A stretch of 41,305 nt of DNA from Klebsiella pneumoniae (GTDB lineage Bacteria > Pseudomonadota > Gammaproteobacteria > Steroidobacterales > Steroidobacteraceae). A model generated the notes under the pieces. It had not been told where the DNA came from, did not search any database, and saw only the letters and a program-made list of their open reading frames with translations. The stretch's first letter is position 1. Every line of letters begins with the position of its first letter. The DNA is taken from assembly GCA_945860725.1 (NCBI GenBank), contig CAMAQZ010000012.1, positions 1 to 41,305 of the forward strand, given 5' to 3'. Shown here piece after piece: positions 1 through 41,305 of the stretch. Both the position numbers and the translations under genes were made by a program.

Positions 1-230
1 CCCACCTCCCTGCCGGCGTTCCGCGCAATGGCGGAGCATCTGCTGCGCAGCGAGCGCACGTCATAGCCCATCCTCTCGCGCAGTTTCAGTCTCTCCTGCA
101 TGCCACCGAGGAATGCCGGTGTGATCTTGATCTGCGCATCCTGCCGCGCGGCTAATGCACACAGCGGGCGCCACACCAGATAAGCGTTGGGGCTGACGAA
201 GTCGAAGATCAGTTCGATGGATTTAGGCAC
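1..230 (-). CDS. DsbA-like / 2-hydroxychromene-2-carboxylate isomerase family protein (partial)
   Basis: The first 76 codons of a minus-strand gene are visible; the rest lies beyond the left edge. The start is GTG at 230. Residues 1-43 read as the N-terminus of a thioredoxin-fold DsbA/HCCA-isomerase protein: a first beta strand with FDFVSPNAYL, then a helix, then a second strand ending TPAFLGG. In this family the FDFxSP turn begins the glutathione or thiol-binding site; members isomerise aromatic catabolites or act as oxidoreductases. Residues 44-76 are Arg-rich and do not look like the usual continuation of the family (a KATGN-like segment), so the gene may be divergent or damaged just after the match. 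It diverges from the FecA-like receptor gene. Specific function is unknown. Confidence 0.55.
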   Translation of the reverse strand, partial: MPKSIELIFDFVSPNAYLVWRPLCALAARQDAQIKITPAFLGGMQERLKLRERMGYDVRSLRSRCSAIARNAGREV

Positions 231-280
231 TGGGTCTCCGTGGGGCGGGTGGGACGTGCGAACGGCCTCTGTCGCCTAGG

Positions 281-302
281 CTACTTCTTCTAACTTCTTC
301 TT
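281..302. repeat. Short tandem repeat in the divergent intergenic region
   Basis: Two adjacent near-identical decamers (ACTTCTTCTA at 283-292 and ACTTCTTCTT at 293-302) lie in the 140-bp gap between the divergent DsbA-like gene and the FecA-like receptor gene. A 10-bp period places both copies on one DNA face, as in a tandem operator, but no known binding site is recognised. Confidence 0.35.
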
Positions 303-370
303 CGAGTGGGGCCGGCGCTGCGGCTTGCGCGCGGCCCGGCGGCAGCATAGATTAATCGGTTACGTCCTTC

Positions 371-2575
371 ATGAGCTTCATTATGCGTCTTCGGCAATCG
401 GGCCTCTGCTGGCTCCTCGGCACCACCGCCGCGCTGCTGCCCTGCGGCGCCGCGCAGGGGCAGGATGTGGGCGCGCCACGCGCCGACGCGCTCAGCGAGG
501 TCGTCATCAAGGCTTCGCGCCGGCGCGACACGATCAGCCGCCTGCCCGACATCCGGGGCACCGCGATCTACGCCGGCAAGAAGAGCGAGGTCATCGAGGT
601 CGCGAGCCTCGACGCCAACCTCGCCGAGAAGAATCCGCGCCAGATCTTCTCAAAGGTGCCCGGCATCTTCGTCTACGACATGGACGGCGCCGGCAACCAG
701 GTCAACATCGCGACGCGCGGCCTCGATCCGCACCGCGGCTGGGAGTTCAACAACCGCAAGGACGGGTTCATCACCAACTCGGACATGTACGGCTACCCGG
801 CGAGCCACTTCAGCGTGCCGATGGAGGCCGTGCAGCGCGTCGAGCTGGTGCGCGGCACCGGCTCGCTGCAATACGGCGCGCAGTTCGGCGGCATGCTGAA
901 CTACGTCACCAAGGCCGCCGAGGTGCGCGACGGGCTCGCATTCGAGAGCATCAACTCGACGGGCTCCTACGGGCTGCTCAGCACCTACAACGGCTTCAGC
1001 GCCGGCAACGGTCGCAGCGGCGTGTACGCGGACTACACGCGGCGCGAGTCGGACGGCTATCGCCGCAACGGCAGCAGCGAGGCCGAGTACTATTCGGTCT
1101 CGGTGCGGCACGAGTTTTCACCGGCGCTGCGGGTCGAGGCCGGCTATGGCCGCTCCAAATATGTGTATCGCCTGCCGGGCCCGCTGACTGACGCGATGTT
1201 CGCCGCCGATCCGCGCCAGTCGACCCGCAGCCGCAACTACTACAGCCCCGACATCGAGATCCCCTCGTTCGGACTCGAGTGGACGCCGTCCGAGGCGACC
1301 ACCGTGTCGCTGAAATCCTCCGTGGTGCTCGGCGATCGCAGCAGCGTACTGTTCGACCGCACCGCCAACGTGCCGGATGCCGTGCTTGCCGCGACCGGGC
1401 AGCAGGCCAACCGCCAGGTCGACATCGACGACTACCAGAGCCGGACGAACACGCTGAGAGTCCTGCACCGCTTCACCTGGCGCGGGCGCGAACACGCGCT
1501 TGCGGCCGGCGTCGAGACCATGGACAACGACACGCGGCGCCGCCAGCAGGGCGTGGGCACGACCGGCAGCGACTTCGACCTGACGCTGGTGCGGCCGGGC
1601 TGGGGACGCGACCTGCGGCTCGATTCCACCAACGTCGCAGGCTTCGTCGAGCAGTCGTTCTCGCTGAGTGATCGCTGGCGGCTGAACGTCGGCGCGCGGG
1701 TTGAGAGTGGCCGCTCCGACATGACGGGCCTCGTGGTGGGCTATGCGCCCGGCGAACTGCCAAACACGATCCGGCACGAGTTCACGCTGCTGGGTCTTAG
1801 CACCGAATATCGCGTCGCCGGCGGGCAGCTGTACGCCGGCTATTCGCAGGCCTATCGGCCGGTGATCTTCAAGGACATCATCCCGAGCTCGCCGCTCGAG
1901 CGCGTCGATAAGAACCTGAAGGACGCGCGCGGCTATACGCTCGAGCTCGGCTGGCGCGGCGAGACCGCGATGCTGGCCTGGGACGTCAGCGCGTTCGAGC
2001 TGCAGTACGGTAACCGCATGGGCACGATCGCGCAGTCAAACGCGGGCGGGTTCTTCAACCTGCGCTCCAACATCGGCGACTCGCGCACCCGCGGCCTCGA
2101 GGTGTTCGTGCAGCACCAGCGCGAGCTCGGCCCGGTGCGGGCGACGCTGTTCACCTCGACCTCGTGGATGGACGCGCGCTACCAGCAGGCAACGGCCCGC
2201 GTCGGCCAGGCCAACCTCGCGGTGGACGGCAACCGCGTGCAATCGGTGCCGGAACTGATCTCGCGCAGTGGCTTGACGCTCTCGGGCGGGCCGGCGAGCC
2301 TCACGCTGCTCTACAGCTACACCGCCGAGAGCTACGCCGATGCGCTGAACACCCGCACGCCCTCGGCGAACGGCGCGGTCGGCCTCGTGCCCTCGAGCGG
2401 CGTCGTCGACCTCACGGGTTCCTGGCGCTTCAACGACCACCTCGGCCTCAGCGTCAGCGTCAACAACCTCGCCGATCGCCGCTATTTCACCAAGCGGCCG
2501 GAGTTCTACCCGGGGCCGGGCGTGTGGCCCTCCGATGGCCGCAGCGTCGTGGCGTCGCTGCGGCTGGCGCTCTGA
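371..2575 (+). CDS. TonB-dependent outer-membrane receptor, FecA-like
   Basis: A 734-residue outer-membrane receptor that would import a ferric siderophore or ferric citrate-type chelate using TonB energy. Residues 1-31 form a signal peptide (two candidate Met, at 371 and 383; a cleavage site near AAQGQD). The plug spans roughly 50-175, with FecA-type stretches TYAGKK-like (IYAGKK), DANLAEKNPRQ, KVPGIFVYDMDG, RGLDPHRGWEF, TNSDMYGYPASH and VELVRGTGSLQYGAQFGG. The remainder is the 22-strand barrel, ending in the beta-signal-like VVASLRLAL. The N-terminal signalling domain of E. coli FecA is missing and no FecI/FecR pair lies nearby, so transcriptional surface signalling is not expected. No clear Shine-Dalgarno sequence precedes either start. 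The downstream transporter suggests an uptake locus, but the ligand is not known. Confidence 0.9.
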   Translation: MSFIMRLRQSGLCWLLGTTAALLPCGAAQGQDVGAPRADALSEVVIKASRRRDTISRLPDIRGTAIYAGKKSEVIEVASLDANLAEKNPRQIFSKVPGIFVYDMDGAGNQVNIATRGLDPHRGWEFNNRKDGFITNSDMYGYPASHFSVPMEAVQRVELVRGTGSLQYGAQFGGMLNYVTKAAEVRDGLAFESINSTGSYGLLSTYNGFSAGNGRSGVYADYTRRESDGYRRNGSSEAEYYSVSVRHEFSPALRVEAGYGRSKYVYRLPGPLTDAMFAADPRQSTRSRNYYSPDIEIPSFGLEWTPSEATTVSLKSSVVLGDRSSVLFDRTANVPDAVLAATGQQANRQVDIDDYQSRTNTLRVLHRFTWRGREHALAAGVETMDNDTRRRQQGVGTTGSDFDLTLVRPGWGRDLRLDSTNVAGFVEQSFSLSDRWRLNVGARVESGRSDMTGLVVGYAPGELPNTIRHEFTLLGLSTEYRVAGGQLYAGYSQAYRPVIFKDIIPSSPLERVDKNLKDARGYTLELGWRGETAMLAWDVSAFELQYGNRMGTIAQSNAGGFFNLRSNIGDSRTRGLEVFVQHQRELGPVRATLFTSTSWMDARYQQATARVGQANLAVDGNRVQSVPELISRSGLTLSGGPASLTLLYSYTAESYADALNTRTPSANGAVGLVPSSGVVDLTGSWRFNDHLGLSVSVNNLADRRYFTKRPEFYPGPGVWPSDGRSVVASLRLAL

Positions 2576-2733
2576 CCGAAGCCCTAGCGCGGCGGGGTCT
2601 AAGATTTTTCCCGGCAGCCCTTGCATCAGGGGGGCGCTTGCCGTAACTTTCGCGCCGTGTTGCGGGGTCGGGTACCGGTCGTGACACCCAGAAATGGTGC
2701 TCCGGATCCCTTTGGAGGTGTGACAAGACAGAG

Positions 2734-3111
2734 ATGAAGAAGCACTACGCGCCCCACGGCAATGACACCGGACGCCTGCTCGCTGTGAACCAGTATCTCG
2801 AGCGGAATTTCCCAGACTTCTTCGCCGAAGCCCGGTTCCATGTGGGGGACGACGACTATTTCCTCTATTCCCGCTTCGGCCAGTACCTCGCCCGCTCCAT
2901 CGAAGACCGCCGCGCCCCGCGCGCCAAGATCAACCGCGGCTTCACCGTCCTCAACAAGATGGCCGCCGTGTCCCGCAAGGACCCCGCCGTGCGCCGCATG
3001 CTGGTCTCGGGCCCGCTCGAGCACCTCTTCGACGCCCCCAAAGCCCGCGCGCTCGCCATGAAGCGCCTCTCGCCCGTCGCCCAGGGGTATCTCGAAAGCC
3101 TCTGCGAATGA
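2734..3111 (+). CDS. Small conserved-looking protein of unknown function (125 aa)
   Basis: A soluble, all-alpha-looking 125-residue protein with no signal peptide or membrane segment. GGAGG at 2714-2718 lies 15 nt before the ATG, a rather long spacing. The sequence is rich in aromatic residues early (FPDFFAEARF, YFLYSRFGQYLA) and ends with Leu-rich helices (VSGPLEHLF, YLESLCE). The pattern of an N-terminal helix, a single hydrophobic core strand and a late GxLEhL motif recalls small DUF7674/immunity-type families, but I cannot confirm this. It sits between the FecA-like receptor and the MHS transporter, with 158 bp upstream and 16 bp downstream. No function is assigned. Confidence 0.7.
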   Translation: MKKHYAPHGNDTGRLLAVNQYLERNFPDFFAEARFHVGDDDYFLYSRFGQYLARSIEDRRAPRAKINRGFTVLNKMAAVSRKDPAVRRMLVSGPLEHLFDAPKARALAMKRLSPVAQGYLESLCE

Positions 3112-3114
3112 GGG

Positions 3115-3120
3115 CACACT
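3115..3120 (+). promoter_or_regulatory. Possible -10 element (CACACT) for the MHS transporter, leaderless-type spacing
   Basis: CACACT ends 7 nt before the ATG at 3128, matching the spacing seen at several other starts in this window (TAnnnT, then 6-8 nt, then the start codon). No Shine-Dalgarno sequence lies between. The first base departs from the TAnnnT pattern, so this is a weak instance. Confidence 0.35.
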
Positions 3121-3127
3121 GCGCGTC

Positions 3128-4804
3128 ATGAGTACCCAGACGCGCAGCGCTTCCGTCAGTTTCTCCGGAGTCGAACCCGCCCACCGCCGGGTGATCTTCG
3201 CCTCGTCCCTGGGGACGGTGTTCGAGTGGTACGACTTCTACCTCTACGGCGCGCTGTCGATCATCATCTCGAAGCAGTTCTTCTCCGGGGTCAACGAGAC
3301 CACCGGCTTCATCTTCGCGCTGCTCGCCTTCGCGGCAGGCTTCTTCGTACGGCCCTTCGGCGCGCTCGTCTTCGGGCGGCTCGGCGACCTCGTCGGCCGT
3401 AAGCGCACCTTCCTCATCACCATCGTGCTGATGGGCGTGTCGACCGCCCTCGTCGGCCTGCTGCCGAACTACGCCACCATCGGTGTGGCGGCACCCATCA
3501 TCCTCATCGTGCTGCGCATGCTGCAGGGCCTCGCGCTCGGCGGTGAGTACGGCGGTGCGGCGACCTATGTCGCCGAGCATGCGCCCGATGGCCGGCGCGG
3601 GCTCTACACGAGCTGGATCCAGACCACGGCGACCCTCGGGCTCTTTCTCTCTTTGCTCGTGATCCTGCTCTGCCGGTGGGCAACAGGCGATGACTTCGAG
3701 GTCTGGGGCTGGCGCATCCCGTTCCTGGTGTCGGTGGTGCTGCTCGCGATCTCGGTCTATATCCGGCTGCAACTCGAGGAGTCGCCGGCTTTCGAGCAGA
3801 TCCGCGCCGAGGGCAAGTTGGCCAAAGCCCCGCTCACGGAAGCCTTTACCAACCGCGGTAACCTTAAGATCGTGCTGCTCGCCCTCTTCGGTGCGACGGC
3901 GGGACAAGCCGTGGTCTGGTATGCGGGGCAGTTCTACGCGCTCTTTTTCCTGGAACGCACGCTGCAACTGGAAGCCGCCTCGGCGAACCTGATCCTGATC
4001 GCAGCATTGCTGATCGGCACGCCGTTCTTCGTGGTGTTCGGCGCGCTCTCGGACCGCATCGGTCGCAAGACCTTAGTGATGACGGGCTGCCTGCTTGCGG
4101 TGCTGACCTATTTCCCGGCCTTCAAGGCCATCACGCATTACGCGAACCCCGCGCTCGAGCGCGCGGTGGCCACAGCGCCCGTGGTGGTGGTCGCGGACCC
4201 CGCGCGCTGCAGCCTGCAGTTCGATCCGGTCGGCAAGGCAGCCTTCCGCGAGTCCTGTGATGTCGCCAAGACCGCGCTCGCGCGCGCTGGTGTGCCCTAC
4301 CGGAACGAAGCCGCGACCGCAGGCGCCACCGCCCTGGTGCGCATCGGCACAGGCGCGACGGCGGTGACGGTGTCGGCGTTCGAGGGCGGTGCGCTCGATG
4401 CCACCGCCTTCAAGGCGGCCACCGGGGACTTCGGCAAGCAGCTGCGCGGCGCGCTCGACACGGCGGGCTACCCGCCGAGGGCCGACATGTCGCAGGTCAA
4501 CTACCCGATGGTGATCGCGCTCTGCGCCTGGCTCGTGATCCTCGTCACGCTCGTCTATGGCCCAATCGCCGCATGGCTCGTAGAGCTCTTCCCGACCCGC
4601 ATCCGCTACACCTCGATGTCATTGCCCTATCACATCGGCAACGGCTGGTTCGGCGGCTTCCTGCCGGTGACCTCGTTCGCGATCGTCGCCGCGACGGGCG
4701 ACATCTACGCCGGGCTCTGGTACCCGATCGTCGTCGCGCTGATGACGCTCGTCATCGGCGGCCTCTTCCTGCGCGATACGCACCGTTCACCGTTACCGGA
4801 GTGA
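3128..4804 (+). CDS. MFS transporter, metabolite:H+ symporter (MHS) type, with periplasmic insertion
   Basis: A 558-residue inner-membrane transporter of the ProP/ShiA/KgtP-like MHS branch, which typically imports carboxylates, betaines or shikimate with protons. Family marks are the FEWYDFYLYG motif in TM1 (31-41), GRLGDLVGRKR between TM2 and TM3 (83-93), RMLQGLALGGEYGG (130-143) and SDRIGRKT between TM8 and TM9 (308-315). Twelve membrane segments fit, the last near 525-548. Typical members are about 430-450 residues; the excess is one soluble stretch at about 335-455 between TM9 and TM10, which topology places in the periplasm. It contains two Cys (361, 377) that could form a disulfide. The stop lies 2 nt before the start of the aldo/keto reductase, implying one transcript. 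The substrate cannot be read from sequence. Confidence 0.88.
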   Translation: MSTQTRSASVSFSGVEPAHRRVIFASSLGTVFEWYDFYLYGALSIIISKQFFSGVNETTGFIFALLAFAAGFFVRPFGALVFGRLGDLVGRKRTFLITIVLMGVSTALVGLLPNYATIGVAAPIILIVLRMLQGLALGGEYGGAATYVAEHAPDGRRGLYTSWIQTTATLGLFLSLLVILLCRWATGDDFEVWGWRIPFLVSVVLLAISVYIRLQLEESPAFEQIRAEGKLAKAPLTEAFTNRGNLKIVLLALFGATAGQAVVWYAGQFYALFFLERTLQLEAASANLILIAALLIGTPFFVVFGALSDRIGRKTLVMTGCLLAVLTYFPAFKAITHYANPALERAVATAPVVVVADPARCSLQFDPVGKAAFRESCDVAKTALARAGVPYRNEAATAGATALVRIGTGATAVTVSAFEGGALDATAFKAATGDFGKQLRGALDTAGYPPRADMSQVNYPMVIALCAWLVILVTLVYGPIAAWLVELFPTRIRYTSMSLPYHIGNGWFGGFLPVTSFAIVAATGDIYAGLWYPIVVALMTLVIGGLFLRDTHRSPLPE

Positions 4805-4806
4805 CC

Positions 4807-5757
4807 ATGCCACCGACTACGATCGACCGACGCACCGCCCTGCAACTCGCCGGCGCGGCGCTGATCACCGCCCCGGCAGCGGCGCCCCTGTTCGCCCGTG
4901 ACGATGCGCCGGCGCCGCTGCTGCGTCGCGCCATCCCCTCGAGCGGCGAGCGGCTCGGCGTGATCGGCGTCGGCACCAACCGCTACAACCCGACCACAGA
5001 CGAGGAGCGCATGGGCCGCAAGGCGGTGCTGGCAGGCCTCTCGGCGGCGGGTGCGAGCGTGATCGACACCGCTCCGTCCTACGGCGAGTCCGAGCGGGTG
5101 ATCGGCGACCTGCTCGCCGAGATCGGCAACCGCGGTCGCTACTTTCTCGCGACCAAGGTGACAGCCCGCGACGGCACACGCGCCGAGGGCGAGGTGATGC
5201 TCGAGGCCTCCCGGCAGCGGCTGCGCAGCGATCGGCTCGATCTGGTGCAGGTCCACAACCTCGTCGGCACCGAGGTGCTGCTGCCGCTGCTGCGCGAACA
5301 GGTCGCGGCGAAGCGCATCCGCTACCTCGGCATCACCACCTCGCGCGATCCGCAGTACGCGGAGTTAGCGCAGGTCATGGCAACCGAGCAGCTCGACTTC
5401 GTGCAGGTGGATTACTCGCTCGCCAACCGCGGCGCAGCCGAGCGTCTGCTGCCGCTGGCGCAGGAGCGCGGCATGGCGGTGCTCGTGAACATGCCCTTCG
5501 GCGGCCCGCGCGACGGCAACCTGTTCAGCAAGCTCAAGGACCGCCCGTTGCCGGACTTCGCAGCGGAGATCGGCGCTGCAAGCTGGGCACAGCTGCTGCT
5601 CAAGTACATCCTCGGTCACACGGCCGTGACCTGCGTGATCCCGGGGATGACGCGGCTCGCGAACCTCGAGGACAACCTCGGCGGCGCGCGCGGCGCGCTG
5701 CCCGATGCGGCGCTGAGAGGGCGGATGGAGGCTTGGTGGGACGGCAACGTCGGCTGA
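4807..5757 (+). CDS. Tat-exported aldo/keto reductase
   Basis: A 316-residue aldo/keto reductase with an N-terminal twin-arginine signal (DRRTALQLAG at 7-16, followed by a hydrophobic Ala/Leu stretch to about residue 30), so it probably acts in the periplasm or at the membrane. The AKR tetrad is recognisable: Asp and Tyr in VIDTAPSYGES, Lys in FLATKVT and His in VQVHNL. Later barrel elements include YLGITTS, FVQVDYSLANR and CVIPGM. AKRs reduce carbonyls with NAD(P)H; periplasmic ones are less common and the cofactor source is unclear. The start is ATG at 4807 because GGAG at 4798-4801 precedes it and the Tat motif follows at once; longer readings would run back into the transporter gene. It is translationally close-coupled to that transporter, suggesting a shared substrate. 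Confidence 0.87.
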   Translation: MPPTTIDRRTALQLAGAALITAPAAAPLFARDDAPAPLLRRAIPSSGERLGVIGVGTNRYNPTTDEERMGRKAVLAGLSAAGASVIDTAPSYGESERVIGDLLAEIGNRGRYFLATKVTARDGTRAEGEVMLEASRQRLRSDRLDLVQVHNLVGTEVLLPLLREQVAAKRIRYLGITTSRDPQYAELAQVMATEQLDFVQVDYSLANRGAAERLLPLAQERGMAVLVNMPFGGPRDGNLFSKLKDRPLPDFAAEIGAASWAQLLLKYILGHTAVTCVIPGMTRLANLEDNLGGARGALPDAALRGRMEAWWDGNVG

Positions 5758-5774
5758 TCGCGCCCCCATAAAGA

Positions 5775-5802
5775 AATGGGGCCGCGATGTCGCGGCCCCA
5801 TT
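5775..5802. terminator. Hairpin terminator between convergent genes
   Basis: A perfect 12-bp stem (5775-5786 with 5791-5802) closes a 4-nt loop. Read on the minus strand the stem runs into a T-rich tract (TTTCTTTA), so it best ends the small histone-like gene. On the plus strand it lacks a T run but may still help end the reductase transcript. Confidence 0.75.
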
Positions 5803-5822
5803 CAAGCAGACGGAAAACCCGC

Positions 5823-5954
5823 TTACTTCTTCTTGGCAGCGGTCTTCTTGGCCTTCTTCGGAGCAGCCTTCTTGACGACCTTCGCCTTCTTGCCGACCGA
5901 AGCGGTCGTCACGGCGCTCTTCGCCTTCTTCGCAGCTTTCTTCTTAGCAGCCAT
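5823..5954 (-). CDS. Lys/Ala-rich histone H1-like small protein
   Basis: A 43-residue, extremely basic protein made of KKAAKKA-type runs with a short central SAVTTASVG segment. The composition matches the C-terminal tails of bacterial histone H1-like proteins (Hc1, AlgP/KA-repeat), which bind DNA without sequence specificity. It has no other domain. The start is ATG at 5954, which has AGGGAG a few bases upstream; a longer reading from 6017 lacks such support. A strong hairpin terminator follows the stop, so the gene is a monocistron. It diverges from the nucleoside hydrolase gene. DNA compaction is an inference from composition. Confidence 0.75.
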   Translation of the reverse strand: MAAKKKAAKKAKSAVTTASVGKKAKVVKKAAPKKAKKTAAKKK

Positions 5955-6046
5955 CTTTCGTCTCCCTGAGGGTATTTTCGAAGCAGCGAAATTACGCCTC
6001 ATGTGTCGCCGCGTCAATCACTCCGAGCAACGCAGCGTACTGTTCG

Positions 6047-6054
6047 TATAAAGT
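6047..6054 (+). promoter_or_regulatory. -10 element (TATAAAGT) for the nucleoside hydrolase, leaderless-type
   Basis: TATAAAGT ends 6 nt before the ATG at 6061, and only CTCCCC lies between. A transcript starting the usual 6-8 nt after a -10 would begin at or next to the start codon. Confidence 0.5.
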
Positions 6055-6060
6055 CTCCCC

Positions 6061-7038
6061 ATGAAAAAGCACCGCGTCATCATCGATTGCGATCCCGGTG
6101 TCGACGACGCCGTGATGCTGTCGCTCGCATTCGCCGCGCGTAATGCACTCGATATCGCAGGCATCACCACCGTCGCGGGCAACGTCAGCGCAGCGCTGAC
6201 GATGCGCAACGCCTGCCTCATCCGCGATATCGCCGCGCGACCCGAGATCCCGGTGTTCGCCGGATGCGTCCGTCCGCTGCGGCGCGCTTCGGTGGAAGCA
6301 GGGCATTTTCACGGCGAATCCGGGCTCGGCAGCTTGCCGATCGCTGCGCCGCGCAGTGCCGCCGAGTCGTCGCATGCGGTCGATTTCATCGTCAGCACGC
6401 TGCTCGACGCCGAACCCGCATCGGTCACGCTAGTGGCGACCGGACCACTCACGAACCTCGCCGTCGCACTCGGACGCGAACCGGATATCCGGCGCGGCTT
6501 GCGCGAGATCGCGCTCATGGGCGGTGCGCGCAGCGAAGGCGGCAACATCACCGCGTCCGCCGAGTACAACATCTACGCCGACCCGGATGCCGCCGCAGCG
6601 GTCTTCGGCAGCGGCTGCGCCGTGGTCGCCTTCGGGCTCGATGCGACGCATCAGGTTCGGGCCACGCCCGAGCGCATCACGGCGATCCGCGCGATCGGCT
6701 CGCCGGCGGCGCTCACCATCGCCGAACTGCTCGCGTTCTCCAATGCGCTGCCTGCGAACGGCCCGGCCGCGCAGGGCTCACCGCTGCACGACCCCTGCCC
6801 CATCGCGTGGTTGCTGCATCCAGACCTGTTCCGCCTGCGGCCCTGTCATGTCGATGTCGAACTGCGATCACCGCTCACGCTAGGACACACCGCAGTGGAG
6901 TTCCGGGCGGCGCGACGCCGGCCGCAGAACGTGCTTTGGGCCACAGAAGCCGATGGTGCGGGCGTGTTCGCACTGCTAACGGCGACGCTCGCGGCGGACG
7001 CTGCGCGCGCGGCCTCAGCCGCCCATCGTGCGCTGTGA
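6061..7038 (+). CDS. Inosine-uridine-type nucleoside hydrolase
   Basis: A 325-residue cytoplasmic enzyme that splits ribonucleosides into ribose and free base for salvage. The family's calcium-binding signature DCDPGVDD is at residues 9-16. Other marks are TVAGNVS (about 37-43), VATGPLTNLAVAL, LMGGAR, a GNITASAEYNIYADPDAA stretch that binds ribose, and the late PLHDPCPIAW whose His is the proposed acid in the pyrimidine-preferring branch. Length agrees with RihA/RihB (about 310-325). Which bases it prefers cannot be decided from sequence. Its last 24 bp overlap, tail to tail, the end of the minus-strand ATPase gene. It is likely expressed alone from the -10 just upstream. Confidence 0.92.
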   Translation: MKKHRVIIDCDPGVDDAVMLSLAFAARNALDIAGITTVAGNVSAALTMRNACLIRDIAARPEIPVFAGCVRPLRRASVEAGHFHGESGLGSLPIAAPRSAAESSHAVDFIVSTLLDAEPASVTLVATGPLTNLAVALGREPDIRRGLREIALMGGARSEGGNITASAEYNIYADPDAAAAVFGSGCAVVAFGLDATHQVRATPERITAIRAIGSPAALTIAELLAFSNALPANGPAAQGSPLHDPCPIAWLLHPDLFRLRPCHVDVELRSPLTLGHTAVEFRAARRRPQNVLWATEADGAGVFALLTATLAADAARAASAAHRAL

Positions 7039-7929
7039 CCAGGCCCACCAGGCGCTGACGGCGACCAGCAGCACGGTGGCGGCCGTCGCCAGCCAAGGCC
7101 ACACGCGGCTGCCCTCGACTTCGCCCGCGACCTCAGCGGCTGCAGCGCGCAGCAATCCCGACGACACCTCATGCCGGTCGCCTGCGAACGCGCCGAGCAG
7201 CGCGCGATCAGCGATGACGTTCACAAGGCGCGGCAGCCCACCGCTGCGCCGATGCAGCTCCCGCAGCGCGGCAGGCGTGAAGATCTCGCGGGTGGCGCCG
7301 GCGACGCGCAGACGGTGACGCACATAGGCAGCCGTCTCCTCGCGCGACAGGGGCTCGAGGTGGTGCCGTCCGGTGATGCGCTGCGCCACTTGGCGAAGAT
7401 CCTCGCGCGCCAGCAGCTCCCGCAGCTCCGGCTGTCCGATCAGGATCACCTGCAGCAGCTTGCGGGTCGAGGTCTCGAGGTTGGTGAGCAGACGGACCTG
7501 CTCGAGCACATCACGCTCGAGCAGATGCGCCTCATCGATGATGACCGCCACACGCCGACCGGCGGCATGGGCGGCCAGCAGGTGCGCGCTCAGCGCATCC
7601 ACCAAGGCCTTGACGCTACCGCTGGCGGAGCCGGGCATCGGGATACTGAGCTCCTCGCACAAGGTCAGCAGGAACTCCGGCACCGTCACTCGCGGGTTCA
7701 GGACCAAGGCGATGTCGACGCCGGAGGGTTCCCGCGCCAGCAGTGAACGCACCAAGGTGGTCTTGCCGGTGCCGACTTCACCGGTCAGCTGGATGAAGCC
7801 GCCCGCCTCGCTCACGCCATAGACAAGATGGGCCAACGCCTCTGCATGACGGCTGCTCGCGAACAGGTAGCGCGGATCGGGCGTGATGGTGAAGGGCGGC
7901 TCGGCGAGTCCGAAAAATGCTGCGTACAT
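7015..7929 (-). CDS. ExeA/GspA-like membrane-anchored AAA ATPase
   Basis: A 304-residue ATPase. The N-terminus MYAAFFGLAEPPF-type is typical of the ExeA/GspA family. Walker A is GEVGTGKTT (50-58), Walker B is VAVIIDEAH (127-135), sensor region LIGQPELRELL. A single transmembrane helix lies near the C-terminus (about 280-298), ending in a short Ser/Gln/Arg tail; the periplasmic peptidoglycan-binding domain of ExeA is absent. In the family, ExeA/GspA with ExeB/GspB help assemble the type II secretin through the cell wall, but no secretion genes are present here. The gene follows the SPOR lipoprotein gene by 36 bp on the same strand, which suggests a cell-wall role (see findings). The start codon ATG at 7929 is the family start. 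Confidence 0.87.
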   Translation of the reverse strand: MYAAFFGLAEPPFTITPDPRYLFASSRHAEALAHLVYGVSEAGGFIQLTGEVGTGKTTLVRSLLAREPSGVDIALVLNPRVTVPEFLLTLCEELSIPMPGSASGSVKALVDALSAHLLAAHAAGRRVAVIIDEAHLLERDVLEQVRLLTNLETSTRKLLQVILIGQPELRELLAREDLRQVAQRITGRHHLEPLSREETAAYVRHRLRVAGATREIFTPAALRELHRRSGGLPRLVNVIADRALLGAFAGDRHEVSSGLLRAAAAEVAGEVEGSRVWPWLATAATVLLVAVSAWWAWSQRTMGG

Positions 7930-7965
7930 GCCGACCGCCGTCCGCTCAGCCGTCGCGGCGCGGGA

Positions 7966-8703
7966 TCATCGCGTCGGCGGCGCGTAGACGCAGGGCTGCT
8001 GCGCGGCCGCGAGGACGCGGCAGATCTCGCGGGCCTGCACCTCGCTCGCGACGCCCGACTGCAGGCGCCACATGCTGCGCTCGTCCACCGGGTCGGTCGG
8101 GGTGATGGAGGGCACGAGTCCTAGCAACTCCCGGTGACGCGCCCGGGCCTGCGACCATTCGGCGAGGGCTTGCTCCCGGGTCGAGAAGGCGCCGAGCTGG
8201 ATGCGGTGCGAGACCGCGGGCGGGAGGGTCACTGCGGCGGCGACCGGCGCGACCGGCGCGGCAGGCGCGACAGTCGGTGGCGCGACAGTCGGTGGCGCAA
8301 CGAAGAGCGGATCATCGTCCCCATCGGGCGCCTGCGGCGGCCGCAAGTCCTCGACCGCGGGCGGCATCGGATCGAGCAGGAAGTTCTGGATGCGGATCCG
8401 CGCTTCCCGGACCCACTTGCCCTTCGGATGCGCGTCTATGAAGGCGCGGTAGGCATCGGCGGTGTCGATCTCGGTGGCGACGCGCCAATCGCGTTGTTCT
8501 TTGAGCTCGATCAGACGCCGCTGGGCGAGCGGGACATATTCACCCGCCGGATTCGCCGCCAGGTACCCCTCATAGGACTCGAGCGTGTCCGCCGCCTGTG
8601 CGGTCCGCCACTCGCGCCGGTCGGTGCAAGCCGTGAGCGCAAGGAGCGCGAGCAGCGCGAGGCCGAGGCGCGCAGAGCGTGAGCGGGCGTGGGTCTGAGA
8701 CAT
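7966..8703 (-). CDS. SPOR-domain lipoprotein
   Basis: A 245-residue outer- or inner-membrane lipoprotein. The signal peptide ends in the lipobox LTAC (Cys at residue 26 counted from ATG 8703; a GTG at 8706 is the alternative start). Next comes a helical region (about 30-110) with two similar repeats of the form DTxESYxxYLxxxPxGxYV and DTADAYRAFIDAHPKGKWV, like Sel1/TPR-style lipoprotein repeats. Then a Pro/Ala/Val linker with a tandem PPTVA repeat, then a C-terminal SPOR domain (about 165-245; RIQLGAFSTREQA and WRLQSGVAS). SPOR domains bind denuded septal glycan strands, so division-site localisation is likely. It is upstream of the ExeA-like ATPase on the same strand. Confidence 0.85.
   Translation of the reverse strand: MSQTHARSRSARLGLALLALLALTACTDRREWRTAQAADTLESYEGYLAANPAGEYVPLAQRRLIELKEQRDWRVATEIDTADAYRAFIDAHPKGKWVREARIRIQNFLLDPMPPAVEDLRPPQAPDGDDDPLFVAPPTVAPPTVAPAAPVAPVAAAVTLPPAVSHRIQLGAFSTREQALAEWSQARARHRELLGLVPSITPTDPVDERSMWRLQSGVASEVQAREICRVLAAAQQPCVYAPPTR
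8266..8295. repeat. 15-bp tandem duplication in the SPOR lipoprotein linker
   Basis: Two exact 15-bp copies (8266-8280 and 8281-8295) encode a duplicated PPTVA unit in the Pro-rich linker. The length is a multiple of three, so the frame is kept; copy-number change would only lengthen the linker. Confidence 0.8.
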
Positions 8704-8711
8704 CACCCCCG

Positions 8712-8717
8712 ATTCTA
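8712..8717 (-). promoter_or_regulatory. -10 element (TAGAAT) for the SPOR lipoprotein gene
   Basis: On the minus strand TAGAAT ends 8 nt before the ATG at 8703 (5 nt before the GTG at 8706). It matches the leaderless-type arrangement seen elsewhere in the window, though CGGGGGTG before the ATG could also act as a poor ribosome site. Confidence 0.45.
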
Positions 8718-8736
8718 GGTCAATGGCGCTGTCAGG

Positions 8737-9762
8737 TCATGCCCGCGACGCCGGAATGGCAGCGGCGGCCAGTTCCGCCACCACGAACCGGTCTGCCCAA
8801 CCGGGCCCGGTGAGCGAATCAAGGAACCCGCAATGTCCGCCGGTCTCGGTGGTCACCACCCGTAACGCCGCCGGTCGCGCCACGCGCGCGAGGTCCGCCG
8901 ACGGGATGATGGGGTCGTCGAGGGCTGCGACCAGCGTGGCGGGGACCTCGAGGCCAGCCAGCCGATCGCCCGTGATGGCATAGCCCTCGAAGTAGGCCGC
9001 CACTTCAGAGTAGCCTGCATGCGAGAGCACCAGTTCACGGGTCATACGCCGCAGGTCACCCGACCCCAACATTTCGTTAAACTCGAACTCACCTGGCCAC
9101 GCGGCCTGCTTGCGGCGCAGTGAGCGGCTCCACTTGTGGACGAAATAGCGCCGATAGAGCGCAAGACCGTTCTCGAGCGCGTCCATACAGGTCGCCGGAT
9201 CGAGCACCGGGGAGATGCCGATCGCACGCTCGAGGCGTAAGCCCTCCTGCGGTGCAGCAGCCGCGATCCGCAGCATGAAGTTGCCGCCGAGCGAGAACCC
9301 CGCGAGCGCCAACGGCTGCGCCGGCATCAATGATTGAAGTCGCCGTACGGCACCGATCACCTCGGGCAGCCGACAGGAATGGAAAAGGTCCCGGTTGAGG
9401 TGATGAGTGTCGCCATGGTCCCGCAGATTGAGACGCACCACATCGTGACCCTGCTCTAAGAGCGTCTGCGCGAGCGACAGCACATAGAGCGAGCGGGCGC
9501 TGCCCTCCCAACCATGCAGGAGCACGACCGTCGGTCGACCCGGTGCGCGGCACCTCGCGCGGGCGGCGAGGGGCGCCGGGGAATGGAAAGCCTGCAGACG
9601 CACGCCTTCGCCGCAGTCGAGCAACAACTCACGGCTCGCCGCCAGCATCGGCCTCGCCCGTCGCTCCACCAACGGCCGGCGGCCCGGCAAGCTCGGCAGG
9701 ATCGACTGCAGGTGTTTGCCGCGCAACCAACGCGGTGGCCGGAACTCGGTGGAGGGAGACAT
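8737..9762 (-). CDS. YheT-like alpha/beta hydrolase
   Basis: A 341-residue hydrolase of the AB-hydrolase 4 family (E. coli YheT, yeast Eht1/Eeb1-like). Family marks are the N-terminal RPPRWLRGKHLQSILP, an oxyanion region LLHGWEGS (81-88), LNLRDHGDTHHLN (111-123), the nucleophile elbow GFSLGGN with Ser157, acid Asp282/283 in LDDPIIP and His310 in GGHCGF. The hydrophobic catalytic fold suggests short-chain ester or lipid substrates, but no substrate is established. The ATG at 9762 is 13 bp beyond the stop of the yadH-like gene, so the hydrolase is probably the third gene of the yadG-yadH transcript. Confidence 0.88.
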   Translation of the reverse strand: MSPSTEFRPPRWLRGKHLQSILPSLPGRRPLVERRARPMLAASRELLLDCGEGVRLQAFHSPAPLAARARCRAPGRPTVVLLHGWEGSARSLYVLSLAQTLLEQGHDVVRLNLRDHGDTHHLNRDLFHSCRLPEVIGAVRRLQSLMPAQPLALAGFSLGGNFMLRIAAAAPQEGLRLERAIGISPVLDPATCMDALENGLALYRRYFVHKWSRSLRRKQAAWPGEFEFNEMLGSGDLRRMTRELVLSHAGYSEVAAYFEGYAITGDRLAGLEVPATLVAALDDPIIPSADLARVARPAALRVVTTETGGHCGFLDSLTGPGWADRFVVAELAAAAIPASRA

Positions 9763-9775
9763 GGCCGTGGGCGCC

Positions 9776-10591
9776 TCAGTCCTTGAGACCCGTACCGCGG
9801 TCCATGAGCCTCAGCGCCACGAAGAACAACACCACCGCAGCGAGTGCCATGATGCCGAAGGCCCAACCGACCGCGACATCCGACCGGTCGAGGAAACCGA
9901 AGCGGAACGCGTTCACCATGTGCAGCACCGGGTTGGCGAAGGACAGCGTCCGCGCCCATTCCGGCAGCAGGTTGATGGAGTAGAAGACGCCGCCGAAATA
10001 GGTGAGCGGCGTGAGGATGAAGGTCGGTATCCAGTTGACCTGGTCGAAGTTGCGGGCGAACACCCCGTTGATGAAGCCCGCCAGCGAGAAGATGATGGCG
10101 GTGAGCAGCATCGCCACGAGCGTGGCGAGCAGGTGGTGGACCGGCAGGTGCGTGAAGCAGAGCGCGACCACGGTGACCGCACCGCCGACCAGCAACCCGC
10201 GCAGCACACCACCGCCCACATACCCGGCCACGATGATCCAGTTGGGCAGCGGAGCGACCATGATCTCCTCGAGGTAGCGGGCGAACTTCGCGCTGAACAC
10301 CGACGAGGAGACATTGGCGTAGGAGTTGGTGATCACCGCCATCATGATGAGACCGGGCGCGATGTACTGCATGTAATCGATGCCGTCCATCTGACCGATA
10401 CGGCTGCCGATCAGGCTGCCGAAGATCACGAAGTAGAGCGCTGCAGTGACCGCTGAAGGTACGATGGTCTGGCCCCAGATGCGCAGGATGCGGCCCATCT
10501 CCCGCAGCACGATGGTCTGGAAGCCGATCCAGCGGATGCGCGCCCGCGACGGAGCGGGGACCGGGACGGCAGCGGACGGCAGCGCGCTCAC
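9776..10591 (-). CDS. yadH: ABC-2 type exporter permease, YadH-like
   Basis: A 271-residue membrane permease with six predicted helices (ABC-2 family). Recognisable stretches are the N-terminal GFQTIVLREMGRILRIWGQTIVP, ALYFVIFGSLIG, YMQYIAPGLIMMAVI, SSSVFSAKFARYLEEIMVAPLPN, the coupling-helix region, and the late GGVFYSINLLPEWA followed by NPVLHMVNAFRFGFLD. The start is GTG at 10591, which overlaps the yadG stop as GTGA, so translation is coupled; a longer reading would run antiparallel to nothing real but overlaps yadG in another frame. Together with YadG it should form a (YadG)2(YadH)2 exporter whose substrate is not established. Confidence 0.88.
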   Translation of the reverse strand: MSALPSAAVPVPAPSRARIRWIGFQTIVLREMGRILRIWGQTIVPSAVTAALYFVIFGSLIGSRIGQMDGIDYMQYIAPGLIMMAVITNSYANVSSSVFSAKFARYLEEIMVAPLPNWIIVAGYVGGGVLRGLLVGGAVTVVALCFTHLPVHHLLATLVAMLLTAIIFSLAGFINGVFARNFDQVNWIPTFILTPLTYFGGVFYSINLLPEWARTLSFANPVLHMVNAFRFGFLDRSDVAVGWAFGIMALAAVVLFFVALRLMDRGTGLKD

Positions 10592-11511
10592 GGCGCAGCA
10601 CCCGAGCGGTCGACCAGTCGCATGAAGATCTCTTCGAGGCGGTTGACCTTGTTGCGCATCGAGACCACCTGTACACCCTCCGCCGAGAGACTCGCGAACA
10701 GCCCGTTCAGGTCCTGGTCCTTGCCGACCTCCACCTCGAGGGTCTGCGGATCGGCGAGCTGGAACTCGTAACCGGCGATCTGCGGTGTCCTGGCGATCGG
10801 GGCACGCAAGCTGAGCACCAAGGTCTCGACATGCAAGCGCCGCAGCAGGCTGTCCATGCGGTCGGCTTCGGCGATGCGGCCACGGTCGATGATGGCGATG
10901 TTGCGGCAGAGGTTCTCGGCTTCCTCGAGATAGTGCGTGGTGAGGATGATGGTGATGCCTTGCTCGTTGAGTTCGCGCAGGAAATCCCACATGGAGCGGC
11001 GGATCTCGATGTCGACGCCCGCCGTCGGCTCATCGAGGATGAGCAGCTTCGGCTCGTGCACCAGGGCGCGCGCGATCATCAGCCGACGCTTCATGCCGCC
11101 CGACAGTGTGCGCGTCATGCTCCGCCGCTTGTCCCAGAGGGAGAGTTGCCGAAGATATTTCTCGGCGCGCTCGCGGGCGAGTGCACGCGGGATGCCGTAG
11201 AAGCCGGCCTGGTTGACCACGATGGTCTCCGGCGTCTCGAACATGTTGAGGTTGAATTCCTGGGGCACGATACCGATGCAGGACTTGGCGCCCTCGAGAT
11301 CGGTGTCGAGGTCGTGGCCGAAGACCTGCACCGAGCCGGCGGTCTTGGTGACGAGCGAAGTGCAGATGCTGATGAGGGTGCTCTTGCCGGCGCCATTGGG
11401 CCCGAGCAACGCAAAAAAATCCCCTTCAGCCACCTGTAAGTCTATGCCCTGAAGGGCGTGGACTCCGTTGCGATACCGCTTGGAGAGGCCGTGGACCGAT
11501 AGCGCGTGCAT
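10588..11511 (-). CDS. yadG: ABC transporter ATP-binding protein, YadG-like
   Basis: A 307-residue nucleotide-binding subunit, the same length as E. coli YadG (308). Walker A GPNGAGKST is at 37-45, Q-loop in VPQEFNLNMF, signature LSGGM at 136-140, Walker B and D-loop LLILDEPTAGVD at about 156-167, and the switch His in TTHYLEEAE. The C-terminal 80 residues form the small alpha/beta extension typical of ABC-2 exporters. It heads the minus-strand run yadG-yadH-YheT-like hydrolase-SPOR lipoprotein-ATPase. Function in the cell is export across the inner membrane of an unknown compound. Confidence 0.9.
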   Translation of the reverse strand: MHALSVHGLSKRYRNGVHALQGIDLQVAEGDFFALLGPNGAGKSTLISICTSLVTKTAGSVQVFGHDLDTDLEGAKSCIGIVPQEFNLNMFETPETIVVNQAGFYGIPRALARERAEKYLRQLSLWDKRRSMTRTLSGGMKRRLMIARALVHEPKLLILDEPTAGVDIEIRRSMWDFLRELNEQGITIILTTHYLEEAENLCRNIAIIDRGRIAEADRMDSLLRRLHVETLVLSLRAPIARTPQIAGYEFQLADPQTLEVEVGKDQDLNGLFASLSAEGVQVVSMRNKVNRLEEIFMRLVDRSGAAP

Positions 11512-11554
11512 GAGGTTTTACGATAGCACGACACCGACCCGGACTGCGGGACGA

Positions 11555-12256
11555 TCAACGCAATCGACGCGACCCGATCCGCACCGGCGCCGAAGGCGTA
11601 CGCGCTACCGCAGCGAGCCGCTGTAGACCATGCAGGGTGTCCTGCCAGAGTGCCGCGGGATCGGTATGCCCAGCGGCCTGGAGACGCCCCGTCCAGTGCC
11701 GCGGTTCATCGCCCCAACGCAACGCAAGCCAATGTCCGGCGACCTCGGTGAACGCATCGAGGTTCGGCAGCGTGAGGGTGCGGAACGCGGCGCAGCCGGC
11801 CGGTGAGATCCCGAGCAGCAGGCTCGCAGCGGTGGGGGCGGTGCGGCAAGTCTGCCAACAGAAGTGGCACAACAGTCTCGCGAATGCCCGACCTGCGGGC
11901 CGGGCGCACCATGAGACGACGCGATGCGGATCATCGCTGACCGCCCAACTCGGCGAACGGTGCGCGGTCAAAGCTGCATCGATCGACAGCTCGAACAACA
12001 GGAACGGCGCCTCAGCGACGCGTGCGAGCGCGGCCTCGTCGAGCGCCAGCCAGTCGCTGCGCAGAGCATCGATGGCAGCGAGGCCGGACGAACGTCCATC
12101 GGCCAAGGCTTCGCGCACCACACGCAGACCTCGCAGATTCATCTCAGCGACCAAGCGGAACGCCTCGATGTCGACGGCCAAAGGGAAATCTTCGGCGGCC
12201 TCGTAAGATGCACGCGAGATCGCATGCGGCACGGGCGGGTTATTGTCAGCTTCCAT
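11555..12256 (-). CDS. Protein of unknown function (233 aa), divergent from the FlhC-like gene
   Basis: A soluble protein with no signal peptide or membrane helix and no motif that I recognise. It is rich in Trp, His, Cys and Ala. Notable stretches are VDIEAFRLVAEMNLRGLRVVREAL (a long helix), a Cys/Trp cluster near residues 115-140 (VSWCARPAG, LLCHFCWQTCR) that could bind a metal, and a basic tail. GGAGGA overlaps the first of two adjacent ATGs; the second, at 12256, has a better spacing and is taken as the start (the first is 12259). It faces the FlhC-like regulator across about 200 bp of AT-richer DNA, an arrangement typical of a regulator and a target or partner, which is inference only. 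Confidence 0.65.
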   Translation of the reverse strand: MEADNNPPVPHAISRASYEAAEDFPLAVDIEAFRLVAEMNLRGLRVVREALADGRSSGLAAIDALRSDWLALDEAALARVAEAPFLLFELSIDAALTAHRSPSWAVSDDPHRVVSWCARPAGRAFARLLCHFCWQTCRTAPTAASLLLGISPAGCAAFRTLTLPNLDAFTEVAGHWLALRWGDEPRHWTGRLQAAGHTDPAALWQDTLHGLQRLAAVARTPSAPVRIGSRRLR

Positions 12257-12311
12257 CATTCCTCCCTGTTCACGCCATTAATGTGGCTCAAAAATGCTTG
12301 GATTGCAGCCT

Positions 12312-12327
12312 GATATTTGCGATATTT
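12312..12327. promoter_or_regulatory. Direct repeat GATATTT x2 in the divergent gap
   Basis: GATATTT occurs at 12312-12318 and 12321-12327, a 9-bp period close to one helical turn, in an AT-richer stretch between the unknown gene and the FlhC-like gene. It could be an operator; no known consensus is matched. Confidence 0.35.
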
Positions 12328-12454
12328 TCATCGAAACACGCATCTACTCCGTCTGCGCTGCGGATATCCGGCTTATGGTCAAAGAAGCGCGTGAGCCTCT
12401 TCCATCGATGGATCCACCGACCGTCACCCCACCGCATCGCCCAAGGAGTTCCTC

Positions 12455-13033
12455 ATGCGCGTCACCGACGACCGCTACAACCGCGACCGGTTGCGTCTCG
12501 AGATCGCCCTGCGTCTCATAGGCCACGAGGCGCGCACACAAACCATCCGCCGTTGGACAGGACTCAGCGACGATCGGATACGCAAGCTGGTCCGTTCGTA
12601 CATCCGCCCCGGCGCGGGAGTCCGACGGCATCGCGGAAAGTCGCCGCAACAGGTCAGATTTTTTCTGCGTGGCGGCAGCGACGACGCCCATGCGCTCGCC
12701 GCGATGCTGCTGTTGTTCGGCGTGCTGCCGCCGAGGCCCGCCGCAGCACGGACGCCCGACGGTGCGCCGTCACCGCTGCCATCGCTCGCGAGGGGGCGGC
12801 AGTTGTGCGAAGCCTACGAGATCTATCGGCGCGTGGTGCCGCAAGCGCGCATCGACTTCGAGCATGCCGTGTTCCTCGCCATCGCGCTGCATACTGCCGA
12901 TGAGATCCGCCTGCAGTGGTGCCACTCCTGCGATGCCGCGAACATCACCGAACACAGCGCAGTGCGCCTCCCGCCCTGCCGAGCCTGCGGCGCAGCATTG
13001 CGGGACACTGTTATAATGAGACCCGATCATTGA
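12455..13033 (+). CDS. FlhC-like transcriptional regulator (orphan)
   Basis: A 192-residue protein, the same length as E. coli FlhC. It has the FlhC architecture: an N-terminal helical region (8-50; RLRLEIALRLIGHEARTQTI then LSDDRIRKLVRSYI), a basic linker, a middle helical region (FLRGGSDDAHALAAMLLLF, then a long helix with GRQLCEAYEIYRRV) and a C-terminal zinc site Cys156-x2-Cys159-x15-Cys175-x2-Cys178. In enterics FlhD4C2 turns on class II flagellar operons with RpoD polymerase. No flhD and no flagellar gene are in the window, so it is called orphan. AAGGAG lies 7 nt before the ATG. It overlaps no neighbour, and the nudC promoter sits in its last codons. Target genes are unknown. Confidence 0.72.
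   Translation: MRVTDDRYNRDRLRLEIALRLIGHEARTQTIRRWTGLSDDRIRKLVRSYIRPGAGVRRHRGKSPQQVRFFLRGGSDDAHALAAMLLLFGVLPPRPAAARTPDGAPSPLPSLARGRQLCEAYEIYRRVVPQARIDFEHAVFLAIALHTADEIRLQWCHSCDAANITEHSAVRLPPCRACGAALRDTVIMRPDH
13009..13017 (+). promoter_or_regulatory. Extended -10 promoter for nudC
   Basis: TGTTATAAT (TG, one base, then the consensus TATAAT) lies within the last codons of the FlhC-like gene and 35 bp before the nudC ATG. No good -35 is seen, as is usual with an extended -10 element. Transcription would begin near 13024. Confidence 0.55.
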
Positions 13034-13052
13034 ACCGCAGGGTCCGGGAGCC

Positions 13053-14021
13053 ATGCCGACCGCCACCCTCGTCATCAGCCACAACTTCCTAGCCGGTCCG
13101 TACATCGACCGCCGCTCGGAGTCGCGCGAGGAAGCCGACTGGCGGGCGGCGGCGGTGTCGGATCCGGGGACCCTCTTCCTGCTCGCGCGCGGCACTGCCC
13201 ACCCCATCGGCGGGGAGCACCCGTCCGTCATCTTTGTGCGGGCGGATGACCCCGCGGTTCGCTCCGCAGCGCTCGAGTCGTGGGTGCTGCTCGGCTGGTA
13301 CCGCGAGGCGCGTTGCGTGCTGGTGCAACTCGGCGAAGATGTACCGCCGCCGCCCGGTGCTCGCTTCGAGGAGTTACGGCCCTTGGCGGCCCTGCTCGAT
13401 GGCGAACAAGCGGGCCTCTTGGCCTACGCGCGTGCGCTCACCTATTGGCAACGGCGGCATCGGCACTGCGGCGTCTGCGGTGCACCCTGCGAGCCGCAGC
13501 GCGCCGGGCATGTCATGCGCTGCAGCGACCCGTCCTGCGCCACGGAGTCCTTTCCGCGCATCGACCCGGCGGTGATCGTGCTCGTCTCGGACGGCGATCG
13601 CGCGCTGCTCGGTCGTCAGGCGAGCTGGCCGGCCGGCCGGTATTCCACCGTCGCGGGCTTCGTGGAGCCCGGTGAGAGCCTCGAAGACACGATCGCCCGC
13701 GAGGTTCTCGAAGAAACCGGGGTCGTCATCCACGACACCTGCTACCACTCCTCGCAACCCTGGCCTTTTCCGTCGTCGCTGATGCTGGGCTTCACGGCGA
13801 GCGCGGCACCGGACGCCCGACCACGGCCGAGCGAAGAGCTCGAGGACGTGCGCTGGTTCAGCCGGGCCGCCATCGCCGCGGGCGAGATCCTGCTGCCCCC
13901 GCCCACCTCCATCTCACATCGGCTGATCGCCCAATGGTTCGATGCGCACGGGTCCGAACCGCTCGCCGCGATCACGGCACGCAGCGGCCCTTGGTATGGC
14001 GGCGGCGGAGGCCCGCGTTGA
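13053..14021 (+). CDS. nudC: NAD+/NADH pyrophosphatase, deNADding enzyme NudC
   Basis: A 322-residue Nudix hydrolase that cleaves NADH (and NAD-capped RNA in E. coli) to NMN(H) and AMP (or 5'-monophosphate RNA). Zinc ribbon Cys are at 139, 142, 157 and 162. The Nudix box runs from G202 to about 224 (GFVEPGE, REVLEETG), and the NudC-specific SQPWPFPSSLM at 234-244 follows. Length is longer than the E. coli enzyme (257) because of the N-terminal NADH-binding domain region. The start is ATG at 13053 with GGGAG nearby; an extended -10 upstream would drive it. The stop TGA overlaps the TTG start of the DUF4126 gene (TTGA), so the two are co-translated. Confidence 0.95.
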   Translation: MPTATLVISHNFLAGPYIDRRSESREEADWRAAAVSDPGTLFLLARGTAHPIGGEHPSVIFVRADDPAVRSAALESWVLLGWYREARCVLVQLGEDVPPPPGARFEELRPLAALLDGEQAGLLAYARALTYWQRRHRHCGVCGAPCEPQRAGHVMRCSDPSCATESFPRIDPAVIVLVSDGDRALLGRQASWPAGRYSTVAGFVEPGESLEDTIAREVLEETGVVIHDTCYHSSQPWPFPSSLMLGFTASAAPDARPRPSEELEDVRWFSRAAIAAGEILLPPPTSISHRLIAQWFDAHGSEPLAAITARSGPWYGGGGGPR

Positions 14022-14620
14022 GCGCCCTCGAAGCACTGTTGCCGATCGCGCTCGGCGTGGCCTTGGCAGCAGCGGTGGGTCTGCGGGTGTTCTTGCCGCT
14101 CTGTGCGCTGTCCTTGGCGGGTTGGATGGGATGGGTCGAACTGTCCGAGGGCTTCGCCTGGCTCGGCAACTGGCAGGCATGGGTGATGCTGTCGGTCGCA
14201 GCGGTGATCGAGATCGCGGCGTATTACATTCCCGGCCTCGACAACGCCTTGGATGCGATCGCGACCCCGGTCGCAATCGGCGCCGGAACACTCGCGACCG
14301 CCGCCGTCATCACCGACCTGCTTCCGCTCGTCAAATGGACCACTGCCGTGATCGCGGGCGGCGGCATGGCCGGACTCACCCAGGGCGTCACCTCGCTGCT
14401 CCGCCTCAAATCCACCGCCACTACCGGTGGCTTGGCGAACCCGATTCTCGCCACCGGCGAACTCGGCGGCGCAGCGCTGCTGAGCGCCGCGGCACTGGCC
14501 GCACCGTTGCTGGCACTCGGTCTCGTGATGGCCAGCATCTGGTCGGCGACTCGTTGGCTGCGACGGCGCCTGCGGCGCCCTTTGGACCACGAGCCGATAC
14601 CTCCCAGACCATTACAGTAG
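14018..14620 (+). CDS. DUF4126 membrane protein
   Basis: A 200-residue inner-membrane protein with about five hydrophobic helices, fitting DUF4126: early ALGVALAAAVGLRVFLPLCALSLAG, then AAYYIPGLDNALDAIATPVAIGAGTLATAAVI, a TGGLANP turn and a final basic tail. The function of the family is unknown. The start is TTG at 14018: GGAGG at 14007-14011 is 6 nt upstream and the codon overlaps the nudC stop as TTGA; earlier starts would run inside nudC and are not supported. Translational coupling to nudC suggests co-regulation, not necessarily a shared pathway. Confidence 0.75.
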   Translation: MSALEALLPIALGVALAAAVGLRVFLPLCALSLAGWMGWVELSEGFAWLGNWQAWVMLSVAAVIEIAAYYIPGLDNALDAIATPVAIGAGTLATAAVITDLLPLVKWTTAVIAGGGMAGLTQGVTSLLRLKSTATTGGLANPILATGELGGAALLSAAALAAPLLALGLVMASIWSATRWLRRRLRRPLDHEPIPPRPLQ

Positions 14621-14662
14621 AATCGGGACATCATTACGGCCCCAAAGGCTGCCCTGCCCCCG

Positions 14663-16477
14663 ATGTCCCGAGCCGCCTCGACCTGCCCCGTGCTGCTCGC
14701 CCTCGTCGCCCTGCTCTGGCCGGCGGCACGGGCGGACATCGACATCCAAGTCAGCGGTGTCGACGAGAACATCCGGCGCAATGTGCTCGTGTTCCTCAGC
14801 CTTGAGCGCTACAAGACGCGCGATGATCTCGACGAAGCGCTGATCGGTCGACTCGGTGAGCGCGCTGAGCGCGAGGCGGCTTCAGCACTGCGACCGTTCG
14901 GCTACTACACCCCGCAAGTGCGCGCCGAAGTCGTCCGCACGGCACCGGGCGAATGGCGAGCGCGTATCGCCATCGAGCCGGGCGAACCGGTGCGCCTCGA
15001 AGAGGTCCGGGTCGAGATCAGCGGCGCAGGGCTCGAGCATCCCGCGTTCCGGACGCTGCTCGATGAGCTGCCACTGCGTCGCGGTGAGCGCCTCAGCCAT
15101 GCGGCCTACGATGGGGTAAAAGGTGAACTGCAGCGTCTGGCAGCCACCCTCGGCTACGCCGAGGCGCGCCTGTCGGCCAACGAGATGCTGGTGGACCTCG
15201 AGAGCCGCACGGCACGCATCCACCTCGCGATGGAGACCGGACCTCGGTACTCGTTCGGTCCCACCACCATCACGCAACGCTCGCTCGACGAAGACCTGCT
15301 GCGTCGTTACCTGCGCTTCCGCGAGTCCGCTCCCTACGATGCCACCGAACTGCTGCGCAGCCAGTTCGCGCTCGATGACAGCCAGTATTTTTCGACAGTA
15401 GAGGTCATCGCGGGTGAACCCGACCGTTCGACCCTGCTGATCCCAGTATCCGTGCTCGCCGAACCGAACCGCCGCAACCGCTATTCGGCCGGTGTCGGAT
15501 ACGCGACCGACAGCAAGGCGCGCGGCACGCTCAGCTGGGAGAACCGACGCTTCAACGACAGCGGTCACCGGATGCGTGCCGAACTCAAAGCTGCGCAGAT
15601 CGAGCAATCCTTCGAGGCACGCTATGTGATCCCCATCGGCGACCCGGCGCTCGAAAAACTGTCTTTCGAGGCCCGCTGGGCGCGCGACGACCGCGGCGAT
15701 CTCGAGACGCGCACGCTGCGGTTCCAGCCGTCCGTCACGCATGTGCTCGGCGACTGGCAACGCGTGCTGTCCACGTCGCTCTCGAACATCGAGACGATCA
15801 CGGCGGCCACGCCCACGCAACCCTCCTCCCGTGACTCCAGTCTTTTGGTCATCCCGGCCATCAGCTACTCATCTATCCCGCGCGGTTACCTCGGCGAAGC
15901 GCTGTTCTCGCGGACGTTCAACGCCGAGCTGCGGGGCTCCGCACAGGCGCTCGGTGCGCCGACCGAGTTCCTGCAGTTGAAGGTCGAGGCCGAGAAGGTC
16001 TTCAATCCCGCGCCCCTGTGGAACGCCTACCTGCGCGGCCAGTTCGGCACCACCTGGGTGACCGAGACCGAGCAGCTCCCCGGTACCGAGCGTTTCTTCG
16101 CCGGTGGTGACCGCAGCGTGCGCGGCTTCGGCTATAACGACCTCTCACCGCTCGATGAGGGTGGCGCGAGGATCGGCGGTCGCCACCTCTTCACCGGTTC
16201 TGCAGAGCTGATCCGCGATCTGCCGCGCAACCTCGCCCTTGCGGTGTTCGTGGACGTCGGCAACGCCTTCGACGATTTCGGCGATCCACTCCAGTACTCG
16301 GCGGGTATCGGCCTGCGGTTCAGGCTGCCCGTGGTGAGCGTCGGCATCGACCTCGCGCAACCGCTGACCAACCCACGCTGCCGCAGCGCGACACCCGATC
16401 CACGCTGCCGGACAGAACCAGGCTTCGACGCTCTGGACGGACCACGATTGCACCTCAATTTCTCACCCAAGCTATGA
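14663..16477 (+). CDS. tamA: Translocation and assembly module outer-membrane protein TamA
   Basis: A 604-residue Omp85-family outer-membrane protein. Residues 1-24 are a signal peptide ending at ARADIDIQV. Residues about 25-265 contain three POTRA domains, the expected number for TamA (BamA has five); the remainder is a 16-strand barrel with the RGF motif of the inward loop in GGDRSVRGFGYNDLSP. The C-terminus LHLNFSPKL ends in the beta-signal style. TamA works with TamB to move proteins and phospholipids between membranes. The stop overlaps the tamB ATG as ATGA, so the pair is translated as a unit. Confidence 0.94.
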   Translation: MSRAASTCPVLLALVALLWPAARADIDIQVSGVDENIRRNVLVFLSLERYKTRDDLDEALIGRLGERAEREAASALRPFGYYTPQVRAEVVRTAPGEWRARIAIEPGEPVRLEEVRVEISGAGLEHPAFRTLLDELPLRRGERLSHAAYDGVKGELQRLAATLGYAEARLSANEMLVDLESRTARIHLAMETGPRYSFGPTTITQRSLDEDLLRRYLRFRESAPYDATELLRSQFALDDSQYFSTVEVIAGEPDRSTLLIPVSVLAEPNRRNRYSAGVGYATDSKARGTLSWENRRFNDSGHRMRAELKAAQIEQSFEARYVIPIGDPALEKLSFEARWARDDRGDLETRTLRFQPSVTHVLGDWQRVLSTSLSNIETITAATPTQPSSRDSSLLVIPAISYSSIPRGYLGEALFSRTFNAELRGSAQALGAPTEFLQLKVEAEKVFNPAPLWNAYLRGQFGTTWVTETEQLPGTERFFAGGDRSVRGFGYNDLSPLDEGGARIGGRHLFTGSAELIRDLPRNLALAVFVDVGNAFDDFGDPLQYSAGIGLRFRLPVVSVGIDLAQPLTNPRCRSATPDPRCRTEPGFDALDGPRLHLNFSPKL

Positions 16478-19400
16478 CCATAAAAGTCCGCTGGCTGTTG
16501 CTGCCGATCGTGCTGCTGACGCTGACAGCGCTCGCCGCGCTCGCGGCGTTGGTCACCGTGATGCACTCGGAATCCGCGCTGCAGTTCATCGTGCGACAGC
16601 TGCCTGAGCGCTTCGGCAGCATCGAGCGCTTGGCGGTGAAGGACGTCAGCGGCACGCTCGCCAGCGGCGTGCGTATCGGCAGTCTGGAGGTCGAGCACGA
16701 CCTCGTCGGCATCCGGGTCACTGGGTTGACGTTCCGCGTCGCGCCGCTGCCGCTCGTCTGGCAATCCATCGAGGTGCGCGGTTTCGACCTCCAGGAACTG
16801 CGCATCGAGCAACGGACGCGCGACCGGCCACCGCCCGAGCGCGCACCGCGGTTTCTGCCCGGCCTGCTCTCGATCTGGACCGAGGATGCGCGTGTCCGTC
16901 GCACCGTCATCCAACCGCTCGCAGGCAAACCCGTCGAGCTGCGCGATGCGATCTTGAGCGGCACGCTCTACGGCAAAGTGGCGCGGATCCGGCGAGCGGA
17001 ACTCGCCCTCGCAGACCTGCAGGTGACCGCCCAAGGTCTGCTCACCGCCGACGATCCGCTCGATCTCGAGGGCTCAGCCACTGCGACGTTCACACCTGCC
17101 CAAGGGCCGCGCTGGGTGATCGTAGCCAGCATCGACGGTGACCTCGCGGGCGCTGCCGTGACCGGCGGCATACGCGAGCCGTTCCGGGCGGAGTTGGATG
17201 ATGCGCAGTTCCGCACCCTCGCACCTTGGGGCCTCACCGGCGAGGCGATGATCAGCGACCTGGACATCGCCGAATTCGGCGGTGGCACGGCGCTCGGCAT
17301 CCTCTCGGGCAGACTGACGCTGCGGCTCGACCGGAACGCCTACCGCGCCCAAGGCAGACTCGACGCTGCAGGCCTCGGGATCGGCCCGGTCGATGTCGAC
17401 ATCGATGCGATGTACGCCGAACGCCAGATCGCGCTGCGCCGCGCCGACCTGCAACACCCCGCCTCCGGGATGCGCGCGAGCACAGCCGGCACCGTGACCC
17501 TCGCCAAGGGCGATACCCTCGTCGATCTGCAAGGACGTTGGCAGGGCTTCCGTTGGCCCCTCACGGGACAGTCGGCACCGATCGTCAAAAGTCCTGCCGG
17601 AGAGTTCACGCTGGCGGGCGGAGGCCCTTGGTCGGTCACGAGCAGCGGTCGGTTCGAGGTACCCAATCTACCGCCGATCGACGAGACGATCACCGGCACG
17701 CTGTATCCCGAAAGGTTCGTCATCACGCGCAGCGAGATCCGTGCGCTGGACGCGCGGGCTGCGCTGGTCGGGGAGGTCAGTTGGAAACCGCGCGAAGCGT
17801 GGCGGCTGAAGGGGCCGGTTCGGGGCCTCAACCTCGGCAAACTGCGTCCCGATCTGCCGGGGTCGCTCGATTTCACCGTCGATGCGCGCGGCACCGGTTT
17901 CGGTGCGACCCAGATCATTGACGTCGATGTCGCCGCTCTTTCCGGCCGACTGCGCGGCGCCGCAGCGAGAGGGCGCGGTAGTGTCCGCTACGCGCAGGAC
18001 GCGCTCACTTTCCGCAAGGTCGATGTCGCTGCAGGCGGCTTCCGTTTCGCGCTCGATGGCGAACTTTCCCCGCGCAGGCGCGATCTGCGGTTCCAGGTCG
18101 TGGCCACCGACCTCGGCGTGCTCGCTGCCGGCGCGCGCGGCAGCCTGCGTGCCGAAGGCACGCTGCGGGGTACGCCCGCCGCCATGTTGGTACGCGCGGC
18201 AGTGGCCGGCCGAAATCTCGACTATCAGGGGATCCGCGCCAGTACGCTCGAAGCGGACATCGATGTCGATCCGACCGGCGATCGCAACCGGCCGGCGCGC
18301 GCCAGTATCGTGGCACGCGATATCGAGGCCTACGGACAGGCATTCAAGGCACTGCGCTTCAGTCTGAACGGGCCGGTCGGCAACCATTCGCTCGCACTCG
18401 ATCTCGATGGGGAGAGCCTCGCGCTCGAAGCCCACGGTACCGGTCGCATTGAAGGCGATCGTTGGCGTCAATCCTGGGATGGAGCCGATGTCGATCTGCC
18501 GGCTGACATCACCTTGACCCTCAGTTCACCGCTGGCGTTGTCGTTGTCCCCGGGTCGCATCGAGGCAGAACCTTTCTGCATGCGCAGCCGCGACAGCCGA
18601 CGCTGGGGACAGGCCGTGACGCTATGCGCCGAAGGCGGTCTAGATCCCGCCGGTTGGCGCGCCAAAGGGAAGATCGATGGACTGCCTCTGGCGAGCCTGC
18701 TCGAAACGCCTTCGCCGAAGGCCAGTTACACAGGTCGCATGGACGCCACGGTCGATCTGCGCGGCAGCGACAAAGGTCCGCCGCTCGGTACGCTGCGCGT
18801 GGAGCTCGAAGACGCTGCGCTGCGGTGGCGCCGCGCGGGAGCGAAAGAGGACCTGATGGCGCTCGGAACCGGTCTGCTCACGGCTGAATCGACTGCAACC
18901 GGCGTGGAAGGTGCGCTGCAGCTCGCGGCTGGCGAACGCGGTAGCGTCGTAGGCACGCTGCAGATGACCCATGTTGCCGGGGACTGGCGTGCGACGCCGC
19001 TGCGCGCCACGCTCAAGGCCGACTCCACCGCGCTCGTGCTGCTGCACCTGTATGTGCCCGAGATCGATCGCGCCGCAGGCGACCTGTCCCTGGATCTCGT
19101 CATCGGCGGCACCCTCGGTGCGCCGCTCGTCAACGGCGTCGCGCGGCTTGCACGCGGCGAGCTCGACTTCTACCAGGTCAACCTCGCACTGCGCGACCTC
19201 ACGGCCGAAGCCCGCCTCATTGATAACGGCTTCGTGTTGAAATCTTCGGGCCGCGCGGGTGAAGGTCGTATCGCGGCCGACGCGGAGCTCGTCTGGCGCG
19301 ATCGCGAACCGTACGGCGAGCTCAGCGTCAAGGGCGATGACCTGTTGGTAACGGATGTCCCGGAAGCGCGCATCACGGCCTCGCCCGACCTGCAGTTCCG

Positions 19401-20241
19401 GGTCGCGGGCCGCGACCTCTCGGCCACCGGCGTGGTCCGCATCCCCTATGCGCGCCTAGTGCCCGCCGATCTCACGGGTGCTGTTCTATCCTCCGCAGAC
19501 GAGGTGCTCGTCGGCGAGGAGCCTGTCGATCCCGGCAGCAGCTTCCGAGTCTCGAGCAACATCCGCTTGGTCCTCGGTGACAAGGTCACCCTCGACTCGT
19601 TCGGCTTGAGCGGGCGGCTGGCAGGCACACTCAATGTCATCACCCAGCCCGACGGCAACAGCCGCGGCTCAGGGGAGCTCGGCGTCGCCGAGGGGAAGTA
19701 TGCGGCGCTCGGCCGCCGTCTCGACATCGAGCGCGGTCGGCTGGTCTTCACCGGCGGCGCGCTCAACGACCCGGGCGTCGATATCCGTGCGACCAAAGAA
19801 TTCCCGGAAGTGAAGGCCGGCGTGAATGTCCGCGGTACGCTGCGCGCACCACGCATGACCTTCTTCGCTGAACCGTCGCTGCCGCAGTCACAGATCGTCT
19901 CGTTGTTGTTGGCGGGTGGCACGTTCGACAGTGCGCAAGGCGATGCGGCGAGCGCCGGCCGCAGCGCCCTGATCGCACAGGGCGGCGCGATCCTCGCCCA
20001 GCAGCTCGGCCAACGCATCGGCATCGAGGATGTCGGCATCGAGCAGAACCTCGCCAACGAGGCCTCGCTGGTGCTCGGTAAGTACCTCTCACCGAGGCTC
20101 TATGTCAGCTATGGCATCTCGCTCGCCGAGGCGATCAACACCTTGAAGATGCGTTACACCATCAACGACCGCTGGACCATCAAGACCGAAGCCGGCAAGG
20201 AAGTCAGCGCGGACATCGTCTACACCGTCGAGAAGGACTGA
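16474..20241 (+). CDS. tamB: Translocation and assembly module inner-membrane protein TamB
   Basis: A 1255-residue AsmA-like/DUF490 protein. A single N-terminal transmembrane helix (about 5-32) anchors it in the inner membrane; the rest should form a long hydrophobic-grooved beta-taco/beta-solenoid spanning the periplasm to TamA. The conserved C-terminal domain (about the last 330 residues) is clear: DKVTLDSFGLSGRLAGTL, YAALGRRLDIERGRLVFTGG, DPGVDIRATKEFPEVKAGV, GTLRAPRMTFF, SQIVSLLLAGG, then an ending SPRLYVSYGISLAEAINTLKMRYTIN. Length agrees with E. coli TamB (1259). Coupled to tamA by ATGA overlap. Confidence 0.94.
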   Translation: MTIKVRWLLLPIVLLTLTALAALAALVTVMHSESALQFIVRQLPERFGSIERLAVKDVSGTLASGVRIGSLEVEHDLVGIRVTGLTFRVAPLPLVWQSIEVRGFDLQELRIEQRTRDRPPPERAPRFLPGLLSIWTEDARVRRTVIQPLAGKPVELRDAILSGTLYGKVARIRRAELALADLQVTAQGLLTADDPLDLEGSATATFTPAQGPRWVIVASIDGDLAGAAVTGGIREPFRAELDDAQFRTLAPWGLTGEAMISDLDIAEFGGGTALGILSGRLTLRLDRNAYRAQGRLDAAGLGIGPVDVDIDAMYAERQIALRRADLQHPASGMRASTAGTVTLAKGDTLVDLQGRWQGFRWPLTGQSAPIVKSPAGEFTLAGGGPWSVTSSGRFEVPNLPPIDETITGTLYPERFVITRSEIRALDARAALVGEVSWKPREAWRLKGPVRGLNLGKLRPDLPGSLDFTVDARGTGFGATQIIDVDVAALSGRLRGAAARGRGSVRYAQDALTFRKVDVAAGGFRFALDGELSPRRRDLRFQVVATDLGVLAAGARGSLRAEGTLRGTPAAMLVRAAVAGRNLDYQGIRASTLEADIDVDPTGDRNRPARASIVARDIEAYGQAFKALRFSLNGPVGNHSLALDLDGESLALEAHGTGRIEGDRWRQSWDGADVDLPADITLTLSSPLALSLSPGRIEAEPFCMRSRDSRRWGQAVTLCAEGGLDPAGWRAKGKIDGLPLASLLETPSPKASYTGRMDATVDLRGSDKGPPLGTLRVELEDAALRWRRAGAKEDLMALGTGLLTAESTATGVEGALQLAAGERGSVVGTLQMTHVAGDWRATPLRATLKADSTALVLLHLYVPEIDRAAGDLSLDLVIGGTLGAPLVNGVARLARGELDFYQVNLALRDLTAEARLIDNGFVLKSSGRAGEGRIAADAELVWRDREPYGELSVKGDDLLVTDVPEARITASPDLQFRVAGRDLSATGVVRIPYARLVPADLTGAVLSSADEVLVGEEPVDPGSSFRVSSNIRLVLGDKVTLDSFGLSGRLAGTLNVITQPDGNSRGSGELGVAEGKYAALGRRLDIERGRLVFTGGALNDPGVDIRATKEFPEVKAGVNVRGTLRAPRMTFFAEPSLPQSQIVSLLLAGGTFDSAQGDAASAGRSALIAQGGAILAQQLGQRIGIEDVGIEQNLANEASLVLGKYLSPRLYVSYGISLAEAINTLKMRYTINDRWTIKTEAGKEVSADIVYTVEKD

Positions 20242-20296
20242 CCCCCACCGCCGGCGCACCACCCGCCCCGGCGCACCACCTACCTTGGCCGCAGGC

Positions 20297-20302
20297 TACA
20301 CT
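20297..20302 (+). promoter_or_regulatory. -10 element (TACACT) upstream of the leaderless upstream ORF
   Basis: TACACT ends 7 nt before the ATG at 20310, the same spacing as at the GDPD, EamA and argS starts here. The region before it is a weakly structured GC-rich stretch after tamB, and no Shine-Dalgarno at proper distance is present (GGAGG abuts the ATG). Confidence 0.45.
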
Positions 20303-20309
20303 GCGGAGG

Positions 20310-20408
20310 ATGTCCCGGACCCGGCTCAACCAGACTCTGCCGGCAGCGCCCGCGCTGCGGTGGGTTGCATGCGACCTGTCCGCGGCCCAACCGACGCTGG
20401 CAAGATGA
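20310..20408 (+). CDS. Possible 32-aa upstream ORF coupled to the flavodoxin-like gene
   Basis: An ATG placed exactly where a leaderless transcript from the TACACT element would begin opens a 32-codon frame (MSRTRLNQTLPAAPALRWV then continuing to AQPTLAR). Its TGA overlaps the ATG at 20405 of the flavodoxin-like gene as ATGA. It has no recognised domain. Either it is a true small protein or leader that allows reinitiation on the reductase, or an accident of GC-rich coding frames. It is too short to be judged by composition. Confidence 0.35.
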   Translation: MSRTRLNQTLPAAPALRWVACDLSAAQPTLAR

Positions 20409-20923
20409 TCGGGCCCGTGCGCATCCTCTTGGTCTACGGCGGCCAGCCGAGCGGTCGCACCGAACAGCTTCGCCGCGAGGTCGTCGCGGGCATCGCCTCG
20501 GCTGCGCGAGCCGACGACGATGGCGCAGCCGACGCGCCAGGCGCGGAGCCAGGCACGATGTATGAACTGCGTGAACGGCACGCGCTCCTCGCCACGACCG
20601 ATGACCTGTTGTGGGCCCAAGGCCTATTGCTCGGGACGCCCGAGCACTTCGGCTACATGTCGGGTGCCCTCAAGGATTTCTTCGACCGCAGCTTCTATCC
20701 GGCGGAAGCGCGCACGGCCGGTCTGCCGTACGGACTGTTTGTCAGCGCAGGCAACGACGGGCGCGGCACGATCACCGCCGTGGAGCGGATCGTCGCGGGC
20801 TATGGCTGGCGGGCGATCGCGGATCCGGTGCGGGTCGTGGGCGACCCGGACGAGGCCGCGCTCGCGCGTTGCCGGGAACTCGGCGGTACGCTCATCGCCG
20901 GCTTAGCGGCCGGGATCTTCTAG
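20405..20923 (+). CDS. Flavodoxin-like NAD(P)H-dependent FMN reductase family protein
   Basis: A 172-residue flavodoxin-fold protein. Marks: an early beta strand RILLVYGGQPSGRTEQ with the phosphate-binding loop, the GLLLGTPEHFGYMSGALKDFFDR segment that matches the FMN-ring region of the NADPH-dependent FMN reductase family, then a late strand YGLFVSAGND. The family carries FMN and reduces flavins, quinones or azo compounds. The start is ATG at 20405, directly followed by the first strand and overlapping the TGA of a short upstream ORF; an in-frame extension to 20285 has no family match. The stop TAG shares the palindrome CTAG with the stop of the convergent repeat-protein gene. Confidence 0.78.
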   Translation: MIGPVRILLVYGGQPSGRTEQLRREVVAGIASAARADDDGAADAPGAEPGTMYELRERHALLATTDDLLWAQGLLLGTPEHFGYMSGALKDFFDRSFYPAEARTAGLPYGLFVSAGNDGRGTITAVERIVAGYGWRAIADPVRVVGDPDEAALARCRELGGTLIAGLAAGIF

Positions 20924-21694
20924 CGTCCTAATGCGCGCTGCGCAGCCACATATCCCGGAGCCAGTTGCAGCGCCCGCTCGAAGAACTGCTGCTCGGTCTC
21001 GCGATCGCCTTCTTGGCGCTTGCAGCGACCCGCCCAAAAGTAAGATTCAGGCGCGCCCCAGCGGATGTTGCTCGCGAGCTCGTCCTTCCCAAAGGCGGTC
21101 GTCGCCTCGAGGAACCGCTCACAACCTTTTTCCTGATCGCCGAAGAATCCAGGACCGAACCAGTTCAAGAGGCCATCGACGAACAAAGCCCGCGGATTGC
21201 GCGGTGCCAGTCTCAGCGATGTTTCGATGTCGTCGGCAGCGTCCGAACGATGCATGAACCAGCTGATGAGGCTGGCGTACCCGAGATAGACATGACAGGC
21301 GGCGCGCAGGTTATAGGCGTCACTGAAGCGGGGGCTCGCCTTGAGTGCAGTGTCCAACGCGTCGACACAGGCTTCGCCAGCCGCCTCGACCTGTTCGTCA
21401 CGCCGCGCATCCCGCGCCAAGTGCATCACGCGGAACTTCACGAAAGCGTAGCCGTAGAGCGTCATCGGATCCTGCGATCGCTGCCAACTGCGGGTATCAG
21501 CCTCGATGCGCTCGAGCGCAGCAGTGTCGGCTCTGAGGAAGGCCTGCTGGGCGCGGTTGCCCATCGAGACGACCGTGCTGCCGTCGAGGGACTGGGCGAG
21601 AAGGGGGGGCGATGCCTACCGACCCGAGCGCCAGAGTTACGATGACCGGCAAGACCGGGATACGGCGGCGGATAGCGGGGAGAAAGTGCTTCAT
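20920..21694 (-). pseudogene. TPR-like secreted repeat protein, frameshifted at a poly-G run
   Basis: On the minus strand a 3' frame (start-like ATG at 21564, MGNRAQQAF) and a 5' frame (ATG at 21694, MKHFLPAIRRRIPV) meet at a run of seven G (plus strand 21603-21609). Removing one G joins them into one 257-residue protein with a signal peptide and a cleavage site at LLAQ-S. That joined protein aligns along its full length with the neighbouring gene (AQ-S/AQ-S, DTAALERI/DDAAFARV, WGAPESYFWAGRC/WGAAEAHFWVGRC, YVAAQRALGR/FVAARRALGR). The helices fit TPR-like repeats. The shift may be a sequencing error, a real pseudogene, or phase variation. It ends at 20920, sharing its stop with the flavodoxin-like gene. 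Confidence 0.75.
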
Positions 21695-21783
21695 ATGGCA
21701 CGCCTTGCTTGGCACAAAAGTAGCTGGCGTGACTTTACATTAACCTTTTCCTGGGCAGCGCATCAAAGATTCGGCGTCCGGCA

Positions 21784-22548
21784 CTAGCGCCCGAGCGCCC
21801 GGCGGGCTGCGACGAACCCCGGCGCCCAAGCCAGCGACCGCTCGAAGGACCGCTGGGCAGCGGCGGCGTCTCCGGCTTCACGGGCGCAGCGGCCGACCCA
21901 GAAGTGGGCTTCCGCAGCGCCCCACTCGATCCCGCCGGCACCTCCCGCCCCGCCCGGTCCCGCGGCGTCGAAAGCGGCGGCGGCGGCCCGAAAGCGCGCG
22001 CAAGCTTTGCCCTTGTCTCCCCCGACGAAGGCCGGGCGGAAATAGAGCCCGAAGCCCTCGACCAATTGCACCCGCGGATGACCGGGCTCGAGCGCGAGTG
22101 CCGCCTCGATCGCCTTGCCGCTCCGTGACCCGTTGCGGATCGCGCCGAGGCCACCGAGGTTGGCGAGATAGCCATGGCAGGCTGACTGGAGAGCGAACGC
22201 CTCGACGAACTTCGGGTCAGCGTTCACCGCTGCCGCAGTCGCGGCGACACAGGCAGCACCGGCGCGCTCGGCGTCCTTGTCACGCTTGGCGCCGATCGCG
22301 CGCTGCAGCACGCGGAACTGCACGAAGCCTAGGGTATAGCGGTCCTGCGCCTTGGACGATGTGGCGAGGCCGGTCGCAGAGGCTGCGACGCGGGCGAAGG
22401 CTGCATCGTCGCCAGCGAACCACGCGCTCTGTGCCTGCGCGGCGATCGCGCCACGATCAGCCGCTTGGACGATCGACTGGGCGGCCGCGGGCATCGCCAC
22501 TGCAGCAAGCAGGCTCAAGCCGATCCACGGGACGACAGCCCTCATCAT
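21784..22548 (-). CDS. Secreted TPR-like repeat protein (paralog)
   Basis: A 254-residue protein with a signal peptide (residues 1-23, cleavage near AAAQS) and TPR-like helical repeats, most clearly PRVQLVEGFGLYF, GGIEWGAAEAHFWVGRCAREAGDAAAAQRSFERSLAWAPGFVAARRALG. A Gly/Ala-rich loop (GPGGAGGAGG) separates repeats. It is the intact copy of a tandem pair with the frameshifted gene next to it, and 27 bp follow the stop of the methyltransferase-like gene, so all three probably share a transcript. No Shine-Dalgarno is obvious before the two adjacent ATGs (22548 and 22545). Function unknown; TPR proteins of this kind mediate protein contacts in the periplasm. Confidence 0.75.
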   Translation of the reverse strand: MMRAVVPWIGLSLLAAVAMPAAAQSIVQAADRGAIAAQAQSAWFAGDDAAFARVAASATGLATSSKAQDRYTLGFVQFRVLQRAIGAKRDKDAERAGAACVAATAAAVNADPKFVEAFALQSACHGYLANLGGLGAIRNGSRSGKAIEAALALEPGHPRVQLVEGFGLYFRPAFVGGDKGKACARFRAAAAAFDAAGPGGAGGAGGIEWGAAEAHFWVGRCAREAGDAAAAQRSFERSLAWAPGFVAARRALGR

Positions 22549-22575
22549 GCCGGACGGGTCACCTGACGAGCCGCC

Positions 22576-23424
22576 TCACTTGGTGAAGCGCAGCGTCATG
22601 CGATCCGACTCGCCGATCGCGTCGTACTTGCTGCGGTCGAAAGTCGGGTCGGCGGGCTTGCCGGAACCGTAGGCCACCGTCGTCCGCGTGGGCGGCAGCG
22701 TCCACACGCCGAACGGATGGTCTGCGTTGTCCTTCGGGTTGGCGTTGATCTCGGACCGGGCGACGAGCCTGAGACCGGCGCGCTTCGCGGCATCGATCAC
22801 GAACTGCTCAGTGACATAGCCCGAGGCGCCCTTGTCTTCGGGCGTACCGGGCTTCGCTCGGTGCTGCTCCACAGCCAACGAGCCGCCCGGCTTGAGGGCG
22901 CGCGCGACCTGTGCGAAGTAACGATCGACCATCCCCTCTTGGCGCATCCAGCCGTGGATGCCGCGCGAGAGCAGGATGAAGTCGTGCTGGGACTCCGCGA
23001 GCGGGGGCGCCACCGGCCCCCAGTTCACGAGCTCGACCTTGCCATAGACCGATGCGTCGGCGTAACGCGCGGCAAAGGCGTCGCGGCCCTGACGGGCGGC
23101 AGGCGTGAGGTTCGGGTTGGTGAGGTCGACCGAAGTCGCGGTGTAACGACCGCCGGTACGCGCCGCGTACGGCGCCAGGATCTGCGTCCACCAGCCACCG
23201 CCGGGCTGCACCTCGAGGATGGAGGCACCGGGCTTCAGGCCCCAGAATGCCAAGGACGGACCAGGTCGCCGCTCGGCATCGCGCTCTTTCTGCTCAGCGC
23301 TGCGCGAGCTGCTCGCGAGTACGGAATCGATCGCGGCACGCGACGGCTCAGGCTCACCCGTGGTCGCACACCCGGTCAGGAAAAAGGACAGCGCAACGAG
23401 CGCCAGGGGACGGATTGCGGACAT
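22576..23424 (-). CDS. SAM-dependent methyltransferase-like lipoprotein (COG4798-type)
   Basis: A 282-residue exported lipoprotein. The signal peptide ends in a lipobox FLTGC with Cys at residue 19. The fold is a class I SAM methyltransferase: motif I ILEVQPGGGWWTQILAPY, then a QHDFILLSRGIHGW strand-helix segment and KPGGSLAVEQHRAKPG. This matches the predicted methyltransferase family COG4798. A periplasmic methyltransferase would lack SAM, so the fold may have been recruited for another role. The start is ATG at 23424, with AAGGAG 7 nt upstream; a longer frame to 23568 has no signal-like sequence and is rejected. It diverges from the GNAT gene (142 bp gap) and leads the run with the two TPR-like genes. 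Confidence 0.8.
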   Translation of the reverse strand: MSAIRPLALVALSFFLTGCATTGEPEPSRAAIDSVLASSSRSAEQKERDAERRPGPSLAFWGLKPGASILEVQPGGGWWTQILAPYAARTGGRYTATSVDLTNPNLTPAARQGRDAFAARYADASVYGKVELVNWGPVAPPLAESQHDFILLSRGIHGWMRQEGMVDRYFAQVARALKPGGSLAVEQHRAKPGTPEDKGASGYVTEQFVIDAAKRAGLRLVARSEINANPKDNADHPFGVWTLPPTRTTVAYGSGKPADPTFDRSKYDAIGESDRMTLRFTK

Positions 23425-23552
23425 GGGTGGCTCCTTCGATGGGACACGAGATTCGGTTGCACAGAGGCTAGCAGAAGCGCACGGGACCGTGCAGCCGTTC
23501 GCTACGGGATCGCCCCAGTCGCGCTTTGCCCCCCCTGCTCCGCGAGGCCGGT

Positions 23553-23558
23553 TATCGT
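23553..23558 (+). promoter_or_regulatory. Possible -10 element (TATCGT) for the GNAT gene
   Basis: TATCGT ends 8 nt before the ATG at 23567 with no Shine-Dalgarno between, again the leaderless-type spacing. Confidence 0.35.
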
Positions 23559-23566
23559 ATCGGCCC

Positions 23567-24193
23567 ATGACTGTGCCCGCTCCATCACACGGCGCCCCTC
23601 CTCATTCGATCGGTGAGGGCGATGCGGCGGCTCGGCCGCTCACGCTGCGCCCTGCACGCCGCGACGAAGCCGACGCGTTGTCGGCCTTGGTCAATTCGGC
23701 CTATCGCGGCGATTCGAGCCGCGCCGGTTGGACGACCGAAGCGGATCTGCTCGGCGGCCAGCGGACCGACCCTGCGGCGCTTCGGGAATTCATGGCCGCC
23801 GGCGAGCCCGCCCTCGACCGGGTGCTGTTGGTGTACGACGGCGCGGCAGGCGAGTCCAGCCTCGGCAGACCGCCGGAAGCCTGTGTACAGCTCGAACGGC
23901 GCGGCGACGACGCCTACCTCGGCATGCTCACGGTACAGCCGGTCCGGCAGGCAAGCGGCCTCGGAAGGCGCTTGCTGGATGCCGCGGAGGGCTGGGCTGC
24001 GGCGCATTGGGGAGCGCGCACGATCATCATGACCGTGATCACGCAGCGACCGGAACTCATCGCCTGGTACGAACGGCGTGGCTACAACGCCACGGGGGAG
24101 ACCGCGCCCTTCCCCTACGACGACACCCGCTTCGGCGAACCGAAGCGGCCGGACCTGCAGTTTATCGTGCTGCGCAAGCCGCTTGGCGGCTGA
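23567..24193 (+). CDS. GNAT-family N-acetyltransferase
   Basis: A 208-residue acetyltransferase. After an N-terminal Pro/Ala stretch the GNAT fold begins at LTLRPARRDEADALSALVNSAYRG; the acetyl-CoA pyrophosphate loop is RQASGLGRRLL, preceded by the strand AYLGMLTVQPV, and the C-terminal fold includes AWYERRGY. Members acetylate amino groups of small molecules, antibiotics or proteins; the acceptor here cannot be told. The start is ATG at 23567, since the preceding in-frame region overlaps the divergent methyltransferase gene. It is followed, 35 bp on, by the GDPD gene. Confidence 0.83.
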   Translation: MTVPAPSHGAPPHSIGEGDAAARPLTLRPARRDEADALSALVNSAYRGDSSRAGWTTEADLLGGQRTDPAALREFMAAGEPALDRVLLVYDGAAGESSLGRPPEACVQLERRGDDAYLGMLTVQPVRQASGLGRRLLDAAEGWAAAHWGARTIIMTVITQRPELIAWYERRGYNATGETAPFPYDDTRFGEPKRPDLQFIVLRKPLGG

Positions 24194-24215
24194 CGACACT
24201 GTCACAGTCTGCCGG

Positions 24216-24221
24216 TAGAGT
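24216..24221 (+). promoter_or_regulatory. -10 element (TAGAGT) for the GDPD gene, leaderless-type
   Basis: TAGAGT ends 7 nt before the ATG at 24229. The interval CCGGCGG has no purine-rich ribosome site of useful spacing. Confidence 0.45.
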
Positions 24222-24228
24222 CCGGCGG

Positions 24229-25413
24229 ATGTCCCAAGCGCGCGCCCGAGTGACCACCGGCTGCCTGCTGCTCGCAGCGGCATGGCTCACTTTGGCTGCA
24301 TCGCCGGGGCCTGCGGCAAGAGCGGCGGACGGGCAGAATACCGTGATGACAGATCTACCCCTGCGTACACCGCTCGTCATCGCCCATCGCGGCGCCTCCG
24401 GGTACAGACCGGAACACACACTCGAGTCCTATCGGCTCGCCATCGAGATGGGCGCCGATTTCATTGAGCCCGATCTCGTCTCCACCCGCGATGGCCGTCT
24501 GGTCGCGCGGCACGAGCCCGACATCACCGAGACCACGGACATCGCGCAGCGGCCCGAGTTCGCGGCTCGACGGCGGACGGCGCGGCTCGACGGTGTCGAG
24601 CATGTCGGTTGGTTCACGGTGGACTTCACGCTCGAGGAGTTGCGCACGCTGCGTGCCGTGCAGCCGAGGCCGGGCCGATCCAAAGAATTCGACGGATTGT
24701 TCCAAATCCCGACCCTCGAGGAGATCATCGCGCTCGCCCGATCCGCCTCGGCGGCAGGCGGCCGGACGATCGGCATCTATCCCGAGACCAAGCATCCGAC
24801 CTGGCACTGCGAGCAGGGTCTGCCGCTCGAACCGGCGCTGCTCGCGGCGCTTGCGGAGGCCGGCTGGACCTCTCGCGAAGCGCCGGTGTTCATACAATCC
24901 TTTGAGAGCGGCAACCTGCGCTGGCTGCGCGGCCAGACCGGGGTGCGTCTCGTGCAACTCGTAAGCGGTGGCGACCTCGACGCCGACGGTCGTGTACAGG
25001 CTCCGGATCGCTGGAGCAGCGCAGGCGGTTGCACGCGTTATCCGCAGGGCGATCTGCCGACGGACTTCACCCAAGCCGCATCTTTCGCGCAGATCGCAGC
25101 CTATGCGGACGCCGTAGGCCCCTGGAAGCGTCACATCATCGGTAGCCGGCGCGGCGAGGGGCCTGAGGCTGCCGACGACGACACCGAGCGCACCCGGCTC
25201 ACGACCGCCCCCACCCGCTTCGTCGAGCTCGCGCACGCCGCGGGGCTCGCCGTGCATCCCTGGACCTTCCGCGACGAGCCGCAGCATCTCGCCGCCGACT
25301 ATGCCGGTGACCCGACAGCCGAATATCGCCAGTTCGCCGCGCTCGGCGTCGATGCACTGTTCAGCGATTTCCCGGACACCGCGGTCCGGGCGCTGCGCGA
25401 CGCTGCACGCTGA
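24229..25413 (+). CDS. Glycerophosphodiester phosphodiesterase, GlpQ-like, exported
   Basis: A 394-residue periplasmic GDPD. Residues 1-33 are a signal peptide (AARAADG). The catalytic signature is complete: HRGASGYRPEHTLESY gives the first His-Arg-Gly and Glu, then EPDLVSTRDGRLVARHEPDI supplies Glu-x-Asp and the second His, and PETKHP and HPWTFRDE complete the barrel. The enzyme hydrolyses deacylated phospholipids to glycerol 3-phosphate and an alcohol, feeding carbon and phosphate salvage, with calcium in GlpQ. Length is slightly above E. coli GlpQ (358). It uses the -10 just upstream, and shares a hairpin terminator with the convergent TonB receptor gene. Confidence 0.9.
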   Translation: MSQARARVTTGCLLLAAAWLTLAASPGPAARAADGQNTVMTDLPLRTPLVIAHRGASGYRPEHTLESYRLAIEMGADFIEPDLVSTRDGRLVARHEPDITETTDIAQRPEFAARRRTARLDGVEHVGWFTVDFTLEELRTLRAVQPRPGRSKEFDGLFQIPTLEEIIALARSASAAGGRTIGIYPETKHPTWHCEQGLPLEPALLAALAEAGWTSREAPVFIQSFESGNLRWLRGQTGVRLVQLVSGGDLDADGRVQAPDRWSSAGGCTRYPQGDLPTDFTQAASFAQIAAYADAVGPWKRHIIGSRRGEGPEAADDDTERTRLTTAPTRFVELAHAAGLAVHPWTFRDEPQHLAADYAGDPTAEYRQFAALGVDALFSDFPDTAVRALRDAAR

Positions 25414-25430
25414 CCGCCGACAAAGAAAAA

Positions 25431-25454
25431 GGCCCAGCGGTCGCCCGCCGGGCC
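25431..25454. terminator. Bidirectional hairpin terminator
   Basis: GGCCC-x-GCGG (25431-25440) pairs with CCGC-x-GGGCC (25445-25454) around a 4-nt loop TCGC, with one internal mismatch. Read on the minus strand it is followed by TTTTTCTTTG; on the plus strand by CTTTAT. It should end both the GDPD and the TonB receptor transcripts. Confidence 0.8.
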
Positions 25455-25478
25455 CTTTATCCAACCGACGCAGTCCGG

Positions 25479-28001
25479 TCAGAACTTGTAGTTCAACTCC
25501 AGACCGATCTGCCGCTCACGGCGCAAGGAGCCGAAGATGGCGCGGGGAATCGTGTAGGCCGCCACCGTGGTCGGCGGCAAACCGGGATCCAAGGTCACCC
25601 CAGGTATACCTACCAGGTACCCATGCAACCAACGCGTGGCGCCCGGCAGCGAATCCTCGTCCAGCAGGTTGCGGCCGTAGAGGCCGACCCGCCAGCTGTC
25701 GGTCTCGATGCCGATACGGGCGCCGGCGAGCAACGCCGAACCGGTGTACGCGGTGCCGTGGACCTGGACGTACTTTTTACTGGTGTACGACAGATCGGCG
25801 TTTATATAGAGCCGGTAGTCTCCACCGAACACCGGCTGCGAATAGTCGCCGGTCAACGCAGCCGTGTGCTTGGCGGCCAACGGGAAGGGGTTCCCCACGA
25901 TCGAGGGGTTGCCCCGACCGTTGAGGTTGCGGGCCGGGTCGGTCGGGTTGGCGGGGTTGTAGATGCCGCCGCCGCTCGTGATCTGCCACTGGAAGTCGTC
26001 GATGCCGTTGGTGAACTCGGTGTCCGCCAGGGCGTAGTTGAAGCCGACGGTGAAGTCATCCGTCACGGCGTAGCGGCTCTCGATCTCGAGGCCCGTGATC
26101 TCGCCGTCACCCTGGTTGGTGGCGATCGAGGTCACGGCGCCCACCGAGTTCGTGATCGGCGTGGTGAGCTGGACATCGTCGATCTTCATCTTAAAGACCC
26201 CGACGTTCAGCACGAGGCGCCGATCGAACCACTGCGACTTCATGCCCAACTCGTAGTTGACCGACTCCTCCTGGAGGAACGATTCGTCGGCAAGGCGACC
26301 GTTGATGATCGCGACCGCACCGTTGAAACCACCCGGCTTGTAGCCCTTGGCATAGATCGCGTAGAGGGTGATGTCCTCGTTGAGCTTGAAGTCGACCGTC
26401 GCACGCGGCGTGGTGGACTGCCACTCGTCATTGCCGCGGAGCGCGGAGTTATAGGTCGCGGCCGCGGTCGGACCGGCCTGGTTGTTCACCACCGACGACC
26501 AGTCGATCTGTCCCTTGCGCTCCTCGGCCCGGCGAATCTCGAGGCTCGCGGAGAGCCGATCCGTGAAGTCGAAACCGATCGAGCCGAAGTAGCCCGTGTT
26601 GTAGATGTCGGAGAGTTGTTCGGGACGGTCCTGGCCGTCCAAGCTCGCGAAATCGATGCGATATTTCTTGTTCTCCCACTCGTAGTGGTAGATGCCGACC
26701 ATCCAGCGCAGCCGGTCTTCCTGCGGCGATTCGATGCGCAGCTCGCTCGACCAGTCCTCGAAGGTGTTGATGTCCGCAGAACTGCCAATAGCCATCGGCT
26801 GAATGCCGTTGACGTTGGCGCCGATGATGTTGACCTCCGAGTGGTCGCTGTCCGCACCGGTCTTGAGGGATTCATCGCGCCAACCGCCGTTCAGGACGAG
26901 GTTGTAGCCCGAGCCCATGATGTCCCAGCGGAAACTGGCCGAGGCGAACTCCGCATCGCGGTGGACGCCCGAGAACGCCACGCCTTGGCGTTTGTCGTAG
27001 ATCAAAGCACCCGGCGCTTGCCCGCGCAAGGTCGACGGGATGCCGATCACCCCCGGACCCGGGCGGGTCACCGGCGCATCGCTGAGGTAGATGAGGCCCG
27101 GCTTCACTTCACCGCAGAACCACTGGTTGGGGTTGTCGGTCGAGGTGCTGTTGTAAGAGCCGAGCGATCGCGTGCCGGGCGCGCAGTGGTTTTCGCCACC
27201 TGATTGGAGGAAGAGCGGCCGCGAACCGTCACGATCGCGGGTGCTCTGGTATCGCAGGCGCAGCTCCGTGGTCTCGGTGGGGGTGATTTCGAGGTTCAAG
27301 CCGAAAGAATTGCTGTTCTCATCGCCGACATTACGACCGGTGAGCTGATTCACCTGTTGGCCGTCGAAGTCGTAGTAGCGCCCGTTGACGCTGCCCGCGA
27401 GCCAATCCGTGAGGCGCCCAGCGACGCGCGCGCTGAGGTTGCGCTCATCGGTGTCGAAACTCGCCGATGCGTTACCGGTGGTGGTATCGCCGATCCGCTT
27501 GGTCACGAAATTGATGGCACCCGAGTAGGTGTTACGGCCATACAGCGCGCTTTGCGGACCGCGGATGACCTCGACGCGCTCGACATCGTTCATGTCGAGA
27601 CTCTGGATGGCGCCTTGGTAATAGACGCCGTCGATGAAGTACGCGGCGCCGGTCTCGACCGAGGCGTTGGTGCCGGCGAGCACGCTGGCCAGACCACGGA
27701 CCACGGGACGCTCGGTGGCGCGCCCGAAGGACTTGGAGAACACGAGTCCGGGGGTGAACTTCGCGACATCATCGAGCGAGGTGACCTGCCGGTTGGCGAT
27801 GTCTGCCGCAGACAACGCGGTGACGGGCAATGGCACATCCTGCAGGGATTCCTCACGCTTGCGGGCGGTGACCACCACCTCGTCAAGGGTCGGCCCGCGT
27901 GCCTCGGCGCTGTTCGACTGGGCGAGGGTCGGTTGACCCGCCAGCGTGGCGACACCCAGGGAAACGACCATCGCCCAAGGGGCGTGTTTGCGGTTGATCA
28001 T
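25479..28001 (-). CDS. TonB-dependent receptor (large, unclassified substrate)
   Basis: An 840-residue outer-membrane receptor. Signal peptide 1-28 (cleavage near TLAQSN), then a TonB-box-containing region LDEVVVTARKREESLQDVPLPVTALSA (about 38-64) and the plug, with VRGLASV, ERVEVIRGPQSALYGRNTYSGAINFVTK. The barrel ends in the beta-signal ERQIGLELNYKF with terminal Phe. The start is ATG at 28001, with GGAG 8 nt upstream; a longer frame to 28481 overlaps the acs gene and is rejected. This subfamily, frequent in sterol- and polymer-degrading gamma- and alphaproteobacteria, imports varied organic molecules or metals; nothing here identifies the ligand. A 130-bp AT-richer gap separates it from acs, so it probably has its own promoter. 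Confidence 0.9.
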   Translation of the reverse strand: MINRKHAPWAMVVSLGVATLAGQPTLAQSNSAEARGPTLDEVVVTARKREESLQDVPLPVTALSAADIANRQVTSLDDVAKFTPGLVFSKSFGRATERPVVRGLASVLAGTNASVETGAAYFIDGVYYQGAIQSLDMNDVERVEVIRGPQSALYGRNTYSGAINFVTKRIGDTTTGNASASFDTDERNLSARVAGRLTDWLAGSVNGRYYDFDGQQVNQLTGRNVGDENSNSFGLNLEITPTETTELRLRYQSTRDRDGSRPLFLQSGGENHCAPGTRSLGSYNSTSTDNPNQWFCGEVKPGLIYLSDAPVTRPGPGVIGIPSTLRGQAPGALIYDKRQGVAFSGVHRDAEFASASFRWDIMGSGYNLVLNGGWRDESLKTGADSDHSEVNIIGANVNGIQPMAIGSSADINTFEDWSSELRIESPQEDRLRWMVGIYHYEWENKKYRIDFASLDGQDRPEQLSDIYNTGYFGSIGFDFTDRLSASLEIRRAEERKGQIDWSSVVNNQAGPTAAATYNSALRGNDEWQSTTPRATVDFKLNEDITLYAIYAKGYKPGGFNGAVAIINGRLADESFLQEESVNYELGMKSQWFDRRLVLNVGVFKMKIDDVQLTTPITNSVGAVTSIATNQGDGEITGLEIESRYAVTDDFTVGFNYALADTEFTNGIDDFQWQITSGGGIYNPANPTDPARNLNGRGNPSIVGNPFPLAAKHTAALTGDYSQPVFGGDYRLYINADLSYTSKKYVQVHGTAYTGSALLAGARIGIETDSWRVGLYGRNLLDEDSLPGATRWLHGYLVGIPGVTLDPGLPPTTVAAYTIPRAIFGSLRRERQIGLELNYKF

Positions 28002-28131
28002 CGTGATAACTCCGTGACGGTCGGCTCTTCGGCCGGTTGTTAGAAAAATCACTCTAGGACAAAAACATACCGGAAAAAGCACCAATAACCCCTTGTCGCG
28101 AAACCGCAACATAGCTTCGGCCATCCTGCGG

Positions 28132-30144
28132 TCATATGTCGCTGCGCAACTGTTCGACGATCGCGGGGTTTTCGAGCGTGCTGATGTCGGAAGTGATGGG
28201 CTCGCCGCGGGCGATCGCGCGCAGCAATCGGCGCATGATCTTGCCGGAGCGGGTCTTCGGCAGGTTGTCGGCGAAGCGGATGTCCTCGGGCTTGGCGATG
28301 GCGCCCAATTGCAGGGCGACCCAATCGCGCAACTCGCGCGTGAGCGCGACAGCGGCTTCACCGATCGGCCGTTCGCCGCGGCACACCACGAACGCGAACA
28401 CCGACTCGCCCTTGATCTCGTGCGCCCGACCGACCACGGCTGCCTCGGCGATGCGCGGATGGGCCACCAGCGCCGACTCAATCTCCATCGTCCCGAGCCG
28501 ATGACCCGCCACGTTCAGCACATCGTCGATGCGACCCATGATCCAGAAGCAACCGTCGGCGTCGCGGTGGGCGCCATCACCGGCTAAGTAGAGATGGCCT
28601 TGGAACTTCGACCAATAGGTCTCGAGGTAACGGGCGTTATCGCCCCATATCGTGCGCAGCATCGACGGCCACGGCCGCCGCACGACGAGGTACCCACCGG
28701 CGCCCGGCGTGGTGACGCTGCGCCCGTGGTCATCGACGATGTCGGCGAAGATCCCAGGCAGGGGCTGGGTGCAGGAACCGGGCTTGAGCGTGGTCACGCC
28801 CGGCACCGGTGCGATCATGATTGCACCGGTCTCGGTCTGCCACCAAGTGTCGACGATCGGGCAACGGCCGCCGCCGATCACGCGGTGGTACCACATCCAT
28901 GCCTCGGGGTTGATCGGCTCGCCGACGCTGCCGAGCAGCCTTATCTTTGAAAGCGAGTGGCGTGCGGGCAGCGCGTCGCCGAGCTTCATCAGCGCGCGGA
29001 TCGCGGTCGGCGCGGTGTAGAACACGGTGACGCCGTGGCGCGCACAGATCTCCCACATACGGTCGCCTGCCGGGAATGTCGGCGCGCCCTCGTACATCAC
29101 CAGCGTCGCCCCCACGGCGAGCGGACCGTAGGCCACATAGCTGTGCCCCGTGATCCAGCCGACATCCGCGGTACACCAGAAGACATCGTCGTGCCGCAGG
29201 TCGAACACCCAACGGGTGGTGACCTTGGCGCCGAGCAGGTAGCCCGCGCTCGAGTGCTGGATGCCCTTGGGGCGACCGGTGGATCCGGAGGTGTAGAGCA
29301 GGAACAACGGGTGCTCCGCATCGACCCACTCGGGATCGCAGGCCGCAGGCTGGTCGGCGATCGCATCGTGCCACCAGACATCGCGGCCGGGGACCATCGA
29401 AACAGCCGCGCCGGCACGCCGCAGCACGAACACGGTCGCGACGCTCGCGCAGCCCTCGGCGAGCGCTTTGTCGGCAGCGGCCTTGAGCTCGACCACCTGA
29501 CCACCCCGCCAGCCACCGTCAGCGGTGATCACGCAGCTCGCGCCGGCGTCCTCGATCCGGTCTTTCAACGAGATCGCGGAGAAACCGCCGAACACCACCG
29601 AGTGGATCGCGCCGATGCGTGCGCAGGCCTGCATCGCGATCACCGCTTCGGGCACCAGCGGCAGATAGATCACCACGCGGTCACCGCGGCCGATGCCGCG
29701 CGCCTTGAGCGCGTTGGCGAAGCGGCAGACTTCGGCATGCAGCTCGCGGTAGCTGAGGCGACGCATGTCGCCCGGCTCGCCCTCGAACACGATCGCGGTG
29801 CGATGACCGTGTTCCGCGAGGTGCACATCGAGGCAGTTATACGAGACGTTCAACGCGCCATCGGCGAACCAGCGGTAATTGGGCGCCGCCGACTCATCGA
29901 TCGTCTGGGTGAACGGGCGCTGCCAGGCGATCTCCGAGTGCGCGAGCTCCGCCCAGAATCCGAGCGGATCGGCTGCGGCACGCCGGTGCAGCTCGCCGAG
30001 TTCTTCAGCCTTCAGGGAAGCGGCGGCGGCGAACGCGGGGGGCGGCGGGAAGCTGCGCTCCTCGACCAGCACCGAGGAGATATCGGCCTGGGTGCTTTTC
30101 GAGGCGTCGTTCGCACGCGGGTTATCGCTCGTGGGCAGAGTCAT
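28132..30144 (-). CDS. acs: Acetyl-CoA synthetase
   Basis: A 670-residue AMP-forming acyl-CoA synthetase that activates acetate to acetyl-AMP and then acetyl-CoA. Marks: [13 protein letters not shown] (P-loop-like motif), [35 protein letters not shown] with the Trp that limits the pocket to acetate/propionate, and the C-terminal [11 protein letters not shown] whose Lys635 is the regulatory acetylation site and catalytic lysine in known enzymes. The N-terminal 32 residues are a longer than usual leader, rich in Ser/Asp. The ATG has GGAG just upstream. Acetate or propionate preference cannot be settled from sequence alone. It stands alone on its strand, upstream of the TonB receptor. Confidence 0.93.
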
Positions 30145-30174
30145 GCGGGAGCTCCGTGAGGCATGCGGCGACCG

Positions 30175-31110
30175 TCAAGCATAAGGATCGGGGTAATCGG
30201 CTGACAATCCTTTAAAACGCTTGTGCAGCCAAAGATATTGTACCGGGATACGGCGCGCCTCCGCTTCGATCAGACGATGGTGGCGCAGCGTATCGGCCAC
30301 CGCATCGTCGGACGGAAAATCCTCGAGCGCGGCGCCGATGCGCACCACATAACCATCGTCGCCCGGCAACCGCTCCACGAAATAGGGCAGCACCACGGCG
30401 TCGGTCATACGCGCGAGCCGCGAGGTCGCTGGATTGCTCGCAGCGGGCACATCGAAGAACGGCACCATCAGCGCGCCCTTGGCACGGAACGCCTGATCGG
30501 GCGCGTACCAGACGGCGCCTCCCGCCCTCAGCACGCGCACCATGGCGCGGATATCGTCGCTCGCGACCATGCCCGCCGACACCCGATAGCGGCGAAAAGC
30601 GGCGTCGACCAGCAGGTTGCTGGAGGGCTTGTACACCGCATGCACGCGACGCGCGACGGTGACGAACCGCGCGCCGAGCTCGAGGGTGGTGAAATGCGCA
30701 GCCAGCAGGATCACCCCACGCCCGGCCGACTGCCATCGATCGAGCTCGGCGAGGCCGTCGAAGCGCACCATCGCGAGCAGTCGTGATGGTGGTGCGAACC
30801 AGGCGAGCGCGGTCTCTCCGAGGCTGATCCCGGCCTCGCGGAAGTGCTGGGCGACGATCGTTTCGCGCGTCTGCGCGTCGAGCTCCGGCAGGCACAACGC
30901 CAGATTACGACGCACCACTCGGCGCTGTGGAGACGGCAGGCGTCCTAGCGCACCGCCGAGCGCGGCGCCGATCCGCAACAGCGTCGGATAGCGTAGCCGC
31001 GCGAGGAAGCGCAGCAGGCCGAGCCCCACCCAGGCAGGCCAATACTTGGGCAGAAAGCTGCGCCACGGCCAGCCCACCACCGCTCCTCCTTGCGCCCCTG
31101 CCCTGCTCAT
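30175..31110 (-). CDS. Lipid A biosynthesis acyltransferase, LpxL/HtrB family
   Basis: A 311-residue inner-membrane acyltransferase that adds a secondary acyl chain to Kdo2-lipid IVA. The N-terminal hydrophobic stretch (about 15-55) is the membrane anchor. The HX4E site is AAHFTTLELGARF with His139 and Glu144; a second block VYKPSSNLLVD replaces the family's YRP-N-P motif, followed by YAPDQAFRAKGALMVPFF and a downstream Asn/Pro-rich TSRLA. Which chain (lauroyl, myristoyl) cannot be told. The start is ATG at 31110, preceded by AAGG and only 10 bp after the exonuclease stop, so the two genes form an operon. An upstream in-frame start at 31200 would overlap the exonuclease. Confidence 0.86.
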   Translation of the reverse strand: MSRAGAQGGAVVGWPWRSFLPKYWPAWVGLGLLRFLARLRYPTLLRIGAALGGALGRLPSPQRRVVRRNLALCLPELDAQTRETIVAQHFREAGISLGETALAWFAPPSRLLAMVRFDGLAELDRWQSAGRGVILLAAHFTTLELGARFVTVARRVHAVYKPSSNLLVDAAFRRYRVSAGMVASDDIRAMVRVLRAGGAVWYAPDQAFRAKGALMVPFFDVPAASNPATSRLARMTDAVVLPYFVERLPGDDGYVVRIGAALEDFPSDDAVADTLRHHRLIEAEARRIPVQYLWLHKRFKGLSADYPDPYA

Positions 31111-31120
31111 CGATGAGCCT

Positions 31121-32011
31121 TCATGCAGCGGCGAGCGCTGCCAACCGCTCACCCTGGCGGCGCAGCATCGGTCCGAAATTATGGCGGTCGCAGAATTCAC
31201 CGAGCGCCGTCAGGTCAGGCGCACGCGGCTGCAGCTGCTCGAGGCAGGCCTCGAGCGGCATATCGAGGACGATCGCGGTCAGGCGCCTCGCGAGGAAGGC
31301 GGCCTCGCGGTGCTCGGCGAGCCGCGCGCCCAACTTGCCGGCACCGCGGATCGGCAGGGCGGCGACCCCTTCGAGGTTGTCGTAGAGCTCCTCCAACGAA
31401 GCGAATTCTTTGAGAAGCGCCGCTGCCGTCTTGGGGCCGACCCCGGGGACGCCCTTGATGTTGTCGACGGCATCGCCCGTCAAGGCGAGATAGTCGGCGT
31501 AGCGTTCGGGTACGACACCGAAATGCGCCTCTATCTCGTGGTGGCGCAGGCGCAGGTTGTCGGTGTAGCTCCAGTAGACATCTCCCTCGCGCACCAGCTG
31601 CGCGAGGTCCTTGTCGCGGGTCACGAGCGTGGCCGGCAATCCTTCGGCACGCAGCCGGGTGGCCAAGGTGCCGATGATGTCGTCGGCCTCGTACTCGCCG
31701 CTGCCGAAGTCGGCGACACCGATATGTCGGCAGAACTCACGGCAGCGTGCGAACTGCAGCTTCAGGTCCGCCGGCGCCGGCTCGCGGTTCGCCTTGTAGG
31801 AGGGATCGATGCGGTTGCGGAAGGAAGTCTCCAGGCTCTCATCGAACGCGACCGCGATGTAGCGCGGCTTCGCCCGTTCGATCAGATCGCCCAAGAAGCG
31901 CGCGAAACCGAACAAGGCATGTGCCGGGTTGCCCTCGCGGTCGAGCATGTCGGGCGGCATGGAGTAGTACGCACGGAAGACATACACGGAGGCGTCGATG
32001 AGGTAGACCAC
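31121..32011 (-). CDS. 5'-3' exonuclease / flap endonuclease (Pol I N-domain-like)
   Basis: A 296-residue nuclease of the FEN-like family of DNA polymerase I N-domain, ExoIX/Xni and T5 D15. Metal-binding acidic residues are visible: DASVYVFRAYYS (Asp6), AVAFDESLE (Asp57), GEYEADDIIGT (Glu108, Asp110, Asp111), TRDKDLAQ (Asp133, Asp135) and DAVDNIKGVPGVGPKTA (Asp180, Asp183) that also forms the H3TH DNA-binding helix-hairpin-helix. It would remove flaps and RNA primers in replication and repair; a separate full-length Pol I is not in the window. The start is GTG at 32011, placed 6 nt after TACAAT on the minus strand, which suits a leaderless transcript and the conserved YLIDAS N-terminus. It leads into the LpxL-type gene. 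Confidence 0.85.
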   Translation of the reverse strand: MVYLIDASVYVFRAYYSMPPDMLDREGNPAHALFGFARFLGDLIERAKPRYIAVAFDESLETSFRNRIDPSYKANREPAPADLKLQFARCREFCRHIGVADFGSGEYEADDIIGTLATRLRAEGLPATLVTRDKDLAQLVREGDVYWSYTDNLRLRHHEIEAHFGVVPERYADYLALTGDAVDNIKGVPGVGPKTAAALLKEFASLEELYDNLEGVAALPIRGAGKLGARLAEHREAAFLARRLTAIVLDMPLEACLEQLQPRAPDLTALGEFCDRHNFGPMLRRQGERLAALAAA

Positions 32012-32017
32012 CGCCCG

Positions 32018-32023
32018 ATTGTA
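32018..32023 (-). promoter_or_regulatory. -10 element (TACAAT) for the exonuclease gene, leaderless-type
   Basis: On the minus strand TACAAT ends 6 nt before the GTG at 32011, and the gap CGGGCG carries no ribosome site. It supports the chosen start. Confidence 0.45.
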
Positions 32024-32048
32024 GCCGTCAGAAGGCCGGGTCGAGGCC

Positions 32049-32322
32049 TCAGTCGAAGAAGGTGTACTGCCATGCGATGCCGAGGGTGCGGAAGTCGCCC
32101 ACCTTAGAAGGGACGCAGCACCAGCCTGAACGCGCCGGCGGCGAAATTGCCGAGCATGCCGCCCCAGGCGGCACCGATGGCGATACCCGCACCCGCAAGC
32201 ATCGCCGCAACCGAGGTCGTCGGGATGCCGAAGTAGCCGAGTATCCCGAGCACCAAGGCGATGTTGAGCACCAACTCGGTGGCAGTGGTTCGCAGGGAAG
32301 TCTCGATCGATTGCACGGCCAT
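32049..32322 (-). pseudogene. MscS-family mechanosensitive channel remnant
   Basis: A 72-codon frame from ATG 32322 reads as the pore helix TM3 of MscS and nothing else: ELVLNIALVLGILGYFGIP, then SVAAMLAGAGIAIGAAWGG, GNFAAGAFRL, and VLRPF, then TAA at 32104. The base after the stop context continues in another frame as KVGDFRTLGIAWQYTFFD, so the conserved family join RPF-KVGDF is restored by a one-base shift, after which the frame ends at 32049. TM1, TM2 and the whole cytoplasmic beta/cage domains are missing. Only a damaged fragment is left, although a 72-residue membrane peptide could still be made. Confidence 0.5.
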
Positions 32323-32352
32323 TAATCCGTCCCGTATCGGGCTCAGGCGAGC

Positions 32353-33006
32353 TCAGTTCATCAAGTGGGCGATACGTCCATGCAGGGGGCTGCTGCGCGG
32401 AAAATGAGCGAGCAGATACTCCATCTGGTCGGCGAGTATTCGTCTTCCTTTCAAAAAGATGTACTCGGCATAGGTCGGCGTGAACGGCACGGCGATCAGC
32501 TGCATCCGTGCCTGCTCGGGCGTACGCCAAGCCTTGAAGTTATTGCAACGCCGACAAGCCGTGACCACATTGGACCAGGTGTCCCGACCGCCCTGGCTGA
32601 ACGGCCGCACGTGGTCGCGCGACAGATCACGCTGGCCGAAGCGGCCGCCGCAATACAGACAAAGATGCGCATCGCGACGGAACAGCGTCTCGTTGTTGAG
32701 CGGCGGCACGTAGTCCTTGCGCAAGTGACCGGGATTGCCGCTCTGGCCGACGGTGGCGACGATCGAGTGCACCTCGAGCACGGTTCGCCGCCCGCTCAGC
32801 GCGTTGGTCCCGCCCTGCAGGCGGAAGATGGGACTGCCACAGGTGTAGGCGACCTGACCCTGATGGTGAAGCCGCGCAGCCTCGCGGTAGTCGATCCATT
32901 CGAGAGGCATGCCGGCGATGTCCGTGCGCAACACCGGCTGTTGCAGGCTCACATCCGCATGCGGTCGTGCGACCACGAGGAACTTTTCGTCGGATGCGGC
33001 GGTCAT
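32353..33006 (-). CDS. HNH endonuclease
   Basis: A 217-residue HNH nuclease. The N-terminal half (about 1-100) is specific to this group (SDEKFLVVARPHADVSLQQPVLRTDIAG, then YREAARLHHQGQVAY). The HNH domain is at 105-160: LCLYCG (Cys116, Cys119), then LSRDHVRPFSQGGRDTWSNVVTACRRCNNFK with His132, Asn146, Cys151 and Cys154 as zinc and catalytic residues. HNH nucleases of this type act in restriction, repair or mobile elements; no methyltransferase or partner lies next to it. The start is ATG at 33006, upstream of which TATCTT on the minus strand ends 9 nt away. It diverges from the TraB-like gene with only 25 bp between start codons. Confidence 0.8.
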   Translation of the reverse strand: MTAASDEKFLVVARPHADVSLQQPVLRTDIAGMPLEWIDYREAARLHHQGQVAYTCGSPIFRLQGGTNALSGRRTVLEVHSIVATVGQSGNPGHLRKDYVPPLNNETLFRRDAHLCLYCGGRFGQRDLSRDHVRPFSQGGRDTWSNVVTACRRCNNFKAWRTPEQARMQLIAVPFTPTYAEYIFLKGRRILADQMEYLLAHFPRSSPLHGRIAHLMN

Positions 33007-33031
33007 TGGATGGGTAAGATACGGTACGTAA

Positions 33032-34090
33032 GTGACAACATTCAACGACATCTTCCGATGCCATCGAAGCGCACCCTGTCGCGCCGCGCTCGGCCTACTC
33101 TGGGTCACCCTGCTGCTACCGGTCGCCAGAGCGCAAGCCCTGCCGGCTCAAGAGACCCCGCCAGCGCTCGACCGCGCGCTCGAAGATGGGGGCTTGGAAG
33201 CCGAGACCATCGAAGAAGTGTTGGTCAGCGGCGAGCGCTCCGGCCCCGGGCTCTGGAAGGTCCGCAAAGGCGAGCACACCCTCTATCTGCTCGCGACTAT
33301 CGCCCCCGCACCCAAGAAACTGCAGTGGCGATCGCGCGAAGTGGAGGCGGTGCTCGACCGCGCGCAAGTCTTCGTCCCGGCCCGATTCGAGGTCGATGCC
33401 GATATCGGTCCCATCAAGGCCGTGCAACTCTATCTGCAGTTCCGCAAGCTGCGGGGCAACGCCGCGGGCGAGCGCCTCGAGACGGTGCTGCCGCCGCCCC
33501 TGTTCTCGCGCTTCGAAGCGTTGCGCACCAAGTACGCGCCGCGTGACCGCAGCATGCTCGAACGCCGACCGATCCTCGCGGTGCTCGAACTGCAACGGGC
33601 CGCCATCGATCGCACTGGACTCAGCTTCAGCAACGCGGTCGCCCGCTCGGTCGAGAAGTCTGCTCGAGAACGCAAGGTGAAGGTGCTGCGCGCCGAGGTC
33701 CGGGTCGAGGATGTCCGGGGCACGCTGGCCGAGATCGGACAGATCCCGCTACCGGCGGAGATCGCCTGCATGGAGGCGGTCCTCGGCCGGCTCGAAGCCG
33801 ATCTTGCCCAATCACGCCAACGCGCGGAAGCGTGGGCGATCGGCGACACCGGGGCGCTGCGCACCAGTGCGGCCACCCAGGCCGCCGGCACCTGCCTCGA
33901 TTCGTTGAGCAACAGCGCTCGAGTCGTATCGCTGCTGCGCGACGTCGAGACGGCGTGGCTCGGCACCGTGACGCGCTCGCTAGAGCGCAATCCGGTGACG
34001 CTCGCGGTCACCGACATCGACGGTCTGCTGCGACCCGGCGGGATCCTCGCCAAACTGCGCGCCCGCGGCTACGAGATCGACGAGCCCTGA
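33032..34090 (+). CDS. TraB/GumN-family-like exported protein, catalytic motifs missing
   Basis: A 352-residue protein with an N-terminal signal peptide (RAALGLLWVTLLLPVARAQA) and the TraB/GumN fold: GLWKVRKGEHTLYLL, then a helical middle and a C-terminal RPGGILAKLRARGYEI strand. TIKI/TraB-like metalloproteases use a GxxH site in the first repeat and GxxH in the last; here the corresponding places read LLATIAP (about 86-92) and VTDIDGL, so both His are absent. It could be an inactive homologue or act only as a binding protein. No ATG is in frame, so GTG at 33032 is taken as start; TACGGT ends 6 nt before it. Downstream a minus-strand gene with its own terminator follows. Confidence 0.72.
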   Translation: MTTFNDIFRCHRSAPCRAALGLLWVTLLLPVARAQALPAQETPPALDRALEDGGLEAETIEEVLVSGERSGPGLWKVRKGEHTLYLLATIAPAPKKLQWRSREVEAVLDRAQVFVPARFEVDADIGPIKAVQLYLQFRKLRGNAAGERLETVLPPPLFSRFEALRTKYAPRDRSMLERRPILAVLELQRAAIDRTGLSFSNAVARSVEKSARERKVKVLRAEVRVEDVRGTLAEIGQIPLPAEIACMEAVLGRLEADLAQSRQRAEAWAIGDTGALRTSAATQAAGTCLDSLSNSARVVSLLRDVETAWLGTVTRSLERNPVTLAVTDIDGLLRPGGILAKLRARGYEIDEP

Positions 34091-34115
34091 AGCGAAAGTC
34101 CTGAAACGGAAAAGA

Positions 34116-34137
34116 GTGCGTCGGTCACCCGGCGCAC
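34116..34137 (-). terminator. Terminator of the Gly-rich membrane protein gene
   Basis: A 9-bp stem (34116-34124 with 34129-34137, one G-T pair) and 4-nt loop is followed, on the minus strand, by CTCTTTTCC. It lies beyond the stop of the minus-strand gene at 34190. Confidence 0.6.
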
Positions 34138-34189
34138 CCTCGTGCAGCGCCCGCAGGCGCCGCGACAGCACTGGCCCGTAGGCCGGTGG

Positions 34190-34471
34190 CTACTTCGCCA
34201 TCGCCTTCTTGATGAAGCCGATGAGCGACATCAGGACGACGCCGCCGACGCCGCTGCCCGCCACGCTTGAGAGGATCCCGCCCAAGCCGCCGGCATCCGC
34301 GCTGCCGCCGAGACCGAGCTGGCTGAGCAGCATCGCGCCGAGCGGGCCGCCAATGATGCCGGCGATCGAGTTACCGGTGGTGCCGAGGCTGAGGTTCTTG
34401 AAGAGTGCACCGCCGATGTTGCCGCCGAGCGCGCCCGACACGAGCTGGATGATGAGACTGGTGAAGTCCAT
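34190..34471 (-). CDS. Small Gly-rich hydrophobic membrane protein (93 aa)
   Basis: A 93-residue protein with two hydrophobic, glycine-zipper-like segments, the first at about 6-50 ([17 protein letters not shown], then [16 protein letters not shown]) and the second at about 75-88 ([12 protein letters not shown]), ending KKAMAK. The N-terminus [18 protein letters not shown] has a GGAAG-type ribosome site upstream (GGAAGAATTCC before ATG). Similar small proteins occur widely in proteobacteria without assigned function; I would not annotate them further. It stands alone between the TraB-like and EamA genes, ending at a hairpin. Confidence 0.75.
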
Positions 34472-34644
34472 GGAATTCTTCCTTTAAATCTGTGTGTTCT
34501 GCAGGATCTGTTGCTTTTCGTTGTTGACCATGACGGCCTGACGCCGTGTGGTGGCAAGTCAGTTGAGGCATTTCGGCAAGTGCGCACAAGTGCCGAACGG
34601 CAGGGTAACGAGCCTGCAGCCGAATCCCGGACACTCCGCTCGCG

Positions 34645-34650
34645 TATAGT
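34645..34650 (+). promoter_or_regulatory. -10 element (TATAGT) for the EamA transporter pair, leaderless-type
   Basis: TATAGT ends 7 nt before the ATG at 34658. No Shine-Dalgarno lies in between (CCGCGGG). Confidence 0.5.
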
Positions 34651-34657
34651 CCGCGGG

Positions 34658-35515
34658 ATGTCGGTCCGCAGCGCCAGCGGCGTCATGGCGATGTTCATCG
34701 CCGTCGCCGCCTTCTCGTTCATGGATGCGCTGCTGAAAACTTTCGCGGCGCATTACGCCCCTGCGCAAGTCACCTTTCTTCGAGCGGTCTCTTCGCTGCC
34801 TTTCGTGTTGCTGCCGTTGTGGTGGTCAGGCCGCTTGGGCGAACTGCGCCCGGTCCGGCCTGCGCTGCATTTGGTCCGCGCGCTGCTCGGCGTCCTCATG
34901 TTGCTGAGCTTCATCGCCGCGCTGCGCGAGGCACCGCTCGCAGCCGTCTATTCGGTCTATATGGGCGCACCGCTCTTGATCGCAGCGCTCGCGGCGTGGT
35001 TCTTGGGCGAGCGGGTCGGCCTGGGTTGTTGGCTTGCGATCTTGATCGGGCTCGTCGGCGTGCTCGTGATCCTGCAGCCCCGCCCTGACGGGATGTCTCC
35101 CACCGCCGGCCTTGCCGCACTGCTCTCCGCCCTCTGTTACGCGGGCGCGGTCTTGGTCGCGCGGGTGCTGACCCGCACCGATACGACCGCCTCGGTGGTC
35201 TTCATGTTCCTCGCCTCAGTGGCGGTGATCTCGCTGGCGCTCGCGCTGCCCGGCTGGGTCCCGATCCTCACCACCCACTGGCCCTTGATCGTTGCGACCG
35301 GTGCGTTCGGCGCCGTCGGACAGCACTACATCACGGTTGCCTTCAAACACGCGCCGGCGGCGATCGTCGCGCCGGTCGAGTACACGGCCCTGGTCTGGGG
35401 GATCGGCATCGATTGGGTGGTCTGGTCGGTCACGCCTGATGCCAAGATGCTGGCGGGCGCAGCGCTGGTGGTCCTCGCGGGCCTCTATGTCGTCGCGTGG
35501 CGCGAACGCGCATGA
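34658..35515 (+). CDS. EamA/DMT-superfamily transporter (first of a pair)
   Basis: A 285-residue inner-membrane protein with ten hydrophobic helices, two tandem EamA repeats (about 10-135 and 150-280). Typical segments are FIAVAAFSFMDALLKTF, LRAVSSLPFVLLPLWW, YMGAPLLIAALAAWFLGERVGL in the first half and PVEYTALVWGIGIDWVVW in the second. DMT proteins export or exchange amino acids, nucleotides or S-adenosylmethionine; the substrate is unknown. The start is ATG at 34658, because the -10 lies 7 nt before it and the preceding frame has no EamA sequence. Its TGA overlaps the second transporter's ATG (ATGA), so the two are co-translated and possibly form a heterodimer. Confidence 0.85.
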   Translation: MSVRSASGVMAMFIAVAAFSFMDALLKTFAAHYAPAQVTFLRAVSSLPFVLLPLWWSGRLGELRPVRPALHLVRALLGVLMLLSFIAALREAPLAAVYSVYMGAPLLIAALAAWFLGERVGLGCWLAILIGLVGVLVILQPRPDGMSPTAGLAALLSALCYAGAVLVARVLTRTDTTASVVFMFLASVAVISLALALPGWVPILTTHWPLIVATGAFGAVGQHYITVAFKHAPAAIVAPVEYTALVWGIGIDWVVWSVTPDAKMLAGAALVVLAGLYVVAWRERA

Positions 35516-36444
35516 GCGTGCGCGAGGCCGTGCACTGGAGCCTCTACGCGCGTCTCGTCGGCGTCGCGGCGTTGTGGGGTGGAACCTTCATCGCGGGGCG
35601 CATCGCAGCGCCGCAGTTGCCGCATTTCACGCTGGCCGCGCTGCGCTTCTGGATCGCTGCAGCCCTGCTGCTGCCGCTGCTGATGATCGTCGAACGCGGT
35701 CTGCCGCGGCTGCGCCCGCGCGACTGGCTCTACACCGCATTGCTCGCACTCAGCGGACTCGTCACCTACAACCTGCTGTTCCTCGGCGCACTCGAGCACA
35801 TCCCGGCGAGCCGCACCGCGTTGGTGGTGGCGATGAACCCGATCATCACCGCAGTGGCGATGGCGTCGGTGTTCGGCGAGCGGCTGGCCGCACACCGCTG
35901 GGTCGGCATCCTGCTCGCCCTGACCGGTGTCTGCCTCGTGCTCGCGCGGGGCGATCTCACATTGCTCTGGCAGCGGATCGGGATCGGCGAGTTGCTGATG
36001 CTCGGCGGCGCCCTTTGTTGGGCGCTCTACACCATCGTCAGCCGTTTCGCGCTGCGCGGCGAAGGCGCGCCGTCTCCGCTCGCGATGACCACTGTCACGG
36101 CATTGTGGGGCGCGCTGATGCTATCGCTCGGTACGCCGGCCGAGTGGGCGCACTGGCAGCTCGACCAGGTGGGGTGGGAGGTCTGGGCGAGCATCTTCTT
36201 CTTGGGGGCGGGCGGCACTGCGCTCGCGTTCGTCTGGTATGCCCAAGCCTTGCAAGTGCTCGGCGCCGCCCGCACTTCGGTGTTCAACAACCTGGTTCCG
36301 GTGTTCGGTGTCACCTTTAGCGCAGTGCTGCTCGGCGAGCCGATCCTCCCCTCGATGATCATCGGCGGGGTCGTGGCGCTTGCCGGCGTCTCGCTGACCA
36401 ACTGGAACCGCGCTGCGCCGACGCCACAAGACGGGGGGCGATAG
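35512..36444 (+). CDS. EamA/DMT-superfamily transporter (second of a pair)
   Basis: A 310-residue ten-helix EamA protein. The first repeat has LVGVAALWGGTFIAGRIAA, FTLAALRFWIAAALLLPLLMI, YNLLFLGALEHIPASRTALVVAMNPIIT, SVFGERL; the second has ELLMLGGALCWALYTIVSRFAL, AFVWYAQALQVLGAARTSVFNNLVPVF and LLGEPI. It differs from the first member in sequence and is closer to the YedA/RhaT-like branch. The start at 35512 follows the ATGA overlap with its partner; an in-frame GTG at 35497 is possible but sits inside the partner gene. The stop is followed by the AT-richer regulatory gap before priA. Confidence 0.85.
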   Translation: MSVREAVHWSLYARLVGVAALWGGTFIAGRIAAPQLPHFTLAALRFWIAAALLLPLLMIVERGLPRLRPRDWLYTALLALSGLVTYNLLFLGALEHIPASRTALVVAMNPIITAVAMASVFGERLAAHRWVGILLALTGVCLVLARGDLTLLWQRIGIGELLMLGGALCWALYTIVSRFALRGEGAPSPLAMTTVTALWGALMLSLGTPAEWAHWQLDQVGWEVWASIFFLGAGGTALAFVWYAQALQVLGAARTSVFNNLVPVFGVTFSAVLLGEPILPSMIIGGVVALAGVSLTNWNRAAPTPQDGGR

Positions 36445-36511
36445 CGCCTGCGGATTATCGACAGTCCACCAAAATCAGCGACTTGGCCACATAGCCGGAG
36501 AATCGGCGTCA

Positions 36512-36585
36512 TATTCCGATCATAAAGTATCCCGAGAGGAATCCTTGGACTTATTAAGTCTATGTTTTAATTCAGTATTCCGATC
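36512..36585. repeat. Direct repeat TATTCCGATC, 64 bp apart
   Basis: TATTCCGATC occurs at 36512-36521 and 36576-36585 within the AT-richer gap before priA. The ten matched bases in a 221-bp gap are unlikely by chance in GC-rich DNA. The gap also contains the palindromes and DnaA box listed separately. Confidence 0.5.
36548..36560. promoter_or_regulatory. Palindrome GACTTA-T-TAAGTC
   Basis: A perfect 6-bp inverted repeat around one central base, in the AT-richer gap. It resembles a symmetric operator for a dimeric regulator; the regulator is unknown. Confidence 0.4.
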
Positions 36586-36588
36586 CAC

Positions 36589-36605
36589 TGGTCAATCGTT
36601 GACCA
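36589..36605. promoter_or_regulatory. Palindrome TGGTCAA-TCG-TTGACCA
   Basis: A perfect 7-bp inverted repeat with a 3-bp centre, 60 bp before the likely priA start, in the same gap as the other palindrome and the direct repeat. TTGACCA-type arms are common in operators of TetR, GntR or WRKY-like sites, so no specific protein can be named. Confidence 0.45.
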
Positions 36606-36665
36606 AGCCAACGAGAATGTGCTGAAAATGCCTCTTTTTCCCACTTGACCGAACCGCTGTCCACA

Positions 36666-38957
36666 ATGTTATCCACATGCTCTGTGGAAAGATCCGCGAC
36701 CCCCGAATCCTTGATTCTCGAGGTCGCCCTCGACACCCCGCTGCGGCAGGTTTTCGACTATCTGCCCGTGCTCGGCGAACCGCGACCGGAACCGGGGATG
36801 CGGGTGCTCGTCCCGTTCGGCAGGCGCCAGTGGGTGGGCGTGATTGTTTCGCTGAAGGACCGATCGGAGCGTGACACGGCCCAATTGAAGCGTGTGGTTC
36901 GGGCTATTGATCCGGCGCCGACCTTCGACCCGCCGCTCCTGAAGCTGCTGCGTTGGGCTGCCGACTATTACCATCATCCACTCGGCGAGGCCTTGGCCAC
37001 GGCGCTGCCGAAACTCGCCCGTGAAGGCGCACCGCTGCGGGCGTCGATCGAATCCTGGCGACTCACCGCCCTCGGCGAGGCGGCGCTTGCCGCCGGTGAG
37101 CCACGTCGGGCGCCCCGCCAACGGACGCTGCTCGAGGCCTTGGCGCAGCACCCCGGCGGCGGGTCGACGCTTGGCATGGCAGCCGCCCGATTGGATGACG
37201 ATCTACCGGGTTGGCGCGAGGCTGCCCGGGCGCTGCGCACTCGCGGATGGATCGAGCGTCTGGACGGACCCCGCGCGCCGGACGGCGCCCACGCGACAGC
37301 GCCGGACGCCGACGCTGACGGGGGCGATGACGCAGCGCGACCCCGCCCCACGCCGACCCCCGCGCAACAGGCCGCGCTCGAAGCCATCCGCGCCCATCAC
37401 CGCGGCGAGTACCGCGCTTGGCTGCTGCACGGCGTGACGGGCAGCGGCAAGACCGAGGTCTACCTGCGCCTCGCCGAGGATGCTTTGGCCGCAGGGCGCA
37501 GTGTGCTCGTCCTGGTGCCAGAGATCGGGCTCACGCCGCAACTCGTCGGCCGATTCGCTGCCCGGTTTGCAGGAACTTCGCTGGCGGTGATGCATTCGGG
37601 GCTCACCGATGGCGCACGCCTCAGCGCCTGGCGCCGCGCCCAATCCGGCGAGGCGCGGCTCGTCATCGGCACCCGCTCGGCGATCTTCGCGCCGGTGCCG
37701 GCGCTCGGCCTGATCCTCGTCGATGAGGAGCACGACGCTTCGTTCAAGCAACAGGAGGGTGGTTTCCGCTATTCCGCTCGCGATCTCGCGCTGGCACGGG
37801 CGCATGGCCTCGGCATCCCGGTGGTGCTCGGCTCGGCGACCCCGTCGCTCGAGACACTGCACAACGCGGCCACAGGACGCATGACTCGGTTGTCCCTTCC
37901 GGAGCGCACTGCCGACGCCCGACCGCCGCGGTTGCGGCTCATCGACCTGCGTGAAGAACGCGTGCACGCCGGCCTCGCGACCACCTCGGTGACGGCGATC
38001 GAGCGACATCTCGCCGCCGAGGGACAGGTGCTGGTGTACATCAACCGTCGCGGCTACGCACCCACGCTCGCCTGCACCGCCTGTGGCTGGGTTGCCCCCT
38101 GCAGCGCCTGCGATGCGCGCATGACCGTATATCGCAACGCCTCCCGGCTGCGCTGTCACCACTGCGGCGCCGACCGAGAGCTGCCTCGTCAATGCCCCAC
38201 CTGCGGCTATGCGGTGAAGACCGTCGGCCAAGGCACGGAGCGTATCGAGGAGACGCTCGCAGAGACCTTCCCGGGGGTGTCGATCGCGCGGCTCGACCGC
38301 GATGTGGTGCGTCGCAGCGACCAGCTTGAGGCGGTGCTCGCACGCGTGGCAGGCGGCGAGGCGCGCATCCTGGTGGGCACCCAGATGGTCACCAAAGGCC
38401 ATGATTTCCCAGCGGTCACCCTCGCCGTGGTGCTGAACGCCGATCAAGGGCTCTTCAACACCGACTTCCGTGCTGCCGAACGGCTCGCACAGACCTTGGT
38501 GCAGGTCGCCGGCCGCGCGGGCCGCGGCGCACAGCCCGGCGAAGTGCTCATCCAGACCGAACACCCCGAGCATCCGTTGCTCTGCAGCCTGCTCGCCGGC
38601 GGCTACGAGGCGTTCGCCGAGGCCGCACTCGCGGAACGGCGCGATGCCGCATGGCCACCGTTCGCGCGTTTGGCGGCCCTGCGAGCCTCGGCTCCGGCGG
38701 CCGAGACGACGCTCGCCTTCCTCGATGCCGCGCGTCGGGCGGCTGGTCGCCCTCCACAAGGCCTGCGGCTGCTCGGCCCTGCGCCTGCAGCGCTGGCACG
38801 CCGCGCCGACCGACACCACGCGCAATTGCTGCTCGATGCCACCGAACGCACGCTGTTGCACCGGTTCCTCGACGGCTGGTTGCCACAGGTCGAGGCGCTG
38901 CCCGAAGCGCGACGGGTGCGCTGGGCGCTCGACGTCGACCCGCTCGAACTGTTCTAG
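36666..38957 (+). CDS. priA: Primosomal protein N', replication restart helicase PriA
   Basis: A 763-residue 3'-5' SF2 DNA helicase that reloads the replisome at stalled forks. Order: an N-terminal DNA-binding region (3'BD, LDTPLRQVFDYLP and RRQWVGVIVSL), a winged-helix linker, helicase lobe with Walker A GVTGSGKTE, DEEH box, GSATPSLET, then the zinc module with eight Cys in CTACGWVAPCSACDARM and LRCHHCGADRELPRQCPTCG, then motifs of lobe two (VGTQMVTKGHDFPAVTLAVVLNADQGL, QVAGRAGRG). The start is uncertain: ATG at 36666 is chosen; TTG at 36645 and GTG at 36684 are alternatives, none with a clear ribosome site. The length is close to E. coli PriA (732). Ten bp separate its stop from argS. Confidence 0.95.
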   Translation: MLSTCSVERSATPESLILEVALDTPLRQVFDYLPVLGEPRPEPGMRVLVPFGRRQWVGVIVSLKDRSERDTAQLKRVVRAIDPAPTFDPPLLKLLRWAADYYHHPLGEALATALPKLAREGAPLRASIESWRLTALGEAALAAGEPRRAPRQRTLLEALAQHPGGGSTLGMAAARLDDDLPGWREAARALRTRGWIERLDGPRAPDGAHATAPDADADGGDDAARPRPTPTPAQQAALEAIRAHHRGEYRAWLLHGVTGSGKTEVYLRLAEDALAAGRSVLVLVPEIGLTPQLVGRFAARFAGTSLAVMHSGLTDGARLSAWRRAQSGEARLVIGTRSAIFAPVPALGLILVDEEHDASFKQQEGGFRYSARDLALARAHGLGIPVVLGSATPSLETLHNAATGRMTRLSLPERTADARPPRLRLIDLREERVHAGLATTSVTAIERHLAAEGQVLVYINRRGYAPTLACTACGWVAPCSACDARMTVYRNASRLRCHHCGADRELPRQCPTCGYAVKTVGQGTERIEETLAETFPGVSIARLDRDVVRRSDQLEAVLARVAGGEARILVGTQMVTKGHDFPAVTLAVVLNADQGLFNTDFRAAERLAQTLVQVAGRAGRGAQPGEVLIQTEHPEHPLLCSLLAGGYEAFAEAALAERRDAAWPPFARLAALRASAPAAETTLAFLDAARRAAGRPPQGLRLLGPAPAALARRADRHHAQLLLDATERTLLHRFLDGWLPQVEALPEARRVRWALDVDPLELF
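36669..36677 (+). promoter_or_regulatory. DnaA box (TTATCCACA) at the priA start
   Basis: TTATCCACA is an exact match to the strong DnaA box consensus TTATNCACA. It lies across the first codons of priA (start taken as 36666). A single 9-mer can occur by chance, but the adjoining AT-rich gap, rare in this GC-rich window, makes it notable. No second box was noticed close by. Confidence 0.45.
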
Positions 38958-38960
38958 AAT
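38955..38960 (+). promoter_or_regulatory. -10-like TAGAAT before argS, leaderless-type spacing
   Basis: TAGAAT, formed by the last bases of priA including its stop codon, ends 7 nt before the GTG at 38968. It may let argS be transcribed without priA, and there is no Shine-Dalgarno between. Confidence 0.4.
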
Positions 38961-38967
38961 CGCAACC

Positions 38968-40764
38968 GTGAAAGACGATCTCCAACGCCTGCTGCTCGCA
39001 GCGGTCCGCTCCCTCGAAGGCAGCCTGCTGCCCGGCCCCATCGATCCGCAAGCCGTGGCGCTCGAGCGCACCCGCGATGCGCAGCACGGCGATTTCGCCT
39101 CGAACGTCGCCATGCGTCTCGCCAAGGGAGCCGGCCTGAAGCCGCGCGAGCTCGCCGAGCGCATCGTGGCGGCGCTGCCCGCCGATCCGCTCATCACACG
39201 CACCGAGATCGCCGGTGCCGGCTTCATCAATTTCACCTTGGCCCGCGACCTCTACGCGCGCGAACTCGCGCGGGTGCACGAACTCGGCGAAGCCTACGGA
39301 CGCCACATGCCTGCGACGCAGCGCAAGGTGCTGCTCGAGTTTGTGTCGGCGAACCCCACCGGACCGATGCATGTCGGCCACGGTCGACAAGCCGCCTTCG
39401 GCGACGCGCTCGGCTACCTGCTCGCCGCCGCAGGTGATGTCGTCACACGCGAATACTATGTGAACGACGCAGGTCGCCAGACCGAGATCCTCGCAGTGTC
39501 GGTGTGGGTGCGCTACCTCGAGCGTTGCGGCGAGGTGCTGCCCTTCCCGCAGAACGGCTACCGAGGCGGCTATCTGCTGCCGCTCGGCGCGGCGCTTCAG
39601 GCGCGTGTCGGGGAGGCGCTGCGCCATCCAGCAGCCACCGTCACGACGGACCTGCCGGCGGATGCGGTCACGGGCGACACCGGGGGCGACACCGAGGGCG
39701 ACAAGGAAGCGCACATCGATGCGTTGATCGCCCGCTGCCGCGCGCTCATCGGCGAGGCCGCGTGGCAGGATCTGCTGCGCAGCAGCATCGATGCGATGAT
39801 GGAGGAGATCCGCGACGACCTCGCGGCGTTCGGCGTGCGCTTCGACCACTGGGTCTCCGAACGCGTGTTCGCCGAGAGCGGCGCCATCGACCGCGCGCTC
39901 GGCCGGCTGCGCGATCGCGGGCTGCTCTACACCAAAGACGGCGCCGAATGGTTCCGGGCCACACAGTTCGGCGACGACGAGGACCGCGTCGTGGTGCGCG
40001 ACAACGGCGTGAAAACTTACTTCGCCTCCGACATCGCCTATCACCTCGACAAGCGAGAACGCGGCCACGACCAGCTCATCGATGTGCTCGGTGCCGACCA
40101 CCACGGCTATGTCACGCGCGTGCGCGGCGGCCTGCAGGCCTTCGGACACCCCGAGGATTGCCTCGAGGCACCGCTCATCCAGCTGGTCGCCCTTTTCCGC
40201 AACGGCGTGAGAGTCTCGATGGGCAAGCGCGAGGCGAACTTCGTCACGCTGCGCCAGCTTCGCGAGGAGGTCGGTAACGACGCTTGCCGGATCTTCTTCT
40301 TGATGCGCAGCAACGACCAATCGCTCGATTTCGACCTCGAGCTCGCCAAGTCGAAATCCAACGAGAACCCGGTGTTCTATGTGCAATACGCCCACGCGCG
40401 GGTCGCGAGCGTCATGAAAGAGCTCGCGGCGCGCGGGATCGGCTGGGACTCGGCGCGCGCGCGCGCCACCGTGCTGGCACACGGTGCGGAACTGCTCTCC
40501 GGCGCCCACGCAGAGGCGATGTTATCCGCCCTGTCACGCTACCCGGAGGTCATCCGGCACGCCGCCGCCCAGCGTGCACCTCACGCACTCGTGCACTACC
40601 TGCGCGAGCTCGCCACCACCCTGCACGCCTTCTACAACGCCGAACGGGTGCTGGTACCGGATGAGGCGCAGCGCGAGGCGCGCATCTACGCGCTGCTCGC
40701 GGTGCAGCAGGTGCTGCGCAACGGCCTCGCAGTCCTCGGCGCGTCCGCACCCGAAAGCATGTGA
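38968..40764 (+). CDS. argS: Arginyl-tRNA synthetase
   Basis: A 598-residue class I aminoacyl-tRNA synthetase. The HIGH motif is HVGH (135-138) in the segment SANPTGPMHVGHGRQAA, and the KMSKS-equivalent is VSMGKREANFV, typical of ArgRS with its altered loop. N-terminal additional domain (1-110) and C-terminal anticodon-binding domain (DALVH-like: APHALVHYLRELATTLHAFYNAERVLV) are in place. A short acidic insertion of Gly-Asp repeats (about 235-246, TGDTGGDTEGD) lies in the catalytic domain, not a usual feature. The GTG start at 38968 is the only in-frame start near the conserved N-terminus. It lies between priA and the FtsN-like gene, as in many gammaproteobacteria. Confidence 0.95.
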   Translation: MKDDLQRLLLAAVRSLEGSLLPGPIDPQAVALERTRDAQHGDFASNVAMRLAKGAGLKPRELAERIVAALPADPLITRTEIAGAGFINFTLARDLYARELARVHELGEAYGRHMPATQRKVLLEFVSANPTGPMHVGHGRQAAFGDALGYLLAAAGDVVTREYYVNDAGRQTEILAVSVWVRYLERCGEVLPFPQNGYRGGYLLPLGAALQARVGEALRHPAATVTTDLPADAVTGDTGGDTEGDKEAHIDALIARCRALIGEAAWQDLLRSSIDAMMEEIRDDLAAFGVRFDHWVSERVFAESGAIDRALGRLRDRGLLYTKDGAEWFRATQFGDDEDRVVVRDNGVKTYFASDIAYHLDKRERGHDQLIDVLGADHHGYVTRVRGGLQAFGHPEDCLEAPLIQLVALFRNGVRVSMGKREANFVTLRQLREEVGNDACRIFFLMRSNDQSLDFDLELAKSKSNENPVFYVQYAHARVASVMKELAARGIGWDSARARATVLAHGAELLSGAHAEAMLSALSRYPEVIRHAAAQRAPHALVHYLRELATTLHAFYNAERVLVPDEAQREARIYALLAVQQVLRNGLAVLGASAPESM

Positions 40765-40774
40765 GCAACGTGAC

Positions 40775-41305
40775 ATGAACACACCCATCGGCCGTGACTT
40801 CAAACGCAGCAACGCCCGCACCGGTCTCAGCCAACGGCTGACGCGCGAGCACTGGCAAGGCTTCGGCGTCGGCCTCACGCTCGGGTTGATCCTGATGATG
40901 GTCGCCCTGTCCTGGGCGCAGTCGCGGTTACGCAGCGAAACAGCGGTGGCCGATGGGGATCGCGGCGCTGCCCGCGGACCGGGCGCAGAGCGCCCCTCGG
41001 ACAGCGAGGCGACGACGGACCCCGGTGATACCGAGTCGGCTGTTGATGCCGCCGCGCAATACGATTTCTACGACCGCTTGAAGACCCTCGAAGTGGTAGT
41101 CCCGGATCCGGTCAAAGATACCGGATCGGGTCTGCCGACCTCGCTGATCGAACGCCAAGGCACCTATGTGATCGAGCTCGGAAACTGGCGCGACGTGGCC
41201 GACGCCGATCGGACCCGCGCCAAGGTCGCGCGTCTCGGCATCACCGCGTCCCAGCAACGCGTGACCATCGATTCCGTCGATTTTCACCGCGTGCAGGTCG
41301 GCCCG
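40775..41305 (+). CDS. SPOR-domain, FtsN-like membrane protein (partial)
   Basis: A 177-codon fragment of a gene cut by the right edge. The cytoplasmic N-terminus (1-27, MNTPIGRDFKRSNARTG) precedes one transmembrane helix (about 29-47). A long polar linker contains AAQYDFYDRLKTLEVVVPD, a stretch typical of the FtsN-like SPOR proteins of Xanthomonadales. The SPOR domain begins at about 128 (YVIELGNWRDVADADRTRAKVARLG) and is cut at FHRVQVGP, so its last strand is outside. FtsN activates septal peptidoglycan synthesis. The ATG is 10 bp after argS; in related genomes hslVU would follow. Confidence 0.8.
   Translation, partial: MNTPIGRDFKRSNARTGLSQRLTREHWQGFGVGLTLGLILMMVALSWAQSRLRSETAVADGDRGAARGPGAERPSDSEATTDPGDTESAVDAAAQYDFYDRLKTLEVVVPDPVKDTGSGLPTSLIERQGTYVIELGNWRDVADADRTRAKVARLGITASQQRVTIDSVDFHRVQVGP

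Follow-up and report, generated by a model that had tools for sequence, protein, structure and literature searches.

Nascent pseudogenes in tandem duplicates appear as one intact copy beside one broken, faster-evolving copy. The locus described here resembles them in that an intact and a broken gene lie side by side and the broken one evolves faster. It differs in that we find one lesion only, with no other decay of the frame in the body of the gene. In our preferred explanation the broken gene is a dispensable tandem duplicate with a nascent loss of function, and we hold this reading to be evenly poised between right and wrong.

The lesion lies at a short homopolymer, and the locus therefore has to be compared also with homopolymeric contingency loci, which have been studied mainly in pathogens according to a survey of frame transitions (PMC3711429). 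In Bordetella, C/G tracts of more than 8 bases are reported to exceed expectation, and the six-base tract of bvgS is named as a shorter variable one; nine tracts were typed there in 90 strains (PMC1891110). The Bordetella tracts (bvgS C6, bapC, tcfA) resemble the tract described here in being C/G tracts of a Gram-negative bacterium with surface-protein genes among their hosts, as described in that study (PMC1891110). The difference is that the run of seven C in our locus has a length expected by chance and is known from one assembly. The tract GGGGGGG of glpK of Mycobacterium tuberculosis is likewise a seven-base coding G/C tract at which a one-base change breaks the frame. In the report on glpK, however, the seven-base form is the working one and many isolates were typed, whereas in our locus seven bases break the frame, as seen in one assembly (PMC6667613).

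Two reading frames at a run of seven C

The window, i.e., the whole stretch of 41,305 nucleotides that was analyzed, carries on its minus strand a reading frame with a signal peptide and a reading frame for a TPR-like protein which meet at a run of seven C, seen as seven G on the forward strand (Table 1). The initial annotation had claimed that the signal peptide is split from the TPR-like body at this run, and run and frames were indeed found at the positions and in the arrangement claimed. The 5′ frame begins with the ATG at 21694, reaches the run after about 28 codons, reads past it and terminates at the stop codon 21499-21497, giving 65 codons in total. Its start is positively charged and then hydrophobic, the highest mean hydropathy among the 14-residue windows printed being 2.1. 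The 3′ frame is offset by one base from the 5′ frame and ends at 20920. Upstream it is shut by a TAG at 21618-21616, and between this stop codon and the tract the frame contains no ATG, GTG or TTG. An alternative start further upstream was therefore rejected, and the earliest start codon of the 3′ frame is the ATG at 21564.

Table 1. Features of the split gene and its surroundings (positions in the window)
Feature	Position	Strand	Remarks
NADPH-dependent FMN reductase ORF	20285..20923	+	convergent (tail to tail) with the broken copy
Final 51 bases of the broken copy	20920..20970	-	similar tail on the single copy of G020 and at a contig end of G007
3′ frame, TPR-like body (P0001)	20920..21600	-	226 residues; no internal stops; frame open from 21615
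Body starting from ATG 21564	20920..21564	-	214 aa; would be without signal peptide
5′ frame	21497..21694	-	65 aa; signal-peptide-like start, then out-of-frame codons and stop
G7 run (C7 on the coding, minus strand)	21603..21609	.	frame junction
Intact tandem paralogue (P0003)	21784..22548	-	with signal peptide; conserved copy within the genus
Methyltransferase-domain gene upstream of the pair	22576..23424	-	lipoprotein-like start (by eye)

The cleavage site LLAQ-S which had been proposed for the 3′ frame aligns, as judged by eye, with the ends of the signal peptides of the homologues, AQ being present in 14 of 17 copies. The proposed relationship to the neighbouring gene was borne out as well, this full-length neighbour being 42% identical to the broken gene. 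A frame broken also at other sites, which the initial annotation had named as the mark of a plain pseudogene, was not found: the body has no other break, and the homologue matches listed are free of internal stops. Measured against these intact homologues the frame is disrupted as in a pseudogene. The absence of any further stop or frameshift in the body, together with its preserved coding character, led us to reject a plain old pseudogene.

A consensus search of positions 21600-21900 revealed neither a promoter nor a terminator, and no RNA family reached the gathering score in the window. Beyond the FMN reductase ORF there is a row of a TamA-like gene (Omp85 with TamA POTRA) and a TamB gene (14663-20241), which adjoins this ORF and is ordinary.

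G/C runs in the genome and the role of the tract

In the genome that contains the locus (2.15 Mb in 110 contigs) we counted 102 overlapping matches to G7 on both strands, which collapse to 81 distinct runs, with 65, 11 and 5 of them being seven, eight and nine bases long, respectively; these lengths account for all 102 matches. A poly-G of 14 was not present in this genome. According to a second-order model trained on the stretches of the genome that were read, about 88 runs of at least seven bases are expected, and for runs of at least eight bases the model expects about 17, with 16 observed. Because 81 runs were seen against about 88 expected, the C7 run itself is not unusual; such runs occur at chance level and without excess. 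Tracts longer or commoner than composition predicts, as they would accompany contingency loci, are thus not found here. The unusual point is the change of frame in a homologous gene at this run.

This frame change could be an error of the consensus, in which case the second copy would be intact in the organism and the assembly would miscount one base in the run. We rate this explanation as possible but rather improbable. It agrees with a frame which is otherwise intact and with the normal codon use of the body, as well as with the conserved ends of the protein and a fold which is predicted well in the models (see below). In addition, according to a large survey of frame transitions, singletons confirmed by homology should be sequencing errors and not real indels (PMC3711429); this expectation also counts against our preferred explanation. 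The other runs examined in the assembly point in the other direction: the best-scoring coding frame does not change across 11 of the 80 other runs of at least seven bases, both flanks scoring above 8 (a cut-off of our own). We also read eight loci with apparent frame changes, chosen for their score, and six of these broken-looking loci turned out to be gene junctions between two different Pfam families (L075, L091, L100, L105, L115 and L121). L138 is probably also a gene junction, having a match to DoxX on one side and no match on the other. At L148 (positions 1501-1518; G000:C108) two G7 runs lie four bases apart between two open frames without a Pfam match, and this is the only locus among the eight read that a gene junction did not explain.

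An automatic frame scan of the 81 runs yielded 26 apparent frame changes, 26 strand changes and 29 runs within the same frame, and is too noisy to be used alone; a stricter scan left 64 of the 81 runs unclear. The C7 locus itself was not classed as a same-strand frame change by the automatic scan. A general miscounting of homopolymers in the assembly is unsupported by the runs examined, i.e., the eight loci read and the frame scan.

Phase variation had been raised by the initial annotation as well: slipped-strand mispairing at C7 would toggle the export of the paralogue, and the assembly would have caught the off state. One part of this proposal holds, namely that the homopolymer lies within a signal peptide, that the exported protein has an otherwise intact body, and that the length of the repeat sets the reading frame. 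Moreover, short tracts can vary, as reported for C6 of bvgS in B. pertussis (PMC1891110) and for G7 of glpK in M. tuberculosis (PMC6667613). The proposal is weakened, however, where the tract is compared with others. The runs of at least seven and at least eight bases are without excess, and in none of the 17 other copies (16 congeners and the neighbour, the fragmentary copies of G004 and G010 having been left out) does a G/C run of at least five bases occur within 150 bases around the signal-peptide border, so that the tract is not shared by the homologues. Furthermore, the gene is kept by no relative searched, and MutS and MutL domains are present in the genome. Beyond the place of the tract, nothing in this single assembly speaks for phase variation, which we therefore consider unlikely. 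A G7 run is present elsewhere in the copy of G020, where the frame is unbroken. The loss of mismatch repair as a cause was rejected on the grounds of the MutS and MutL domains.

It is also conceivable that the tract is decoded leakily, with tRNA-Pro slipping forward on CCC-C so that a little full-length exported protein is still made. The sequence CC[C/U]-[C/U] is described as prone to +1 slips, which in E. coli reach up to 1% when it is placed at codon two (PMC4519876). By eye, a slippery CCC-C is located at the junction, and a +1 slip, which is of the right sign for a programmed frameshift, leads the first frame into the second. However, the site shows no conservation in orthologues, as no orthologue of the broken copy was found and the tract is absent from the 17 other copies (0/17). 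There is also no stop codon next to the run, and with about 28 codons before it the tract is not at the start-proximal position which the same study describes as most prone to shifts (PMC4519876). We regard leaky decoding as very improbable.

Copies of the gene in related genomes

With the body of the broken copy as query, 94 of 217 genomes of the family gave a match at E <= 1e-8. Two matches were found only in the genome of the broken copy itself, and every other matching family genome had one. The intact neighbour as query matched 19 of 24 genomes of the genus, including its own, which again was the only one with two matches. The 18 of 23 other genus genomes which match do so once each, and all their copies resemble the intact neighbour more closely than the broken copy. 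The identity to the intact neighbour is 92% for G020, 89% for G007 and 55-65% for 15 of the 16 others, the exception being a fragment in G004 with 47%. Judged by these sequence comparisons, it is the intact neighbour that the genus has conserved. Five genus genomes were without a match; in one of them, G009, the contig begins near the FMN reductase gene and the absence is uninformative. An orthologue of the broken copy was not found in the genus or family genomes searched (217 genomes, E <= 1e-8). A scan of genome contigs with the body found one relative, L025, in a metagenome bin ("uncultured proteobacterium").

The gene neighbourhood is partly retained. A relative of the FMN reductase gene adjoins the single copy in 13 of the 16 congeners whose DNA extends far enough on that side, and was not found within 1.5 kb in G005, G011 and G019; G007 and G004 stand outside this count because their contigs end first.

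A second copy was not found in the close relatives G020 and G007. The ends of their genes, however, resemble the broken copy. The last 51 bases of the single copy of G020 match the broken copy at 43 of 51 positions and the neighbour at 34 of 51, whereas in the stretch before this tail 218 of 231 bases match the intact neighbour. This gene (L027; G020:C129) has the appearance of a hybrid whose body resembles the intact copy and whose tail resembles the broken one. Two contigs of G007 end exactly at the site of the tail, and the tail carried by one of them agrees with the broken copy at 44 of 50 bases and with the neighbour at 32 of 50. By eye the two ends (L044, at the low end of C5, and L072, at the high end of C31) share 2 bases only, and an overlap of 10 or more bases between them was not found. 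The two contig ends might reflect arrangements which coexist in the population.

From the sequences, the tails in G020 and G007 fit a collapse of the tandem pair, which would mean that the copy can be lost. They could equally be the tail of an ancestral single gene, with the genome of the broken copy having gained its additional copy by recombination at the tail. In the branching order G020 groups with the genome of the broken copy and G007 stands outside (97/89), which leans slightly toward a gain in this genome. If the copy was gained there, the argument from loss in the relatives is weaker.

Divergence, predicted fold and fate of the broken copy

In a tree of 35 sequences the broken copy is placed inside the genus on an end branch of 1.08, compared with a median of 0.21; its exact place is unsure and the fork is open. 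The broken copy retains 27 of 54 columns which are invariant in the genus, and five controls retain 55/59, 55/61, 56/66, 55/57 and 55/56, the close kin of two of these controls having been left out of the reference. The loss of these residues is uneven: 4 of 26 invariant columns are kept in the centre and 23 of 28 in the flanks (Fisher 1.6e-6, for columns counted by hand and with boundaries between centre and flanks chosen after looking). The codon score of the broken copy is ordinary (0.200, with 0.185 for the neighbour), and its G+C content of 0.633 is lower than that of the neighbour (0.718). Taken together, the pattern of loss and the normal codon use have the look of a scaffold that selection has maintained around a remodelled middle, and not of neutral rot. 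The clustered losses as such agree equally with a new function and with decay.

In a simulation of neutral change, the probability that a 226-codon frame stays open is 0.232 or 0.069 after 4% change and 0.058 or 0.003 after 8% change, the two values referring to an indel/substitution ratio of 0.03 or 0.1. This low survival implies that the frame has been held almost until now. Accordingly, the break must be young unless it is not real or not permanent.

Pfam detects the TPR-like character of the body only weakly (E 7.9e-05 to 0.094, all matches below the gathering scores), and a search of NCBIfam gave two weak matches far under the cut-off for the broken copy and none for the neighbour. The best of five structural models of the body, predicted from an alignment of three rows, has a pLDDT of 90.0 and a pTM of 0.88, the five models ranging in pLDDT from 66.3 to 90.0. 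It consists of 12 helices in an antiparallel array, and TPR or TPR-fold proteins are at the top of both fold searches made with it. Among the matches are the haemophore HusA (6bqs; Z 17.8, rmsd 3.5, 190 residues aligned), a bacterial sterol transporter (7t1s; Z 18.5, rmsd 3.8, 202 residues aligned) and a member of the TPAT family (8g52; Z 16.6, rmsd 3.7, 207 residues aligned), all three of which we take to be periplasmic TPR-fold ligand binders. The matches span nearly the whole body of the broken copy at an identity of 10-15%. The TPR domain of PTPIP51 (7cc7) scores with Z 18.7, which illustrates that helical repeats match widely. Because of these wide matches and the low identity, no function can be derived from the fold.

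In our preferred explanation, a nascent loss of function, the second copy of this tandem pair of exported TPR-like genes would have turned dispensable. This second copy would have diverged fast while still in frame, keeping its ends and losing most of the genus-fixed residues in its centre. A recent slip of one base at C7, in the last part of the signal peptide, would then have separated the export signal from the reading frame of the body, and in the assembled population the gene would yield only the 65-residue peptide. For this explanation we infer that the base is truly present in the organism and fixed, and that the protein is lost. On the other hand, the kept ends, the normal codon use and the confidently predicted fold point to a protein that had a use until very recently. 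If so, an error of the assembly or a switch fits at least as well as a loss of function.

The switch can be formulated more fully as a contingency locus in an uncultured bacterium. The C7 tract in the signal peptide would turn on and off the export of a second, refashioned periplasmic ligand-binding protein of the TPR fold, in which the scaffold has been kept and the central, possibly pocket-forming part has been changed; the collapse of the tandem pair would be a second route of loss in the relatives. We find this full scenario decidedly unlikely. If the switch were true, even short G/C tracts of ordinary length would have to be counted among the homopolymer contingency loci, here in an uncultured lineage, and screens based on tract length would miss such tracts.

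As a nascent loss-of-function allele, to return to our preferred explanation, the split gene would matter little and would represent a snapshot of a tandem duplicate being lost. A relative next to the genome with the broken copy may show the same loss by recombination. For the family itself, which has no name so far, the likeness of the predicted body to HusA, the sterol transporter and TPAT may serve as a functional lead.
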